The notes under the pieces were generated by a model. The model was not told the origin of the DNA. It saw nothing but the letters and a program-made list of their open reading frames with translations, and ran no database searches. A stretch of DNA of 64,000 nucleotides from Acidobacteriota bacterium (GTDB lineage Bacteria; Acidobacteriota; Blastocatellia; UBA7656): positions 1-64,000 of the forward strand of contig JBFMDH010000014.1 of NCBI GenBank assembly GCA_040754075.1, written 5' to 3'. Position numbers and translations under genes: made by a program. Position 1 is the first letter of the stretch. Each line of letters begins with the position of its first letter. Of this stretch, positions 1 through 64,000 are shown in pieces.

Positions 1-1523
1 GGGCGGAAGGCGACGAGTATTTTTCGGTCTGGTTTGAATCATTTGCGGCGCATATTATGCAATCTCTGGGATCGCTTCCAACAGATTGCGTTTCGACAAG
101 TTACTCAACTTTTGTCATGTACATAGAACACAAAGGCAAATATTACGAAATGTTCAGCGGCGGCAATTGGCAGAATAAAACTTACGGGGTGAGTTATGCC
201 GTCAGTGACCGCGTGCTAAGAGAGGATGAATGGGAACAAGTTGCTGACGGTGAACAGACCTTGCCGATACTCAGAACCATTCCTCATCGGGTCATTGGTC
301 CCGGTCATAACTCTGTGGTTCGCGGACTCGATAATCGCGAATGGTTTTGTGTGTATCATCGCTGGTCAAGTGATAATCAGGCGCGGGTTTTGGCGATAGA
401 CCGTCTGGATTGGGTTGGCGAACGCATGTTTGTGATTGGCGCGACCACCACGCCGCAACCATCTCCCAATCCGCCGACGATCATTGACTATTTTAATGTG
501 CATCACGATGTGGATTTGGGAACTGAATGGCAATGCGAAGGCGGCAAATGGGTCGCGCGTGATGGACAAGCGATTCAGGAGGTGGATACGGGAATTGCAA
601 CGGCGCTTTGTCGTTACCAAACGCCTTATTTCATTGCCGAATTGGGATTGAAATTATTACCGCATCTGGACAGAAAAGGCGCATATGGTTTTGCGTTGAA
701 TAATTCTGAGGAAACGGTTGTGAGTTTCAAAATCCGACCGGCAAATTGTCTTGTTGAAATCGAATGGTTGCCTTTAAATGCCCATGAGGGCGAGCGTCGC
801 AAACAGGAGTTTACCTTGCCCGCGCATTTCAATTGCTGGGCATTTCACCTTTTAAGCGTGGAGGTCAATGGTTTGGCTGTGCATATTTCAATGGACGAGA
901 ATGCCATCCGCTGGCAAGCGCCGGTGCGCCTGCAACCGCTATCTATCGCTTTGCTGACCGAAGAGACGGCAGCAGCTTTTGCGGGCTTTTCCTTGACCCA
1001 TAGCTGGAATGATTTATTTATGGAAGAGTCTGCGCTGCCACTGGCTTATAACTACGTGACCCATTCGCAAGATGCAGGTTGGACGATTCGGGAAAAGAGC
1101 CTGCGGTTTGCAGGGCAGCCATCGTCTTCAATCATTACCAAGGGTCCCTTGCCCATTGATTATGAACTTCTGGTCAACCTGAAAGCCTGTGCCGAATCCC
1201 CTACTCAGCCCTTATATGGCATTCTACCGGCGCTTGATGGTGACGGTGGGGGAGCGGTTTTAAGGCTTTTGAAAGCCGGTGAAAACTGGGCATTGCAATA
1301 TGGGGATGCCCAGGAATCGCAATATTTTTCTCTGCCTGTAGATTTTAGCCCTTACGATTATCAACAATTTCGTTTTCGCAAGCGAGGGAAGTTTTTAACC
1401 ATCCATCTCGAAGGGCAAAGCATCGGAGAAATTAAGGTTCCGGTACTGGCGGAACGAATCGGACTGGAGGGCGCAGCGGGTTTCCCCGCGGTTGATAGAT
1501 TAGCCGTGACAGCCATCGGATAA
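1..1523 (+). CDS. GH43-like glycoside hydrolase, 5' end missing
   Basis: The frame is open from base 3 with no stop, so the ATG at 57 is internal and the gene begins outside the window. The visible part carries a GH43-like blade with IGPGHNSVV (bases about 294-320) and VYHRW shortly after, the pattern seen near the active site of family 43 arabinanases and xylosidases. After a proline-rich linker (TTPQPSPNPP) come about 340 residues of beta-sandwich-like sequence, probably a C-terminal accessory domain. The general acid cannot be placed in what is visible, so activity is unproven. It is followed 103 bases later by a GH1-like gene, which suggests a small polysaccharide-use unit. Confidence 0.7.
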   Translation, partial: AEGDEYFSVWFESFAAHIMQSLGSLPTDCVSTSYSTFVMYIEHKGKYYEMFSGGNWQNKTYGVSYAVSDRVLREDEWEQVADGEQTLPILRTIPHRVIGPGHNSVVRGLDNREWFCVYHRWSSDNQARVLAIDRLDWVGERMFVIGATTTPQPSPNPPTIIDYFNVHHDVDLGTEWQCEGGKWVARDGQAIQEVDTGIATALCRYQTPYFIAELGLKLLPHLDRKGAYGFALNNSEETVVSFKIRPANCLVEIEWLPLNAHEGERRKQEFTLPAHFNCWAFHLLSVEVNGLAVHISMDENAIRWQAPVRLQPLSIALLTEETAAAFAGFSLTHSWNDLFMEESALPLAYNYVTHSQDAGWTIREKSLRFAGQPSSSIITKGPLPIDYELLVNLKACAESPTQPLYGILPALDGDGGGAVLRLLKAGENWALQYGDAQESQYFSLPVDFSPYDYQQFRFRKRGKFLTIHLEGQSIGEIKVPVLAERIGLEGAAGFPAVDRLAVTAIG

Positions 1524-1626
1524 TTGCTTAGTATGGGCGTCGATATTTTTTGCCAAACGAATTGAAGGAGAAACAGGCTCTGAATGGCAATCGCTTTTTT
1601 GAGTCGGTAATCAATCACAAGCAAGA

Positions 1627-2922
1627 ATGAGTGATGTAAAGATAGGCTTGGAGCCGGAGAATTTCATATGGGCGAGCGGCATAGAAGATACCTTTGTGCC
1701 GCAGACCAAAGTGGGTCATCGGGCGCTTGATGAATACGAGTTAATGGGGCATTACGACCATTGGCGCGAAGATTTGGCGCTTTTGCGTGAGAGCGGTTTG
1801 CAGGTCGCGCGTTGGGGCGTGCCCTGGTATCGCGTTGAACCGGCGCGCGGCGAATTTGACTGGCGCTGGATTGATGAAGTGTTGCCTTACCTGATTGAAG
1901 AGTTAGGTATCACGCCAATCGTTGACCTCATGCATTATGGCTGTCCGTTCTGGTTGCGCCGTGAATTTGCCAATAACGAATATCCGCAGGCGGTTGCCGA
2001 TTATGTCAGTGCTTTCACGCAACGTTACCGGCACCTGGTCAAATATTACACGCCGCTCAATGAACCTGTGGTCAATGCTTTGATGTGCGGCAAACGCGGT
2101 GCCTGGCCGCCATATTTGAAAGGCGATAGCGGCTATGTGCGGGTGATGCTGCAAATCGTCAAGGGGGTGATTAAAACGGTCAATGCGATTAAAGCGATTG
2201 ACCCGGATTCGGTGATGGTGCAGGTGGAAGCCACGGGGTTGAGTCGCGCCATCCGTCACGATTTGGAAATTTTAGCCATCGAAGATCAGCGACGCGGTTA
2301 TCTCTTTTTCGATTTGATTACCGGTCAAGTCGGCTACGACCATCCGCTGTATGGCTGGTTGTTGCGTTCGGGCGCTTCGCCGCACGATCTTGCGGAAATC
2401 GCCGAACACCCGATTCCCATTGAAGTCTTGGGAATGAATTTTTATCCGCAATGGTCTACGCAGCAGATTTATATCGACCCTAAAGGCCGTCTCTCGTATC
2501 GCGCCATTGAACACGATGGCGTCGGCTTCTTTTCGTTGATTGAAGATTATTATGAGCGTTATAAAACGCCGGTGATGATTACCGAAACCAGCGCCTTCGG
2601 AAGCGATGAAGTGCGTTCGCAATGGCTTGAACAGTCGGTTGAAACGGTAAAACAACTGCGCGAAAAAGGCGTGCCGGTGATAGGTTATACGTGGTTTCCG
2701 TTATTTACCATGGTCGATTGGCGTTATCGTTTGGGGCGTCGTTCGGTTGAGCGTTATTACATCGACCTCGGTCTATACAAGATGAATCGCGCGGAAGACG
2801 GGAAACGTTGGCTAAAGACCGGACTCGTCGAACAACTGCAAAGTTACATCAACAATCCGCAAGCGGCTATCGGTGAAGTTGGCGTCGCTACCACTTTAAA
2901 GAAAGAAGCAACCGAAGTTTGA
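1627..2922 (+). CDS. Family 1 glycoside hydrolase (beta-glucosidase-like)
   Basis: 431 residues with the GH1 TIM-barrel signature. TPLNEP puts the acid/base glutamate at residue 146, and the strand VMITETSAFG puts the likely nucleophile at Glu320. There is no signal peptide, so it is probably cytoplasmic and acts on short beta-linked sugars. The usual GH1 (I/V)TENG nucleophile motif is replaced by ITETS, which fits the divergent branch of GH1-like proteins often fused to or placed beside sugar-nucleotide enzymes; the substrate cannot be predicted. The ATG at 1627 lacks a strong ribosome site. A tail of about 35 residues after the barrel (YINNPQAA onward) looks disordered. Confidence 0.8.
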   Translation: MSDVKIGLEPENFIWASGIEDTFVPQTKVGHRALDEYELMGHYDHWREDLALLRESGLQVARWGVPWYRVEPARGEFDWRWIDEVLPYLIEELGITPIVDLMHYGCPFWLRREFANNEYPQAVADYVSAFTQRYRHLVKYYTPLNEPVVNALMCGKRGAWPPYLKGDSGYVRVMLQIVKGVIKTVNAIKAIDPDSVMVQVEATGLSRAIRHDLEILAIEDQRRGYLFFDLITGQVGYDHPLYGWLLRSGASPHDLAEIAEHPIPIEVLGMNFYPQWSTQQIYIDPKGRLSYRAIEHDGVGFFSLIEDYYERYKTPVMITETSAFGSDEVRSQWLEQSVETVKQLREKGVPVIGYTWFPLFTMVDWRYRLGRRSVERYYIDLGLYKMNRAEDGKRWLKTGLVEQLQSYINNPQAAIGEVGVATTLKKEATEV

Positions 2923-3010
2923 AAGACCGGGTTGGCGCTGAATGCCCGGTTTAAAAATCGTATCATTTGATAAAACTACGGCGGCTTATTAAAAAATAAA
3001 AATAATTTTC

Positions 3011-3040
3011 TTGACTTTGACTTTAGCGAATTAGTATTCT
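3011..3040 (+). promoter_or_regulatory. Candidate sigma70 promoter of the sulfur operon
   Basis: A TTGACT hexamer at 3011-3016 is followed after 18 bases by TATTCT (3035-3040). TAGTAT (3032-3037) at 15 bases is an alternative. It sits just upstream of the first aptamer in an AT-rich stretch, where a leader-RNA promoter is expected. Assigned by pattern only. Confidence 0.45.
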
Positions 3041-3056
3041 GAGCCTTCAACGTCAT

Positions 3057-3102
3057 CGTGGTGATTTAAGCAAATTGCTCCACGTAAAAAATGTGCTAAA
3101 CC
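3057..3102 (+). promoter_or_regulatory. SAM-II riboswitch aptamer, copy 1
   Basis: Matches the SAM-II (metA motif) layout piece by piece. P1 is CGTGG 3057-3061 with CCACG 3080-3084. The P1 loop has TGATTTAA, four bases, then ATTGC, the same spacing as the classical metX aptamer. An A-rich joint follows, and then the pseudoknot-forming 3' strand GCTAAAC at 3095-3101. SAM-II aptamers bind S-adenosylmethionine and shut off methionine-pathway genes. A second copy lies 120 bases downstream. Confidence 0.85.
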
Positions 3103-3121
3103 GCGGAGAGAAATTTTAAAA

Positions 3122-3150
3122 GCCTCGCGCAGTTTAGCGCGGGGCTTTTT
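3122..3150 (+). terminator. Intrinsic terminator of SAM-II copy 1
   Basis: Stem GCCTCGCGC 3122-3130 with GCGCGGGGC 3137-3145 (G-T pairs allowed), six-base loop, then five T. The loop and 3' stem contain GTTTAGC (3132-3138), complementary to the aptamer strand GCTAAAC (3095-3101). A competing antiterminator that SAM binding would prevent is therefore visible in the sequence. Confidence 0.8.
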
Positions 3151-3176
3151 CATTTTGGTTCTTTGCACTGTTTTTT

Positions 3177-3222
3177 GTGGCGATTTAAGGCAACTTGCTC
3201 CACGTAAAAAACTGCTAAACAG
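3177..3222 (+). promoter_or_regulatory. SAM-II riboswitch aptamer, copy 2
   Basis: P1 is GTGG 3177-3180 with CCAC 3200-3203. The loop reads CGATTTAA, then GGCA, then ACTTGC, followed by an A-rich joint and GCTAAAC at 3214-3220. It keeps the key SAM-II blocks but differs from copy 1 at several positions, so the two are diverged duplicates rather than a recent perfect repeat. It lies 155 bases before the ThrC-like start and has its own terminator. Confidence 0.8.
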
Positions 3223-3242
3223 TCCGGTGTACTCTATACGAT

Positions 3243-3274
3243 GCCCCGCGTCATGTTTGGCGCGGGGCTTTTTA
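3243..3274 (+). terminator. Intrinsic terminator of SAM-II copy 2
   Basis: Perfect stem GCCCCGCG 3243-3250 with CGCGGGGC 3261-3268 and a run of T after it. GTTTGGC (3255-3261) in the loop can pair with aptamer strand GCTAAAC 3214-3220 (one G-U pair), the same antiterminator geometry as in copy 1. Confidence 0.85.
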
Positions 3275-3358
3275 TTTTTGTCTGGTGAATTGAGGTAAAC
3301 CCCTTGAACACAAATCCGCCATCAGCCAACTGCTTGTTTTGAAAAGGAGAGTACAAAT

Positions 3359-4597
3359 ATGAGTTTCGTCAAAAATCTGCAATGTCGCGAATGCGGCGCA
3401 ATATATCCTAAAGAACCGATTGCCGGTTGCTCAGAATGTTTTGCGCCGCTTGAAGTCGATTACGATTACCAGGCTATTTCCCGCCATCTTTCACACGACA
3501 TCATTCAACAACGAGAAAAAAATCTCTGGCGTTATCGTGAACTGTTGCCGCTTGAACAGGAACCCGTCGTTGGACGCGCCAGCGGCTTTACGCCGCTCAT
3601 TCGCGCAGACCGTTTGGCGCGGGCGCTTGGCGTCGAACGCCTCTACATCAAAAACGACAGCGTCAACGCGCCCACGCTTTCGTTCAAAGACCGTGTGACT
3701 TCGGTTGCGATCAACAAGGCGCGGGAATTCGGCTTGCAGGCGGTTGGTTGCGCATCAACGGGCAATCTCGCAAATTCCGTTGCTGCACAAGCGGCTGCCG
3801 CAGGACTCCCGGCTTACATTCTGATTCCCGATAATCTCGAAAAAAGTAAAGTGGTCGCGACGCAGATTTTTGGCGCGCGGGTGATTGCCGTGCGCGGCAA
3901 TTATGATGATGTCAATCGCCTGTGCACCCAAATCGCCGACCGTTTTTCGTGGGGATTCGTGAATGTCAACTTGCGACCGTTTTATGGTGAGGGTTCAAAA
4001 ACCTTCGGGTATGAAATCGTCGAACAACTCGGTTGGCGCGCGCCCGACAATATCGTTGTGCCGATGGCAGGCGGTTCATTAATCAGCAAAATTTACAAAG
4101 GCATCAAAGAGTTTGAAAAATTGGGACTCCTTGCGGGTGAAGCCAATACCAAAATTCACGGCGCGCAAGCCACGGGTTGCAATCCCATCACCACAGCCGT
4201 TAAACAACGCACCACCAAAATTCGCCCCGTAAAGCCCAACACCATCGCGAAATCATTAGCGATTGGCAACCCTGCCGACGGTTATCACGCCGCCGGCATT
4301 ATCGCCAAAAGCGGCGGCTGGGCTGAGGATGTAACCGACGCGGAAATCGTTGACGGTATTCGCTTGCTTGCCGAAACCGAAGGCGTGTTTGCCGAAACCG
4401 CAGGTGGCGTCACCGTAGCGGTTGCGAAAAAGCTGATTGAACAGGGACACCTCAAACGCGATGAACTCACGGTAATTGCCATCACCGGTAACGGATTGAA
4501 AACTCAGGAAGCCATCGAACTCGCGCCGCCGCAAATCATCGAACCGAAATTAATCGCTTTTGAAGCCGCCATCGGCGCATTGAGAGCAACGGCTTAA
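3359..4597 (+). CDS. Threonine-synthase-like PLP enzyme, candidate homocysteine synthase
   Basis: 412 residues of fold-type II PLP enzyme. An N-terminal zinc ribbon has Cys9, Cys12, Cys24 and Cys27. The PLP lysine is Lys110 in LSFKDR, and TGNLANS forms the phosphate/substrate loop. By family it is a threonine synthase, which acts on O-phosphohomoserine. Control by two SAM-II riboswitches, and a sulfur-carrier gene 97 bases downstream, argue instead for homocysteine or methionine synthesis from the same activated homoserine; that function is inferred. AAAGGAGAG (about 3341-3349) precedes the ATG. A genuine threonine synthase under unusual control remains the alternative. Confidence 0.8.
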   Translation: MSFVKNLQCRECGAIYPKEPIAGCSECFAPLEVDYDYQAISRHLSHDIIQQREKNLWRYRELLPLEQEPVVGRASGFTPLIRADRLARALGVERLYIKNDSVNAPTLSFKDRVTSVAINKAREFGLQAVGCASTGNLANSVAAQAAAAGLPAYILIPDNLEKSKVVATQIFGARVIAVRGNYDDVNRLCTQIADRFSWGFVNVNLRPFYGEGSKTFGYEIVEQLGWRAPDNIVVPMAGGSLISKIYKGIKEFEKLGLLAGEANTKIHGAQATGCNPITTAVKQRTTKIRPVKPNTIAKSLAIGNPADGYHAAGIIAKSGGWAEDVTDAEIVDGIRLLAETEGVFAETAGGVTVAVAKKLIEQGHLKRDELTVIAITGNGLKTQEAIELAPPQIIEPKLIAFEAAIGALRATA

Positions 4598-4601
4598 TCA
4601 A

Positions 4602-4646
4602 GTGATGAGTAATGAGTGATGAGTAATGAGTGATGAGTAATGAGTG
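4602..4646 (+). repeat. Short tandem repeat, 14-base unit, about 3 copies
   Basis: A GTGATGAGTAATGA unit is repeated head to tail directly after the ThrC-like stop. The same word family recurs at 22434-22494, so it is a dispersed intergenic microrepeat of this genome. No function is visible. Confidence 0.8.
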
Positions 4647-4694
4647 CAGGTGGTTTTATATATCACCTGCGAATGAAATAAAGGAGAAATGATT

Positions 4695-4970
4695 ATGTCA
4701 CTAAAAGTTATTATTCCGACCCTGCTTCGTAAATTCACCAATGACAAAGAAGAGGTCGAAGCGCAAGCCACAACGATTAAAGAATTGATTGAAACCCTCG
4801 ATTCAAACTATCCGGGGTTTCGCGCGCGGGTGTGCGAAGAGAACGGCGATTTGCGTCGCTTCATCAACATCTATGTGAACGGCGAAGACATTCGCTTCCT
4901 CGATGATTTAGCCACGCGCACTACGGATGGCGCAGAAATTTCCATCGTTCCGGCAATCGCTGGCGGATGA
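4695..4970 (+). CDS. ThiS/MoaD-family sulfur carrier ending in Gly-Gly
   Basis: 91 residues of ubiquitin-like beta-grasp protein. It ends exactly at IVPAIAGG, so the diglycine tail can be adenylated and thiocarboxylated without trimming. It resembles CysO of mycobacteria, which delivers sulfide to CysM, and HcyS-type carriers in homocysteine synthesis. GGAG at 4683-4686 is eight bases from the ATG at 4695 and only two from the ATG at 4689, so 4695 is chosen. It lies between two fold-type II PLP enzymes; which one it serves is not settled by sequence. Residues 1-91 of the fusion at 7859 are a paralog of the same length. Confidence 0.85.
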
Positions 4971-5068
4971 AAAGGAAGATGGGGAGAAAGGGAGCGCGGG
5001 AGAAGGGGAGCCGGTCACGCTCTCGGATATTTTTGTTGGTTATTACCTTGATGGAATAGAGAAGCAGG

Positions 5069-5827
5069 ATGATTGATTTAAAAGATAAAGTGGCACTCAT
5101 TACCGGCGCGTCGCGTGGCATTGGCGCGGCGGCGGCGTTGAAATTTGCAAAAGCGGGCGCTGCGGTAGTGGTCAATTATTTTCGCAATGAAGCTGATGCC
5201 CATCGGGTGGTTCGCGATTGTCATTCGCTTGATGCGCGCGCCATTGCCGTGCAAGCCGATGTTTCGCGATTTGAAGATGTGCGCGCTTTGTTTGAAAGAA
5301 CGCTTGCCCAGTTCGGGCGATTGGATGTGCTGGTCGCAAACGCCGGTATCTGGACGACGGGCGCAATTGATGAACTTGATGAAGCGAAGTGGCAGGAGAC
5401 GATAGATGCCAACCTCAAAAGTGTCTATGCGTGCTGTCACTTCGCGGCAAAACTTTTTAAACAACAACGCAGCGGTCACATCATCACGGTGTCATCGACC
5501 GCAGGGCAGCGCGGCGAGGCTTTGCATTCGCATTACGCGGCGTCCAAAGGCGGGATTATTTCGTTGACCAAATCCTTGGCTACTGAACTTGGCGAATATG
5601 GGGTGACGGTCAATTGTGTTGCGCCGGGCTGGGTCGATACCGATTTATCTGCCGAACCGCTGCGCGATACGCGCGAACTCGAAAAAATCAATCGCAACAT
5701 TCCGCTCGGTCGCGTTGCTTCAGCCGATGACGTAGCGGGACCGATTCTATTTCTCGCCACAGACCTGGCGCGCCACATCACGGGCGAAATTTTAAATGTG
5801 AATGGCGGCGCGGTTTTATGCGGTTAA
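5069..5827 (+). CDS. Short-chain dehydrogenase/reductase (FabG-like)
   Basis: 252 residues of classical SDR. The Rossmann motif is GASRGIG at 13-19. The NAG motif (NAGIW) and the catalytic YxxxK in HYAASKGG follow, and the C-terminus ends GGAVLCG. It is probably an NADP-dependent oxidoreductase, and such proteins are commonly annotated 3-oxoacyl-ACP reductase. Nothing in the sequence fixes the substrate. Its place between the sulfur carrier and the CysM-like gene is odd, because no SDR step is known in CysO-type pathways. A role in making or recycling an amino-acid precursor is possible but unsupported. Confidence 0.8.
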   Translation: MIDLKDKVALITGASRGIGAAAALKFAKAGAAVVVNYFRNEADAHRVVRDCHSLDARAIAVQADVSRFEDVRALFERTLAQFGRLDVLVANAGIWTTGAIDELDEAKWQETIDANLKSVYACCHFAAKLFKQQRSGHIITVSSTAGQRGEALHSHYAASKGGIISLTKSLATELGEYGVTVNCVAPGWVDTDLSAEPLRDTRELEKINRNIPLGRVASADDVAGPILFLATDLARHITGEILNVNGGAVLCG

Positions 5828-5830
5828 AGA

Positions 5831-5892
5831 TTGAAAGCGTCGCTTTAACGAGAGAATTTTGCCAAAGGGAAAGTGACGGGCGACGCTTTCAA
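5831..5892. repeat. Perfect 13-base inverted repeat
   Basis: TTGAAAGCGTCGC at 5831-5843 and GCGACGCTTTCAA at 5880-5892 form a perfect stem with a 36-base loop between the SDR and cysM-like genes. There is no T run after it, so it is not a standard terminator. It may be an RNA processing or stability element, or a small palindromic repeat. Confidence 0.6.
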
Positions 5893-6026
5893 CGATGAAA
5901 GGCAAAAGGCAAAATATCGAGCGGGTCTTTGTTGGGTGTGAAGGTGTTGGGCGCTTATTGATACGAAGGTCTACAGAGGAGTTTTTGCCAGGGCTTGTTC
6001 GTGATGTTATCCTTGAACACAGAAGT

Positions 6027-6998
6027 ATGAAAACGAATTCAATTTTGTCCCCCGCTGAAATCGTTTCGTCTGTTGAAGACGCTGCTATCACCCGCGCGCG
6101 CGCGCCGCAGGAAGCCTGGCAATTGGTCGGCAATACGCCTTTGCTGAAACTCAAAAAACTTGCGGCTGAAGGCGTTGAAATTTATGCCAAAGCCGAATGG
6201 TTCAATCCCAGCGGTTCCGTAAAAGACCGACCGGCGCTCAATATTATTTTAGAAGGCGAACGCAGCGGCAAACTCACGCGCGATAAAATTCTGCTCGATG
6301 CGACATCAGGCAACACCGGCATCGCTTATGCCTGGTTAGGCGCAGCCAGAGGCTACCGCGTGAAACTCGCTTTGCCGCAAAACGCCAGTGAAGAGCGCAA
6401 ACGCATTTTAAAAGCTTATGGCGCGGATTTGGTTTTAACCAATCCCCTGGAAGGTTCGGACGGGGCGATTCGCGAAGCGCGCCGGCTTTACAGCGAAAAC
6501 CCGGATTTGTACTTTTACGCAGACCAGTACAACAATGATGCGAACTGGCGGGCGCATTACGAAACCACTGCGCCGGAAATCTGGAATCAAACGCAGGGAC
6601 GGATTACACACTTTGTTGCGGGACTCGGAACCAGCGGCACTTTTGTTGGCGCAAGCCGCCGCTTGAAAGAATTGAATCCGCAAATTCACTGTATTTCGTT
6701 TCAACCCGATTCGCCTTTTCACGGGCTTGAAGGGTTGAAACACATGGAGACAGCGATTGTGCCGGGCATTTATGATGATTCGATTGCCGATGAAAATTTA
6801 GAAGTGAGCACCGAAGCAGCGCACGAATATGCCAGACTTTTAGGCAGACGCGAAGGCTTGCTGGTTGGCATTTCATCTGCTGCCGCGGTTGCCTGTGCGG
6901 TAAACGTCGCGAAGAAAATGCAAAGCGGTGTGGTGGTCGCTATTTTGCCCGACAGCGCCGATAAATATTTGAGTGAAGATTTTTGGAATGGCGAATAA
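6027..6998 (+). CDS. cysM: CysM-like cysteine synthase, carrier-dependent type
   Basis: 323 residues of fold-type II PLP enzyme. The PLP lysine is Lys66 in GSVKDRP and the TSGNTG loop is at 93-98. LEGLKHMETAIVPGIYD resembles the mycobacterial CysM branch, which uses O-phosphoserine and thiocarboxylated CysO in place of free sulfide. The JAMM peptidase directly downstream supports this reading. The open frame extends up to 5895, but the upstream part looks non-coding and homology begins around WQLVGNTPLLKL, so the ATG at 6027 is preferred; its ribosome site is weak. It most likely makes carrier-bound cysteine. Confidence 0.8.
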   Translation: MKTNSILSPAEIVSSVEDAAITRARAPQEAWQLVGNTPLLKLKKLAAEGVEIYAKAEWFNPSGSVKDRPALNIILEGERSGKLTRDKILLDATSGNTGIAYAWLGAARGYRVKLALPQNASEERKRILKAYGADLVLTNPLEGSDGAIREARRLYSENPDLYFYADQYNNDANWRAHYETTAPEIWNQTQGRITHFVAGLGTSGTFVGASRRLKELNPQIHCISFQPDSPFHGLEGLKHMETAIVPGIYDDSIADENLEVSTEAAHEYARLLGRREGLLVGISSAAAVACAVNVAKKMQSGVVVAILPDSADKYLSEDFWNGE

Positions 6999-7083
6999 AC
7001 CAGGGTAGGCAGGATAAGCAGGATAAAATTTATTCTTATCATCTTGCTCATCCCTGTTAAATCCGAATTTGGAGTTTGAACTT

Positions 7084-7524
7084 TTGATTAAGGTCACACC
7101 AGCGCACCTGGACGAAATTAAAAAGCACGGCGAAGAAACCTATCCGCACGAATGTTGCGGATTCCTGATTGGCGAAAAAGCGGGTGACATCAATGTGTTG
7201 CGCATCGTGCATCGGGCGATTAATGAATGGACGAAAAATGAAGGGAGCGAGTCGCAGGCAAACCGTTATTTGATAACCCCTGAACAATCGCGTCAGGCGG
7301 AACTGCGAGCCCGCGAGCAGGGATTTGGGGTCATCGGGTTTTATCATTCGCACCCTGATCATCCGGCACGTCCATCGGGGTTTGATTTAGACCACAGTTG
7401 CTGGCCCTCCGATTCATATATCATCGTTTCGGTTGAAAAAGGTCGGGCATCCGTGCTTAACTCTTTTACGAAACCTGACTACGAGAAATTCGAGCAGGAA
7501 GAAATAGTGATAGTGGAAGAATGA
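7084..7524 (+). CDS. mec: JAMM/Mov34 metallopeptidase (Mec-like)
   Basis: 146 residues with the complete zinc site: Glu23, then His88 and His90 in HSHP, Ser98 and Asp101 (HxH-x7-S-x2-D). Mycobacterial Mec removes cysteine from the CysO-Cys adduct, and HcyD-type relatives trim or release carrier adducts in homocysteine synthesis. No ATG is available. GGAG at 7071-7074 is nine bases before TTG 7084, whereas the TTG at 7069 overlaps that site, so 7084 is chosen. Here it may free amino acids from one or both carriers, and it may also cut the internal Gly-Gly of the downstream fusion. Confidence 0.85.
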   Translation: MIKVTPAHLDEIKKHGEETYPHECCGFLIGEKAGDINVLRIVHRAINEWTKNEGSESQANRYLITPEQSRQAELRAREQGFGVIGFYHSHPDHPARPSGFDLDHSCWPSDSYIIVSVEKGRASVLNSFTKPDYEKFEQEEIVIVEE

Positions 7525-7578
7525 AGCGGCGCAAAGCGATTCGCGCCGGTAAAAAACCGAGCAGGCAGGTCTTGCTCA

Positions 7579-7620
7579 ATGTTAAAAGACATTCGCCACG
7601 AATTAGACAAACTCGAATAG
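7579..7620 (+). CDS. Possible 13-residue upstream leader peptide
   Basis: ATG 7579 to TAG 7620 encodes MLKDIRHELDKLE. GCAGGT lies about eight bases before the ATG. The stop is five bases before the ATG of the poly-Cys peptide, so translation could be coupled. The reading frame runs through the 5' arm of the attenuator-like stem. Coding status is uncertain. Confidence 0.35.
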   Translation: MLKDIRHELDKLE

Positions 7621-7727
7621 ACACGATGACTTGTTGTTGTTGTAGAAACTAGATTGCTTTTTGGCTCGTCTGACGGCAAAAGCAATCTCTGTCTATTCGC
7701 ACCGTTTGTGTGATTCGTGGCTTTTTT
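7595..7727 (+). terminator. Long attenuator-like hairpin ending in a T run
   Basis: Nested stems: GCCACGAAT 7595-7603 with ATTCGTGGC 7713-7721; TAGACAAAC 7604-7612 with GTTTGTGTG 7704-7712 (one mismatch); CGAATAGACA 7614-7623 with TGTCTATTCG 7690-7699; and the inner stem AGATTGCTTTT 7651-7661 with AAAAGCAATCT 7678-7688. Six T follow at 7722-7727. The poly-Cys peptide lies in the enclosed segment. The structure could end transcription after mec or attenuate the fusion gene at 7859. Confidence 0.65.
7626..7652 (+). CDS. Poly-cysteine leader peptide MTCCCCRN
   Basis: ATG-ACT-TGT-TGT-TGT-TGT-AGA-AAC-TAG: four consecutive cysteine codons in an eight-residue frame inside the leader of a sulfur-transfer gene. 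Runs of regulatory codons mark attenuation peptides, and polycysteine leaders are known to control cysteine genes in mycobacteria. The frame has no strong ribosome site of its own; coupling to the peptide at 7579 is plausible. Its stop codon overlaps the 5' arm of a perfect 11-base hairpin (7651-7661 with 7678-7688). Confidence 0.6.
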   Translation: MTCCCCRN

Positions 7728-7793
7728 ATTTGGTTGAAAATGATGCGATGGATTGAATGTTGGTCAGCGACCGACGTTAAACAAATCGTTCGA

Positions 7794-7818
7794 GGTTGAA
7801 CAAGCGGTTTTGACCGCG
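7794..7818 (+). repeat. Dispersed repeat copy A (GCGGTTTTGACCGC core)
   Basis: GGTTGAACAAGCGG-TTTTGACCGCG resembles the elements at 27333-27358 and 57381-57439 in sequence and orientation. It lies just upstream of the carrier-E1-rhodanese gene. Confidence 0.55.
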
Positions 7819-7858
7819 CGATTGAAATTAAAAAATAGCAACGAATGAGGAGAGTGTT

Positions 7859-9319
7859 ATGTCAATCAATATTTTAATACCTACGGCGCTTAGAAATTTT
7901 ACGGGCGGCAATGACACAGTGGCGGTTGCGGGCAACACCGTCAATACGGCGCTCGATTCGCTTACTCGCCAATACCCGGCATTGAAAAAGCATCTTTATA
8001 ACGAACGCGGCGAATTGCGCCAGTTCGTCAACATTTATGTCAACGACGAAGATGCGCGACATCTTGAAAAAGGCGCCACCACTGTTAAAGAAGGCGATAC
8101 CTTGAGCATCGTTCCGTCAATTGCCGGAGGTTCGGCGGTGGTAGAAAACCGTGTGAAGGAAAGCGCGAAAGATGAGGTTGAGTTGAGCCGCGATGAAATC
8201 CTGCGTTACAGTCGCCATCTCATCATGCCCGAAGTTGCGCTTGAGGGGCAGAAGAAATTAAAAGCCGCAAGTGTGCTCTGCATCGGCGCAGGGGGCTTAG
8301 GTTCACCATTGATTATGTACCTGGCAGCCGCAGGCATCGGGCGATTGGGACTCGTGGATTTCGACGTTGTGGATTTTACCAACCTGCAACGGCAGATCAT
8401 TCATTCCACCGCCAACGTTGGAAAATCAAAATTGCAATCCGCCAAAGAACGCATTAACGAAATCAATCCGTTCGTTCAAGTCGACACTTATGAAACCGCT
8501 TTGACTTCGGAAAACGCGCTGGAGCTATTCAAAGATTACGACATCATCATTGATGGGACAGATAATTTCCCAACGCGCTATTTAACCAATGATGCTTGTG
8601 TGCTGCTCGGAAAACCCAATGTTTACGGGTCGATTTTCAGATTTGAAGGACAGGCGACGGTCTTCGATGCGAAACGGGGTCCCTGTTATCGCTGTCTGTA
8701 TCCGGAGCCTCCGCCACCCGGCTTAGTACCGAGTTGCGCGGAAGGTGGCGTGCTTGGTGTGTTGCCCGGCATTATCGGCGTGATGCAGGCGATTGAAGCG
8801 GTGAAGTTAATTTTAGGCAAAGGCGATTCCTTGATCGGGCGGTTGATGTTGTTCGATGCGTTGAAGATGCGGTTTCGCGAATTGAAACTCAGAAAAAATC
8901 CCGATTGCCCGATTTGCGGCGAAAACCGCACCATCAATGAGTTGATTGACTATCAGGAATTTTGCGGTGTGATACAGCACGACGAAGTGACTGTCGGAAA
9001 AGAATATGAAATTACCCCGCTTGAATTGAACACCAAAATTGCTCGAGGCGATGATTTCGTTTTGGTTGATGTTCGCGAACCGCAGGAATTTGCCATCGGG
9101 CGCATTCCCGGTTCAACGTTGATCCCGCTTGCGACTGTGCCCGAACGATTGCATGAACTCTCGACCGCAAATGAAATCGTGGTGCATTGCAAGAGCGGCG
9201 TGCGTAGCGGCAAGGCGGTTGAGTTAATGAAGCAGGCTGGCTTCCGCCGCGTGAAGAATTTAGTCGGCGGCATTTTGCGCTGGTCTGATGATGTTGACCC
9301 GACTGTGCCTAAGTATTAA
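7859..9319 (+). CDS. Sulfur carrier-ThiF/MoeB E1-rhodanese fusion
   Basis: 486 residues in three domains. Residues 1-91 are a ThiS/MoaD-like carrier ending IVPSIAGG. From about 108 to 375 is an E1-like adenylyltransferase with GAGGLGS (143-149), NLQRQ, CYRC/CPIC zinc cysteines and VPSCAEGG. From about 385 to 486 is a rhodanese with active-site Cys444 in HCKSGVRS. The E1 would activate carrier C-termini with ATP and the rhodanese would supply persulfide sulfur. The carrier's Gly90-Gly91 is followed directly by Ser-Ala, so it cannot be thiocarboxylated unless the chain is cut there. AGGAGAGTGTT precedes the ATG. The poly-Cys leader lies 5'. Confidence 0.9.
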   Translation: MSINILIPTALRNFTGGNDTVAVAGNTVNTALDSLTRQYPALKKHLYNERGELRQFVNIYVNDEDARHLEKGATTVKEGDTLSIVPSIAGGSAVVENRVKESAKDEVELSRDEILRYSRHLIMPEVALEGQKKLKAASVLCIGAGGLGSPLIMYLAAAGIGRLGLVDFDVVDFTNLQRQIIHSTANVGKSKLQSAKERINEINPFVQVDTYETALTSENALELFKDYDIIIDGTDNFPTRYLTNDACVLLGKPNVYGSIFRFEGQATVFDAKRGPCYRCLYPEPPPPGLVPSCAEGGVLGVLPGIIGVMQAIEAVKLILGKGDSLIGRLMLFDALKMRFRELKLRKNPDCPICGENRTINELIDYQEFCGVIQHDEVTVGKEYEITPLELNTKIARGDDFVLVDVREPQEFAIGRIPGSTLIPLATVPERLHELSTANEIVVHCKSGVRSGKAVELMKQAGFRRVKNLVGGILRWSDDVDPTVPKY

Positions 9320-9350
9320 GCTGACATCAAAACAACGAGGTGAAGGCGTT

Positions 9351-9545
9351 ATGAGTAAAGATATCGAAGAAGTAAGTCAAACAGACCTATCTCAAGGTGT
9401 AACACAAGAGCAGGAATTCAAAAAAAAACTTGCCCTTGAAGCTTTGGCGGATTTGCGAGAAAAGTATCACACCCTTCCACCCCTTGATGCAGAAGTTCTA
9501 ATACGTGAGGGCAGAGATGCAGCAAGCCGACGATTTGAAAAATAA
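9351..9545 (+). CDS. Putative antitoxin of PIN-type pair
   Basis: 64 residues, acidic N-terminal half with helical character (EEFKKKLALEALADLREKYH-type pattern) and a short basic tail. I recognise no named antitoxin family. It is called an antitoxin from its size, its overlap of 29 bases with the PIN gene downstream, and the ribosome-site-like AGGTGAAGG before ATG 9351. The longer frame back to 9288 overlaps the upstream fusion gene and is rejected. Confidence 0.55.
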   Translation: MSKDIEEVSQTDLSQGVTQEQEFKKKLALEALADLREKYHTLPPLDAEVLIREGRDAASRRFEK

Positions 9546-9957
9546 CGTTGTAGTAGATGCTAATTTGTTTGTCGTCATGGCTGGCAATGATTCTCGCGGA
9601 CTTTTGGTATTAGAACGATTTGCAGATTGGATTGATAGCGGGGTCAAAATTCACGCGCCTGAATTATCGCGCTATGAATTTGCCAATGCCGTACCCCGGC
9701 TCATTGTTGCAGGCATTTTAATACAGAGCGACCTGGATGAGGCTTTAGGCAAGGTGGATGTGCTACCTGTTCAATATCATCATCTGTCTAATCCGAAACG
9801 AGTGATTGAAATCTCAATTATGCTTGGTCGTCAAAACGCTTATGATGCAGCATACTTAGCCTTAGCTGAAGAACTGAGTTGTGAGTTATGGACATTGGAC
9901 GGCCCGCTATATCGCAACGCAAAAGGCTATGGATTCGCGGTTAATCTTATTTCGTAA
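9517..9957 (+). CDS. PIN-domain ribonuclease toxin (VapC-like)
   Basis: 146 residues of PIN fold. The first acidic residue is Asp14 in VVVDANLFV, a middle Glu lies in RYEFAN, and later acids lie in YDAAYLALAE and TLDGPLY. VapC-type proteins cleave RNA and are held by a cognate antitoxin. GAGG at 9507-9510 is six bases from ATG 9517, favouring it over GTG 9505. The gene overlaps the putative antitoxin, as is typical of these modules. The acidic site looks intact. Confidence 0.75.
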   Translation: MQQADDLKNNVVVDANLFVVMAGNDSRGLLVLERFADWIDSGVKIHAPELSRYEFANAVPRLIVAGILIQSDLDEALGKVDVLPVQYHHLSNPKRVIEISIMLGRQNAYDAAYLALAEELSCELWTLDGPLYRNAKGYGFAVNLIS

Positions 9958-9968
9958 CTAATCTGAAA

Positions 9969-11420
9969 ATGCAACCATCACTGCAAACCCAAACACACCA
10001 CAAACTGCCGCAGCGTGTTGTTGATAAACTCAAAGCCGCGATTGGTGAACGCTATGTTTTAACCGAACGCGATGAACTTGTCGTTTATGAATCGGACGCG
10101 CTGACCATCGTCAAACAATTGCCTGCCGCCGTGGTGATTCCCAAAAACACCGAAGAGGTTGCAGCCGTCGTTTGCATCCTTGCTGAAGAAAAGATTTCGT
10201 TTACAGCGCGCGGCGCGGGCACCGGACTGACGGGCGGGTCACTGCCAATGAACAATGGCGTCACCATTGAAACCGCAAGAATGAATCGCATCTTGCAGGT
10301 CGATTATGAAAATCGCATTGCTGTGGTTGAACCCGGCGTCATTAACGTTCATCTGTCGCAAGCCACATCGCCAGCCGGTTTTCATTACGCGCCAGACCCT
10401 TCGAGTCAAATGGCATGCACGCTTGGCGGCAATGTTGCGCAAAACAGCGGCGGTCCCCATTGTTTGAAATATGGCGCAACCGTCAATCACATTCTCGCGC
10501 TTGAAGTGGTTTTGCCATCGGGCGAAATCATCAATATCGGCAGCAGCACGGCAGATTTTACGGGCTATGATTTAACCGGGGTGTTCGTGGGTTCCGAAGG
10601 CACCTGCGGCATTGCGACGAAAATCACTTTGAAACTCACACGTTTGCCACAAAGCGTGAAAACCCTGCTTGCCGAATTTATGACCGTCACCGACGCGAGC
10701 CGCGCGGTTTCGGAAATCATTGCCGCCGGAATTTTGCCTGCGGCTCTGGAGATGATTGACCGCGCGACGATTGTGGCGGTTGAAAATTCGATTTTCGCCG
10801 GAGGCTTTCCGACCGATGTTGCGGCGCTCTTGATTATCGAAGTTGATGGCTTGCAGGTTGGCATTGATGAAGCCGCCACGCAAGCTGCGGAAATCTGTTT
10901 GCGAAATAACGCGCGTGCCGTGCGTGTTGCCAAAGACGACGCCGAACGCGCGAAACTCTGGGGCGCAAGAAAGCGCGCATTCGGAGCGATGGGCAGAGTC
11001 TCCGCCGATTTGATGGTGCAGGACGCGGTGATTCCACGCTCGAAACTTCCCGAAGTGCTCGATGAAATTTATGCCATCGCCTCGAAGTACCAATTGAATG
11101 TCGCCAATGTTTTTCATGCAGGAGATGGCAATCTGCATCCGAACATCAGTTATGACGGGCGTGATGCGGATGAAGCGCGGCGCGTCAAACTCGCAGGTAA
11201 AGAGATTATGCAATTGTGCGTTGATGCCGGTGGTTCGATTACCGGCGAACACGGCATCGGCTTGGATAAGATTGATTACATCGAAATGATTTTTTCGGAT
11301 GCCGATTTGGAACGCATGCTGGCGGTAAAAAATGTTTTTAATCCAACCGGGCTTTGCAATCCCGGCAAAATGATTCCCGCAACCAAAACCTGCCGTTATT
11401 GCAGTTTTACTTTGGAATGA
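9969..11420 (+). CDS. glcD: Glycolate oxidase subunit GlcD (FAD)
   Basis: 483 residues of FAD-binding-4/FAD-oxidase-C enzyme. GAGTGLTGGSLP and the GGNVAQNSGGPHCLKYG region form the FAD site, and the C-terminal part holds HAGDGNLHPNI and GEHGIGLDK, typical of GlcD and D-lactate dehydrogenase relatives. It oxidises glycolate or another 2-hydroxy acid and passes electrons to the GlcE-GlcF partners. Those partners are encoded at 14478-17171, separated from glcD by about 3 kb of unrelated genes. The ATG at 9969 lies 12 bases after the toxin stop. Confidence 0.85.
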   Translation: MQPSLQTQTHHKLPQRVVDKLKAAIGERYVLTERDELVVYESDALTIVKQLPAAVVIPKNTEEVAAVVCILAEEKISFTARGAGTGLTGGSLPMNNGVTIETARMNRILQVDYENRIAVVEPGVINVHLSQATSPAGFHYAPDPSSQMACTLGGNVAQNSGGPHCLKYGATVNHILALEVVLPSGEIINIGSSTADFTGYDLTGVFVGSEGTCGIATKITLKLTRLPQSVKTLLAEFMTVTDASRAVSEIIAAGILPAALEMIDRATIVAVENSIFAGGFPTDVAALLIIEVDGLQVGIDEAATQAAEICLRNNARAVRVAKDDAERAKLWGARKRAFGAMGRVSADLMVQDAVIPRSKLPEVLDEIYAIASKYQLNVANVFHAGDGNLHPNISYDGRDADEARRVKLAGKEIMQLCVDAGGSITGEHGIGLDKIDYIEMIFSDADLERMLAVKNVFNPTGLCNPGKMIPATKTCRYCSFTLE

Positions 11421-11527
11421 AGTTGAAGACGGATGATGAATCAACAATAGAGATAAGGGAATTAGAAACAAGAGAAATTTCTTTATGGCAAATAATATCA
11501 AGTGGTATGATTTGACATCATTCGATT

Positions 11528-11758
11528 ATGAACTATCAAGACATCATTACTATTGAGCCGGGCAAGAGAGGTGGAAAGGCTTGCATTCGCGGGATGCGAA
11601 TGACGGTCACGGATGTTTTGGAATATCTCGCAAGCGGCATGACTCAGGAAGAGATATTAGAAGATTTTCCTGATTTGACCGCTGAAGATATTCGCGCTTG
11701 TTTAGCTTACGCCGCAGACCGTGAGCGAAAACTTGCCACGCCGCCTTATGAGAATTGA
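11528..11758 (+). CDS. DUF433 antitoxin
   Basis: 76 residues with the DUF433 pattern: the start YQDIITIEPGKRGGKACIRGMR, helix-turn-helix-like VTDVLEYLASGMTQEEILEDFPDL, then TAEDIRACLAYAADRE. DUF433 proteins are DNA-binding antitoxins that pair with DUF5615 PIN-like toxins. The expected partner starts in the overlapping TGATG but is interrupted by stops, so this antitoxin may be an orphan. Confidence 0.8.
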   Translation: MNYQDIITIEPGKRGGKACIRGMRMTVTDVLEYLASGMTQEEILEDFPDLTAEDIRACLAYAADRERKLATPPYEN

Positions 11759-12090
11759 TGAAACTTCTCTTTGACCAAAACCTTACTCATCGGTTGGTTA
11801 AATCGCTTGCCGATATTTATCCCGACAGCGTTCATGTCCGTCAAGTAGGGTTGCGAGAGACAACTGATAAAGAAATTTGAGACTATGCAGAGAAAAACGG
11901 TTTCACAATCATTTCTAAAGATTCGGACTTTCAACAAATGAGCGGACTGCATGGCAGTCCGCCAAAGGTGATTTGGCTGCGCGTTGGAAATTGCTCGGTA
12001 ACAACTATCGAAGCATAATTAAGAAAACATTCGGTTACCATTCACACATTCGATTTATCGCCGGATAAAACTTTTCTTGTATTGCCTTAA
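11758..12090 (+). pseudogene. Degenerate DUF5615 toxin gene
   Basis: The frame starting in the TGATG overlap reads MKLLFDQNLTHRLVKSLADIYP, the DUF5615 N-terminus with its first acidic residue. It continues with DYAEKNGFTIISKDSDF and KVIWLRVGNCS, and ends TFDLSPDKTFLVLP. Two in-frame stops break it: TGA at 11878-11880, where the family usually has Trp, and TAA at 12016-12018, one base from a Leu codon. No frameshift is needed to read the whole domain, so the loss looks recent. Confidence 0.75.
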
Positions 12091-12093
12091 TTT

Positions 12094-12870
12094 ATGGCGC
12101 GAGAGTTTCTTTACAGAGAATTGCCGGATGATGACTTTGCGGTAAAGAATCGCCACAATTCCAAAAAATCACAACAGGAAATGATTTGGATCGCGGAAGC
12201 GGCGAAATTCGCAGGCGAAGGTTCGGAGGTGTTTGTCGCCGGGTGCGGGTGGATGTTTGAAATTATCAAAGTGGAAAGCGGCAAAATCGCTTATATTCGG
12301 GATGGCAAACTCATCAATCCGCAATCCGAATTTTTCGCCGTGTTCTATGCGCCATTTTCTATCATTAAAATTTCCATTGCGGATGTGAAGATGCGTTGGG
12401 CAGGCATCGGCGCGGCTTCAACCACTGCCCCGGCATCCTGGATGACAGTGCCGTTGATTTTCGATTTGCCGATTGCGGCGCTGCCGAAAAATGCCGATGA
12501 AATGATTGAGATATTAAAAACGCCGCGCCGGTTTCAATCCATTGAAATCAACACCAAACCCTCGTTGCTTGCCAAACGCGCCAAAAAAATCATTGATGAA
12601 AATTGGTTGGCGTCGCCTTCGATTGCCGCCATCGCGCGAACGCTCAAGGTGTCGCACCCGCATCTCACCAGACAGTTTAAAAAAGATTACGGGCTTGCGC
12701 CGAAAACCTATCTGCACAAGGTCCGCCTGCATTTTGCCATCTGGAAATTGTCGCAGGGCGAAAAGATTGCCAATGTGTCGTTCGATTCCGGCTATAACGA
12801 TTTAAGCCGATTTTACAAACAATTTCGCAAATTTATGAAAACCTCGCCGGGCAGTTGCAGAATCTTTTAA
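12094..12870 (+). CDS. AraC-type helix-turn-helix regulator
   Basis: 258 residues. About 150 N-terminal residues form an unrecognised sensor-like domain. The AraC DNA-binding region follows from about 165, with SIAAIARTLKVSHPHLTRQFKKDYG as helix-turn-helix 1 (given here as its span, residues about 177-201) and ANVSFDSGYNDLSRFYKQFRK-like second half. The C-terminus is complete with TSPGSCR. It begins three bases after the broken toxin and has no evident target nearby. A small-molecule ligand is likely but unknown. Confidence 0.7.
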   Translation: MAREFLYRELPDDDFAVKNRHNSKKSQQEMIWIAEAAKFAGEGSEVFVAGCGWMFEIIKVESGKIAYIRDGKLINPQSEFFAVFYAPFSIIKISIADVKMRWAGIGAASTTAPASWMTVPLIFDLPIAALPKNADEMIEILKTPRRFQSIEINTKPSLLAKRAKKIIDENWLASPSIAAIARTLKVSHPHLTRQFKKDYGLAPKTYLHKVRLHFAIWKLSQGEKIANVSFDSGYNDLSRFYKQFRKFMKTSPGSCRIF

Positions 12871-13049
12871 CCTCTCAACGCATATCAAAAAACGCCAAGA
12901 CTTTCGATGCCGATTTTTTTTACAATTTCAGGATAGCCGACGAACCAAACGGAAATAGCCGAATAAACAGAAGGCGCGGTCGGTGGATTTGAAATTGCAG
13001 ATGGCGTAGATCACTCGCTTATAAAACTCATTGGTGAAAGGAGCGTGCA

Positions 13050-13592
13050 ATGCCGACGACGAGAAAAAATATCGGAAAGAAAATCGCGGAGGTGAAAACC
13101 AATCCGACCGCCTCTCGCCCACATATGCCGGATTATGGTATTCCGAAAAACCGCAAAGGGATGCTCGATTGGTCGCATGTGGCTGAGCGCATGAATGCCG
13201 CCGAACGTTACTGGGTTTGTTCAGTCGATAGTGCCGGACAACCGCACGCCACACCGGTTGACGGCATCTGGATTGACGACCGGCTCTATTTTGGCGGCAG
13301 TCCGAAAACCCGCCGACATCGCAATATCAAAGAAAATCCGGCGGTGTGCATTCATCTGGAAAACGCGATGGATGTGGTGATTCTGCAAGGTGAAGCGCAC
13401 GAATATCATGCGCCAACCTATGAGTTCGCGGTTCAGCTTGCAGAGGCTTCAAAGAAAAAATATGGCTATGCGCCGCCGCCGGAAATGTATCAGAAAGGTG
13501 AAGGTGTGCTGATGTTTCGCCCGAAAAAAGTCCTGGCGTGGACGCAATTTCCCAAAGATGCAACGCGCTGGCAGTTGGCTGGCGATAATTAA
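13050..13592 (+). CDS. Pyridoxamine 5'-phosphate oxidase-family protein
   Basis: 180 residues with a split-barrel flavin/F420-binding fold. [21 protein letters not shown] is the first strand pair (residues about 51-71), [19 protein letters not shown] the phosphate-binding turn, and [19 protein letters not shown] the end. Such proteins bind FMN or F420 and reduce varied small molecules, or act in heme or oxidative-stress handling; the substrate is unknown. AAAGGAGCG precedes ATG 13050. It stands alone between the regulator and the FHA gene. Confidence 0.75.
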
Positions 13593-13707
13593 TCAAGCGT
13601 TAAACAACCTTGATTCCATTGCTTGATTTTAAATTCATTATAAATTCAGGTGCCGGGCGATAGAAGCATTTGAAGAATCTCAGGGTTTCCCGCAAAATAA
13701 ATCCTCT

Positions 13708-14454
13708 ATGGCAATTTTGCGATTCGATTCCAATTCGCGTAGAGGAGAAGCCATCGAACTTCACGCCGACAAAATGGTTTTCGGTCGGCACCTCTCCTGC
13801 CATTGTGTGTTGAATCACCCAACTGTTTCGCGAGAACATTTTTTTATTGAATGCACCGCCGATAAATTTTTCGTCGTTGATAACGAGAGCGGCAATGGAA
13901 CTTTTGTTAATGGCGAACGCATCACCTGGATGGAATTGACCGAAGGTGATGTCATCAAGGCTGGTCCCTTTTCTCTGCGATTTGAAAAATCGCTCGAAGA
14001 GCAGCAAACCTTAATCGCCAATTTTGATGCCAGCCCCGAAAGCCTTTTCGATGAAGAGCAGCGCCGCATTTATCCCGGCGAATACCTCGAAGGCATTCGC
14101 CATTTCAATGGCGGACGATATTTTGAAGCCCACGAAATCTGGGAAGAAATCTGGGTGCGGTCATCTGATGAGAAACGTCTGTTTTATCAATTACTCATTC
14201 AAGCCGCTGTCGCATTGCATCACTATGATAAAAATAATTTGATTGGCGCGCGCGGATTGTATGCGCGGGTGATGGATAAGGCGCATCGCTTGCCGAAAAT
14301 TTTTATGTCGATGGAACTTGATACTTTCGCGCACGATTTCAACGCCTTCTTTCAGGCAGCGTTTGCCAATGATGATTCTACAACCGCGAAAGTCTCCGTG
14401 CCCTGTCCGTTAATTCACCTGCAAGCCATCGAAGTTGCAAGTGTGGATTTTTAA
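13708..14454 (+). CDS. FHA domain-DUF309 fusion protein
   Basis: 248 residues. Residues 1 to about 95 are an FHA domain, which binds phosphothreonine, with FGRHLSCHCVLNHPTVSREHF and NGTFVNGERI giving the usual Gly-Arg, Ser-x-x-His and Asn-Gly marks. Residues about 118-215 are a DUF309 helical domain with FNGGRYFEAHEIWEEIW. DUF309 proteins are usually stand-alone and of unknown function, so the fusion suggests recruitment to a phosphorylated partner. No kinase or phosphatase gene is next to it. It precedes glcE by 23 bases and may be cotranscribed. Confidence 0.8.
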   Translation: MAILRFDSNSRRGEAIELHADKMVFGRHLSCHCVLNHPTVSREHFFIECTADKFFVVDNESGNGTFVNGERITWMELTEGDVIKAGPFSLRFEKSLEEQQTLIANFDASPESLFDEEQRRIYPGEYLEGIRHFNGGRYFEAHEIWEEIWVRSSDEKRLFYQLLIQAAVALHHYDKNNLIGARGLYARVMDKAHRLPKIFMSMELDTFAHDFNAFFQAAFANDDSTTAKVSVPCPLIHLQAIEVASVDF

Positions 14455-14477
14455 TTTTTAAGAGACCAACGACCCTA

Positions 14478-15752
14478 ATGATACAAGACCACAAAATCCT
14501 CGCCCGTTTGCTTGAATCCGTAGTGGGCACGAACAATCTGCTTGAAAATCAAGCCCTGCACATTGATTCAATCACCCCACCACTCATCGTGAAACCTGCC
14601 GAAACCGAACAGGTCGCTGAATGTTTAAACATCTGTGCAAAACAGGGCGCGGCGGTTATCCCCGCGGGCGCGATGAGTTGGCTCGAATGCGGTAATCCCT
14701 TGCGGCGCGGCGAAGTGATTTTGAGTTTGCAAAACCTGAGCCGCGTGATTGATTACAGCCCGGCGGATTTGACGGTTACGGTTGAAGCGGGAATCTCTTT
14801 GCAAACTCTCAATGCCATCGCGAAAACCGAAAGACAATGGTTGCCGTTTGACCCGCCCGGTTCAGTTGATTCGACGCTGGGCGCGATTGCCGCCTGCGCA
14901 TCAAGCGGCGCATTGCGATTCGGATTTGGCACGCCTCGCGATTATGTCATTGGGTTGAGGCTCGCGCACATTGACGGAACCGAAAGCAAATGCGGCGGGC
15001 GCGTCGTCAAAAATGTTGCCGGTTATGATTTGAATAAACTCTATGTCGGCAGTTTCGGAACCCTTGCGGTGATTACCGAACTCAATTTCAAATTGCGCCC
15101 GTTACCCGAACAAATGGCAACCCTGATGATTGCCGCAAAAAATCCTGCGCGACTCGCGGATATTGCCAAAGCCATCTTGAATTCGACTCATCTGCAACCG
15201 GCGTCGATCTATTTAATCAGTCGCATTTCTTCGATTGCCAATGAAGACGCTTTACTGGTGCGCTTTGGCGATAGTGAAACGGTGGTTAAAAATCAAATCG
15301 AAGAGACGACGAATTTATTGGATGAGGATTTTTATCTCAATCTTTTGAACGAAGATGAAGCCGAGCGGCTGTGGTCGGAAGTCGCAAACCTTGATACAAA
15401 AACCTACTGCGCCGTGCGCATCAGTGTGCCGCTTGCCAGCGCCACAAGCGTTTATGAAAAATTGCTCAAAATGTCCGAGGTGAAAATTGCAACGGCGGAT
15501 GTCGGGGTAGGCATCATCCGTTTAGGCTTTGAAGGCAGCAATCAACAATCTATTGATTTGATTAAGCAGATGCGCGTTGAAGCGGCTTGCCTTGGCGGAA
15601 CCTTGTTTGTCGAACGCGCGCCGGAAGCCGTGCGTCAGGCAGCCGACGCCTGGAATGATGTCGGAACGCTTGCGCCTTTAATGAAAGGCATGAAACGCAA
15701 TTTCGACCCGGAATCGCTGCTGAATCCTGGAAAATTTGTCGCGGGTATTTAA
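14478..15752 (+). CDS. glcE: Glycolate oxidase subunit GlcE (FAD-binding)
   Basis: 424 residues with a single FAD-binding-4 domain. VIPAGAMSWLECGNP replaces the longer GlcD form, DPPGSVDSTLGAIAACASSG is the flavin loop, and GGRVVKNVAGYDLNKLYVGS is the family signature. The C-terminus ends NPGKFVAGI. GlcE is a second flavin subunit that assembles with GlcD and GlcF in glycolate oxidation, feeding electrons towards the quinone pool. glcF follows 72 bases downstream. Confidence 0.85.
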   Translation: MIQDHKILARLLESVVGTNNLLENQALHIDSITPPLIVKPAETEQVAECLNICAKQGAAVIPAGAMSWLECGNPLRRGEVILSLQNLSRVIDYSPADLTVTVEAGISLQTLNAIAKTERQWLPFDPPGSVDSTLGAIAACASSGALRFGFGTPRDYVIGLRLAHIDGTESKCGGRVVKNVAGYDLNKLYVGSFGTLAVITELNFKLRPLPEQMATLMIAAKNPARLADIAKAILNSTHLQPASIYLISRISSIANEDALLVRFGDSETVVKNQIEETTNLLDEDFYLNLLNEDEAERLWSEVANLDTKTYCAVRISVPLASATSVYEKLLKMSEVKIATADVGVGIIRLGFEGSNQQSIDLIKQMRVEAACLGGTLFVERAPEAVRQAADAWNDVGTLAPLMKGMKRNFDPESLLNPGKFVAGI

Positions 15753-15824
15753 AGGAAAACCACAGAGCCACCGGGACACAAAGAAGCGTCCGGAAATTTT
15801 TTGTGTTCTCCGGTGAATGAATAA

Positions 15825-17171
15825 ATGAATACTGCCAAGAAAACTCATCTGCATTCCTTACTCGAATCCAACAACGACAAGTTGCTCACCTGTGTGCATT
15901 GTGGTTTATGTTTGCCGTCGTGTCCGACTTATCGCGTGCTCGGAAATGAAAACGATTCGCCGCGCGGGCGCGTCTATTTAATGCGCGCGCGGGTTGAAGA
16001 CAAACTGCCGCTTGGTGAAACCTTTGCCAAACACATAGACCTTTGCCTGGGTTGTCGGGCTTGCGAAACCGCCTGTCCATCGGGTGTGCCGTATGGACAT
16101 TTGCTTGAAGCGGCGCGCGCGGAAATTGTTGAAGCCCATCAGGAGAGCGACGCGAAAACGGCTCCTGTGGCGCGTTTCGTGTTGCGGCAGATTTTTATGC
16201 GCCCGCAATTGCTCAAACTGGCAATGAAACTGACGCGCTGGTTCCGAGACAGCGGACTCGCAGAACTGGCGTTGCAAGCAAATTTAGCCAGCGGGCAATT
16301 GCAATTCGCGCTTGCGGTGCTGCTGGCGAGCCGTTCGCCGTTTGCGAAGCGACAGGCAAAAAGTACCCGTGATGATTTAACCAAAGATTCGATTAATAAA
16401 TCGTTGCCTGAAAATTCGCCAACCAGTACAGCAACCCGCGTTGGGGTGCTTCGCGGGTGTGTCATGGAAGGGTTGTTTACTGAAACCAACCGCGCAACGG
16501 AGCGTGTGTTGCAACGTAACCGGTGCGCGATTGTTGAAGCCGACGGGCAAATGTGTTGCGGCGCGTTGCACGCTCACGCAGGTTATATGGACGAAGCGAA
16601 ACAACTGGCGCGCAAGAATATCGAAGTTTTTTTACAAAGTGGTTGCGAGGCAATCGTCGTCAATTCCGCAGGTTGTGGCGCGGCGATGAAAGAGTACAAA
16701 GATTGGTTTGAACACGATATGGAGTTTGCCGAACGCGCTCGCGAATTTTCCGCCAAGGTTAAAGATGTCTCTGAGTTTTTAATCGAACAAGGCGTTGACA
16801 TACCGGATGCCAGTTTAAATTTACGTGTGACCTATGATGCCCCTTGTCATTTAATGCACGCGCAAAAAATCGTCAGTCCGCCGGTTGACTTATTAAAGAT
16901 GATTCCGGGTTTACGATTTCGGACGTTGTCGGGCGCGGAAAATTGTTGCGGCGGCGCAGGCATTTATAATTTGCAACACCCCGAGTTGAGCAGCGAAATT
17001 CTTTCAACCAAACTCGACAACATCAAAGCAACCGGCGCAGAAATCGTCGCTACAGCCAATCCCGGTTGTATCATGCAAATCGGCGCAGGCGCGCGAATGA
17101 CCCATCTGAACGTCGCTGTGGCGCATCCGATTGAACTGCTCGACGCGGCATACGAGGCTGAGAAGGTTTGA
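15825..17171 (+). CDS. glcF: Glycolate oxidase iron-sulfur subunit GlcF
   Basis: 448 residues. Two ferredoxin-like 4Fe-4S motifs lie near the N-terminus: CVHCGLCLPSCPTY and CLGCRACETACPSG. Two CCG domains follow, with MCCGAL and NCCGGAGIY near the active cysteines. It transfers electrons from the GlcD/GlcE flavins to the membrane acceptor. Residues about 170-205 contain a proline- and serine-rich linker. The order glcE-glcF is conserved in many bacteria; only glcD is displaced here. Confidence 0.9.
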   Translation: MNTAKKTHLHSLLESNNDKLLTCVHCGLCLPSCPTYRVLGNENDSPRGRVYLMRARVEDKLPLGETFAKHIDLCLGCRACETACPSGVPYGHLLEAARAEIVEAHQESDAKTAPVARFVLRQIFMRPQLLKLAMKLTRWFRDSGLAELALQANLASGQLQFALAVLLASRSPFAKRQAKSTRDDLTKDSINKSLPENSPTSTATRVGVLRGCVMEGLFTETNRATERVLQRNRCAIVEADGQMCCGALHAHAGYMDEAKQLARKNIEVFLQSGCEAIVVNSAGCGAAMKEYKDWFEHDMEFAERAREFSAKVKDVSEFLIEQGVDIPDASLNLRVTYDAPCHLMHAQKIVSPPVDLLKMIPGLRFRTLSGAENCCGGAGIYNLQHPELSSEILSTKLDNIKATGAEIVATANPGCIMQIGAGARMTHLNVAVAHPIELLDAAYEAEKV

Positions 17172-17202
17172 AAAATGTTCGCGGAGAAATTAAAAAATCA
17201 TT

Positions 17203-17688
17203 ATGCGGTTCAATCGGTTGATTACATCCTGGCTGGCGATTCCAATCGTTTTTATTGGTTGCCTGTCATTACAGGCGCAACCTTTGCAAGAAACCGAATA
17301 CGGTCCTGAAGTAAAATCTTTTCTTGAACTCTGTCGCCACGAAGAGGAAGAGTTGGAATTTCAAATCAAACACGGCGAAATCAATCGCCAGGATTATATG
17401 CGCTCGAAAAACCGCCTTGCCATTCAACGCCAGATGGTGCTCAAACGTATCAAAGACACCGGCGAAGATGTGGTTCCCGATTTGCACGTCGTCACCAGCG
17501 CCGAAATCAGCCAACTGATTGAGGGCGGGATGAAAGCCGTTAAAGGCGCAAAACCCGGCACTCTGATTGCGAGTAAATGGCTCTATCTGGGCAGCGCCAA
17601 TCGCGGCGAAACTTACTATATTTTTGAGCGCGCCAACGAACTTTCCACAGTTACTCGCCCGCGTACCGTGACCAAAAATCAACCTTGA
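17203..17688 (+). CDS. Secreted protein of unknown function
   Basis: 161 residues. The N-terminal hydrophobic stretch WLAIPIVFIGCLSLQAQP looks like a signal peptide with cleavage after AQA or a lipoprotein-like Cys20. Charged helical sequence follows (HEEEELEFQIKHGEINRQDYM span, residues about 47-67), then a short beta-rich end. No known domain is recognised. It follows glcF by 31 bases, so it could belong to that operon, but nothing ties its function to glycolate use. Confidence 0.6.
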   Translation: MRFNRLITSWLAIPIVFIGCLSLQAQPLQETEYGPEVKSFLELCRHEEEELEFQIKHGEINRQDYMRSKNRLAIQRQMVLKRIKDTGEDVVPDLHVVTSAEISQLIEGGMKAVKGAKPGTLIASKWLYLGSANRGETYYIFERANELSTVTRPRTVTKNQP

Positions 17689-17885
17689 AATTTGAACTAT
17701 TGACTTTGATTCAATTGCGATTAATATCGGGTTGTGCGTGGCTTCAACCCGCGTAAACCGCTTATCCCTTCACCTGCCCCTTTCCCGAAATAGAATATCT
17801 CTATACCCCAAATGCTTATTGGCTGAATGTCTGACCAATCGGTTTTTAAGGTCTAAAAAATAACGAACAGCTTCGGAGTGCAGCT

Positions 17886-19040
17886 ATGTCAACTATCAAT
17901 TTTTCCCAAGTTGTACAGCAAATGCTGTCAATCTCGGATAAAATTTCTGACTTGATTTTCTCTCCCGGTCGACCGCCTCAGGTCGAACTCATCGGAAAAC
18001 TAACGCCCGTCAATATTCCCGGAATGGAAATGCTCACGCCTGCCCACACCGCAGGCATTGCCAAAGCCTTAATCGGCAATAACAAAACCGCTGCCCAGTC
18101 GCTCGAAGAACAAGGCTCGGCGGACATCTCTTTCAGCTTGCCCGGTCTGTCACGCTTTCGCGTCAATATTTTTATGCAACGCGGCACTCACGCGATTGTC
18201 ATGCGCGTGGTTCCCAACAATGTCCCGACCTTTGAAGATTTGACTATCCCGGTGGTCTTAAAAGAAGTCGCCGATTTGAAAAACGGCATTGTGCTGGTCA
18301 CCGGTCCCACAGGTTCCGGTAAATCTTCGACGCTTGCCGCAATCATCGACTTGATTAATGAAACCAAGTATTACCACGTCGTCACCATCGAAGACCCGAT
18401 TGAATTCATGCATCGCCATAAAAAATGCACGATTCATCAACGTGAGTTGCACACCGATACGCCGAACTTTGCCTTTGCGTTGAGAGCGGCACTCAGACAA
18501 GCGCCAAAGGTCATTCTCGTTGGTGAGATTCGCGACCTCGAAACTTGCGAAGTCGCTTTGGAAGCTTCGGAAACCGGACACCTGGTGCTTTCGACATTGC
18601 ACACCACAGACGCCGTGAAGACCGTCGAACGATTGATTGGCTTGTTTCCGAAAAATCAGGAACACGTCATTCGTATGCGGTTGTCGGCGGCATTTAAATT
18701 TATCGTTTCGCAACGCCTGATTCCGCGCGCTGACCGCAAAGGTCGCGTGGCGGCAATCGAAATTTTGAAATCGACGGCGCGCACCCGCGAGTATATTGAA
18801 AAAGGTGAACGCGAAGGCAAATCGCTTTATGATGCGATGAAAGATGGCAACCTCGAGGGCATGCAGGTATTCGATACGGAAATCGAACGCATGATTCGCG
18901 ATGGCATTATCGCGTTGGAAGACGGGTTGATGTACGCCACCAACCGGCAGAATTTAATGTTGCAACTTTCCGATGTCGGAACCGGTTCGGGTTCAGGAAT
19001 GCTCAGTATGCCATCAGGTATGCTCAATATGATTAGCTGA
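17886..19040 (+). CDS. pilT: Type IV pilus retraction ATPase PilT-like
   Basis: 384 residues of secretion ATPase. Walker A is GPTGSGKSS (140-148), the Asp box TIEDPIEF follows, and Walker B is VILVGEIRD with the His box TGHLVLSTLHTTDAV. The PilT C-terminal part has RAAFKF-type and QRLIPR sequences, and the tail is Gly/Ser/Met-rich. PilT hexamers retract type IV pili in motility and adhesion. No other pilus gene is next to it. The 197-base gap before it has a short GGGTTG/CAACCC hairpin. Confidence 0.85.
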   Translation: MSTINFSQVVQQMLSISDKISDLIFSPGRPPQVELIGKLTPVNIPGMEMLTPAHTAGIAKALIGNNKTAAQSLEEQGSADISFSLPGLSRFRVNIFMQRGTHAIVMRVVPNNVPTFEDLTIPVVLKEVADLKNGIVLVTGPTGSGKSSTLAAIIDLINETKYYHVVTIEDPIEFMHRHKKCTIHQRELHTDTPNFAFALRAALRQAPKVILVGEIRDLETCEVALEASETGHLVLSTLHTTDAVKTVERLIGLFPKNQEHVIRMRLSAAFKFIVSQRLIPRADRKGRVAAIEILKSTARTREYIEKGEREGKSLYDAMKDGNLEGMQVFDTEIERMIRDGIIALEDGLMYATNRQNLMLQLSDVGTGSGSGMLSMPSGMLNMIS

Positions 19041-19141
19041 TTTTTTAACCCTGAAGACGTTTCTCAGGTAGGCGAGGCGTTGGCTTGAATGGCGTAAGCT
19101 ATACGGGTCAGCGCTTCGCCTTTTATGTTATAGTTCAAACG

Positions 19142-19801
19142 ATGCGTCCAATCATCGTTTCCATCTCCGGTTTTTCATCGAATGTTGGCAAAACGACATT
19201 GATGTGCGAATTGCTCAAACGCTTTCCGGGAAGGGAAGCAATAAAAATTTCGCGCGGTCATTATCGCTCTTGCGGCAAAGACCCTGAGACGTGTTGTGTA
19301 TCGCCGCTTCTTGGTGAGCGCCCGACGATTTATAGCGGAAGAGAATTGACCTGCGTGCCGCGTAAAGACACCGGACGTTATTGGGAAGCCGGAGCGCGCA
19401 ATGTTCACTGGTTGATTTGCACCAATGACCAACTCGAAGCGGGAATCCACGAAGCGTTAAGCCGCGTGCAGAGCGCGGGCGTATTCATCGAAGGAACCAG
19501 TTTTTTGAAATACCTTCCCGCCGATTTTTCAATCATGGTGGTTGACCCGTCGCGCAGTGAAATCAAATCATCGGCTATACGAATGGTTCATCGGATGAAC
19601 GCATTTTATGTGAACACCGTTGAACCCGATGAAAAAATATCTGAAATCATTCGCAACAAATTCGCTGAGCGTAACGTTCAGGTTAAGGACTTGCCGATTT
19701 ATTCGGCAAAAAACTTTGAAGAGTTGGTTGAAAAAATCATGACCATACAAACCACTTCAAAATTTTCATCTATTACCGCGCCTCTCAATATGAATATGTG
19801 A
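19142..19801 (+). CDS. MobB-like P-loop nucleotide-binding protein
   Basis: 219 residues from ATG 19142; the longer frame from 19085 adds an unlikely basic leader. The Walker A motif is GFSSNVGKTTL. KDTGRYWEAGARNVHWLI resembles the KDS-x-AGA block of MobB (molybdenum cofactor guanylylation accessory). A Cys-rich insert, SCGKDPETCCVSP, is not part of ordinary MobB and may bind metal. It is followed by the sirtuin and larC. A role in cofactor or metallocentre assembly is an inference. Confidence 0.6.
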   Translation: MRPIIVSISGFSSNVGKTTLMCELLKRFPGREAIKISRGHYRSCGKDPETCCVSPLLGERPTIYSGRELTCVPRKDTGRYWEAGARNVHWLICTNDQLEAGIHEALSRVQSAGVFIEGTSFLKYLPADFSIMVVDPSRSEIKSSAIRMVHRMNAFYVNTVEPDEKISEIIRNKFAERNVQVKDLPIYSAKNFEELVEKIMTIQTTSKFSSITAPLNMNM

Positions 19802-19904
19802 TGCGCGAAAGGGCACGCTTGTCTTTTCGCGCACTTCTTTCCTTGACTTTATCCGCTACCGATTTTTAGTATCCAAATTTTTGCTGGTAAGATAATCGTT
19901 TACG

Positions 19905-20657
19905 ATGTTACTGACCGAAGTCACAAATGAATTGCAGACTATGTTCGACAATGCGCAAAGCGTTGCCATACTGACGGGCGCAGGCATTTCTGCCGAAAGC
20001 GGTGTGCCGACTTTTCGCGGCGGCGGCGATACAGCGATTTGGAGTTGGCGAGGCCGTCCGGTCAGCGAACTTTCATCGGCTGAAATGATGGCATCAGACC
20101 CAAAACTGGTCTGGGAATGGTTCGATTACCGGCGCGGAATGTTGAAAGACTTACAGCCCAACCCCGGTCATCACGCGCTCGCGATGTGGGAAAGACGGTT
20201 TGCGGATTTCACTTTGATTACGCAAAACATTGATGATTTGCATCGCGCTGCCGGCAGTCTCAATGTTCTGGAATTGCACGGCAACATCTGCCGCGCACGC
20301 TGTCTCAGGTGTCGCAGTACCTTTGAGGTGCGCGAGTCGCCGCTTGAACAAAACCCGCCGCTCTGTTTCGTATGCGGCAATGCGGCGCGACCCGATGTGG
20401 TGTTGTTCGGCGAAATGTTACCCGAAGGGGTTTTTGACCGCGCCGAAGAAGCCGCCGCGCGTTCTGATTTATTTTTCGTTATCGGCACATCGGCGGTGGT
20501 GTATCCTGCGGCATCGCTTCCGATTGTTGCCAAACAAAGCGGCGCGAAAGTGATTGAAGTCAATCCCGAACAAACAGATATTTCGTTTATGGCAGATGTG
20601 ACGATACTCGGAAAAGCGGGCGAAATTTTGTCGCAGTTTTTGAAGGAGCGCGGCTGA
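19905..20657 (+). CDS. NAD-dependent protein deacylase (sirtuin, CobB-like)
   Basis: 250 residues of SIR2 fold. GAGISAESGVPTFRG is the NAD loop, TQNIDDLH and the catalytic His in LELHGN follow, and the zinc cysteines are CLRC and CFVC. VVLFGEMLPE and GTSAVVYPAA complete the Rossmann core. Sirtuins remove acyl groups from lysines, often on metabolic enzymes such as acyl-CoA synthetases. The stop overlaps the larC start (TGATG), so the two are translationally coupled. Confidence 0.9.
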   Translation: MLLTEVTNELQTMFDNAQSVAILTGAGISAESGVPTFRGGGDTAIWSWRGRPVSELSSAEMMASDPKLVWEWFDYRRGMLKDLQPNPGHHALAMWERRFADFTLITQNIDDLHRAAGSLNVLELHGNICRARCLRCRSTFEVRESPLEQNPPLCFVCGNAARPDVVLFGEMLPEGVFDRAEEAAARSDLFFVIGTSAVVYPAASLPIVAKQSGAKVIEVNPEQTDISFMADVTILGKAGEILSQFLKERG

Positions 20658-21838
20658 TGCGGATTTTATATTTCGACGGTTTTGCAGGCATCAGCGGCGA
20701 TATGGTGGTCGGCGCACTGATTGATGCAGGCGTGGCGTTTGCAACCTTGCAGGTGGAACTCGCAAAACTTGGTCTCACGGGTTACGACCTGAACGTCAGT
20801 AAAGTCAAACGCGCAGGCTTTGCGGCAACGAAATTCGAGGTCACGGTTGATGATGCAAAACAACCGGCGCGCGCGTTGGTTGAAATTCGTGAGATGATTG
20901 CCCAATCCGATTTAAGCGAGAGTGTAAAAAATACCTCGATTCGGATATTTGAAAAATTGGGTGAAGCCGAAGCCCGCGTTCACGGTGCAACCCTTGACCA
21001 TGTGCATTTTCACGAAGTCGGGGCAGTCGATTCGATTATTGACATCGTCGGCGCGGCAATCGGATTTGCGATGCTCGGCGTTGAAAAAATTATCTGCTCA
21101 TCTTTGCGTGTTGGCTTTGGTTCCATCATTGCGGCGCATGGCGTGATGCCTGTGCCCGCACCGGGAACCGCAGAGTTGTTGCGCGACATTCCAATTTTTG
21201 CGGGCGACCGCGAAGGCGAATTCGTCACTCCGACCGGCGCGGCAATCATTGCGACGCTTTGCGAAAGTTTCGGCGCAATGCCTGAGATGCGGATTGAAAA
21301 AATCGGTTACGGCGCAGGAAGTCGCGACCCGCATGGCTTTCCGAACGCCTTACGCATCATGCTCGGCGAAATAAAAACTGCCGAAGTTGATGCGCCGAAG
21401 ATTATGGTCATTGAAACCAATATTGACGATATGAATCCGCAAGCCTGTGGGTTCGTGATGGAAAAGGCTTTGCAACTTGGCGCGCTCGATGTTTTTTTCA
21501 CGCCGGTGCAGATGAAAAAAGATAGACCCGCAGTGCTGCTCACGGTGCTTTGTGAAGTTGATAAATTCGAGGCGCTGACGAATTTGATTTTGACCGAGAC
21601 GACGACGCTGGGCATTCGCTACGGTGAAATGAAAAGGCGAACTCTTGAACGGTTTTTTGAAACCGTTGAAACCGAGTACGGGGTTGTGAAAATTAAAGTC
21701 GCGCATCAGAACAAGCGGTTGTTTAACTTTCAACCCGAATATGACGATTGCGCGAAACTGGCGAATGAAAAAAATGTGCCGCTGATTGCGGTGCAACAGG
21801 CGGCGATAGCGGCTTATCGGGAAAAGAAGAGAAATTGA
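20657..21838 (+). CDS. larC: LarC-family nickel insertion protein
   Basis: 393 residues beginning [16 protein letters not shown], the LarC/COG1641 signature, with [18 protein letters not shown] and the C-terminal [10 protein letters not shown] region. LarC inserts nickel into the pyridinium pincer cofactor used by lactate racemase and related enzymes. larB, larE and larA are not in the window, so the client enzyme is unknown. In some genomes LarC is encoded as two parts by a ribosomal frameshift; here the frame is continuous. It overlaps folE by one base. Confidence 0.85.
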
Positions 21839-22437
21839 TGGTGAATTCAAAACGGAACAATAAAAAAAAGATTGAACGCGAAATCAACCTTGCGAAAATC
21901 GAACAAGGGGTACGACTGATTTTGGAAGGCATCGGCGAAGACCCGAATCGTCCGGGATTGGAGCGCACGCCGCATCGCGTCGCCAAAATGTTTGAAGAGA
22001 TTTGCGCGGGATTGCATCAGGATGCCAGTAAATTCATCCACTTCATTCCCGATGAAACCCACGATGAGATTGTGATTGTCAAAGACATTCCCATTCATTC
22101 ATTGTGCGAACACCATTTGCTGCCATTCAAAGGCGTCGCGCACATCGCTTACATTCCGAAAGACGGGCGCATCGTCGGTTTATCGAAACTGGCGCGGGTC
22201 GCGGATTTGCTCGCAAAAAAACCGCAATTGCAGGAACGCCTGACAACCGAGATTGCCGACCTGCTGTATAAAGAATTACAGGCGCGGGGGGTGATGGTGG
22301 TCATCGAAGCCGAGCATATGTGCATGGAAATGCGCGGCGCAAAAAAACCTGGCGCGAAAACCGTCACCAGCGCCCTGCGCGGCGGCTTTTTGAAAAACCC
22401 GTCAACCCGCGCCGAAGCGATGACATTATTGAAGTGA
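21838..22437 (+). CDS. folE: GTP cyclohydrolase I
   Basis: 199 residues. GTP cyclohydrolase I converts GTP to dihydroneopterin triphosphate, the first step of folate synthesis. Zinc and active-site elements are visible in [28 protein letters not shown] and [12 protein letters not shown] lysine-rich N-terminal extension of about 20 residues precedes the core. The ATG at 21838 overlaps the larC stop in TGATG; the TTG at 21835 is rejected. Confidence 0.9.
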
Positions 22438-22494
22438 TGAGTGATGAGTGATGAGTAATGAGTGAGCCACAACTCATCACTCATCACTTATCAC
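22434..22494. repeat. GTGATGAGT microrepeat with inverted copy
   Basis: About 22 bases of GTGATGAGT-type repeat (22434-22455) face an inverted arm at 22473-22494, able to form a long hairpin between folE and metG. It uses the same word as 4602-4646. No T run follows, so termination is uncertain. Confidence 0.7.
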
Positions 22495-22513
22495 TGATTT
22501 ACTTCGAGGAACT

Positions 22514-24598
22514 ATGAACAAAACTTTTTACGTTACCACACCGATTTATTACACCAATGCCGAGCCGCACATCGGGCACGCTTACACGACGATGGTTGCC
22601 GATGCGCTGACCAAGTATCAGCGACAACGCGGCGTTGAGGCGTTCTTTTTAACCGGCACAGATGAACATGGCATCAACATCGAACGCAAAGCCGACGAGC
22701 GCGGTATACCGGTTAAACAACACGTTGATGAAATCGTCGATAAATTCAAAGCCGCTTTTGCGCGGCTTGAAATCAATTACAATCGTTGGATTCGCACCAC
22801 AGACCCGGCGCACGAAGCCGCCGTGCAAAAGCTCTGGATGATTTTGAAGGAGCGCGGACATATCTATAAAGGCAGTTATGAAGGCTGGTTTTGCGCTAAC
22901 TGCAATGAGTTTAAAGAGGTCGAAACGGGCGATGAAAATCCAACTTGCCCAACGCATTTGAAACCCTTGGAGCGGGTTGCTGAAGAGAGTTATTTCTTTC
23001 GGCTTTCGCAGTTTCAAAAACCTTTGCTTGAACTTTATGAAAAGCATCCTGAGTTTGTGCAGCCCGAAGCGCGGCGCAACGAGGTTATTTCATTCGTTGC
23101 CAGCGGACTCAAAGATTTATCCGTCAGCCGTGTGTCTGTGAAATGGGGCATCCCGGTGCCGGATGATGAAGCCCATACGATGTACGTTTGGCTTGATGCC
23201 TTGTCGAATTACATCACGGCGCTCGGCTGGGGCAACGATACTTACGATGGCTTCGATAAATACTGGACGAATGAAGTGAACGGTGTAAAACAACCTAATG
23301 CCTTGCATTTGGTTGGCAAAGACATTCTACGGTTTCATGCGGTCTACTGGCCTGCATTTTTGTTGGGCGCAGGAATCGCATTGCCACGCACGGTCTTTGT
23401 TCACGGTATGCTGCTCAGAGAAGGGCAGAAGATGGGCAAAAGCCTCGGCAATGCGATAAAGCTGGAAACCCTGCATCAACATTTCACCAACGATATGATT
23501 CGTTATTTCCTGTTGCGCGAAGTGCCGTTCGGACAGGACAGCGAAGTCAGTTACGGCGCGTTGATTGATCGCGTCAATGCTGACCTGGCAAACGGGCTTG
23601 GCAATTTGGCAAATCGCACACTGACGATGGTGAAAAACTATTTCGCAGGCAAGCCGCCAAGAGTTTTTGATGCCGGTTCGCAAGCCATCCAAGAAGCGAT
23701 TGAATCTGCCGAAGCGAAGTTTGATGAAGAATATTCGGTGCTCAACTTTTCACGCGCTCTGGAAGCCGCCTGGGGTGGCATTGCTGCGGTTGATAAATAC
23801 ATCACCGATAATCAGCCTTGGAAACTGGCGAAAGATGACAGCCAGCGCGCTAAACTTGAAGTGGTAATCTCTACTGCGTATGAAGCGTTACGCCATCTGG
23901 TATTACTGGTCGCGCCGGTTTTGCCAAATGCGACAAGAGAAATCTGGAAGCAAGCCGGGCTTGCAGGCGACCCTTTAGAAATTGACCCGCGCGGCATTCA
24001 GTTCAGTAACGAACCTTTAGCGGTGCAAAAAATTGAAACCATCAGCGGGGCATTCCCGAAATTGAATAAGGAAAAAATTATGGCAGAAATTGAAAATGAA
24101 GCAGGCAGTACGCAGCAGGCAGCAGGCAGTTCGGAAAACGTGACGACCAATGAAGGCGTTGCAAAAAGTGAAGTGGTAAATGAAAAAGCTACAGCGCCAT
24201 CGGCAGAGACTCAGCCATCTCAACCACCAACCGATGCCGCGAAAGTGGCTCCTGTAGCCGGTTCTGAGAAAATCAGCATTGAGGATTTCATTAAAGTCGA
24301 ACTGCGCGCCGCGACCGTTCTGGAAGCTGAGCGGGTGCCGAAAGCCGATAAACTTTTGCGCTTGCAGATTGATGTCGGCGAAGCCGCGCCGCGCCAGATT
24401 CTCGCTGGCATTGCTGAGTATTACCAACCCGAAGAAGTCGTCGGTCGCAAAATCATCATTGTGGCAAATCTTGCGCCGCGCAAGATGCGTGGTTTTGAAT
24501 CAAACGGCATGCTGCTTGCCGCGTCCGTAGGCGAAGACGGTCGCCCGGTGCTTGCGACCTTCGGCGAAGATGTGCCCAATGGCACAAGATTGAAGTAA
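22514..24598 (+). CDS. metG: Methionyl-tRNA synthetase with C-terminal tRNA-binding domain
   Basis: 694 residues of class I synthetase. The HIGH motif appears as HIGHAYTT near residue 19, the KMSKS loop as KMGKSLGN, and a single zinc knuckle CANC/CPTH lies in the connective insert. After the anticodon-binding helices comes a low-complexity linker of about 50 residues rich in Ala, Ser, Thr and Gln. An EMAP/Arc1p-type tRNA-binding OB fold ends the protein (ISIEDFIKVELRAATV onward). It charges tRNA-Met. CGAGGAAC precedes ATG 22514. Confidence 0.95.
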   Translation: MNKTFYVTTPIYYTNAEPHIGHAYTTMVADALTKYQRQRGVEAFFLTGTDEHGINIERKADERGIPVKQHVDEIVDKFKAAFARLEINYNRWIRTTDPAHEAAVQKLWMILKERGHIYKGSYEGWFCANCNEFKEVETGDENPTCPTHLKPLERVAEESYFFRLSQFQKPLLELYEKHPEFVQPEARRNEVISFVASGLKDLSVSRVSVKWGIPVPDDEAHTMYVWLDALSNYITALGWGNDTYDGFDKYWTNEVNGVKQPNALHLVGKDILRFHAVYWPAFLLGAGIALPRTVFVHGMLLREGQKMGKSLGNAIKLETLHQHFTNDMIRYFLLREVPFGQDSEVSYGALIDRVNADLANGLGNLANRTLTMVKNYFAGKPPRVFDAGSQAIQEAIESAEAKFDEEYSVLNFSRALEAAWGGIAAVDKYITDNQPWKLAKDDSQRAKLEVVISTAYEALRHLVLLVAPVLPNATREIWKQAGLAGDPLEIDPRGIQFSNEPLAVQKIETISGAFPKLNKEKIMAEIENEAGSTQQAAGSSENVTTNEGVAKSEVVNEKATAPSAETQPSQPPTDAAKVAPVAGSEKISIEDFIKVELRAATVLEAERVPKADKLLRLQIDVGEAAPRQILAGIAEYYQPEEVVGRKIIIVANLAPRKMRGFESNGMLLAASVGEDGRPVLATFGEDVPNGTRLK

Positions 24599-24666
24599 AA
24601 TCTTTTTGAAGTCGGTCGGGAAATCTGAAATGTTTTTCCCGACCGGTTCAGAGAGGAAAAACAGCG

Positions 24667-25239
24667 ATGCCAATTTCTATCGGCAACAAACCGGAAAATG
24701 ATTTTACTAATCCTTTGGGGATGCTCAGTGATTGCCATCGGCGCATCGAAAAATTTTTGCGCCTGCTCAATACCGTCACGGAACAAGCCCAAGGCGCTGC
24801 CTTGAATGATGAACAGCGCGAAGCTTTGCAAAAGGCGCTCGATTATTTTCAACGTTCCGCGCCGAATCATACGCTCGATGAAGAGGAGTCGGTATTTCCG
24901 CGAATGCTGGCTTCGGAATCGGCAGCGGTTACCGATGCTTTGGCAAAACTTGAACCCTTGCATGAGGAACATCTTATTGCGGAAAAACTTCATGCTGAGG
25001 TTGAAACGCTTGGTCAGGCGTGGCTTGATGAAGGGCGGCTTGAGCCTGAACGCTTGCACCGCTTGAGCCAATTGCTCAAAGATTTGCAAACCATTTATCA
25101 AAGACATATCACCGTCGAAGATACAGAAATATTTCCGCTTGCCGGCAACTTGCTGAATGCCCGGGAACTCGCTTTAATTGGCAGTGAGATGGCGGCGCGG
25201 CGCGGCATCGATATACAAAAATGGCAAAAGCTTTTATAA
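24667..25239 (+). CDS. Hemerythrin-domain protein
   Basis: 190 residues of four-helix hemerythrin HHE type. Candidate diiron ligands lie in SDCHRRIEKFL, HTLDEEESVFPRM, LHEEHLIAEKLH and HITVEDTEIFPLA. Such proteins bind O2, NO or peroxide, or regulate iron. It lies between metG and nrfHA, and two other hemerythrin-type proteins in the window (28194-28673 and 54068-54811) also neighbour nitrogen-oxide functions. AGAGAGGAAAAAC-type ribosome site precedes ATG 24667. Confidence 0.8.
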   Translation: MPISIGNKPENDFTNPLGMLSDCHRRIEKFLRLLNTVTEQAQGAALNDEQREALQKALDYFQRSAPNHTLDEEESVFPRMLASESAAVTDALAKLEPLHEEHLIAEKLHAEVETLGQAWLDEGRLEPERLHRLSQLLKDLQTIYQRHITVEDTEIFPLAGNLLNARELALIGSEMAARRGIDIQKWQKLL

Positions 25240-25289
25240 TGCCGGTGCTAAACCGTCATGCTCTTTATTGAAAACGCGGTTAAAAATAA

Positions 25290-25306
25290 TTGCTTTAGTT
25301 AAGCAA
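25290..25306. promoter_or_regulatory. Palindrome upstream of nrfH
   Basis: TTGCTTTAGTTAAGCAA is a perfect inverted repeat of TTGCTT and AAGCAA with a five-base spacer, followed by an AT-rich TAGTATATTTAT that may be a -10 region. It could be the operator of a Crp/Fnr-type regulator such as that encoded at 28986, but the half-site differs from the TTGAT of classical FNR boxes. Confidence 0.4.
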
Positions 25307-25391
25307 ATAATTGGTCACCCTAGTATATTTATTCCCTAATTCATTAACTTGAAGTGATAACCTGAAATTTTCGATTTAGCTGAAGGGTTGA

Positions 25392-25850
25392 ATGAATAAA
25401 CGCACCATTCAAAGCATTGTGCTTGGCGTTATGGTTGGACTGGCTGTGGGTTTAGGGTCATACACCTTCATTTACGCCAAAGGTTATTCGTACCTGCTCA
25501 ATGACCCCGCGTCCTGCGCAAATTGCCACATCATGCAGGAGCAATACGACGGTTGGGAAAAATCCAGTCACCGGTCGGTTGCCACCTGTAATGATTGTCA
25601 CACGCCGCCCGGTTTTTTTGCGAAATATTATTCCAAAGCCTCGAATGGTTTCTGGCATTCATTTGGCTTTACCACCGGTCGTTTTCACGAGCCGATTCAA
25701 ATCAAACCGCATAATCGGGACATAACCGAAAAAGCCTGTCGCAAATGTCATCAAGAGATTGTCGATGCCATCGAGAACCCGCATGCGATGAGTGAGCAGA
25801 ATGAGACATCCTGCCTGCGTTGCCATCGCAACGTCGGACATCTTCATTGA
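25392..25850 (+). CDS. nrfH: Nitrite reductase quinol dehydrogenase NrfH (tetraheme)
   Basis: 152 residues of NapC/NirT family. One N-terminal membrane helix (SIVLGVMVGLAVGLGSYTF) precedes four heme motifs: CANCH, CNDCH, CRKCH and CLRCH. NrfH takes electrons from menaquinol in the membrane and passes them to NrfA in the periplasm. nrfA starts 17 bases downstream, and the pair is a standard complex for ammonia-forming nitrite reduction. TGAAGGGTTGA lies before the start. Confidence 0.9.
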   Translation: MNKRTIQSIVLGVMVGLAVGLGSYTFIYAKGYSYLLNDPASCANCHIMQEQYDGWEKSSHRSVATCNDCHTPPGFFAKYYSKASNGFWHSFGFTTGRFHEPIQIKPHNRDITEKACRKCHQEIVDAIENPHAMSEQNETSCLRCHRNVGHLH

Positions 25851-25867
25851 AATGTTGAGAGAAAACT

Positions 25868-27259
25868 ATGAGCGAATCCATCAATGAAAAACCACCTGCT
25901 GCAAGAACCTGGAGTACCCGAAAATTTGTTTTAATTACGGCACTGATTGCAACCCTCGGCGCGATTGCCGGGGCAGCGTTGCTCATCAATATCTTTGAAC
26001 GCAAACAGGAAGGTCGGAATCCTTTCTATCGCGTCGTTGACTTGACGGATGAGACCGAAGACCCGGAAGTCTGGGGAAAAAATTTCCCTCTGCAATATGA
26101 CGGGTATAAACGCACGGTCGACCAGATTCGCACGCGCTACGGCGGCAGTGAAGCCTTGCCGCGTTCGCCGACGCAAGCCGACCCGCGCTCGGTGGTCGCG
26201 CAATCGAAACTCGAAGAAGACCCGCGCCTTAAAGCCATGTGGGCGGGTTATGCCTTTTCAAAAGATTTTCGCGAAGAACGCGGGCACGCCTATATGCTTG
26301 ATGACCAGACCTTCACCGAACGTCAGCAGGCAGCCCAACAGCCGGGCACCTGCATGCAATGTCATGCGTCGGTCTATGTGCCTTATAAAAAACTGGGCGG
26401 CGGCGATTTGATTAAAGGCTTTGAAGCGATGAATCAGATGTCTTACACCGAAGCTCGCAAACTGGTCGAACATCCGGTCGGTTGTATCGATTGTCATGAC
26501 CCCTCGAATATGCAATTGCGCGTCACCCGTCCGGGCTTTATCGAAGGCATGGCAGCACTCAAAGCTTCGCAGGGCATTGCCAATTATGATGTCAACAAAA
26601 TGGCAACCCGGCAGGAAATGCGCGCTTTCGTCTGCGGACAATGTCACGTTGAATACTATTTCAAAGGACCCGAAAAACGCCTGGTTTACCCCTGGCAAAA
26701 GGGTTTGAAGATTGATGACATCATGGCTTATTACGATGAAGTCAAACAAAAGGACTGGACGCATGCAGACACCGGCGCGCCTGTCTTGAAAGCTCAACAT
26801 CCTGAATTTGAAATGTGGAATCAAGGCATCCATGCGCGTTCGGGAGTTGCCTGCGCCGATTGTCATATGCCTTATAAACGGGTCGGCGCATTGAAAATCA
26901 GCGACCATCATGTGCGCTCGCCGTTGCTCAATATCAACCTTGCCTGTCAGACCTGTCACAAATGGTCGGAAGAGGAACTCAAAGCCCGCGTTGAAACGAT
27001 TCAGGAGAGAACGTTTAAATTGCGCAATGTGGCGATGGATGCGTTGATGGATTTAATCAATGACATCAAAGCGGCAAAGGCTGCCGGGAAAACCGATGAA
27101 CAACTGGCAGGCGCGCAGGATTTTCAACGTCTCGCGCAGTTTTATCTGGATTTCGTTGAAGCGGAAAATTCGACGGGTTTTCATGCGCCACAGGAAGCCG
27201 CGAGAATTCTGGGTGAATCGATAGATTTTTCGCGCAAAGGACAAAAAGCTTTGCGTTGA
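25868..27259 (+). CDS. nrfA: Ammonia-forming cytochrome c nitrite reductase NrfA
   Basis: 463 residues with an N-terminal anchor (VLITALIATLGAIAGAALLI-like, residues about 18-37) and five CXXCH motifs: CMQCH, CIDCH, CGQCH, CADCH and CQTCH. NrfA reduces nitrite to ammonium with six electrons. In the best-known enzymes the catalytic heme is held by CXXCK with a lysine ligand; here the first motif is CMQCH, so it belongs to the CXXCH-type NrfA group. Tyrosine, lysine and histidine candidates around the active site are present (AGYAFSKDFREERGHAYM block). Confidence 0.9.
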   Translation: MSESINEKPPAARTWSTRKFVLITALIATLGAIAGAALLINIFERKQEGRNPFYRVVDLTDETEDPEVWGKNFPLQYDGYKRTVDQIRTRYGGSEALPRSPTQADPRSVVAQSKLEEDPRLKAMWAGYAFSKDFREERGHAYMLDDQTFTERQQAAQQPGTCMQCHASVYVPYKKLGGGDLIKGFEAMNQMSYTEARKLVEHPVGCIDCHDPSNMQLRVTRPGFIEGMAALKASQGIANYDVNKMATRQEMRAFVCGQCHVEYYFKGPEKRLVYPWQKGLKIDDIMAYYDEVKQKDWTHADTGAPVLKAQHPEFEMWNQGIHARSGVACADCHMPYKRVGALKISDHHVRSPLLNINLACQTCHKWSEEELKARVETIQERTFKLRNVAMDALMDLINDIKAAKAAGKTDEQLAGAQDFQRLAQFYLDFVEAENSTGFHAPQEAARILGESIDFSRKGQKALR

Positions 27260-27272
27260 TATAAAAAAATCG

Positions 27273-27322
27273 TCAAAGCAAAATGCCGCGAGGAAGCTAG
27301 TTTTCGCGGCATTTTGCTTTGA
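27273..27322. terminator. Bidirectional terminator between nrfA and ywiC-like
   Basis: Arms at 27273-27291 and 27304-27322 form a perfect 19-base stem with core AAAATGCCGCGA, flanked by A- and T-rich sequence. It sits between convergent genes and probably ends transcription from both sides. Confidence 0.85.
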
Positions 27323-27332
27323 TATTTTATTG

Positions 27333-27358
27333 GGTTGAGAAAGCCGTCTTTGACCGCG
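27333..27358 (+). repeat. Dispersed repeat copy B
   Basis: GGTTGAGAAAGCCGTC then TTTGACCGCG, the same family as 7794-7818 and 57381-57405, in the same orientation. It lies just past the nrfA terminator. Confidence 0.55.
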
Positions 27359-27389
27359 CTTCAACAAAATCTCACTGACGCTTTTTTGC

Positions 27390-28181
27390 TTAACTGAAAG
27401 TGAGCGTCGTGAAAATCAAAAAGATCAGCGAGTAAACCACTTCTAAAAAACCTGCCTGTGTCAGATTCACTTTGCGTCCGGGTGTGAGCAACCCGATAAA
27501 GGCGCGACTGATAGCCGGTGTAAAAGCGATGAGAATAGGAAGCTCAAGACTTTTGGTAAAGGTAAAAAGCACCAGCGCAACGATCAGAAAGGTATGATAA
27601 AAGGCGCAGTGTTGCGAAACCCTTTGCAAGGCATTGGGTTTATTGCGATGCAGACCGGCAACCCGCACTTTAATATAAAAAACGCTGCTGGAAAAATAGC
27701 AGGCGCTTAACAACCACAACCATAAAGCCGTGTGATTCCATTCGCCTGTGGCGACGTAATAAGCCGCAGGCGCGGTCATGGTGAGTCCGCAAATGGCGAG
27801 GATTTCGCCAAAGATTGAACGCTCTTCCAGATTGACCGCCTGTTTGCCATTGATGAGCAACAAGACCATACCGAAGAGTCCGAGCGGAATAAGTACATAA
27901 AGTTTAAAGATGAGAATGAGCGGAGCGCCAAAGGCAGCGGCAATTGCCAGATAAATCATCAGCATACGGTCTGCGCCTTTGGCGTCGCGTCCGCGACTTC
28001 TGGCACGCCACCAGACCAGCATGGATTCACGCGATATAAATAACCCGCTGACTGCCAATAACAGAAAGAGCCATTGCCAGGAAACCTGAGCGGCGACAAT
28101 CGTGCCAAGCGCAAACGGGACATATAGCATTGCCCACGCCCCGTGTTCTTTGGGTAACCGCAATTTTTTACTGATGCTCAT
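27390..28181 (-). CDS. YwiC-like membrane protein
   Basis: 263 residues with the N-terminal KEHGAWAMLYVPF signature of the YwiC-like family and about seven to eight hydrophobic segments. The function is unknown. In Bacillus, ywiC lies near the anaerobic nitrate respiration genes and fnr, which matches its place here between nrfHA and a Crp/Fnr gene. ATAAGGAGAGT precedes the ATG. It forms a two-gene unit with the hemerythrin gene upstream, 12 bases apart. Confidence 0.8.
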   Translation of the reverse strand: MSISKKLRLPKEHGAWAMLYVPFALGTIVAAQVSWQWLFLLLAVSGLFISRESMLVWWRARSRGRDAKGADRMLMIYLAIAAAFGAPLILIFKLYVLIPLGLFGMVLLLINGKQAVNLEERSIFGEILAICGLTMTAPAAYYVATGEWNHTALWLWLLSACYFSSSVFYIKVRVAGLHRNKPNALQRVSQHCAFYHTFLIVALVLFTFTKSLELPILIAFTPAISRAFIGLLTPGRKVNLTQAGFLEVVYSLIFLIFTTLTFS

Positions 28182-28193
28182 TTGATACTCTCC

Positions 28194-28673
28194 TTATAAA
28201 GACTGATGTGCCGCTTGTCGATGAAGACAATCATTCAGCAGATATTTTTTCTCTTCCGGGGTGGTGATACGGTCAAGCGTCGGATAGAGAATATTTTCTT
28301 CACGCATATCGTGATGTTCGACCAGACTTTTGAATGCCGCTTCTTCATCGAATAATTTAATAATACGGCGTTTCAAATTTTCGGGATTTGTCGCAAACAG
28401 ATTTAGCGAATCCTGAATGCGGGCTAGCAGTTCAAGCATTTTGCGATGTTCGCCGGTAAAAAATTCAACCGCGCCGCCGCGAATTTCTCCCGCTCGTTGA
28501 TAAACTGGCAGCAGGTGTTTTTCTTCGTAATCCATGTGTTCGCGAAGTTGTTTGATGAATTCATCGAGGCGGTCGGTGGCTGCTTCAATATCGCCGTCAA
28601 GCAAAGCTTCCTGATGACGGATGAATAATTCATTTAAGTTTTGGTGAAAGGTTATTAAGGTTAAAAAAGTCAT
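28194..28673 (-). CDS. Hemerythrin HHE-domain protein
   Basis: 159 residues from the ATG at 28673. The frame opens at a TTG at 28754, but the first 27 residues look unrelated to the domain. Ligand-like motifs are FHQNLNELFIRHQEALL, HMDYEEKHLLPVY, EHRKMLELLARI and HHDMREENILYPTL, the pattern of cytoplasmic HHE proteins that handle iron, O2 or NO. It precedes the YwiC-like gene in the same operon and is divergent from crp/fnr. The start is moderately sure. Confidence 0.75.
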   Translation of the reverse strand: MTFLTLITFHQNLNELFIRHQEALLDGDIEAATDRLDEFIKQLREHMDYEEKHLLPVYQRAGEIRGGAVEFFTGEHRKMLELLARIQDSLNLFATNPENLKRRIIKLFDEEAAFKSLVEHHDMREENILYPTLDRITTPEEKKYLLNDCLHRQAAHQSL

Positions 28674-28974
28674 AGCCTGTGTAAAAAACTCTCCGGCAAG
28701 TAGATTTGCGCTTACCGGTCCAATAATTCCCCAGAAACTTGAAAAAATCCCCAATCGTTAATAAAACCCGAACGAAACTTCATACAGGGCAAACCCAATG
28801 CCAAACCGGGTTGCGGAATTCGACGATGTGCGCATAGACTTTTGCTGCATTTAGTCATTGGAAAACTGTAGAATCGAACCGGATTGTGGAATTTCGCGCA
28901 AAATCTATAACGGGAAGCGGGCTTATAGAAGCGGAACATTCGTTGCTATACACTCATCTCCAAGGAGGATTGAG

Positions 28975-28989
28975 TTGAACGCTCAATGA
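28975..28989 (+). promoter_or_regulatory. Four-codon uORF overlapping the crp/fnr start
   Basis: AAGGAGG at 28962-28968 is six bases from a TTG at 28975 that reads TTG-AAC-GCT-CAA-TGA. Its stop overlaps ATG 28986. The strong ribosome site is 17 bases from that ATG, too far for normal use, and an in-frame stop at 28971 blocks longer starts. Translation of the regulator may therefore depend on reinitiation. Confidence 0.4.
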
Positions 28990-29714
28990 AAAGCTCTATG
29001 AGTTTATCCCATCCATTCGACATTATCGACCGGTGCTCTCAATGCCATTTGCGAATCGCTGGCTCGTTTTGTGATTTACCGGAAACCGTGCTTCGTGATT
29101 TTGATGCCATCATTCAAACCAATTTTTATTCACCGGGAATCCGCATATTTGCCGAAGGGCAACTGGCTCGCGGGGTATTTATTTTGTGCAGCGGGCGGGT
29201 GAAATTTTCGCTGACCTCGAGCAATGGAAAATCTCTGATGCGTATTGCGGAAACCGGCGAAATTCTCGGACTCAGCGCCACGCTTGCCAATGCGCCTTAC
29301 GAAGCGTCGGCGGAAATGCTCGAAGCGGGGCAGGTCAATTTCATCCGGCGGGAATATTTCATGCAGTTTCTCGAAGCCCACGGCGCAGCCAGCCTCAGAG
29401 CTGCGCAGATTCTCAGCCGCAATTATCAAACCATGTATCAGGAAATCAAATCGTTGGTGCTGGCGGATTCGGTGGCTGAAAAATTCGCCAGACTATTGCT
29501 CGGTTGGTGCGCAAGAGATGGTAAAGACACCGAGAACGGCATTCATTTGAAAATCTCTTTGACCCATACGGAGATTGCTCAGATGATCGGCTCGTCGCGG
29601 GAAACCGTAACCCGTCTGTTCGGTGAATTGAAAAACAAACAGGTCATTCAATTGAAAGGCTCAAACCTGTTTATCTGTAACAAAGCGGCGCTTGAACGCT
29701 TCATCAGTTCTTAG
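28986..29714 (+). CDS. Crp/Fnr-family transcription regulator
   Basis: 242 residues: a cyclic-nucleotide-fold sensor (about 30-150) and a C-terminal winged helix with TEIAQMIGSSRETVTRLFGELK, whose SSRE-x-VTR is an FNR/CRP-type recognition helix. The N-terminal cysteines in DRCSQCHLRIAGSFC (17, 20 and 28-29) resemble the cluster-binding region of FNR, so oxygen or NO sensing is plausible. An FNR-like fourth cysteine is not obvious. It is divergent from the hemerythrin/YwiC operon and next to nrfHA, the natural candidates for control. Confidence 0.8.
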   Translation: MKSSMSLSHPFDIIDRCSQCHLRIAGSFCDLPETVLRDFDAIIQTNFYSPGIRIFAEGQLARGVFILCSGRVKFSLTSSNGKSLMRIAETGEILGLSATLANAPYEASAEMLEAGQVNFIRREYFMQFLEAHGAASLRAAQILSRNYQTMYQEIKSLVLADSVAEKFARLLLGWCARDGKDTENGIHLKISLTHTEIAQMIGSSRETVTRLFGELKNKQVIQLKGSNLFICNKAALERFISS

Positions 29715-29882
29715 AAATCGGTCACGCGATTGAGCGCATCGTATGAATAATTCGTCACCACGCCACGGGCATCGGTCTTGGCGGTGACTTGATGGAATTG
29801 ATTGTAAACGAACTTCGCTGTCCACATCGTCCCCGTGCCGTCGTTGAGGCTGGCGGTTTGTTCGGGAATCCGTGCCGAAATA
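29711..29882 (-). pseudogene. RHS/YD-repeat protein fragment
   Basis: The reverse strand reads YISARIPEQTASLNDGTGT, then WTAKFVYNQFHQVTAKTD and GVVTNYSYDALNRVTDF before a stop at 29711-29713. That last block is a classic YD repeat of RHS proteins. No start or upstream repeats remain, so only about 57 codons survive. It overlaps the last codon of the crp/fnr gene, a mark of recombination or deletion. Confidence 0.75.
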
Positions 29883-29961
29883 TACGGCCTTAGTCATCAG
29901 GCATCCCGCATCAGTCTTTTTGCCCGCCGGTGGTTTAATAAATTTTCGGCTGGAGATGCCT

Positions 29962-30036
29962 ATGCTTCATACCATCGAAGTCTTTTACATCCTCATCATA
30001 CTTCAAGCTTTGCGTGTATTAACAAAACTCACTTAA
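29962..30036 (+). CDS. Possible 24-residue hydrophobic peptide
   Basis: MLHTIEVFYILIILQALRVL plus four residues, with GGAG six bases before the ATG. It is hydrophobic enough to form one membrane helix. It lies between the RHS fragment and an AT-rich gene. Small-peptide toxins can look like this, but chance is equally possible. Confidence 0.3.
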   Translation: MLHTIEVFYILIILQALRVLTKLT

Positions 30037-30038
30037 TT

Positions 30039-31061
30039 TTATTCAATGGTGATCGAATCCCAAGTTGCACCATTATCTTTTGTACGAAGTAATTTACCTT
30101 GACGGCTTATTACCCATACTTGACCATTTGGAGGTGAAGCAATATCAATAAAATCCTCGCCAAGTTTAGTAATTAGTTGCTTCCAGTTATCACCTCCATC
30201 CTCAGTGTAAAGAATTATACCTTCCTGCGTATCTTCATCCATATTCTCATTCTTATGCCATCTAGTACCTACAACAAATCCCTGATGCGCATTAATAAAC
30301 AATAGTTCGTTAAGCACTGTACGATGTGAGTATAGAGTTTCTTTTTTTTGCCAGGTCTTGCCTGCATCTTCAGTTTTCAAAATCAAACCGTTATAACCAC
30401 AAGCCCAACCTATATTCTCGTTGACAAACTTGATTGACAAGAGATCATGGCTAAAAGGTAACTGACACAATCTCCAATTTCTTCCACCATCAGTAGAATT
30501 CTGTAATATGTTATTACCAACCACCCAGATATTTTCAGGTGAAACTGCAAACAAATTATGTAAGACATCATGTTGGGGAGTTTGTAGAACATTCCAGGTT
30601 TCCCCTTTATCTTTAGTTAGAAAAACTTTCCCCATCGGGCCTACACCCCATCCTGATACTCTATCTGTGAATAAGGTATACCCTAATCTCGAAAGGATGT
30701 CTTTAGCCAAAAAGTTCTCATACCCATATCCCAGGTTCGCGTTAAAAGTAATAATTCCTGACTCACTTCGTACCATTGCACTGTATTGATCTGCCCATAA
30801 GATTGACCCCACAAATCCTAAAGGAGTTTTATTACTGGATTCAGGTTTAGAGGAATCAATAGGCATAAATTGCCTTTCCCAAGTTTCTCCACCATCAGTA
30901 GTGTAAAAGACTCTTCCATAACCGGTTAACCATCCATGTAAATCATCAGGGAACCGAATAGAACGGTACTTAGGTTTAATGGGAGTAATAATTACATCGC
31001 AAAAAGTCGAAGAACATATACAAATAAGTATTGTGGAAAGGATAAATATTTTTTTACCCAT
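30039..31061 (-). CDS. Ycf48-like beta-propeller protein, AT-rich
   Basis: 340 residues with a signal peptide or lipoprotein-like start (IFILSTILICICSSTFC). About six Asp-box-type repeats follow, such as YTTDGGETWERQF, LTKDKGETWNVL, NSTDGGRNWRL, KTEDAGKTWQKK, YTEDGGDNWKQL and RTKDNGATWDSI. This is the fold of photosystem assembly factor Ycf48 and of secreted BNR proteins. No photosystem gene is near. The gene is clearly richer in A and T than its neighbours, which suggests transfer. The role is unknown. Confidence 0.75.
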   Translation of the reverse strand: MGKKIFILSTILICICSSTFCDVIITPIKPKYRSIRFPDDLHGWLTGYGRVFYTTDGGETWERQFMPIDSSKPESSNKTPLGFVGSILWADQYSAMVRSESGIITFNANLGYGYENFLAKDILSRLGYTLFTDRVSGWGVGPMGKVFLTKDKGETWNVLQTPQHDVLHNLFAVSPENIWVVGNNILQNSTDGGRNWRLCQLPFSHDLLSIKFVNENIGWACGYNGLILKTEDAGKTWQKKETLYSHRTVLNELLFINAHQGFVVGTRWHKNENMDEDTQEGIILYTEDGGDNWKQLITKLGEDFIDIASPPNGQVWVISRQGKLLRTKDNGATWDSITIE

Positions 31062-31162
31062 AACTATGCTCTCGTCACTGTTTGTTTTATGAACTATCCT
31101 TGAAGATACTATTCGTCAAAGGGGCAAAAATTATTAGAGAAATTTTCCACGAGTCGCAAAAA

Positions 31163-31321
31163 TCAGCCATTCCCAGTTTGGCGTAAGGGCGTCAAAATCG
31201 GAGCGACCTTAGCGCAAGCGCCCTGATATTTGAGCATATTTTCAACAGTTGCAACCCCGACAATGGGCAGATTGGCATCGCCAATTTCTAAACCGGGAAT
31301 TGCTGAAAATCCCCCTATTTT
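31163..31321 (-). pseudogene. Gene relic, about 52 codons
   Basis: The reverse strand is open from a TAA at 31322-31324 to a stop at 31163-31165, reading KIGGFSAIPGLEIGDANLPI then VGVATVENMLKYQGACAKVA. It has no start and no clear ribosome site. The even amino-acid mix looks coding rather than random, but I do not recognise the family. Confidence 0.4.
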
Positions 31322-31358
31322 TTAGGGAAACAGGTATCCATAACTATATAGCTTCTGA

Positions 31359-32963
31359 TTATTGCCCTCCGCCGGTGTGAACTTTTCCTGCATGACAATC
31401 GGTGCATTTGAACTCGGAAAGATCGCCCAAATTCACCGGGTGTTGAAAAGCGCGGTTGCCGCGATGACATTGCGTACAATTCAAGCCTTTCAAATTGCCC
31501 AACTCCACCGGGTGTTGAAATTCGCTGTTCTTAATCGGCACTTGAACCCCGGCATTCGACTGGTCCAAAACCGTGTGACAGATATTGCAATCTGCGGAAA
31601 TCACTTTGCCTGATGGACTCTTGTGCTGACCATCGTGACAACGGAAACAACCCGTCGAATAAAAGTGCCCGATGTTATCGGGATGGGTTTGCCAGTCAAC
31701 CTTCATTTCGGGGAAGAAATAGGTTTGGAATATTCTTTGCACTTCGGCAACCGCGCGGTCAACCGCATCTCTTTTCGCGGAATAAACCTCCGGGTAATTG
31801 GCGCGATAAAAATTCTCCAGTCCGGTTTTGATTGCCGCTACAGCTTCGCCTGTGGTTTCGTAATGCTGGTCGAGCACTTTAACCGCTTCGCGTTTCAGAT
31901 AAGGCAAGGTGATGTCGAGACGTTCGGCGACGAAGGCTTCGTTTACGGCGCGGTCAGGTGGCACATAAATATGGCTTGGGCGGTTGTGACATTCGACACA
32001 ATCGACGCGGCGCTTGGGCGGTTTTTCAATCTGTTCGGGAGTGAGTTTAGCGCCCTCCAGGACATAATCGGTAATGTTGCCGTGCTGGTCTTTGAGGCGC
32101 ACCCAGGGAATATTCTGGCGGTGGTCGTCGGTTGCAAAATAGGTGACTTCGTTGCCGATGTTCATATGCCAGTGAATGCCTGCCACCATGCCGGTGACGG
32201 TGCTGCCGCCGCCGGTGTTCAACAGCATGCGGGTTTGCCGCAACGTATTTTTCTCATCATAGCCATAACGATTGAAAACTTTCAGTTGCGAGCCATGAAA
32301 TTTTTCGGGCCAATGACACTGTTCACAGGTATCCTGCGCCGGACGCAGATTATGCACAGGGGTTTGAATCGGGCGCGGATATTTATTGAACATGACGGAA
32401 TACACCTGATAAGCGCCCGATAGTTTTGAACGCACATACCAGCCCGCGCCGGGACCGACGTGACACTCGACACATTTGACGCGCGCATGCGGTGAAGCGT
32501 TATAAGCCGTGAGTTCCGGTGACATCACCGAATGGCATAATTCGCCGCAAAAAGCGACCGAGTCGGTATATTCATAAGCGCGGTAGCTGCCAAAGGCGCT
32601 CACGAAAAGAAAGGCGAACGAGAGACCGAGAAAGACCAACAATTTTCTGCGGATTTGCGGGTTGTTGAGGTCAAGCGAAGGATAGGCGATTGATTCGTCG
32701 CCGATTTTCCGTCGCCTGTGCCGTTCAACCAACATCCCCACAATAACGATGGCAAGACCGAAAAGCATGACGGATGGGAAGATAATATAGGTGAAGATGC
32801 CAAGGTATGGGCTTTCGCGAGAACCCAGCGATTCTGCCAGAAACAGAAAGATGATGCCTGTGACACTGGCAATCGCAATCGCCATTCCCACAAAACTGAT
32901 AAAATTGCGCGTTAATTGTAAGGTGCGCGAACCTTTTACTAACCGATTCAACCTGTTTAACAT
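31359..32963 (-). CDS. NapC/NirT-like octaheme membrane cytochrome c
   Basis: 534 residues. Two N-terminal hydrophobic segments plus a third before residue 120 anchor the protein. There are eight heme motifs: first FCGELCHS (CX3CH), then CVECH, CEQCH, CVECH, CFRCH, CNICH, CTQCH and CTDCH. The front half resembles NapC/NirT quinol dehydrogenases; the back half adds hemes, perhaps a fused electron-accepting module. The last two hemes sit in near-repeats ([19 protein letters not shown] and [19 protein letters not shown]). It likely moves electrons from menaquinol to periplasmic cytochromes such as those encoded upstream. GGAGG precedes the ATG. Confidence 0.8.
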
Positions 32964-33378
32964 GCTTTTCCTCCGCGAGGTGTTGACAAGACTAGCCGTT
33001 CAAAGGCTGATTCACACAACCGCAATAAGCAAACGACTGACCAGGAAATTGCCTCGAAGCATTAAAAAATGGAACCACAACAGGGAGCTACTAACTCGAC
33101 AAACAAACTTTGGTGAAATTATTAACCGGGAAAATAATTGACCGATGTGCCACGTAAAGACGAAATCATTTTCGCTTAGTCTGCGTCAGCTAATGCGCTC
33201 ACCTGATGAACAATTTCAATCGCTGAGTTCAAAAAGAATTTCGTTGAAAATCCATCGAACTGAAATTGCTCACCACTATCCCGGTGAGCAATTGATTTGC
33301 TGTCGATTGCCTAAAAAATAATCAGGATGGATAAATCGCCAAAGATGGTTTACCCATCCTGAGGTTTCCCAAGCGTAT
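32964..33378. other. Intergenic region upstream of octaheme gene
   Basis: 415 bases. It holds a hairpin AATTGCTCACC 33264-33274 with GGTGAGCAATT 33283-33293, the terminator listed separately, and a motif AATAAGCAAACGACTGACCA at 33024-33043 that resembles sequence upstream of nrfH and of the gene at 36247. No coding sequence is visible. Confidence 0.6.
33312..33362 (-). terminator. Intrinsic terminator of tetraheme gene
   Basis: TCAGGATGG 33322-33330 pairs with CCATCCTGA 33354-33362; a T-rich tract on the reverse strand (complement of 33312-33320) follows. It lies just after the stop of the gene at 33379. Confidence 0.75.
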
Positions 33379-33960
33379 TTATTTCTTATGGCAGGCAGCG
33401 CATTTTTGCATGCCGGGTGCTTTGGCATCCGGTCGAGCTTTTAAGACTTTGTCATGGCAGCCTGCACAATTGCGATGGAAAGCCATCTGGTTGTTCAAGG
33501 TTAAGGGAGCCGATGCGCCTTCCGGCTGAATCTGCGGAATTGCCGGAACCAATTTCGGAGTTTCGCCGGTTTTGACGTGGCAATTGTTGCAACTCGCGAC
33601 GCCTGCGGCTTTCGGGTCTTTCTGAAATAAATCGGCGGTAAGTGTAGTGGTGCGATCCGCGGGCCAGGCGGTTTTTAGTGGCGGATTTTTTGCCGCTTCG
33701 GCTGCCGGTTGCGCGGTGTGGTGACACTCAATGCAGGCGACCGGTCCGTTACCTTCGAGGTTGTAATTTTTAGTCGTGTGATTCGTATGACTGAAGGTCA
33801 CCGGACCCAGTTTATTATCCTTTGCGAGTTTGACAACATCCGGCATTTTCGTAGCATCCTGCGCCTGTGCGGTCAAGGTTGCAAAGAATGATGAATCGTA
33901 TGCGCCGAGGATTAATCCTGTAAAAAGCGCCATGGTAATAAAAGCTTTTACTCTTTTCAT
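33379..33960 (-). CDS. Periplasmic tetraheme cytochrome c
   Basis: 193 residues with a signal peptide (ITMALFTGLILGAY). Four heme motifs are present: CIECH, CNNCH, CAGCH and CAACH. Spacing and His-rich segments (FSHTNHTTKNY) resemble cytochrome c3/c7-type shuttles, which carry electrons in the periplasm. It sits between the octaheme gene and two larger multihemes, all transcribed leftward, and has its own terminator and ribosome site. Partner proteins are not fixed by sequence. Confidence 0.8.
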   Translation of the reverse strand: MKRVKAFITMALFTGLILGAYDSSFFATLTAQAQDATKMPDVVKLAKDNKLGPVTFSHTNHTTKNYNLEGNGPVACIECHHTAQPAAEAAKNPPLKTAWPADRTTTLTADLFQKDPKAAGVASCNNCHVKTGETPKLVPAIPQIQPEGASAPLTLNNQMAFHRNCAGCHDKVLKARPDAKAPGMQKCAACHKK

Positions 33961-34115
33961 CTTTCTTATCTCCCATTTTCAACGAATCAGTCAGCAGGAA
34001 TAGCCTCGACCAATCCGTGTTTTTAAATTTGATGAAGCAATCATGAGAATCATTTTTTCCGACTTTAAGTTGCTTCACCCCTACCGTTAGATTGCAAAGA
34101 CCTGTGAATCATTTA

Positions 34116-35021
34116 TTAAAAACGAAAGGTCTGCCCGGTGTGACATTTTTGACAACTCTTGAAATCATCGCCGCCAAATGCCCGTTTGCCGTTGTGACAA
34201 CTCATACAACTGAGAGCGTGCTCAGGCGCTAAGTGATTTGTCGGGAGCGGCGAAGTGACCTGCTGGCGCGAAGCTCCTGATTTCACCTGATGACATTCGT
34301 TGCAATTGAGTTGTTGTCTTCTGCCATGTTTTGCGTGGCTGAAGTTCACCCGAAAAGCCTTTGCGGCAATCGAAGCGCGGCGGTAACTGCCCAGTTGATG
34401 ACAGGTGCCGCACGAAGAAATATCCCGCCCGCCGGATTGCGCGCGCGACGTGTGACACTGGTAACAAACCGTATGCGCATTAAATCCCGAAGGCATGGAT
34501 AACGCCACATTGCCGCGCCCTGTGGGTTTGTGACAGACCGAACAGTTCACGTTTCGGTGTTGCGTATGGGCAAATTTCATATTGAAACTGGCAAGTCGCG
34601 GAAAGGCTTTCACCTCGGGGTTTGCGGTTGCCGGATTACTGTGGCAAATCGTACAAATCGGGCTGCTCTGATTGGCAAACTGCTCGGCGTGACAGCCCGC
34701 GCACGGCGTGTGCCCCGGACGTTTCGGCTGAATCAAATTGGTTTCACGGCGATGACAAAGCAGACAGGGAAGTCGGGTGTGCGCCGCCTGACGATGCGAA
34801 AATTTTGAAAAGTCGCCGCCCTGTTCGATTGCCGCGAAATCAAGTTCCGGCGTTTCGCCAGCCGCAGCCTTGGTGGTCGCGACGGTTGTTGTGCCCGAAA
34901 AAACTGCCAGCACGAAAACCGCAATGCCAATCAGCAAAACCAGTAAGGAAAGCCGCCGTGTTGAACGGCGTACGAGAGGCGCATCTTGAGAAGTGGTAGG
35001 TTGTTCAGGTCGTTCAAGCAT
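34116..35021 (-). CDS. Membrane-anchored nonaheme cytochrome c
   Basis: 301 residues. A single N-terminal helix (LSLLVLLIGIAVFVLAVFSG) is followed by nine CXXCH motifs: CLLCH, CAGCH, CTICH, CSVCH, CYQCH, CGTCH, CNECH, CMSCH and CQKCH. FSHxxH-type phrases (FSHRQAAH, FAHTQH, FSHAKHG) supply likely distal histidines. It starts 11 bases after the neighbouring octaheme gene ends and shares with it the CTICHxNP element, so the two look like related duplicates. It probably relays electrons between membrane and periplasm. Confidence 0.8.
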   Translation of the reverse strand: MLERPEQPTTSQDAPLVRRSTRRLSLLVLLIGIAVFVLAVFSGTTTVATTKAAAGETPELDFAAIEQGGDFSKFSHRQAAHTRLPCLLCHRRETNLIQPKRPGHTPCAGCHAEQFANQSSPICTICHSNPATANPEVKAFPRLASFNMKFAHTQHRNVNCSVCHKPTGRGNVALSMPSGFNAHTVCYQCHTSRAQSGGRDISSCGTCHQLGSYRRASIAAKAFRVNFSHAKHGRRQQLNCNECHQVKSGASRQQVTSPLPTNHLAPEHALSCMSCHNGKRAFGGDDFKSCQKCHTGQTFRF

Positions 35022-35032
35022 ATCGCATCCGT

Positions 35033-36247
35033 TTATTTTTTGGTGATTGCCGAAAGCGCTTTGGCGTGCGACTCCGGTATGGCTTTCCTGCCTTCATCAA
35101 GATGGCATTTGCTACATTGGAAATCGGCTTTGGCTTTGCGTTGGTCGATTTCAAAATTCAATGCGCCGCCTTCATCAGCAGTTGGCGTAATGTGACAACC
35201 GCTGCCGCTGCCGCCGCACGAAAGGATATCGACCTCTGCGCCTCTGCCATCAGCGGTATTGATGGTTGCAACTTTATGACAATCGGTGCATTTGAGTTCG
35301 GCATGGCTGAACCACTCGTGGCGAAATTTCGACGCCTGCCGACGCTGCCATCTTTCCAGCAGGGGTTTATCCTGGATTGCCATCGCGGTTGCGAACTTGG
35401 CATCGAAATCGCTTTGCTCCAAGGTCAACTTTGAGGCTGGCGAAAGTTTGTGACACATTGAACAATCGGTGGGTTCGGGTTGCAGTCCGCCGCCCGCGGC
35501 GTGGCACGAAAAACAACTGGCGTGACTACCCGGCGAACTCATGAAGGTGCCTTTTTTCAGCCAGAAATCATCATCTTTTAAATTTTTCGGCGGCGGAGTG
35601 ACGAATTCATCGCTCGCCTCACCCTGTGGTTTGTAGAGTTGATGACAGTTGGCGCAAACCGCATTTGCCGCGCCTTGCCTGGATTTACGAAAAGCCGCAA
35701 ATTGCAAGCTCGCAGAACGCTTTCTGAGTTCTCCAAACAGGCTTTCGTGTTTATCGTGCGGGAAAAATATTTCAAATTGCGAAACTGCGGCTTTGCCTTT
35801 GGGTGATTGGTCAAAAACCTCGCTCGGGTTTGGAAAGGGATGGCGATTGCTGTTTCGCGGGCCCGGGTTGGTGTGACAAATGGTGCAGATTGCCGGTTGC
35901 GCGCCTTTGAAAAATTGTTGGCGATGACAATTCAAACAAGAATCATGAGTTGGATAATCGGTGACATCCTCGAAAGCCTCTTCGCCCTTGCGCGCGGTTT
36001 TCCAATTCGCGGTTGGAAACTTGTGACAGGAATTGCAAGCCATCTGATGGGCTGCCACCTGATGGGAGAATTGTGAGTAATTTGCCGACCGTCCCGGTTT
36101 GCTGGCTGCTGTCGGGCGACGGGTGGTTGATGGGCGTCGTTGCGATTCAGCTTCCGCATTATTAGCTGTTAAACCCGGATGCACAAACACGAAAGCCGAC
36201 AACACAACGGTCAGGAGGATTGTCAGCTTAATTGCCCGATTATTCAT
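35033..36247 (-). CDS. Periplasmic octaheme cytochrome c with possible ninth CX6CH heme
   Basis: 404 residues with a signal peptide (ILLTVVLSAFVFVHPGLTA). Eight CXXCH motifs: CNSCH, CLNCH, CTICH, CANCH, CFSCH, CSMCH, CTDCH and CSKCH. Between the seventh and eighth lies CGGSGSGCH, a CX6CH spacing that could hold a ninth heme or be a Gly-rich loop. A Pro- and Arg-rich linker precedes the first heme. It heads the leftward pair with the nonaheme gene. The function is unknown beyond electron transfer. Confidence 0.75.
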   Translation of the reverse strand: MNNRAIKLTILLTVVLSAFVFVHPGLTANNAEAESQRRPSTTRRPTAASKPGRSANYSQFSHQVAAHQMACNSCHKFPTANWKTARKGEEAFEDVTDYPTHDSCLNCHRQQFFKGAQPAICTICHTNPGPRNSNRHPFPNPSEVFDQSPKGKAAVSQFEIFFPHDKHESLFGELRKRSASLQFAAFRKSRQGAANAVCANCHQLYKPQGEASDEFVTPPPKNLKDDDFWLKKGTFMSSPGSHASCFSCHAAGGGLQPEPTDCSMCHKLSPASKLTLEQSDFDAKFATAMAIQDKPLLERWQRRQASKFRHEWFSHAELKCTDCHKVATINTADGRGAEVDILSCGGSGSGCHITPTADEGGALNFEIDQRKAKADFQCSKCHLDEGRKAIPESHAKALSAITKK

Positions 36248-36994
36248 TGAGTATCAAATGACCTATGCTTTATTGATTTTTACCCCTGCTGGTATCCCTC
36301 AAGTTGCAGGTTTACCGGATACTAGACCTTTATCAAAAAATCCTCAACGTGTCGGTGATGTTCATCACATCTAATCACCCCACACATAGTTAAGCAAATG
36401 AATGACCACAAAGGCTTCACCCCTGAACTTTTTCCATAAAATGCGAGAATTGCTTTGTGCATGTGGGGAAATTGCCATAAACAGACATCATTGAGGAATA
36501 GGCATCGCCTCATGGGATTGGGAAAAATTTCGCATTCAGTTGGATAAAAGTACACAACCAACGGGATTCAGCACAACGGTTGTTCGCTTTTGGTTTGAAC
36601 TCTGCGGCTTTTTAATGCTATTTATCCGGTACAGGTGTTGCTCTTTTCAAATCGTTGATGGGAACCACAAGATTGAATCATTCCCATCGTGATGAACTGA
36701 AAGTAATGAATACCAAGGTTAAGCGACTGAAAAAAGTAACCATGATCTGTTGGCAATATTTCTCAAGGGCATTCTCTAAATGCCAGTCTTGGGAAACAAC
36801 CTTAATGCAACGCCAGCAAAGGCGCTGGTGGAGTCTGAGCAGTCGCTCAAGGAGTAAATCCTGTCAAGATAATCAGCACGCAACTCTCGGATATATTCCT
36901 GATGGGTTCGCTGATAGAACCACTTATGTCTATTGAACTGCCTGTAGACAAAAACACAGGAGGCATTTTCCGCTCCTCAGAAAGGGATTAGCTT
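36248..36994. other. Divergent promoter region of multiheme genes
   Basis: 747 bases between the octaheme gene (leftward) and the nonaheme-b fusion (rightward). The motif AGTTAAGCAAATGAATGACC (36388-36407) matches part of the nrfH upstream region. A hairpin around CCAGC/GCTGG near 36812-36831 is present. The small frame at 36655-36936 shows no coding character. I see no riboswitch that I can name. Confidence 0.5.
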
Positions 36995-38857
36995 ATGAAG
37001 CGTTCTGCCTCAATTCTGATACTCTTCCTCTTCTTTCTCTTTGTTATCTATCAAGCCAAAGCGCCTGTGGAAGCGCAGAATCAAACACCGTCGAATGTCG
37101 CAGGGCAACTACCCGACGCTGATGCTACAAAAGCGGTTCAACTCGATTGCGCCGGATGTCATGGACCTAACAAGACGCTTCCTTATCTGGGAGGAGCTTT
37201 ATTCCATAAAGAAGCGCACGAAGCCTACAATCACGGTTTCCACGCTCAAGCCTTGAAGAACGGTGGTAAGGCTGCCAGTTGTCTCGATTGTCATGCGCCG
37301 GGTGGTGATATGTCGGCAATCCTGCCCAAAAGTGACCCCAAATCGACCATCAACCGGGCGAACATCGCCAATACCTGCGGCTCCTGTCACAGCAAGAAAT
37401 CCGTGATGGAGGGCACCGGTATCAGCAACCGTCCCTTCCTTGCCTATGAAGAGAGCGCCCATGCGCGCGCCATCGCACGCGGTCAGATTGGTGCCGCTGT
37501 TTGCACGGATTGCCATAACAGCCATGACATCCTGCCCGCCTCGAACAACCTTTCGCCAATCTTCAAAGCCAATATTCCAAAGACCTGTGCGAAATGTCAT
37601 TCACAGGTCGTAAACGAATTTATTCAGAGTGTGCATGGCGCGGCGGTCGAAAGGGGCGTTTCGCAAGCCCCCGCCTGCACCGATTGTCATGGCATTCATA
37701 CGATTAAACCACGTATTGATGCGCGCTCCACGCTTGGCACCACGGCTTGCGCCCAATGCCATCAGGGAGTGCGTTTGACGCAGGAATTCGGCGTCCAGGG
37801 CGAACGGGTCAGCAGTTACGAAGACAGCTATCATGGAATGGCAAGAAAGTTCGGCTCTGACGTGGCAGCCGATTGCGCGAGCTGTCATGGGGTGCATAAT
37901 ATTTTGCCTTCTTCGGATCCGAAATCGATGATTAATCGCGACAACCTGGTTAAAACCTGCGGTCAGTGTCATATCGGAGCGGGCGAGCAATTTATCATTG
38001 GTAAAGTTCATCTCGATGTCCCTACCGCAGAGGATATCGGTAGCGTTGCCACGCGCTGGGTGCGATGGATATACCTGATTTTAATTGGCGTAACCATCGG
38101 CGCAATGGCAATTCATAATATTCTGGTCTGGCGCAAGAAAGCCGTTGAGCGTCGGCGCTTGGAACGCCGCACCATTGTGCGCATGAACACCATTCAGCGA
38201 TGGCAACACGGGTTGCTGTTGACCAGCTTCTTCGCTCTGGTCATCACGGGATTTGCGCTGAAGTATCCGGATTCCTGGCTTGGTCATTTGCTGGGATCGA
38301 GTGAAGCGGTTCGGCGTATTAGTCATCGCATTGCCGGTGTGATGATGATTGCCGTCGGCGTGTTTCATATTTTCTATATGCTCTTGACCAAAGAGGGACG
38401 CATCGGATTGAAAGATTTCTTGCCGCGCAGGAAAGATTTTTCGGATTTGATTCAGAATGTGCGCTATTACCTGGGGCTTGCTTCAACGAAGCCTAAGTTC
38501 GCGCGTTTCGGCTATGGAGAGAAAGCCGAATACTGGGCAGTCGTCTGGGGCACATTCGTCATGGGGCTGACGGGATTGATGGTCTGGTTCAAGGTTGAGA
38601 TGTTCGGTTTTCTGCCGCGTTGGTTCATCGATATTGCGCTCGCCATTCACTGGTACGAAGCCATACTGGCAACCCTGGCGATACTGGTCTGGCACATCTA
38701 CAACGTCATTTTCGACCCGGATGTCTATCCCTTGAACTGGGCAGTGGTGGACGGATTGGTTTCGGAAGAATACTACAAAGAAGAGCATGAGCTTGATTAT
38801 GAACAGATGAAGGCGTCCGAGGAGAAACAAAGCAAAGAGCCTTCAGCACAGGATTGA
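36995..38857 (+). CDS. Nonaheme cytochrome c-cytochrome b561 fusion
   Basis: 620 residues. After a signal peptide come nine CXXCH motifs to about residue 335: CAGCH, CLDCH, CGSCH, CTDCH, CAKCH, CTDCH, CAQCH, CASCH and CGQCH. Membrane helices with paired histidines (MNTIQRWQHGLLL, HRIAGVMMIAVGVFHIF, IALAIHWYEAILATL and VWHIYNVIF) resemble the cytochrome b561/FdnI family. The protein could take electrons from quinol through b hemes and pass them to periplasmic c hemes, or the reverse, much as Geobacter CbcL-type proteins are thought to do. The short acidic tail is cytoplasmic. Confidence 0.85.
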   Translation: MKRSASILILFLFFLFVIYQAKAPVEAQNQTPSNVAGQLPDADATKAVQLDCAGCHGPNKTLPYLGGALFHKEAHEAYNHGFHAQALKNGGKAASCLDCHAPGGDMSAILPKSDPKSTINRANIANTCGSCHSKKSVMEGTGISNRPFLAYEESAHARAIARGQIGAAVCTDCHNSHDILPASNNLSPIFKANIPKTCAKCHSQVVNEFIQSVHGAAVERGVSQAPACTDCHGIHTIKPRIDARSTLGTTACAQCHQGVRLTQEFGVQGERVSSYEDSYHGMARKFGSDVAADCASCHGVHNILPSSDPKSMINRDNLVKTCGQCHIGAGEQFIIGKVHLDVPTAEDIGSVATRWVRWIYLILIGVTIGAMAIHNILVWRKKAVERRRLERRTIVRMNTIQRWQHGLLLTSFFALVITGFALKYPDSWLGHLLGSSEAVRRISHRIAGVMMIAVGVFHIFYMLLTKEGRIGLKDFLPRRKDFSDLIQNVRYYLGLASTKPKFARFGYGEKAEYWAVVWGTFVMGLTGLMVWFKVEMFGFLPRWFIDIALAIHWYEAILATLAILVWHIYNVIFDPDVYPLNWAVVDGLVSEEYYKEEHELDYEQMKASEEKQSKEPSAQD

Positions 38858-38886
38858 AGTTCGTCTGCTGAATAGAAATGCTCAAA

Positions 38887-39002
38887 GCGTGTTTTGAAAA
38901 TCAAAGATGAGCCGAAGGCGCAATGAGAAGGTTGCCAGACGGACAATCTCTGGTAGTAAGCTTCTCGCTGCTTTAGCAGCGAAGATGAATTTCAAAACAC
39001 GC
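38887..39002. repeat. Nested inverted repeat after nonaheme-b gene
   Basis: GCGTGTTTTGAAA 38887-38899 and TTTCAAAACACGC 38990-39002 form a perfect 13-base outer stem. Inside is TCGCTGCT 38965-38972 with AGCAGCGA 38975-38982 and a two-base loop. The 383-base gap around it (38858-39240) holds nothing else recognisable. It may terminate the fusion gene or be a small palindromic element. Confidence 0.6.
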
Positions 39003-39240
39003 CCTCAGGATTTTTTCTCTGTCAAATCGCTGAACGATTGCGCGAGGTATTGTTTGAGCCGGGGAAGCCAGAGACAATGAACGAATGCGCAAACCATCGC
39101 ATTGATTTCTGAACCGCATCAGCCCAGCCGAACCGAATTGATTATCAGGTCAGGCGATATTCCGCTTAAAAATATACTCGAAATACAACCTATCGCCAGC
39201 GATTTAAAGTCGCACAGCGCAGCCCCTGATTATCCGTCAA

Positions 39241-40584
39241 TCATAAAGCGCGGCGTTCGACTTGTCTGATTTTCAGGTAGATAGCGGCAACCGCCAGAAG
39301 AATAATGATTAAGGATGCTGCCAACCCTTTGCGTCTGAATTGCAACTCGCTCAAAGCATCCTGACCGGCTTGATTCGCTTTTTTAGATATATCCATCCCC
39401 TGATTGACGGCGGTTTCGATGGCGCTCGGCGAGAAATTGTGAATCAGAACGCGGGCGTTGATCAATTTATCGCGCGCCTCTTTTAAGTCAAACATGGGGC
39501 GACTGACTTCCATTCCGGTGATGGCGACTCTATTTAATAAATCTTCGGTCTGGTTAATGTGGTGATTCAATCCCACAATCAATTCTCCCATCTTTTGGGA
39601 ACCTTGAAACCCTGCATCTTCCGTATGGCAACTGGTACAAACCGATTTTTCGCCGACCCCTAACATGTTGTCTGCGGGAGTAAGGATTTGGTGGTTCTGA
39701 TGACAGACGACACAACCTGCCATATCCGCCGCTTCAAACGGGGTTTTGTGCGGGCTTTTATCGAATAACTCTGCCTGTCGCGCATGACAAGTCCCGCACA
39801 CATTGCTGACGGAGGCGACGCCGGGAGGCGCAGCCCCGTGATTGCCATGACAGTCATTACAGGTCGGCGCAGATAAGTCCTGTTTTTTTATGAGGGCTTC
39901 CGCATGAACACTCTGGTTATATTTATGTAATTGGTCGGTCGGGATGCCATAGGATTTCATGTATTCGGCATTGGCATGACATTGCCCGCAGGTTTGCGCG
40001 ACATTCAGCGCGAATACCGGCGCATTGGGGTTGTTGACTTCGCGAATGCCATGAGCGCCGTGGCAACTGATACAGGTAGCCGGTTTGGCGTCGCCCTGTT
40101 TGATTCGTTTACCATGAACGCTGGAGTTGTATTCGGTTTCCTGGTCAACGCGCTGGGCAGGGTTGAACCTTTTCATAAACTCGGCATCACTATGACACTT
40201 GCCACAAAACCGCGCGACCTCAACGGGCTTGGGTCGCGCAATGAACCCTTTAGCGGGACTCATTGCCAGTGTCGGGTCATCCGATGTGGGATCGCCGCCA
40301 TGACAATTGGCGCATGACAGCCCACGCTTTTTATGAACATCTTCTTCCATCGCTGTGACCGGCGCGGCAAGTTGATCGCCCATTTCCTTATGGCATTCCA
40401 GACAACTATCTTTTTCTGAGGCAGGAGTCGGGATGGGTTGATTGCTGCCGGAAGGCGTTACATCTTTTTGCGCCTTTGAAACCATAACCAGAAACAGCAA
40501 GACCAAAGACAGGGTCACAACTAATTTAACTGCTTGATGCGTTCTCTGGCTTGAAGGGTTATTTGATATGCGTGCTTTTGTCAT
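39241..40584 (-). CDS. Nonaheme cytochrome c of bc-type complex
   Basis: 447 residues with an N-terminal signal or anchor (LVVTLSLVLLFLVMVSKA). Nine CXXCH motifs: CLECH, CANCH, CGKCH, CISCH, CGQCH, CNDCH, CGTCH, CVVCH and CTSCH. A helical segment and a C-terminal membrane helix (LAASLIIILLAVAAIYLKI) follow. It starts 10 bases after the cytochrome b gene, with Rieske before that. The C-terminal anchor is what a cytochrome c1 would have, so I infer it is the c subunit of a quinol-oxidising complex. Confidence 0.8.
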   Translation of the reverse strand: MTKARISNNPSSQRTHQAVKLVVTLSLVLLFLVMVSKAQKDVTPSGSNQPIPTPASEKDSCLECHKEMGDQLAAPVTAMEEDVHKKRGLSCANCHGGDPTSDDPTLAMSPAKGFIARPKPVEVARFCGKCHSDAEFMKRFNPAQRVDQETEYNSSVHGKRIKQGDAKPATCISCHGAHGIREVNNPNAPVFALNVAQTCGQCHANAEYMKSYGIPTDQLHKYNQSVHAEALIKKQDLSAPTCNDCHGNHGAAPPGVASVSNVCGTCHARQAELFDKSPHKTPFEAADMAGCVVCHQNHQILTPADNMLGVGEKSVCTSCHTEDAGFQGSQKMGELIVGLNHHINQTEDLLNRVAITGMEVSRPMFDLKEARDKLINARVLIHNFSPSAIETAVNQGMDISKKANQAGQDALSELQFRRKGLAASLIIILLAVAAIYLKIRQVERRAL

Positions 40585-40594
40585 AGGTTGACCC

Positions 40595-41659
40595 CTATTG
40601 TGTATACCCGATAATTGTCATGCCCACGATATAAACCAGCAGGATGATGCCGATAACCGTGAACCCTCGGCTGGGTTTTCCCTGTGCGGTTTTTCTATCG
40701 AGAAAAGGCACCAGAAACCAAAATAACCCACCTGCGCCAAATGCCAATACTCCAAGAACCTCGCCGTCAATGGGACCGATTTTCGCGGGAATGAATTTCA
40801 GGGTCTGGAACATGAACATGAAAAACCATTCCGGTTTGATTCCTGCCGGAGCCGAAGCAAAGGGGTCGGCTTTTTCACCTAACTCCCAGGGGAAAATTGC
40901 CGATAAAGCTGCCAATGCGCCGAGGGCGATTAACCATCCCATCAAATCACGCAAGAGAAAATTCGGCACGAATTTCATCTTCTTTAACGCTTTGCCTTCC
41001 AAACTCGGCGGCACACTCATGCCTTGTCGCTGTACGAGAAGCAGATGGATAAAAAGAATGGCGGTGATGAGCGCCGGAAGCACTGCCACATGAAAGCCGA
41101 AAAAGCGGGTTAAGGTCGCGCCGGTCACTTCGTCGCCGCCGCGCAAAAACCGCAGCAGAAAATCACCGATTCCCGGCACCACCCCGGCAATATCTGTTCC
41201 CACCTTGGTGGCAAAAAAAGCCAGTTTATTCCAGGGCAGCAGGTAGCCACTAAACCCAAATGCCAGGACGATCACCAGCAACAACGAACCGCTAATCCAG
41301 GTGAATTCGCGGGGCGGGCGATAGGCTTTCATCAGAAAAGCGCTGAACATATGAATGAACATGGTGGCAATCATCAGGTTGGCTGACCAACTGTGAATCG
41401 AGCGTATCAACCAGCCGAACTGCACCTCTGTCATAATGAATTGCACGCTTTCAAAGGCATTTTCGGCGCTCGGACGATAATAAAGCAGGAGTAAAATGCC
41501 GGTTCCTACCTGAATGAAAAACAGGAAAAGCGTCATTCCGCCGAAGTAATACCACAGCGAATGGCGATGTAAAGGAACCTCTTTTTTTTGTGCCAGTTCT
41601 TTTAGCGGCGCAAGACCGGCGCGATCATTTACCCAGTCGGCTATCGTGCTCATGTTCAT
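40595..41659 (-). CDS. Cytochrome b of bc complex (b6-type with fused subunit IV)
   Basis: 354 residues. Two His pairs hold b hemes: [15 protein letters not shown] and [16 protein letters not shown]. The second pair has 14 intervening residues, as in cytochrome b6. After residue about 225 the sequence continues into a subunit-IV-like part with PEWFF, the Qo-site loop usually written PEWY, plus three more helices. It oxidises quinol at the Qo site and sends electrons to the Rieske protein and to b hemes. Rieske lies three bases upstream and the nonaheme gene 10 bases downstream. Confidence 0.9.
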
Positions 41660-41662
41660 GAT

Positions 41663-42109
41663 TTATCCTTTCGAGACGATGATTTCGTCTCCACGAACAT
41701 TAACCGTGAACTGCTCTAAAGGGCGGGGCGGAGGTCCGGCAACATTTTTGCCAGCCATATCATAACGACCGTTATGACAGGCACACCAAATTTGTTGAGT
41801 GCCTTCCTGATACTGCACCGTGCAATCTAAATGGGTACAGGTTGCTGAAAATGCCCGAATTTCCCCGGTCGGGGTTTTAACGATGATGCCCGGTTTGCTG
41901 CCGAATTTGAAAATTTTTCCGCTGTTGGGTTTTAGCTCGGATACCTTTGCCGCAACCACTGAAGATTCCGTCGATTCGGCAATTTGTGGAGGAACCAGAA
42001 ATTTGAAGATAGGATAGAAGGTTGCCACGAGCGTAGCGCCCAGACTGGTTCCCAGAAAATAGTCAATGAAGTTTCGTCGCGTCGTTAGTGGCGTGTTGGT
42101 TTTTTCCAT
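41663..42109 (-). CDS. Rieske iron-sulfur protein of bc complex
   Basis: 148 residues from ATG 42109, which has AGGAG five bases before it; the longer frame to 42133 is rejected. A twin-arginine-like start ([12 protein letters not shown]) leads into the membrane helix. The cluster motifs are CTHLDC and [13 protein letters not shown], with both Cys-His pairs and disulfide cysteines. PPPRPLEQF follows. It accepts an electron from quinol in the cytochrome b complex and hands it to the c-type subunit. The acceptor here appears to be the nonaheme protein. Confidence 0.9.
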
Positions 42110-42228
42110 ACGACTCCTAAAAGCAAACCCCATCTGACTGTCGGCAATTGAGGATTCATGACAGGCAGGTGATCAGGCTTTGAGTTGATAGAGCAAACGC
42201 TGAAGACAACCGGGAAGCGTTACGCTGG

Positions 42229-42576
42229 TTACCTTTTCAGAGAACGAATAAAAGCCACAAGTTCCTGAATTTGAGCGCCACCTAAGCTTTTGCCAAACCC
42301 CGGCATTTTTCCTTTGCCACCCGATATAATTTTGTTTAATTGCGCGTCTGATTGTGCCTGGACTTCGGCGCTGCCCAGGTTGCGCAGCTTTAAGTTCCTT
42401 CCCATTGGGGTATTGCCGCTTCCATCCGCGCCATGACAACTGGCGCATTTCGATTTGAAGGTTGCTGCACCATCTCCCCCTGCCATGCCGCGCATCGCCG
42501 AAGCGTTTTGCTCAACCAGGATTGAAAAACTAACTACGGCTATGCCGACCACTAACAATGCCTTGAGTATTTTCAT
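42229..42576 (-). CDS. Small monoheme cytochrome c (c553/c6-like)
   Basis: 115 residues with a signal peptide (ALLVVGIAVVSFSILV). One CASCHGADG motif is present, with a methionine ligand likely in KGKMPGFGKSL. Small soluble c cytochromes carry electrons between complexes. It starts the leftward bc operon, about 120 bases upstream of Rieske, and may collect electrons from the complex or feed the cbb3-type oxidase inferred from the CcoG/CcoI genes elsewhere in the window. Confidence 0.85.
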   Translation of the reverse strand: MKILKALLVVGIAVVSFSILVEQNASAMRGMAGGDGAATFKSKCASCHGADGSGNTPMGRNLKLRNLGSAEVQAQSDAQLNKIISGGKGKMPGFGKSLGGAQIQELVAFIRSLKR

Positions 42577-42876
42577 ATGCCCTCGCTTCCTTATTTAGTA
42601 CATTGGAACCTAAGTAAGTTGACATTTTTCAGCGTTCAAAGTTATGCCTTCAGGCGTGAGAAAAAAGCGATTCACGCATAAATGCGTAACTCTGAACCTC
42701 AAGAAATTTAGTTTCCACTGTATTTAGTGATATGGATGAAATTTTCGGGATGGTGATGGTTTCCCGTTTCTTTTTCCGTCAATGCCGAGCGGGCAATCTC
42801 ATTAAAACTCAAGCGAATTTTTTTGTATCGCTCAAGTAATGATGAGATTGCCCGTCATCTCCGGCAGCTCGATACC
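42577..42876. other. Intergenic region with inverted repeat
   Basis: 300 bases between the barrel gene and the monoheme gene. GGGCAATCTCAT at 42791-42802 and ATGAGATTGCCC at 42842-42853 form a perfect 12-base stem, and ACGCAT/ATGCGT makes a small hairpin near 42675. These may end transcription of the barrel gene. No coding sequence seen. Confidence 0.6.
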
Positions 42877-45054
42877 TCAGAAGGTAAAGCGCATACTCGT
42901 GGTGACAATGTTTGCTCGATAATCGGGATTGTTAAACCCTACCACCGTCGGCGACACATTCACCGGCGAAGATGACGTGTAACTCTGGAAGAACGGAATG
43001 TTGAACTTCTCGTTGTAGCTATAGTGCCGGTAGCTCACGTTGGCTGTCGCGTGGTTATTGATGCGAAATGACAGTCGGGCTTCCGGGTTGTGTCTCTTCA
43101 AGGGAAGAGAGGTGATGAAATCATTGGGTAAAGGAGCCGGGAAGAAGCCAACGCCTCCGGGCGCACCCAAATCTTTGATGTAACGATAGACGAAAAACAG
43201 GTCTAAACGATTGGTTACGCCAACTCGCGAATCGAAGAACATGAAGTGTTGCCGCGAGTAATAACGCGACCTTCCGGTATTCAACACACTGCTGATGAAG
43301 TAGGCAATGTTGGCAGTCGATTTTACCGAATCATAATTATAACCGCCGGTAATCCAGAATCGCGCCTGCGGTTCCCACACGAGCGTCGTCGAAAAAGCGC
43401 GATAGTCGGAATCATTTTCAACCTGCGGCGTCGGATTGGTTTTATCGGTTGCCGTGAAAGTGGTGTTGAAAGAAAGCGCATCGGTGATGCCGATGTTGGC
43501 GCGCACGCGAAATCTCTGATAATCCAATGGCGCAACCCGAACGAAGACGTTATCGCTTGAACCATTTTCATAATCAAAGAAGAAGTTTGCCCGGTCAACC
43601 GGACGCAACCGCAAACCACCGATGAAGGTGTTGGTATTTTCGCGTTCGGTTTCCGGCTCGGCTGCGGTCGTGGCGGTGGTCGTGTTGATCAGTTTGACAT
43701 CTCTGAAAGTATAACGCCATCCGACATTGCCGGAAAAACTTCTGCCGCGACCGAACTGTAACTGTAAAGTGTTCCAGTAAGACGTGACATCCGTGGTATG
43801 CCGGAAGGTGGATGTCGTTAAAGTGTTCGTCGTGGCACCCGCTACCGTGCGCAAGGTGGTTGCGGTTGTTCCTCCCAGGTTTCCCAGTATTCGGTATCGG
43901 TAAAACCTTGAGGTATTGCTGATGGTGACGTTTTCAGCCACATCAACCGACAGCAAGGCGTCAACCGATTTACTCGGACGTTTGGCATTGGAAGTGGTTA
44001 AAATGAGCCGGTTGACTGTTCGATTGGAAGTGTCAACTCCGGCAATGATATCGTACTGATTGATTTTGGCATCTTCATCGTTGTGCATCCCCTGTAACAG
44101 GACATGCACACGATTGCCGATATTGCCGTTGATCGCGCCGCGAACAATCACGGAATCCGAGCGAATCGGAGTATCGCGATCAAAAAAGTTCAATACGGCA
44201 GTATCAGTTATATTATTACCGCGATTGAGCGGGATTTTTTGGAATTGTTCGGAATCGTTGCGAAAACCCCGAAACAGATATTCGCCAAAGATATTCCAGC
44301 TATTGATTGAGGCATCAAAGCCCGCGCGATAATCATTGGCTTCCCAACGGGCATTGCCTTCAACCAGAAACTGATCGTTGGAGTTATAAGTCGTGACGAA
44401 AGGTCCTGTGCCCGAACTGCGACCATAACCGAGGTTCACCCGGACGGCTCTTTGCGGAAAGAGTTTCAGATTGAAATCCGAGACCTGTTGACGAATATCC
44501 CAATTGTGTTGATTGTTGGCAATGTTGGCTTGCGAGCGATAGTAGTAAAACCTGCGCACCTTGCCGTCGAATTTGTAGTAGCGGGTTTTATCTACCCGCA
44601 GTGAAAAATACTGCGTTTGATCGCCGCCGACGTTTGAGGCATCAGCGCGTAGAAAATCGAACAACGCGCCTTGCGGGTCAATCGAACGCGCATCAATGGA
44701 AAAATCGAGGACGCGAAAACCGTCGCGCACATTTAAATCCGAGCGATAGCGTTCGGCATTTCCCCCGATATCGACCCAACGATAGCCCAACTCGATGGAT
44801 GACTTGACGGTATAGTTGCCAATGACGCTTCCGGTGTCAGGCTTTTCCGACTTGTCTGTGGGCTTAATGACTGCCGCTCGCGCCAGTGCCAGTTCGTCTT
44901 CTGACTTTTTCGCCTGTTGCGTGGTTTCAAGTTTTTCGACCGTGCTTTGCGCCAGGGCTTTCAACTCACCCGCCATTAATATAGACAAGGAGAGCGCGAA
45001 AACCGTCGCCATCTGACCAAGATAATTTCGTGGATTTGGTTTAAAGATTTTCAT
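42877..45054 (-). CDS. mtrB: MtrB/PioB-like outer-membrane beta-barrel
   Basis: 725 residues. A signal peptide ends about QA-STVEK. About 600 residues of alternating aromatic/polar strands follow, with turn motifs such as NNQHNWD and NEKFN, ending in Phe (MRFTF), the outer-membrane barrel signature. Its size and its place 11 bases after a decaheme gene match the MtrB/PioB porins that sheathe a decaheme cytochrome across the outer membrane. No CxxC motif that marks some MtrB proteins is visible near the N-terminus. AAGGAGAGA precedes the ATG. Confidence 0.8.
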   Translation of the reverse strand: MKIFKPNPRNYLGQMATVFALSLSILMAGELKALAQSTVEKLETTQQAKKSEDELALARAAVIKPTDKSEKPDTGSVIGNYTVKSSIELGYRWVDIGGNAERYRSDLNVRDGFRVLDFSIDARSIDPQGALFDFLRADASNVGGDQTQYFSLRVDKTRYYKFDGKVRRFYYYRSQANIANNQHNWDIRQQVSDFNLKLFPQRAVRVNLGYGRSSGTGPFVTTYNSNDQFLVEGNARWEANDYRAGFDASINSWNIFGEYLFRGFRNDSEQFQKIPLNRGNNITDTAVLNFFDRDTPIRSDSVIVRGAINGNIGNRVHVLLQGMHNDEDAKINQYDIIAGVDTSNRTVNRLILTTSNAKRPSKSVDALLSVDVAENVTISNTSRFYRYRILGNLGGTTATTLRTVAGATTNTLTTSTFRHTTDVTSYWNTLQLQFGRGRSFSGNVGWRYTFRDVKLINTTTATTAAEPETERENTNTFIGGLRLRPVDRANFFFDYENGSSDNVFVRVAPLDYQRFRVRANIGITDALSFNTTFTATDKTNPTPQVENDSDYRAFSTTLVWEPQARFWITGGYNYDSVKSTANIAYFISSVLNTGRSRYYSRQHFMFFDSRVGVTNRLDLFFVYRYIKDLGAPGGVGFFPAPLPNDFITSLPLKRHNPEARLSFRINNHATANVSYRHYSYNEKFNIPFFQSYTSSSPVNVSPTVVGFNNPDYRANIVTTSMRFTF

Positions 45055-45065
45055 GGTTTCTCTCC

Positions 45066-46124
45066 TTATGGTCTATAAAATGCCGGATGCGAATTCGACC
45101 CGTGAATGAAGGTGTGGCACTGGGTGCAGTTCTGGAAACGGGCAGCCGCTAAATTATGGAATGAAGGGGTTGGTGGCCCTTCTCCGGCACCGGTTTCAGG
45201 AATCCCCGGAGTGTTTGAATGGCATTCAAGACAAAGCAATCTGACTTCATTGCGTTTCAACATTCGCGGATTGGTTGAACCATGCGGCGTGTGACAAGCC
45301 TGACAGCCTTCGACTTTTACAGGCGCATGTTCATAAACGAAGGGTCCCGCTTTGTCGGCGTGACATTTCACACAACCGACTTCGCCGCCCACCCAACCGC
45401 GTAGTTGTTTCTGTTGGAAGCTGCCGTGTTGATTGTGACAATCACTGCATTTCATGCCGCCTTCGGGAACCTTGTGATGGAAAGGTCGCGCAAAGGATGC
45501 CTTCTGGTCGGCGTGGCATTTATAGCAACCTTCCGGCTCTTTATCTTTCAATAAAAATTCCGTCACTTTCGGTGAATGCGATGAATGACAATCCTGACAG
45601 GCAACCCCGTGGCGCGCGTGTTCACTGCGACGATAGTTGAAGCGTTCTTCGCTGCGCCCTTGCTGATTTTCGTGACATTGTAAACAGACCTGACTGGATT
45701 GCGCCGGCGACAGGCTTTTAAACGAGCGCATCTTGGCTTCGTTGGCTTTCGACGTATCGGCATAGAGCGCCTGAGCTTCAGCGTCTTTACCTTCCGCCAT
45801 CAGTTTTTGCGCTGTCTTGTAATAATCAACGTGGGCTTTGGCTCCCTCGTGACAGGCTTCACACCCCTGTTTTTCAGCCGACCCATTTTTACCGCTTAGC
45901 TTGCGATGCGCGGTTATTCCGAGGTGGGTTGCCTGATTGGCGTGACAATCAGCGCAGGAATCACTGCCAACATATTGACTCGTATCTGCGGGCGGTGAGT
46001 TGGGTTCAGGTTGCATGCTTTCTGCCAGAACGGTTGCCGAGCCGCCGCTTGGCGATGACATAAGCGGCGTTAAAGCAAGCAAACAGAACGCCAATGCTAC
46101 TACAACTATTTTAAGAGTTCGCAT
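45066..46124 (-). CDS. mtrA: Decaheme cytochrome c, MtrA/DmsE-like
   Basis: 352 residues with a signal peptide and ten CXXCH motifs: CADCH, CEACH, CLQCH, CQDCH, CYKCH, CSDCH, CVKCH, CQACH, CLECH and CTQCH. Family cues are [36 protein letters not shown] and [16 protein letters not shown]. DmsE/MtrA proteins sit inside the outer-membrane barrel and carry electrons across it. The barrel gene follows 11 bases later. The insert about residues 100-145 is charged and helical, unusual for the family. CAGGAGGCATC precedes the ATG. Confidence 0.85.
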
Positions 46125-46595
46125 TATGATGCCTCCTGTTGTGAAAAAAGAATCGATTCTTTAAAACCGAAACTTCAAATAAGGGCTGTTGGGTTTTCTC
46201 GGTGCTCAAATACTCAAGATCGCCACAGCAAAATCAAACTAGCCATACTGCGGAAACCGGCTAATTTGATGAATTACCCCAAAAAAGTGCGTAGTTTTTC
46301 TCAGAAGCCGGAAGCTGGTTCACTGCTTCTGTAAAAAAGTAATGATTAAGAAAGAACAAGTTTACAAACCTTGATTATTGCCAGTTCAAGTTTGACAATA
46401 ACCCTGTAACCGACTGCTCTTAGATTGCGCACATCCTTGATCTCGATACGTTGTTGAATTTTTCCCCCAGGCGATGATTTAACCGTTTGGTGATTGGCAT
46501 TATGGTTAAATTCTCCCTCCGGCAGCCTATGAAACCTCTGCCAGAGCAATTACTGTTCCCCTGTAAGTAGCGAAAAAATTCCCAGATGCCAACCT
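46125..46595. other. Intergenic region upstream of decaheme gene
   Basis: 471 bases between the pentaheme and decaheme genes. AAGAATCGATTCTTT near 46150 is palindromic and could be an operator. The short frame at 46346-46549 has no ribosome site or family features. No named RNA motif recognised. Confidence 0.5.
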
Positions 46596-47399
46596 TTATT
46601 GCGGATACAAACGGTTTCTCAGCACGTCTTTTACCCGGGTGCCCGCTTCAAATACCGCATCGGCTTTTTTGCGTGTGTCATCCAGCGTAAAGGTGTGCCA
46701 ACTGGCTTTGGCATCTTTCAGCATCTCGCGCACATTCTTTACTTTGACCTCTTCGGCGCTGACATTCACCTTCTTGTTCTGGGCGTCTTTAATCAACCCT
46801 TCAGCCCAGACCACTACGCCGTTGGCGCGGCGCAAGGCGTTTAAGGTCTCAACCGATTTTTTACTGATTTCAGGGTTGCGCGGCATCACGCCCTTATTGG
46901 CATCATGACAACTCGAACAAACGGTGGCGATGTCTTCAACCGAGTAAATAATTTCCGACCCCATATGTTGGTGACAGGTATTGCAACTCGGTCCGACATT
47001 TGCGCCTTTGAGTTGTTGCGCATGTTTGCTGTTGACAAAAGCCGTCATTATCGGTTGATGACAGGCACCACAAGTGGCTGGCAAATTTTTCGGATGCAAT
47101 TTGCTGTCACCGGCTTTGGGCGATAGCACGCCCATATGCGCTAGTTTCTTGTCATTTGAAGTCGCATTGCCGCCGTGACATTTATCGCAGCCGATGCCTT
47201 CGATTTTGTGGACAGACATATGCCATTCATAATAGCGACTGCCTTCGAGCGCCGACCCTTCGGCACGCGAATGACAATTTACACAACTGTTATTTTTGAA
47301 TGCGGATAAATCCTGAATAGGGGCAGCCGAGAAAATTTTTGAGACCGACATCATCCCAAAGAATAGAAAAAACACCAATAAAATAGACCTTTTCAGCAT
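46596..47399 (-). CDS. Pentaheme cytochrome c with helical C-terminus
   Basis: 267 residues with a signal peptide (ILLVFFLFFGMMSVSKI). Five CXXCH motifs: CVNCH, CDKCH, CGACH, CNTCH and CSSCH, followed by about 95 residues of charged helix without hemes (NALRRANGVVVWAEGLIKD onward). The helix may mediate oligomerisation. Its first hemes resemble those of the nonaheme protein at 39241 (both have CxKCHGGxx-like spacing), so a shared origin is possible. GGAGGTGAG precedes the ATG. It heads the leftward run of cytochrome genes. Confidence 0.8.
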   Translation of the reverse strand: MLKRSILLVFFLFFGMMSVSKIFSAAPIQDLSAFKNNSCVNCHSRAEGSALEGSRYYEWHMSVHKIEGIGCDKCHGGNATSNDKKLAHMGVLSPKAGDSKLHPKNLPATCGACHQPIMTAFVNSKHAQQLKGANVGPSCNTCHQHMGSEIIYSVEDIATVCSSCHDANKGVMPRNPEISKKSVETLNALRRANGVVVWAEGLIKDAQNKKVNVSAEEVKVKNVREMLKDAKASWHTFTLDDTRKKADAVFEAGTRVKDVLRNRLYPQ

Positions 47400-47749
47400 A
47401 ACTCACCTCCGACTCGTTATTTTTCAATAAGCACGACGTAGGAGTTTTTTACTGCGTTCAGGTTGATGTTTCCTATTGTTTACAAGGTGAAAGCCGATAG
47501 CCCATCAACGAACGGTTTTTATATTATTGAGAACCGCTGATGAACCTCACTGTTCATCGTCATTATCAAATTGCCAAGCCTAATGTTATCGAGGTCATCT
47601 TACTGCAATTGCTACAGGCAGTCTGTGAGTTGAATCACTGAAATCGGTGATACGACTCACAAACAATTTCGAGGGCTTGACTGAGCGGGATAAGCAGACA
47701 AATCCGGCAAGCGCCCTGGGTAACCAAAGCCCTTGCCGGATAAAAACAA
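47400..47749. other. Intergenic region before citrate synthase end
   Basis: 350 bases. ATCCGGCAAG 47702-47711 and CTTGCCGGAT 47732-47741 form a hairpin after the gltA stop on the reverse strand, a weak terminator candidate without a clear T run. GATGAAC/GTTCATC near 47535 is a second small hairpin. Nothing else is seen. Confidence 0.5.
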
Positions 47750-49039
47750 TTAACCGCGTTTTTTCATCGGCACATAATCGCGTATATCGCTGCCGAGATA
47801 AATCTGGCGCGGGCGGGCGATTTTCTGCTCCGTATCAAGCAGCATCTCTTCCCATTGGGCGATCCAGCCCGCGGTGCGCGGAATGGCAAACAATACCGCG
47901 AACATTTCCACCGGAAAGCCCATCGCCTGATAAATAATTCCCGAATAAAAATCGACATTCGGATAGAGTTTGCGCTGCACGAAATAATCATCTTCGAGGG
48001 CGATGCGTTCGAGTTCCAGAGCAATGTCAAGCAAACGGTTTTTGCCGGTCACTTCAAAAACTTCATACGCCAGTTTTTTGATAATCTTGGCGCGCGGGTC
48101 ATAGTTTTTGTAGACGCGATGCCCGAAGCCCATCAAACGAATCTCTCCGGCTTTGGCTTTCTTGATGTATTCGGGGATGCGTTCAACAGTGCCGATTTCA
48201 TTGAGCATGCGCAACACCGCTTCATTCGCCCCGCCGTGCAATGGCCCGTAGAGCGCCGCAGCCGCGCCGGCGATTGCCGAATAGGGGTCGGATTGCGAAC
48301 TGCCGATGCTACGCATGGCATTGGTGCTGCAATTTTGTTCGTGGTCGGCGTGCAGAATAAACAACACATCCAGGGCGCGTTCGAGAATCGGGTCGGGCTG
48401 GTATTTCAACTCCGTGGTCTTAAACATCATGTTTAAGAAATTGCCGGGGTAGCTCAAATCATTGTCCGGGTAAACATACGGAAGTCCCATGCGGTGACGA
48501 TAGGCAAAAGCCGCAATGGTTGCGACTTTGGCAATCAACCGGGAAATCTGTTTGCGGCGCGAGTCTTCATTGAAAATAGCTTTGGCATCGGGATAAAACG
48601 TCGACAACGCGCCGATGGTGCCAATCAACATGCCCATCGGGTGCGCATCATAATGAAAACCGTCAATAAATTTTTTGATGTTTTCGTGAATAAAGGTGTG
48701 ATGCGTGATATTCCAAGTCCAATCCTTTAACTGCGCTTCATCGGGCAATTCACCATGCAAAATCAGATAAGCGGTTTCGAGATGCGAACTATGTTCGGCG
48801 AGTTGTTCAATCGGATAGCCGCGATATCTGAGGATGCCTTTGTCGCCGTCAATCAAGGTGATTTTACTTTTGCACGATGCCGTGTTGGTAAATGCCGGGT
48901 CATAAGTCATCAAGCCAAAGTCATCGTCCGAGGTTTTAATCTTGCGTAAATCGATGGCTTTGATGGTGCCGTTGTCAATCGGCACTTCGTACTGCTTGCC
49001 GGTTCGATTATCGGTAATGGTGAGAGTTTGTGCGCTCAT
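47750..49039 (-). CDS. gltA: Citrate synthase
   Basis: 429 residues. Family cues: the catalytic His region GSSQSDPYSAIAGAAAALYGPLHGGANEA and MGFGHRVYKNYDPRA, with the Asp in NVDFYSG near the end. It condenses acetyl-CoA and oxaloacetate to citrate. The C-terminus is complete (DYVPMKKRG). The order on the reverse strand is nifJ, the dihydroorotate-dehydrogenase-like gene, then gltA, with small gaps, so these carbon enzymes may be co-expressed. Confidence 0.95.
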   Translation of the reverse strand: MSAQTLTITDNRTGKQYEVPIDNGTIKAIDLRKIKTSDDDFGLMTYDPAFTNTASCKSKITLIDGDKGILRYRGYPIEQLAEHSSHLETAYLILHGELPDEAQLKDWTWNITHHTFIHENIKKFIDGFHYDAHPMGMLIGTIGALSTFYPDAKAIFNEDSRRKQISRLIAKVATIAAFAYRHRMGLPYVYPDNDLSYPGNFLNMMFKTTELKYQPDPILERALDVLFILHADHEQNCSTNAMRSIGSSQSDPYSAIAGAAAALYGPLHGGANEAVLRMLNEIGTVERIPEYIKKAKAGEIRLMGFGHRVYKNYDPRAKIIKKLAYEVFEVTGKNRLLDIALELERIALEDDYFVQRKLYPNVDFYSGIIYQAMGFPVEMFAVLFAIPRTAGWIAQWEEMLLDTEQKIARPRQIYLGSDIRDYVPMKKRG

Positions 49040-49084
49040 CTTTGCCTCCTGAAAATTAGTTAACTACTGGTACAGACCGCGCAA

Positions 49085-50086
49085 TTATAAATGAGCCGGT
49101 TTGTAACTGTGGAGCGCCCGCACATATTGGGCGCGTTCAAAATCGCTGGGATTGGCGCAGTTTTTCTGGCTCATGCTGCCCTGCAACTGGCGAACCGATT
49201 CATATTCGTGTTCTGCCATCCATTCGATTAAATCACGCTCAATGATTTTGATATGGTCTATGCCGCGCCTAAAAAGGACTGAGCATAGCTGTGTGACGTT
49301 TGCTCCGACCATCAACATTTTTAACACATCTTGTGCCGTATGGATACCACTGGTTGCAGCAAGTGATGCATGAATGCGCCCGTAAAGAATGGCGATCCAG
49401 CGCATCGGCAGGCGCATTGCCTGCGGCGTGCTCAAAATGATGTTGGGAAAAACCTCCAGAGCTTCGAGGTTAAGGTCAGGTTGATAAAAACGGTTAAACA
49501 AAACCAGTCCATCGGCTCCTTCACCGTCAAGACGTTTGGCAAAATTGGCGAGGTTGCTGAAAAATGGACTGAGCTTTATCGAAACCGGAATCTTGACATG
49601 GGGTTTGACCATTTCAAGTATATCGAGATAGGTGTGCTCGATTTCAACCCCGGAAATATCCGGGTCAGTCGGGATGTAATAAATATTTAATTCGATGGCA
49701 TCGGCTCCAGCCTGTTCAATCTCTTTCGCATAATCCGTCCAGCCGCCGATGGATGAACCATTGAGACTGCCGATAATCGGAATGTTCACGGCTTCTTTGG
49801 CTCTGCGAATGTGATTGAGATAACCTTCGGGTCCGAGATGATAATCGAGCGGTTCGGGAAAAAAGGTCAACGCTTCGGCAAAACTTTCGGTGCCGTAACT
49901 CAAATGATAATTCAACTCAAAGCGGTCATTGGTGAGTTGCTCTTCAAACAGCGAATGCAAAACCACGGCTGACGCGCCCGCATCCTCCATGCGTTTGATG
50001 TTGTCAAGCTCTTCCGAAAGCGGCGAAGCCGATACAATCAGCGGCGTTCGTAAATTCATTCCCAGATAAGAGGTGTTGAGCTTCAT
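49085..50086 (-). CDS. Dihydroorotate-dehydrogenase-like flavoprotein
   Basis: 333 residues of TIM-barrel flavoprotein. MNLRTPLIVSASPLSEELDNIKRMEDAGASAVVLHSLFE is the first strand set (residues about 10-48), IGSLNGSSIGGW and ELNIYYIPTDPDISG mark the flavin end, and IKLSPFFSN holds a conserved lysine. It resembles the dihydroorotate-dehydrogenase-like proteins often next to pyruvate:ferredoxin oxidoreductase genes, whose true substrate is unclear. Class 1A/1B catalytic residues are partly changed. nifJ ends 137 bases upstream. Confidence 0.8.
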   Translation of the reverse strand: MKLNTSYLGMNLRTPLIVSASPLSEELDNIKRMEDAGASAVVLHSLFEEQLTNDRFELNYHLSYGTESFAEALTFFPEPLDYHLGPEGYLNHIRRAKEAVNIPIIGSLNGSSIGGWTDYAKEIEQAGADAIELNIYYIPTDPDISGVEIEHTYLDILEMVKPHVKIPVSIKLSPFFSNLANFAKRLDGEGADGLVLFNRFYQPDLNLEALEVFPNIILSTPQAMRLPMRWIAILYGRIHASLAATSGIHTAQDVLKMLMVGANVTQLCSVLFRRGIDHIKIIERDLIEWMAEHEYESVRQLQGSMSQKNCANPSDFERAQYVRALHSYKPAHL

Positions 50087-50222
50087 GAGATAACCTTTCG
50101 TTTTCAGTTATTCACTGCTTTGAAATTTCCATCCCCACCGGTTTACAAAAATTCAGCCCGGCTGCAATAACCGTTGTTGACTACTGCACGGGTATCACAG
50201 CCGGTGTCCACGCACTGAGGCA

Positions 50223-53200
50223 TCACTTTTGCAACTTCGCTAATTCCTTTCCACCGATATTGCCGTTACCGTCCGGCGGTTCCGGTTTTCTCGAGGCAAA
50301 GTATTCGTAAAAACGCCAGCGATCATAAACATCTTTTTGCGCTTCCTTGAGCATCCGCTTGGCATCTTCGGGATGACTCTTGGTGAGCATTTTGAAACGA
50401 TTCTCGCGATAGAGATATTGCTCAAGGGCAATCTTCGGCGCGCGTGAATCAAGCTGAAGCGGGTTTTCGCCGGTTTCGGTTAAATCGGGGTTGTAGCGAT
50501 AGAGCAACCATTGACCGGATTCGACGGCGGCTTTCTGATTTTGCATGCCAGTCGCCATGTTGATGCCATGCGCGATGCAATGACTATAAGCAATGATGAG
50601 CGATGGTCCGTCATAAGCCTCGGCTTCAAGAAAAGCCTTGAGCGTGTGTTCGTCTTTAGCGCCCATCGCAACCCGCGCCACATAGACATTGCCGTAAGTC
50701 ATGGCAATCAATCCCAAATCTTTTTTCGCGACGGGCTTGCCCCCGGCAGCGAATTTTGCCACCGCCGCGCGCGGTGTGGCTTTCGACATTTGTCCGCCGG
50801 TGTTGGAATAGACTTCGGTGTCGAGTACCAGAATGTTGACGTTGCGACCGCTTGCCAGGACATGGTCGAGTCCACCATAACCAATGTCATAAGCCCAGCC
50901 GTCGCCGCCAACAATCCATACGCTCTTTTTCACCAGGTAATCGGCGAGACTTTGTAATTGTTTCGCTTCAACCGAATCGAGACCGGCAAGTTGCTGTTTC
51001 AATATTTCAACCCGTTCGCGCTGGTCATAAATATCCGCTTCATTTTTTTGCTCGGCATTCAGAATGTGTTCGACCAATTCGTCGCCAACCACACTGGCGA
51101 ATTTCGGCAACAGTTGTTTGGCAAAGGCAGTTTGCTGGTCAATCGACAATCTGAACCCCAAACCAAACTCGGCATTGTCTTCAAAGAGGGAATTCGACCA
51201 GGCGGGACCGCGACCTTCGCCATTTTGTGTGTAAGGCGTGGTCGGCAGATTGCCGCCATAAATCGAAGAACAACCGGTGGCATTGGCAATCACCGTGCGG
51301 TCGCCGAAAAGCTGAGTGACCAGTTTGATGTAAGGCGTTTCGCCGCATCCGGCGCATGCCCCGGAAAATTCAAACAGCGGTTCCTGCACCTGTTGTTGAC
51401 GAATCGTCGAGTTTTTAATCAACCGACGGTCGAGTTCGGGAATCTCTAAATAGAAATCCCAATTGTCGCGTTCGCTTTCGCGAAGCGGCGGTTGCGCTTG
51501 CATATTGAGGGCTTTGAGCCGGGTTTCGGTTTTGTTTTTCGCGGGACAAATATCGACGCAAATCCCGCAACCCGTGCAATCTTCGGGTGCCACCTGAATG
51601 GTGTATTTCAACCCTTGCCATTCGCGGTCGCGGGCATCACAGGATTTGAAAGATTCGGGCGCGCCTTCGAGATATTTCGCGTCATAGGCTTTAATGCGAA
51701 TGACACTATGCGGGCAGACCATCGCGCATTTGCCGCATTGAATACACACCTGCGAATCCCAAACCGGAATTTCCAATGCGAGATTGCGTTTTTCCCATTT
51801 CGCGGTTGCCGTCGGATAAGTGCCATCGCAAGGCAAGGCGCTCACCGGCAATAAATCGCCCTGACAGGCAATCATTTTTCCCAGTACATCGCGCACAAAA
51901 GTCGGAGCAGTTGGCGAGACCGGCGGCGGCATCGCTATGTTGCCGGTCACATCGCCGGGAATCGTAACTTCAAAGAGATGCGCCAAGGTTTCATCCACCG
52001 CTTTTAAATTCAACGCGACGATTTCATCGCCTTTTTTGCCATAGGTTTTCCTGATGGAATCTTTGATTGCGACAATCGCTTCGGCTTTCGGCAAGACGCC
52101 CGACAGGGCAAAGAAACAGACCTGCATCACCGTATTGATGCGCGTTCCCATGCCGCTTTCTCTGGCTACTTTAGTCGCATCAATGACGAAAAATTTAGCG
52201 CGTTTTTCGATTAGCTGTTCCTGCATGGTCTGCGGCAACTCGTGCCAGATTTGCTCTTTTGAATAAGGTGTGTTGAGCAGAAAAGTGCCGCCCTCGACCA
52301 ACGCCGAAAGCATATCGTAACGTTCGAGGAATATCGGTTGATGACAGGCGACGAAATTCGATTGGGTGATGAGATAGGTTGAACGAATCGGTTCGGGACC
52401 AAATCGTAAGTGGGACACGGTGACGGCTCCGGCTTTTTTGGAGTCGTAAACAAAATAGCCTTGCGCGAAATTATCGGTGTTTTCGCCAATGATTTTGATG
52501 GAATTTTTATTCGCGCCGACCGTGCCATCCGAACCCAAGCCATAAAACATGGCGCGCACTACGCTTGCGGGTTCGGTTGAAAAACGGTCATCGTATTCGA
52601 GACTGGTGAAGGTCACATCGTCATTGATGCCGATGGTGAAATGATTTTTCGGATGTTCATGTTTGAGATTATCGAATAGCGCTTTAACCATCGCGGGGGT
52701 GAATTCTTTTGAAGATAACCCGTAACGCCCGCCGACGATTTTCGGCGCGACTTCGAGTTCGCCCCATTGTTTGCTCATTCCTTCGTGAAGCGCGGTGATG
52801 CAATCCTGATAAAGCGGTTCGCCGGCGCTGCCCGGCTCTTTGGTGCGGTCAAGCACGGCAATAGCTTTAACGGTTGCCGGTAACGCTTCAACAAAACGTT
52901 TAGAATCGAACGGGCGATACAAGCGCACTTTCAACACCCCGACCTTTTCGCCCTGGGCGTTTAAGTAATCGACGGTTTCGTGAACCGCTTCCGCGCCCGA
53001 ACCCATTAAAACAATAATGCGCTCGGCATCCGTTGCGCCGTGATATTCATAGAGGTGATACTGCCGTCCGGTAATTGCCGCGAATTTATCCATCGCCTTC
53101 TGCAAAATATCCGGGCATTTGTCATAGAAAGGATTGACGGTTTCGCGGGCTTGAAAATAGACATCGGGGTTTTGCGCCGTGCCGCGCAGCACCGGATGGT

Positions 53201-53831
53201 CGGGCGAAAGCGCGCGCCCGCGATGCGCCAGCACTAAATCGAGGTCAATCATTTCGCGCATATCATCGTCGGTGAGCAGTTCGACTTTGGCGACTTCATG
53301 CGAGGTGCGGAACCCGTCGAAGAAATGCAGAAAGGGAATGCGCGACTCAAGCGATGCAGCCTGTGCAATCAGCGCAAAATCCATCGCTTCCTGTACCGAA
53401 TTTGACGCAAGCAGTGCAAAGCCGGTGGCGCGCGTTGCCATCACATCGCTATGATCGCCGAAAATTGAAAGCCCCTGCGCGGCAAGTGATCGTGCCGCCA
53501 CGTGGATGACCATCGGTGTGAGTTCACCGGCAATCTTATACATATTGGGAATCATCAGCAGCAAGCCCTGCGATGCCGTGAAGGTTGTGGTTAGTGAACC
53601 GGTTTGCAATGCGCCGTGTACAGCGCCCGCCGCGCCGCCTTCGCTTTGCATTTCAATGACCGATGGCACGATGCCCCAGATGTTCGGTTGATGCGCCGCA
53701 GACCAGGCATCAGACCATTCGCCCATTGGCGATGATGGCGTAATTGGATAAATGGCAATGACTTCATTGATTCGATAAGCAACGTGGGCGACGGCTTCAT
53801 TGCCGTCAAAGGTGATTAATTCTCTTTTCAT
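50223..53831 (-). CDS. nifJ: Pyruvate:ferredoxin (flavodoxin) oxidoreductase
   Basis: 1202 residues, the length of the single-chain enzyme. In order: the pyrimidine-binding domain (FDGNEAVAHVAYRINEVIAIYPITPSSPMGE), the CoA/gamma domain, two 4Fe-4S motifs CIQCGKCAMVCPH and CTGCGICVDICPA, then the thiamine-diphosphate domain with CAGCGETPY, GDGWAYDIGYGG and NILVLDTEVYSNTGGQ. It oxidises pyruvate to acetyl-CoA and reduces ferredoxin, or runs in reverse for CO2 fixation. GAGGAAATT precedes the ATG. Confidence 0.95.
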   Translation of the reverse strand: MKRELITFDGNEAVAHVAYRINEVIAIYPITPSSPMGEWSDAWSAAHQPNIWGIVPSVIEMQSEGGAAGAVHGALQTGSLTTTFTASQGLLLMIPNMYKIAGELTPMVIHVAARSLAAQGLSIFGDHSDVMATRATGFALLASNSVQEAMDFALIAQAASLESRIPFLHFFDGFRTSHEVAKVELLTDDDMREMIDLDLVLAHRGRALSPDHPVLRGTAQNPDVYFQARETVNPFYDKCPDILQKAMDKFAAITGRQYHLYEYHGATDAERIIVLMGSGAEAVHETVDYLNAQGEKVGVLKVRLYRPFDSKRFVEALPATVKAIAVLDRTKEPGSAGEPLYQDCITALHEGMSKQWGELEVAPKIVGGRYGLSSKEFTPAMVKALFDNLKHEHPKNHFTIGINDDVTFTSLEYDDRFSTEPASVVRAMFYGLGSDGTVGANKNSIKIIGENTDNFAQGYFVYDSKKAGAVTVSHLRFGPEPIRSTYLITQSNFVACHQPIFLERYDMLSALVEGGTFLLNTPYSKEQIWHELPQTMQEQLIEKRAKFFVIDATKVARESGMGTRINTVMQVCFFALSGVLPKAEAIVAIKDSIRKTYGKKGDEIVALNLKAVDETLAHLFEVTIPGDVTGNIAMPPPVSPTAPTFVRDVLGKMIACQGDLLPVSALPCDGTYPTATAKWEKRNLALEIPVWDSQVCIQCGKCAMVCPHSVIRIKAYDAKYLEGAPESFKSCDARDREWQGLKYTIQVAPEDCTGCGICVDICPAKNKTETRLKALNMQAQPPLRESERDNWDFYLEIPELDRRLIKNSTIRQQQVQEPLFEFSGACAGCGETPYIKLVTQLFGDRTVIANATGCSSIYGGNLPTTPYTQNGEGRGPAWSNSLFEDNAEFGLGFRLSIDQQTAFAKQLLPKFASVVGDELVEHILNAEQKNEADIYDQRERVEILKQQLAGLDSVEAKQLQSLADYLVKKSVWIVGGDGWAYDIGYGGLDHVLASGRNVNILVLDTEVYSNTGGQMSKATPRAAVAKFAAGGKPVAKKDLGLIAMTYGNVYVARVAMGAKDEHTLKAFLEAEAYDGPSLIIAYSHCIAHGINMATGMQNQKAAVESGQWLLYRYNPDLTETGENPLQLDSRAPKIALEQYLYRENRFKMLTKSHPEDAKRMLKEAQKDVYDRWRFYEYFASRKPEPPDGNGNIGGKELAKLQK

Positions 53832-54067
53832 AATTTCCTCTAACGGGCGTGAGAGAGCAAAACCTATTCCAGCGGGAAATTGATTCCAAGTTCGGGGGAT
53901 TGCGGAAAAATACCAGTGAGAAAACCATACAGGTTGCGATAACGCCCATCATTCGCCGGTTGAATTGTGAAATTTTTCGCAGCAATGGTGATTAACGCGA
54001 AGATTTATTCGGGTATGAGTTTTGCACCACAACAAAGATTATTAAACTTTACACACTCGGAGGAGTT

Positions 54068-54811
54068 ATGAGCTTTACCTTATCCAATACGGTTAGAGAA
54101 GTCGCGGTTAAATTGCCCGGAGCCACGCGGATATTTGAACGACTGGGTATCGATTATTGTTGTGGCGGCAATCGTTCGCTAAATGAAGCCTGCCAGCTTG
54201 CACAGGTTTCAACTGAAGAGGTTTTATCTTCACTGATGGAGCTTGATAAAAACCATGAGCCGTTGCCAAATCACAATTGGCAACAGGAATCGCTTATTGC
54301 ACTGGTTGATTTTATTGTGCAAACCCATCATGTGTTTACCAAACAGGAGATTGAACGGTTGGAAAAATTACTGATCAGCGTTTGCAAGGCGCACGCCCAA
54401 AATCATCCTGAACTTTTACGCTTGAATGAATTATTTAAATTGCTGGCAGAAGATTTACTCCCGCATATGATGAAGGAAGAGAGCGTGCTGTTTCCTTACG
54501 TGAAAGCTTTGGAATCGGCGCAGAAAAATCATCATAAACCGCCGATGCCGTTTTTCGGAACCGTGAAAAACCCCGTGAGGATGATGATGATGGAACATGA
54601 TAACGTCGGTGAATTGCTGCGCATTATGCGAACCATGACCAACAATTATCAGGTTCCGGCGGATGCCTGCATCAGTTATCAAACTTTGTATGAAGCCTTG
54701 CCGTCATTTGAAGCAGATTTACACCAGCACATTCACCTGGAAAATAATGTTCTTTTTCCGCGAACCCTGGAATTGGAAAAGGCTGCCTGGTATGAATTGC
54801 AACTTGCTTGA
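54068..54811 (+). CDS. Iron-sulfur cluster repair protein RIC (YtfE/ScdA)
   Basis: 247 residues. The N-terminal ScdA_N domain has FERLGIDYCCGGNRSLNEAC, then a hemerythrin-type diiron domain with HHVFTKQEIERLE, HMMKEESVLFPYV, EHDNVGELLRIMR and HIHLENNVLFPR. RIC proteins repair Fe-S clusters damaged by nitric oxide or oxidants. This agrees with the nitrite reductase genes, since NO is a side product of nitrite reduction. CTCGGAGGAG precedes ATG 54068. Confidence 0.9.
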   Translation: MSFTLSNTVREVAVKLPGATRIFERLGIDYCCGGNRSLNEACQLAQVSTEEVLSSLMELDKNHEPLPNHNWQQESLIALVDFIVQTHHVFTKQEIERLEKLLISVCKAHAQNHPELLRLNELFKLLAEDLLPHMMKEESVLFPYVKALESAQKNHHKPPMPFFGTVKNPVRMMMMEHDNVGELLRIMRTMTNNYQVPADACISYQTLYEALPSFEADLHQHIHLENNVLFPRTLELEKAAWYELQLA

Positions 54812-54834
54812 ATGAACCGATAGGGGAGGAAAAA

Positions 54835-55488
54835 ATGAATCTTCCCTTTAGCGCAGATCAATTCTTTAGCATTTTTGAGACATATAATCGGGCAATTTTT
54901 CCCGTTCAGGTGATTGCCTATGCGCTCGGCGGCGTTGCTGTGCTGATGGCGCTTTCAAAATTTTCAAAGCGCGACCAACTGGTAGCTGCGATATTGGCTG
55001 CCTTCTGGTTATGGACAGGAATTTTTTATCACTTGATGTATTTCAGCAGCCTTAACCCGGCTGCTTACATTTTTGGTCTGGTATTTATAATTCAGGGGGG
55101 GCTGTTACTGTGGTTTGGATTTGTAAAGCAACAGCTCTCTTTTAGTTTTAGCAGAAACCTTCGCAGCCTGGTGGGGGGATTGTTGATACTTTATGCAATG
55201 GCGCTGTACCCGGCACTCGGATATGTATTCGACCATGGTTATCCCCAATCACCCATGTTTGGGGTGACGCCCTGCCCGTTGACCATTTTTACTTTGGGTT
55301 TCTTCTTATTCGTCCAAAAAAAAGTTCCCTGGCAATTGTTAATCATTCCGCTGTTGTGGTCATTGGTTGGGTCAACGGCAGCTTTTCTCTTTGGGGTGAA
55401 AGAGGATTTCGGGTTGCTTGTCGCAGGTCTACTTGTGCTAGCTTTTGTATTTGAGAGCCGTCGCGAAAAAATCCTCGCGCGTCTTTAG
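54835..55488 (+). CDS. DUF6064-like membrane protein
   Basis: 217 residues from ATG 54835, preceded by AGGGGAGGA; the earlier frame start at 54808 overlaps the RIC stop and is rejected. Six or seven membrane helices follow an N-terminal LPFSADQFFSIFETYN block, with GVTPCPLTIFTLGFFLF in the fifth to sixth segment. It resembles membrane proteins of the DUF6064 type; function unknown. Position after the RIC gene suggests co-expression under nitrosative stress. Confidence 0.65.
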   Translation: MNLPFSADQFFSIFETYNRAIFPVQVIAYALGGVAVLMALSKFSKRDQLVAAILAAFWLWTGIFYHLMYFSSLNPAAYIFGLVFIIQGGLLLWFGFVKQQLSFSFSRNLRSLVGGLLILYAMALYPALGYVFDHGYPQSPMFGVTPCPLTIFTLGFFLFVQKKVPWQLLIIPLLWSLVGSTAAFLFGVKEDFGLLVAGLLVLAFVFESRREKILARL

Positions 55489-55634
55489 TGGGTGGGGAAT
55501 AAGTCGCACACCATTTCCTGTTCTATGCAAATAGTGGCGATTTTCTGGACTATTCCCCATTTTTTGTGTGGTTCGGTGATTGCTTTAACGATTCTGAATT
55601 ATTTCAAAATTCAACATGACGGAGAGGTGTGAAT

Positions 55635-55895
55635 ATGAAATACATCAGAACCATTCTGGCGTTGTTGTTGACGGTTTTCTGCGGAGCAGGCGGGGGCATA
55701 TTCCTGACCTTTACGGGCAGCAGTTTAGTTGGCACCTACCTTTACACGGCATTTCCGTTTGCCGTAGCGGTTTTGTTTATCGCCATCGGTTTGGATGTTC
55801 TCGGTGACCTGAAACGCCAGGCGTCGGAAACCAAAGAGTCACAAACCGCCGATACGCAGGCTTCCACAACGACGCATCATCCGAAGGCTGCCTGA
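55635..55895 (+). CDS. Small two-helix membrane protein
   Basis: 86 residues from ATG 55635. Two hydrophobic segments (TILALLLTVFCGAGGGIFLTF and TAFPFAVAVLFIAIGLDVLG, given as spans at about 6-26 and 38-57) are followed by a polar, Thr-rich tail. No family recognised. GAGAGG lies ahead of the start. It sits between the DUF6064-like and thioredoxin genes and may share their transcript. Confidence 0.6.
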   Translation: MKYIRTILALLLTVFCGAGGGIFLTFTGSSLVGTYLYTAFPFAVAVLFIAIGLDVLGDLKRQASETKESQTADTQASTTTHHPKAA

Positions 55896-55917
55896 GCCTG
55901 AAATCAATTAGGTGGTT

Positions 55918-56373
55918 ATGAATTCAAATGTTGTTCATCTGCTGCGCTGCAAAGCCTGCGGAAGCGTTAATCGTGTCCCGGCTGATCGGTTGAAGCAAAA
56001 ATTCATTCCGATTTGCGGGCGTTGCGCTACGGCTTTGTCTCTGGGCGCAGAGCCGGTCATGGTCAACCACAGCAATTTTGCCGAAGTGGTCGAGCAATCG
56101 GCGATTCCGGTTGTTGTTGATTTCTGGGCTGACTGGTGCGCGCCCTGCAAAATGCTCGCCCCTGTGCTTGACCAACTGGCAAGCGAACTCGACGGGCGCG
56201 TGCAGATTGCCAAATTAAATATCGATGAAAATCAGGCAATGGCTGTGCGGTTTAATGTTCGCAGCATCCCGACATTGATTATTTTCAAAGACGGCAAAGC
56301 GGTTGACCGGCTGATTGGTTTGATGAGCAAAGAGCAGATTATGAGCCGGTTGGAAGCTGTGCTGGAGAATTAA
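55918..56373 (+). CDS. trxC: Thioredoxin 2 (zinc-binding)
   Basis: 151 residues. The zinc ribbon uses Cys11, Cys14, Cys33 and Cys36. The thioredoxin active site WCAPC is at 73-77. The rest is a normal thioredoxin fold. TrxC-type proteins reduce disulfides and withstand oxidative stress. ATG 55918 follows AGGTGG (55910-55915); the upstream GTG at 55912 overlaps that site and is rejected. It is the last gene of a rightward cluster of RIC, two membrane proteins and trxC. Confidence 0.9.
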   Translation: MNSNVVHLLRCKACGSVNRVPADRLKQKFIPICGRCATALSLGAEPVMVNHSNFAEVVEQSAIPVVVDFWADWCAPCKMLAPVLDQLASELDGRVQIAKLNIDENQAMAVRFNVRSIPTLIIFKDGKAVDRLIGLMSKEQIMSRLEAVLEN

Positions 56374-56439
56374 CTGCGGGTAAGCAAATGAAAATAGAAA
56401 GGCAAATTTCGATTTAAAACCCGACAGCCGTTTGTGCAT

Positions 56440-57309
56440 TCAAGCCTTGCCCGCGTGTTCGCAAACCACGATGTGCGCGTAATCAATCGGTTTGAAACGC
56501 CGCAGATGAAATTTGTGTCGCAACCCTTCGGCATCATAATCGTGAATCAATCGGAATCCGAAATTCTTTAAATAATCAGCGACTGCTTCGGGTTGCAATC
56601 CGAATAGCCACGGTTCACCGAGTTGCGCCACGCGGCGCGCTGCAAATCGCGCTTCGGCATTTGGCGTGGTCTGGTCAATGACTTCCTGCAAGAAATAATC
56701 GAATGTGAGTTTGCTCCCCTGGCTTCCCAACAAACGGATTTGCGTTAAAGCGCGCGCCATCGCCTGCTCAGTCAAATAGTACGACACGCCCATCCAGATA
56801 ATCAGTGAAAGTTGATGGCTGGCGCATCCTGCCTCTTGCAATTTTTCAACGAAGTTATCTTTTTCAAAATCAACGGCGACAAAGCGCAGATTATCGGGGA
56901 TGCCCAACCGTTCCAAGACTCTGCGTTTGACCTTTTGGGTAGCCGGATGATCGACTTCAAAAACCGTTACGCCACGAAGCGTTTGCTGAATTCTTAACGC
57001 CATCGAATCAAACCCCGCGCCTAAAAGCACGAGTTGCTGCAATCCTTGACCAACCATCTCGCTTGCCAGTTCATCGGCAAAACGCGCGCGAATGGCAACG
57101 AATTCCTGCCCGCCGGTTGCCCAGAAATCCAGAAAGCGCGATAGCAGACGCGAGCGCATCGGGCTGCGGGCAACCAGGCGCAAATATGGATGTTGAATAA
57201 ATGCCGATGCGTAAGGGTCGTCGAGTATGCGTTGGGATGGCGGCAGATTCTGTTGTATGGCGCGGGCTAAGGCAACCGCCTCGGCGGTGCGGCTGTAATC
57301 TTTTCTCAT
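56440..57309 (-). CDS. Class I SAM-dependent methyltransferase (LCM/TIGR00027-type)
   Basis: 289 residues. RTAEAVALARAIQQ and DDPYASAFI begin a leucine-carboxyl-methyltransferase-like protein. LLGAGFDSMALR is the SAM-binding loop, FEVDHPATQKVKR follows, and LIIWMGVSYYL lies in the core. Such enzymes methylate small molecules or secreted polyketides; the substrate is unknown. ATG 57309 follows GAGGGG by nine bases; the TTG at 57312 is rejected. It is convergent with trxC. Confidence 0.8.
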   Translation of the reverse strand: MRKDYSRTAEAVALARAIQQNLPPSQRILDDPYASAFIQHPYLRLVARSPMRSRLLSRFLDFWATGGQEFVAIRARFADELASEMVGQGLQQLVLLGAGFDSMALRIQQTLRGVTVFEVDHPATQKVKRRVLERLGIPDNLRFVAVDFEKDNFVEKLQEAGCASHQLSLIIWMGVSYYLTEQAMARALTQIRLLGSQGSKLTFDYFLQEVIDQTTPNAEARFAARRVAQLGEPWLFGLQPEAVADYLKNFGFRLIHDYDAEGLRHKFHLRRFKPIDYAHIVVCEHAGKA

Positions 57310-57312
57310 CAA

Positions 57313-57618
57313 GCATTCCCCTCAAACCCATCGCAGACGTTTGCGAGAATGAATTCTTTTTGACAATACACTGCTACTTGAGTTGAGCAAGCGGTCTTTG
57401 ACCGCCTGTTAAAAATCATCGCGGTCAAAGACCGCTTGCTTAAAAATTTTTCCGGTAAAATCAACCGCAAAATGCTCTCAAGAACGGTTGCCAGTGTAGC
57501 ACATTTTTTTCAGGCAACTGGTATTCGGGAAGAACGAATGAATTCTGGCAAGCGCCTGTGGCAGCGGGTGGGTTGAACACACACAATGAGCCGCCGGTTA
57601 CCGCCGAATCGTACTGCT
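57313..57618. other. Intergenic region with palindromic repeat
   Basis: 306 bases between the methyltransferase gene and the P-type ATPase gene. Apart from the repeat described separately (57381-57439) no coding or RNA feature is visible. Confidence 0.5.
57381..57439. repeat. Dispersed palindromic repeat copy C, full hairpin
   Basis: GCAAGCGGTCTTTGACCGC (57387-57405) is followed after 15 bases by its inverted copy GCGGTCAAAGACCGCTTGC (57421-57439), a perfect 19-base stem. Its first arm matches 7794-7818 and 27333-27358. The size suggests a REP-like intergenic element rather than a terminator. Confidence 0.65.
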
Positions 57619-60168
57619 TTACTTGCGTTTTTGCAGCGAGGCGCTGAGGCGTTGTGAATTGCCAATCACCGATAAACTCGATAGCAACATGGCGGCGGCG
57701 GCAAGCAACGGATTCAACACGCCCGTGACTGCGAGGCTGATGCTCAAGGTGTTATACACGAATGCCCAGAACAGATTTTGTCTGACGACGCGCCAGGTCT
57801 TGCGCGAAATCTCGAACGCTTCGATAACTTTCGTCAGTGAATTGCTCATTAACACCATCGCTGCGGCGCGCATCGCGAGGTCTGCCCCCGACCCCACAGC
57901 GATGCCTAAATCAGCTTTCGCCAAAGCCGGCGCATCGTTAATGCCATCGCCAATCATGGCGACGACTTTGCCCTGTTGCTGCAATCGCTCAATCACCTGG
58001 GTTTTATCATCGGGCAGGGCTTCGGCTATGAATTCATCTGCGCCAACCTGTTTGGTAATCCAGGCGGTCGTGTCTTGCGCGTCACCCGAAACTATCAAGG
58101 TTTTGATGCCGCGCGCTCTTAAATCATTCACGACCTGGCGGGCTTCCGGTTTAACCTGGTCGCCGAAGGCGAGCACGCCTTTGATTGCGCCTTGCCAGCC
58201 GAAAAATGCCACCGTGCGCCCTTGCCGCTCCCACTGATTGGCGCTTTCCAGAAATTGCGAACCCGACAGTCGCGCTTCGCTTTCGGCGAGTTTGCGATTG
58301 CCGATGAAAATGCGTTTGTTTGAAATCTTGCCGGTGATGCCAAGCCCTTTATGAATTTGCACCTCGCGGGCTTCCGTAATATCGATATTTTCATGCTCGG
58401 CGTAATTGATGACCGCGCGTCCCAAGGGATGTTCCGAACAGCGTTCAAGCCCAGCGAGCATCGGCAAGTAATGGGTTTTAAAAATCCCGTCGGATAAATT
58501 TTCACTTACAGGCGGTTGTAGTGAGTTCTGCAATTGCAGGGCGATGGTTGGAATGAAATTTTCGAGCATCACCGTTTCAGGTTGAATGTCGAAATCTAGG
58601 AGCGCGAAGTTGCCTTCGGTGATGGTTCCGGTTTTATCCAATATCACCACATCAACTTTGCGAATGGTTTCCAGTACCCGACTGTCGCTAACGAGTATGC
58701 CTGAACGTGAAGCCGCGCCAATGGCGGCGGTGATGGCAAGCGGCGTTGCCATCCCCAACGCACAGGGGCAAGCGATAACCAGAACCGTGATGGCGCGCAT
58801 CAAGGCATCGCCCAGGTTGGTAAACCCGCCGAGCCAGCAAATCGCAAAAGTTGAAACGGCAACGACAATGACGCCCGGCACGAAAATGCGCGACACTTTA
58901 TCAACCGTGCGCTCGATTGCCGAACGACTGCTCAGGGCGTGTTCTACCAGGCGAATGATTTGCGCCAGCGTCGTGTCATTGCCAACCTTGGTGGCGCGAA
59001 TGTGCAGGACGCTACTGACATTGACGCTGCCCGATACCACAGGGCTATCAATCCCTTTAGCGATTGGCGACGATTCGCCTGTGAGCAACGATTCATCGGT
59101 ATGCGATGCGCCTTCGACCACTACACCATCAGCCGGTATGCGTTCACCGGCTTTGACGACAAAAATATCATCGACACTGAGCGCCTCGATGGAAACAAAT
59201 TTTTCCAAGCCACCGGCATACAGTCGAACTTTTTTCGGCATTAACCGATAAAGCATGGTGATGGCTTTGCTGGTGCGCTCTTTTGCGCCGCGTTCGATTA
59301 ATTTGCCAAGTAAAACCAAGGTGACGATTGCTGAAGCGGTATCGAAATAGACATGGGTTTCGCCGCGAAAGGCTTGAATCGAACTGTAAACATAAGCCGC
59401 AAGAATGCCTAAACCAAGGAGCGTTTCCATTCTTACAGTGCGATTGATGAAGCCTTGCCAGGCGAGTTGCATAATCGTTTTTGCAGAAAAGAAGATGACA
59501 GGCGCAGCCAGCGCCATCAACACAAAGGGCAGGAAACGCGCCAGACTTTCATTGATTTGCTCGAAATATCCAACATAAAGCGCCGTGCTCAACGTCATGA
59601 TGTTGAGCCACAGAAAACCCGCAATGCCGAGTCGCAAAATTAAATCGCGCCGTTCCGTCTGCGCTGCTTCATTGTCGCCGGTGTATTCGCTGGCTTGATA
59701 ACCGAGTTGCTTGATGCGCTGAGTGATGCGGTCGGGCGGCAGATATTGCGGGCAGTAACGAACTTTAACTAAATCGGATGCAAAGAACGCTTCAGCGGAA
59801 ACCACGCCGCGTTCATTCGATAAGGCGTGCTCGATAAGCCAGGCGCAAGACGAACACCACATGCCTGAAACCTGAATCAATGCCTCTTCGGTTGGTGTGC
59901 CTTGGGGAATTTCAAGAGTTGATTTTTTAGTTGATTGGGTTCTGCCGGTGGAAATCAGTCCGAGCTGTAAACTGCGTTTGAAAATTTCAGTTTCGCGAAT
60001 GTCTTCACCGCTGTCGATGACGCCGCTTTCCAGCAATATGGCATAAACATTTGTGCAACCCAGACAACAGAACCATTTGGTTTCATGGTTAAATTGTCGT
60101 TGAAATGGATGGCGTCCGACCGGTAATTGACACAGGTCGCACGGATAGTTTGCCTGCTCTTCTTTCAT
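57619..60168 (-). CDS. Cu-exporting P1B-type ATPase, CcoI/FixI-like
   Basis: 849 residues. An N-terminal Cys-rich ribbon (CDLCQLPVG and CCLGCTNVYAIL) precedes a heavy-metal-associated domain with GMWCSSCAW. About eight membrane helices follow, with the metal-gating IACPCALGM motif. The cytoplasmic core has TGES, DKTGTI and GDGINDAPALAKA. CcoI-type ATPases deliver copper across the inner membrane for assembly of cbb3 cytochrome oxidase. The neighbouring CcoG gene supports that over a detoxifying CopA. The Cys-rich front is typical of the FixI group. Confidence 0.9.
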   Translation of the reverse strand: MKEEQANYPCDLCQLPVGRHPFQRQFNHETKWFCCLGCTNVYAILLESGVIDSGEDIRETEIFKRSLQLGLISTGRTQSTKKSTLEIPQGTPTEEALIQVSGMWCSSCAWLIEHALSNERGVVSAEAFFASDLVKVRYCPQYLPPDRITQRIKQLGYQASEYTGDNEAAQTERRDLILRLGIAGFLWLNIMTLSTALYVGYFEQINESLARFLPFVLMALAAPVIFFSAKTIMQLAWQGFINRTVRMETLLGLGILAAYVYSSIQAFRGETHVYFDTASAIVTLVLLGKLIERGAKERTSKAITMLYRLMPKKVRLYAGGLEKFVSIEALSVDDIFVVKAGERIPADGVVVEGASHTDESLLTGESSPIAKGIDSPVVSGSVNVSSVLHIRATKVGNDTTLAQIIRLVEHALSSRSAIERTVDKVSRIFVPGVIVVAVSTFAICWLGGFTNLGDALMRAITVLVIACPCALGMATPLAITAAIGAASRSGILVSDSRVLETIRKVDVVILDKTGTITEGNFALLDFDIQPETVMLENFIPTIALQLQNSLQPPVSENLSDGIFKTHYLPMLAGLERCSEHPLGRAVINYAEHENIDITEAREVQIHKGLGITGKISNKRIFIGNRKLAESEARLSGSQFLESANQWERQGRTVAFFGWQGAIKGVLAFGDQVKPEARQVVNDLRARGIKTLIVSGDAQDTTAWITKQVGADEFIAEALPDDKTQVIERLQQQGKVVAMIGDGINDAPALAKADLGIAVGSGADLAMRAAAMVLMSNSLTKVIEAFEISRKTWRVVRQNLFWAFVYNTLSISLAVTGVLNPLLAAAAMLLSSLSVIGNSQRLSASLQKRK

Positions 60169-60181
60169 GCAATGACCCTTT

Positions 60182-60367
60182 TCAATGATGTGATAGTTCG
60201 GCGTTTACGGGTTTGCCTTGTTCATCAAGAATGATGGGATTGGCTTTCTTGGAAACGTAATAAACCACAACCAGAATTCCGATAAACAAGACCATCACCA
60301 GCGGCAACACGTAGAGTAAAACCGGGTGCCCTGTTTTTGATGCGGGATGAGTTGATTGAATATTCAC
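60182..60367 (-). CDS. Small single-helix membrane protein
   Basis: 61 residues from a GTG at 60367, with AAAGGAGAG just ahead. One hydrophobic helix (LLYVLPLVMVLFIGILVVVYYV) has a polar tail. It takes the place of CcoS/FixS in the fixGHIS order but its sequence is not the CcoS family. It starts 13 bases before the ATPase gene, so the two are cotranslated. Confidence 0.6.
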   Translation of the reverse strand: MNIQSTHPASKTGHPVLLYVLPLVMVLFIGILVVVYYVSKKANPIILDEQGKPVNAELSHH

Positions 60368-60438
60368 AGCACTCTCCTTTGAATGAAGCGCAAGTGAGCC
60401 GGGAATAATCGACTCACTTGCTGATGAGTTAAAGCAAA

Positions 60439-61350
60439 CTAGAAGCGATAGGACATGCCCATTGCAAATTGCGAACGGGCTTTTAAATCGACGCCCGGCG
60501 CAATCTTTCCGGCAAGCTGGGCAACGCCGAAATCAATATTGAAGGGCACATCGCCTTTCGGCACGATGCGCACGAAATAGGTTAAGGAAGTTGGCAGCGT
60601 TGCGCCCGGCAAATCCTTGATGCGTTTCGGTTGTTTGGCGAATTCGGAACCGAATATCAATAAACCTTTTGACGCTTTGACGACGAACGCGCCCGCGCCG
60701 AAAAGTTTTCCAGTCCAATCGGGCGCATTACCGGCAACCCCCATAAGCGATGCATTGGTGCCTTTGTAGCCGACGTTAATCAATATCGGCAGATGTTTGA
60801 CCTGAGTAATGGTTTTGGTTGCAACGATGTAAACATCGCCGTTTTTGGTTTCCTTGTTGGTGAGCACACCGCCCACACGTTTGACCTGAGTGCGCGCCAC
60901 AAAGCCTACGGAAACCGCCGGGACAAAATTGTTTTTACCGGCATTTTCAGTGACCAGATTGGCTTTGCCATGAAAGATGTTAAAGCCTTCTTTAAAAAGC
61001 GAACTGAAAACCGGTGTGCTGCCTTCGGCTGCGCCATTGCGCGTGTAACCGAATTCCAACCGTTTGGCGATGCCGACGGTGATCGAGCCTTGAAAATGAT
61101 TGCCAATCACGCTGCCGGCATTTAAATAGTGAAAGCTGACGTTCGGGTGACCGATGCCTTTAACCGGCGAATCGCTGGTATAGGCAAAAGGGGTGATAAA
61201 CGCTCCCGTTTGACCTTCCCAGTTCAAACTCTGAGCCGAAGTTGTCGACGCCGAGAAGAGTGTTAAGGCAAAGACGAAAGCGCAGGCAAAAACAATATGG
61301 GAAAAAAGTTTACCTCCACGCGAAGCGATATGAGTTGATAATTGATTCAT
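60439..61350 (-). CDS. Outer-membrane beta-barrel-like protein
   Basis: 303 residues with a signal peptide (IVFACAFVFALTLFSAS-like, cleavage near ASTTSAQ). About 270 residues of alternating strands follow, ending in Phe (GMSYRF). WEGQTGAFITPFAYTSDSP is near the front and YFVRIVPKGDVPFNIDFG late. I recognise no clear family; DUF3034-type proteins are one possibility. It sits between ccoG and the small membrane protein. A transport role for copper or heme cannot be shown. Confidence 0.6.
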   Translation of the reverse strand: MNQLSTHIASRGGKLFSHIVFACAFVFALTLFSASTTSAQSLNWEGQTGAFITPFAYTSDSPVKGIGHPNVSFHYLNAGSVIGNHFQGSITVGIAKRLEFGYTRNGAAEGSTPVFSSLFKEGFNIFHGKANLVTENAGKNNFVPAVSVGFVARTQVKRVGGVLTNKETKNGDVYIVATKTITQVKHLPILINVGYKGTNASLMGVAGNAPDWTGKLFGAGAFVVKASKGLLIFGSEFAKQPKRIKDLPGATLPTSLTYFVRIVPKGDVPFNIDFGVAQLAGKIAPGVDLKARSQFAMGMSYRF

Positions 61351-61509
61351 TCCCTGATCCTCCAGTAATTGAGATTGAGGTTAGTCCTTCGCCTGGCAAT
61401 TTGCTGAGGCGAAGGTTATGAATGGTTTAAATCACACGAATGAAATACCCATGTGACTCGGTATGTATGAAAGAAAAAATAATGACTTCTCCTTACTACA
61501 ACTGACCGT

Positions 61510-62892
61510 TTATTTGGTCTTCGGGCGCTCAGTCGGCATGATGAACGTCATATCAAAGGTTTCTCTGGTATTGTCGGGCGTCACTGCGCCGACGATTTGA
61601 AAATAATTGACGCCCGGTTGCGCTTGATTAGGCTCCAGCGCAATTTCAAATTCGGTTTGCACCTCTTCACCGGCTTGCAGCGGCAGGGGATTATCAGCCA
61701 CCACGATTTGCGCATCAGGTAAATTATTGAGTGACAGCGTGAGCAGCGCATCTTTTTTACCGCGATTGGCAACCGTCATGCGGAATTGATTGTAAATTCT
61801 GCCGTCTTCGCCGATGCGATACATGGTTGTGCGAATCGGCGCAATTTTCACGAGCACGTTATCGCGCATCGAAAGCGCCACAAACAGACCGGAGGCATAA
61901 AACAAAATAATCAACAGCACCACCATGCGTTTGGCATCTCTCAGTCCCAGACGGCGAAGCCACGGCACTTTTTTATCGTTTAGATATTCGCCCTTTTCGC
62001 CCCACGTATAGTGAATCAAACTCTCTTTGCCGAAACGTCCGAGCACGTCCGCGCAGGCATCGATGCATTCGCCGCAATGAATACATTCGATTTGATAAGG
62101 CGATTTGCGAATGTCTATGCCCATATGACAAATGCGCACGCATTTTTTGCATTCGATACAGGTTTTGTCTTCATCGCGATAATGCACGATGAGCGTGTTG
62201 TTGTCGCCGAGGATGCCTTGCAGATAACCGTAAGGGCATATGGTGGTGCAGAATTTCTGGCGCACCAAAGTGAAATCCAAAAAGGTGATGAGCGTGGTTG
62301 CCGCGCCCGCAATGCCCCCGGCGGTTTGAATATCGAGTGAAGCTAAACGCCAGAATAAATCGCGCGGCTCGACGAAGTAGGAAATAAACACGAAAGCCAA
62401 AAATATCGAAGCCAGACCGAGCACGCTGTAAAATCCGATGCGGCTCAGGAGTTGGCGTTTTTTGGCATCCATTTTGATGAAGCGTTTGTTGATGACGCGG
62501 CGGATTTTGTCTTCGACGGCAAGCGAGGCTTCACTGAAAATCATCTGCGGGCAGAGGTAGCTGCAATAGATTCTGCCATAGAGCATGGATGCCGCGGCGA
62601 TGACGAACAAGGTAAACATCATGGCGAAAAAGATAATGGCAAATTCATTAATCCAGAGTTCGTAACCCGCGAAATAAAAACGCTGACGCGGAATGTCAAA
62701 GCGCATCACATTAAAAAAGGGAAGAATTAAAAATCCGATAAAACATAAAGACTGCACGATTCGGCGGCTGCGGTGATAAGTCTTCTGCTTTGGAACTGGA
62801 GTCACCGCAGGCTTCAGTGATGGTTTTTTCGACTGGATAACCGGAAGCGGTTTGGGTTCAGTCGTAACGAGGTTTTTCATGATAAGGCTCAT
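61510..62892 (-). CDS. ccoG: Cytochrome c oxidase accessory protein CcoG
   Basis: 460 residues. Five membrane segments surround two 4Fe-4S motif sets: CSYLCPQMIF and CTTICPYG for one site, and CIECKKCVRICHMG with CIHCGECIDACAD for the ferredoxin-like pair. An Ig-like FixG_C domain ends the protein. CcoG (FixG) reduces copper in cbb3 oxidase maturation. The chain begins MSLIMKNL; the second ATG at 62880 is an alternative start. It is encoded with SafE- and CcoI-like genes, but the cbb3 structural genes are not in the window. Confidence 0.9.
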   Translation of the reverse strand: MSLIMKNLVTTEPKPLPVIQSKKPSLKPAVTPVPKQKTYHRSRRIVQSLCFIGFLILPFFNVMRFDIPRQRFYFAGYELWINEFAIIFFAMMFTLFVIAAASMLYGRIYCSYLCPQMIFSEASLAVEDKIRRVINKRFIKMDAKKRQLLSRIGFYSVLGLASIFLAFVFISYFVEPRDLFWRLASLDIQTAGGIAGAATTLITFLDFTLVRQKFCTTICPYGYLQGILGDNNTLIVHYRDEDKTCIECKKCVRICHMGIDIRKSPYQIECIHCGECIDACADVLGRFGKESLIHYTWGEKGEYLNDKKVPWLRRLGLRDAKRMVVLLIILFYASGLFVALSMRDNVLVKIAPIRTTMYRIGEDGRIYNQFRMTVANRGKKDALLTLSLNNLPDAQIVVADNPLPLQAGEEVQTEFEIALEPNQAQPGVNYFQIVGAVTPDNTRETFDMTFIMPTERPKTK

Positions 62893-62959
62893 ATTTCAGT
62901 TTCAGTTCAGTAGCCCGACCGTCAGGGAGGGCGCTCAAATGCCTGCGCTAACTTTTGGG

Positions 62960-63667
62960 CTACTGATGACATTCGGTTGGCGCGCTGCCCGATATGAACG
63001 GCATCACACCGCGCCAAACCAAAAATGCGCCAAGCAGCGTGACACTGACGGCTGCCAGACGGCTCCCCCATCTGCCTAATTTCAAACTGATGACCGACGA
63101 AAACATACCGAGCACCAATAAAGCACTGGTTGTGCCCAGTCCAAACGCCAACATGGTGAGCGCCCCTGCCAGCATCTCGCCGGTTGCAATCGCCCTCAGC
63201 AAAGCTGCGTAAACCAGTCCACAAGGCAGAAATCCGAGCATCACGCCAAGCGAAAATTTGCTGAGAATCGTCGGCGACGAGAGACGCCAACCGATGGGGT
63301 TTAACCACCGCGATAAGCTTTTGAGCGGGTCAAATCTTTGCAGGTTGCGGCTGGGGATTAAATCAAGCATGAGCAAACCCGCGATAACCATTAACGCGCC
63401 GCCAATGATTGCCGCAATATTGCCCACGCCTGCGAGTTTGCCGATAAAACCGATTGTGCCGCCCGCCAAACCTGCCATCAAGCCGAGTACGGTATAAGTT
63501 AAAATTCTCCCCGCGTTGTAGGAGAGGTGAGCAAAAAATTGCTGTCTTCGCGTGTGCTTACCCAATGGCAAACTGTAAGACAGCACAATCGGTCCGCACA
63601 TTTGCACACAATGCAAACTACTCACAAGTCCTAATGCAAAAATCAGGTAAAATTCCCCAAAGCTCAT
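62960..63667 (-). CDS. SafE/UreH-like membrane protein (CcoI partner type)
   Basis: 235 residues with six to seven membrane helices. The opening LGLVSSLHCVQMCGPIVLSY has a Cys-x3-Cys-Gly-Pro signature, and ANMGFLPCGLVYAAL-like FLPCGLVY lies midway. Proteins of this group (sulfite exporter TauE/SafE family, urease accessory UreH-2) sit beside FixI/CcoI genes and are thought to carry copper in oxidase assembly. The frame opens at GTG 63670; ATG 63667 is chosen. It is the first gene of the leftward ccoG operon. Confidence 0.8.
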   Translation of the reverse strand: MSFGEFYLIFALGLVSSLHCVQMCGPIVLSYSLPLGKHTRRQQFFAHLSYNAGRILTYTVLGLMAGLAGGTIGFIGKLAGVGNIAAIIGGALMVIAGLLMLDLIPSRNLQRFDPLKSLSRWLNPIGWRLSSPTILSKFSLGVMLGFLPCGLVYAALLRAIATGEMLAGALTMLAFGLGTTSALLVLGMFSSVISLKLGRWGSRLAAVSVTLLGAFLVWRGVMPFISGSAPTECHQ

Positions 63668-63670
63668 CAC

Positions 63671-64000
63671 GAATCTCTAATTGTGCAATTCGTGTGCCTT
63701 GTGGACAGAGCAATAGCCGGAAGGGAGATGAACAGAGGAATGCATTCAGAAGTCTTTTTACTGGGAGCGTGGACGGTTCAATCCGCGTCTTCAAATAATC
63801 GGGCAGGGAGGTTCTCGCCCGCGTTATTCATATAGGGATGATGCTTCCTTCCCAGTAAAAAGGGCAAAGCATATGGCAACGACGGATTTTGAGAACCACT
63901 ATCCTACCAGAGAGCTTCTGTTTGCGTAATTGATTTTGGGATTCGCAACCCCAACTGTCGAACACTCCCGATAAAAATCGAAACGCTTCATGGTGACCGC
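63671..64000. other. Right edge: intergenic, inverted repeat pair
   Basis: CTTTTTACTGGGA 63754-63766 and TCCCAGTAAAAAG 63850-63862 form a perfect 13-base inverted repeat with an 83-base loop. A tiny frame MATTDFENHYPTRELLFA near 63872 is not supported. The next gene, if any, begins past 64000. Confidence 0.5.

Follow-up and report, generated by a model that had tools for sequence, protein, structure and literature searches.

Two SAM-II riboswitches in series, each with its own terminator, as the probable control of a thrC-thiS operon in Blastocatellia

The leader of a thrC-thiS operon in a soil bacterium of the class Blastocatellia (Acidobacteriota) raises the question of whether two SAM-II riboswitches, each with its own terminator, act in series on one operon, and what such an operon would make. 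The window, i.e., the whole stretch of DNA analysed here, covers bases 1-64000 of contig C14 from the 7.58-Mb source genome. In this leader, GUGGCGAUUUAAGGCAACUUGCUCCACGUAAAAAACUGCUAAAC begins 119 nt after its near-copy GUGGUGAUUUAAGCAAAUUGCUCCACGUAAAAAAUGUGCUAAAC, and a G+C-rich hairpin and then a U-run come after each; when both strands of the window were scanned, the motif was found exactly twice. An earlier note had placed two SAM-II aptamers 120 bases apart here, which agrees with the measured spacing, and had described an intrinsic terminator after each, which is borne out by strong hairpins at 3118-3149 (-22.8 kcal/mol, z -5.7), followed by UUUUUCAUUUU, and at 3243-3268 (-24.4 kcal/mol, z -6.3), followed by UUUUUAUUUUU. 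The features of the leader are as follows.

3011-3040, + strand: promoter-like site TTGACT-18-TATTCT, weak in that the site count equals the shuffle expectation, in an AT-rich stretch just upstream of unit 1
3055-3108, + strand: SAM-II aptamer unit 1, of the first type (GUGGUGAUUU, L3 ending AUGUG), from RF00521, R3 and alignment A3
3092-3101, + strand: UGUGCUAAAC, the P2b/SAM-site strand of unit 1 and predicted 5' strand of an antiterminator duplex with 3132-3141
3118-3149, + strand: intrinsic terminator 1, with GUUUAGCGCG at 3132-3141 (loop and start of the 3' arm) as the predicted antiterminator partner
3174-3227, + strand: SAM-II aptamer unit 2, of the second type (GUGGCGAUUU, L3 ending ACUG), from RF00521, R3 and A3
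3213-3221, + strand: UGCUAAACA, the P2b/SAM-site strand of unit 2 and predicted antiterminator strand (duplex with 3254-3262)
3243-3268, + strand: intrinsic terminator 2, with UGUUUGGCG at 3254-3262 as the predicted antiterminator partner
3345-3349, + strand: Shine-Dalgarno-like AGGAG of the first gene, read from the sequence and overlapping neither aptamer

The site at 3011-3040 was the only promoter-like site found upstream of the pair. No such site was found between the units, and both are therefore expected to lie in one transcript.

The assignment of both units to SAM-II was examined with Rfam family RF00521 (SAM_alpha, i.e., SAM-II), which has a gathering score of 36. In a cmscan of positions 2950-3360, this family ranked first and second among all families, with 26.8 bits (E 3.7e-4) for unit 2 (3167-3239) and 24.8 bits (E 1.3e-3) for unit 1 (3048-3119). 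The search of both segments that the earlier note had proposed thus gave the top two ranks but fell short in score, as both values are under 36, and at the gathering threshold no Rfam family was found in the window. These low scores are explained by L1 and L3 loops that are shorter than the Rfam consensus. Across the whole genome, both units were among the top four RF00521 places, together with two copies on other contigs, one before a bifunctional homocysteine methyltransferase/MTHFR gene and one before a peroxiredoxin gene, each single and with its own terminator; weaker genome matches (L005-L008) lacked the core, appeared coding-like and were dropped. R3, a sequence model built only from the copies of other families, with this genome and the thrC leaders left out, matched unit 2 at 3177-3223 with 57.5 bits (E 1.1e-16) and unit 1 at 3056-3105 with 40.1 bits (E 2.8e-11).

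The two units also carry the SAM-II architecture. P1 (CGUGG/CCACG and GUGG/CCAC) closes a loop that starts with GAUUU in both, and the P2b pseudoknot of UUGC with GC(U)AA and the SAM-contact strand GCUAAA are present in both, while P2a, formed by L1 and the 3' tail, has 3/3 pairs in unit 2 (GGC/GUC) and only 2/3 in unit 1. These positions agree with the SAM-contact residues and the P2a/P2b layout of the SAM-II crystal structure 2QWY. Other classes were rejected: SAM-II long loops (RF01726) scored 18.8 and 17.4 bits against a cut-off of 44, and SAM-V gave no match at E up to 10, with the Shine-Dalgarno at 3345 more than 100 nt 3' of unit 2. The sub-threshold matches to Leu_leader, trpB, F6, PyrG_leader and other families at this locus are terminator hairpins fitting generic models.

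A model made from the four copies of this genome found matches in 51 of 58 related genomes, and of 147 Blastocatellia genomes, 102 have an RF00521 score above the cut-off, compared to 0 of 14 controls. The equivalent of the first tandem unit in five relatives passes this cut-off, at 36.3-43.2 bits. In a phylum-wide sample, the element matched 28 of 247 genomes, 26 of which belong to Blastocatellia, i.e., within this sample it is nearly confined to that class. All 99 unique aptamers have the same P1 core pairs, UUGC and CUAA, and 93 have GCUAAA; the loop of 81 starts with GAUUU and that of the other 18 with GAGUU. For P2a, 73, 93 and 93 of these aptamers keep the first, second and third pair, where the highest counts in 1000 shuffles were 69, 92 and 92 (shared ancestry uncorrected), and the compensated types include A-U and U-A in place of G-C. 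The copies precede metH/metF, metY/Z, lysC, sulfite reductase and thrC; in the fetched loci, single units before metabolic genes comprise 37 at metH/F, 18 at metY/Z/B and 9 at thrC, plus others. That an AT-rich leader resembles SAM-II by chance beside two ordinary terminators, as the low bit scores and the empty gathering search might suggest, is wildly improbable and is already refuted by the approximately 100 related copies before methionine genes, by covariation and by the held-out R3 matches (E 1e-16 and 3e-11).

The sub-threshold Rfam scores could also be read as indicating a SAM-II look-alike aptamer with another ligand, and changed-ligand variant classes are described for other SAM aptamers in PMC10853860. 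Taking into consideration the conserved core, the methionine regulon and the control of the same operon by SAM-I or a Met T-box elsewhere, this seems very improbable for the pair.

Several further observations were made on these copies. The GAGUU loop of 18 of the 99 aptamers (family f3, before metH; L134, L135, L150, L151, L195, L202, L163, L164, L170, L185 and others) changes the first of three SAM-site uridines; these copies are mostly among those over the Rfam cut-off, and their ligand or affinity may differ. A peroxiredoxin gene of the 1-Cys type, which one would not expect to be under SAM control, has a single SAM-II upstream in this genome (L002 1512-1566, - strand) and a tandem in a relative (L177). 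Genes that, by eye, encode a permease of the TauE/SafE type, an aspartate kinase and a protein resembling nitrite/sulfite reductase also follow single copies (L176, L139, L146, L137), and with these assignments from sequence the regulon extends to sulfur assimilation. Many aptamers (L182, L159, L138, L165, L147, L171) have a short UCUUUGAAAA-like or UUUGAAAA motif just before them. Lastly, a contig labelled Sulfopaludibacter (L050, CAMAWS010000359.1) carries a Blastocatellia-like SAM-II with thrC-thiS, which points to transfer or to an error in binning.

Of the 14 tandems detected among the fetched loci, 13 stand before a thrC-type operon and one before peroxiredoxin. First units are 78% alike among themselves and 72% alike with their own partners. 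The base before GAUUU is T in 12/14 first units and C in 13/14 second units; L3 differs by type as well (AUGUG/AAAGCG in first units, ACUG in second units), and so does P2a. The pair is thus old, and neither member is an interchangeable copy of the other. A recent duplication of one unit within the genome was rejected because the positional counterparts in other genomes are closer than the partner, and the description of the aptamers as diverged, made in the earlier note, is upheld in that units 1 and 2 are distinct old paralogues.

One alternative is that unit 2 alone is a working switch and that unit 1, a duplicate in decay, does no more than lower basal transcription through its terminator. 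Unit 1 does score lower than unit 2 with RF00521 and R3 (40.1 vs 57.5 bits with R3), its P2a is weaker, and some relatives have a single unit of the second type before thrC (L126, L130, L186, L182, L159). However, unit 1 retains the SAM-contact core in full, along with a terminator of its own and a predicted antiterminator of 10 bp, the type-specific features of first units are kept across families f1 and f6, and the f6 first units score over the Rfam cut-off, all of which makes decay distinctly unlikely. Another reading, which we consider unlikely but somewhat less so, is that the units are tuned differently or to different ligands (SAM and SAH, for example, or unequal SAM concentrations) and give a graded or two-input response instead of a doubled gate. 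The distinct types, with their unlike L3, P2a and base before GAUUU, would fit this reading, but both units have the same SAM-contact residues, and the differences lie outside them.

In our preferred reading, the pair very probably represents two SAM-II OFF-switches, each complete and acting on transcription, which lie in series on one leader and control a methionine-branch thrC-thiS operon. A terminator is found at most 170 nt downstream in 95 of 102 SAM-II copies, and its loop together with the first bases of the 3' arm usually reads UUUAGC or UUUGGC, the complement of GCUAAA. Moreover, in 43 of 56 copies the base that follows GCUAAA can pair with the one preceding UUU(A/G), compared to a permuted mean of 25.6 and a maximum of 39 in 10,000 permutations (ancestry uncorrected), and the pair types are C-G (26), G-C (12) and U-A (2), plus wobbles. 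Complementarity of at least 8 bp within the same locus was found in 44 of 91 copies, with a maximum of 34 when partners were swapped. Because most copies share GCUAAA and UUUAGC, complementarity is high even between permuted partners, and the argument for an antiterminator therefore lies in the flanking base and the own-locus excess. Several first units of the f6 family have no complete UUUAGC partner, which counts against the antiterminator. The aligned copies directly show the core of the aptamer, covariation within P2a, the terminators, and the complementarity, itself covarying, of GCUAAA(N) to (N)UUUAGC/UUUGGC.

The predicted antiterminator duplex has 10 bp and -12.1 kcal/mol in unit 1 (3092-3101 with 3132-3141) and 9 bp and -9.5 kcal/mol in unit 2 (3213-3221 with 3254-3262). 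In folds of truncated transcripts, the pairing of GCUAAA with the terminator appears from transcript ends 3136 and 3259 and is gone at 3144 and 3266, i.e., it is confined to a short interval before the 3' arm is complete, after which the terminator takes over. The minimum-energy fold of the full-length transcript is always the terminator, so the antiterminator could act only kinetically, during transcription, which would be the usual regime for such switches. At low SAM, GCUAAA would pair with the emerging terminator loop and the polymerase would read through; with SAM bound, GCUAAA would be held in P2b with loop UUGC, the terminator would form and transcription would stop. Since a transcript would have to pass both gates, read-through should approximate the product of the two, giving a tighter shut-off and a somewhat steeper, pseudo-cooperative SAM response for which contact between the units would not be needed. 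In ideal-model arithmetic, the 90-to-10% range would shrink from 81-fold with one gate to about 40-fold with two independent identical ones, and leakiness would be multiplied; a steeper SAM response from the pair is thus plausible, if modest in this model.

The genes downstream of the pair are as follows.

3359-4597, + strand: threonine-synthase-like PLP enzyme of a ThiS-linked clade (TIGR00260 above cut-off)
4689-4970, + strand: MoaD/ThiS-family sulfur-carrier-like protein, adjoining thrC
5069-5827, + strand: SDR oxidoreductase, likely in the same operon
5895-6998, + strand: cysteine synthase CysM-like PLP enzyme
7069-7524, + strand: JAMM/Prok-JAB peptidase (Mec-like)
7859-9319, + strand: ThiS-MoeB/ThiF-rhodanese fusion (carrier activation)

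Just after this sulfur-carrier operon, at 9288-9957, a small ORF and a PIN-domain-like ORF resemble, by eye, a VapBC toxin-antitoxin pair.

Across phyla, 76 of the 80 homologous loci have a ThiS-like carrier directly after thrC. Among 23 loci tested outside Blastocatellia, nine (in Planctomycetota and others) have SAM-I directly upstream of thrC and two have a T-box with an AUG (Met) specifier, read by eye. Besides this ThrC, the genome encodes two homologues (34-36% identity), and searches of it gave no match to MetX, PF04204 (homoserine succinyl/acetyltransferase) or DUF39/HcyBio and no OAH sulfhydrylase over cut-off. The leaders with SAM-II, SAM-I or a Met T-box (window 3359-4970, L043-L122), along with the lack of matches to MetX, PF04204 and DUF39, suggest that the ThrC and ThiS of this operon may make homocysteine from O-phosphohomoserine and a carrier thiocarboxylate; the main alternative is that this ThrC is a cystathionine synthase with O-phosphohomoserine as its substrate. 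PMC5764234 mentions a protein-thiocarboxylate pathway, and a literature search for thrC with a sulfur carrier and O-phosphohomoserine found nothing on the ThiS-linked ThrC clade. A broader reading, which we consider unlikely, holds that the units diverged anciently, became specialised in affinity or kinetics and were kept mainly for thrC-thiS to cover two SAM ranges or time scales, with the operon encoding an undescribed homocysteine route in which a threonine-synthase homologue would use O-phosphohomoserine and ThiS-thiocarboxylate.

The view in the earlier note that no tandem SAM-II pair of such layout had been described does not hold, as a 2022 survey (PMC9481103) reports 44 tandem SAM-II, some with an intrinsic terminator per aptamer and called "pseudo-cooperative". 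The pair in the window likewise has two SAM-II aptamers in series, each with an intrinsic terminator, in one expected transcript. The survey's main text, as far as accessible, names no organisms or genes, and some of the 44 may be from Blastocatellia. The paired layout and the sensor class are thus already known; what appears to be new is the Blastocatellia SAM-II regulon, the predicted antiterminator and the putative SAM/methionine control of thrC-thiS. A literature search, with important subscription papers outside its reach, found no paper on SAM-II in Acidobacteria, and an earlier listing is possible. These copies, which the Rfam cut-off partly misses, extend SAM-II to nearly a whole bacterial class, and the predicted antiterminator offers a testable element for a SAM-II transcriptional switch.

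Compared to the SAM-II of Sinorhizobium meliloti metZ (PMC9373788), the units share P1, the GAUUU loop, the UUGC/GCUAA P2b and a short P2a, as well as a downstream terminator and the association with met genes. While the Blastocatellia targets include metH/F and thrC-thiS, the proteobacterial SAM_alpha regulon comprises metY, metA, metX, hom, metC and metW (PMC4239095), with neither metH nor thrC. The tandem SAM-II/SAM-V of Pelagibacter (PMC9481103; PMC11508383) also has a pair of SAM sensors one after the other on one leader, with a terminator for the first, but its second unit is a translational SAM-V, whereas the second unit here is a SAM-II with a terminator and the Shine-Dalgarno lies outside the aptamer. 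The SAM-I (S-box, RF00162) leaders of thrC-thiS have the same operon, expected ligand and sign of control with an unrelated aptamer class. Together, these comparisons would place a "threonine synthase" and a sulfur carrier in the methionine regulon, and the convergence of three unrelated RNA regulators (SAM-II, SAM-I and the Met T-box) on the same operon makes the function of the ThiS-linked ThrC clade directly testable.
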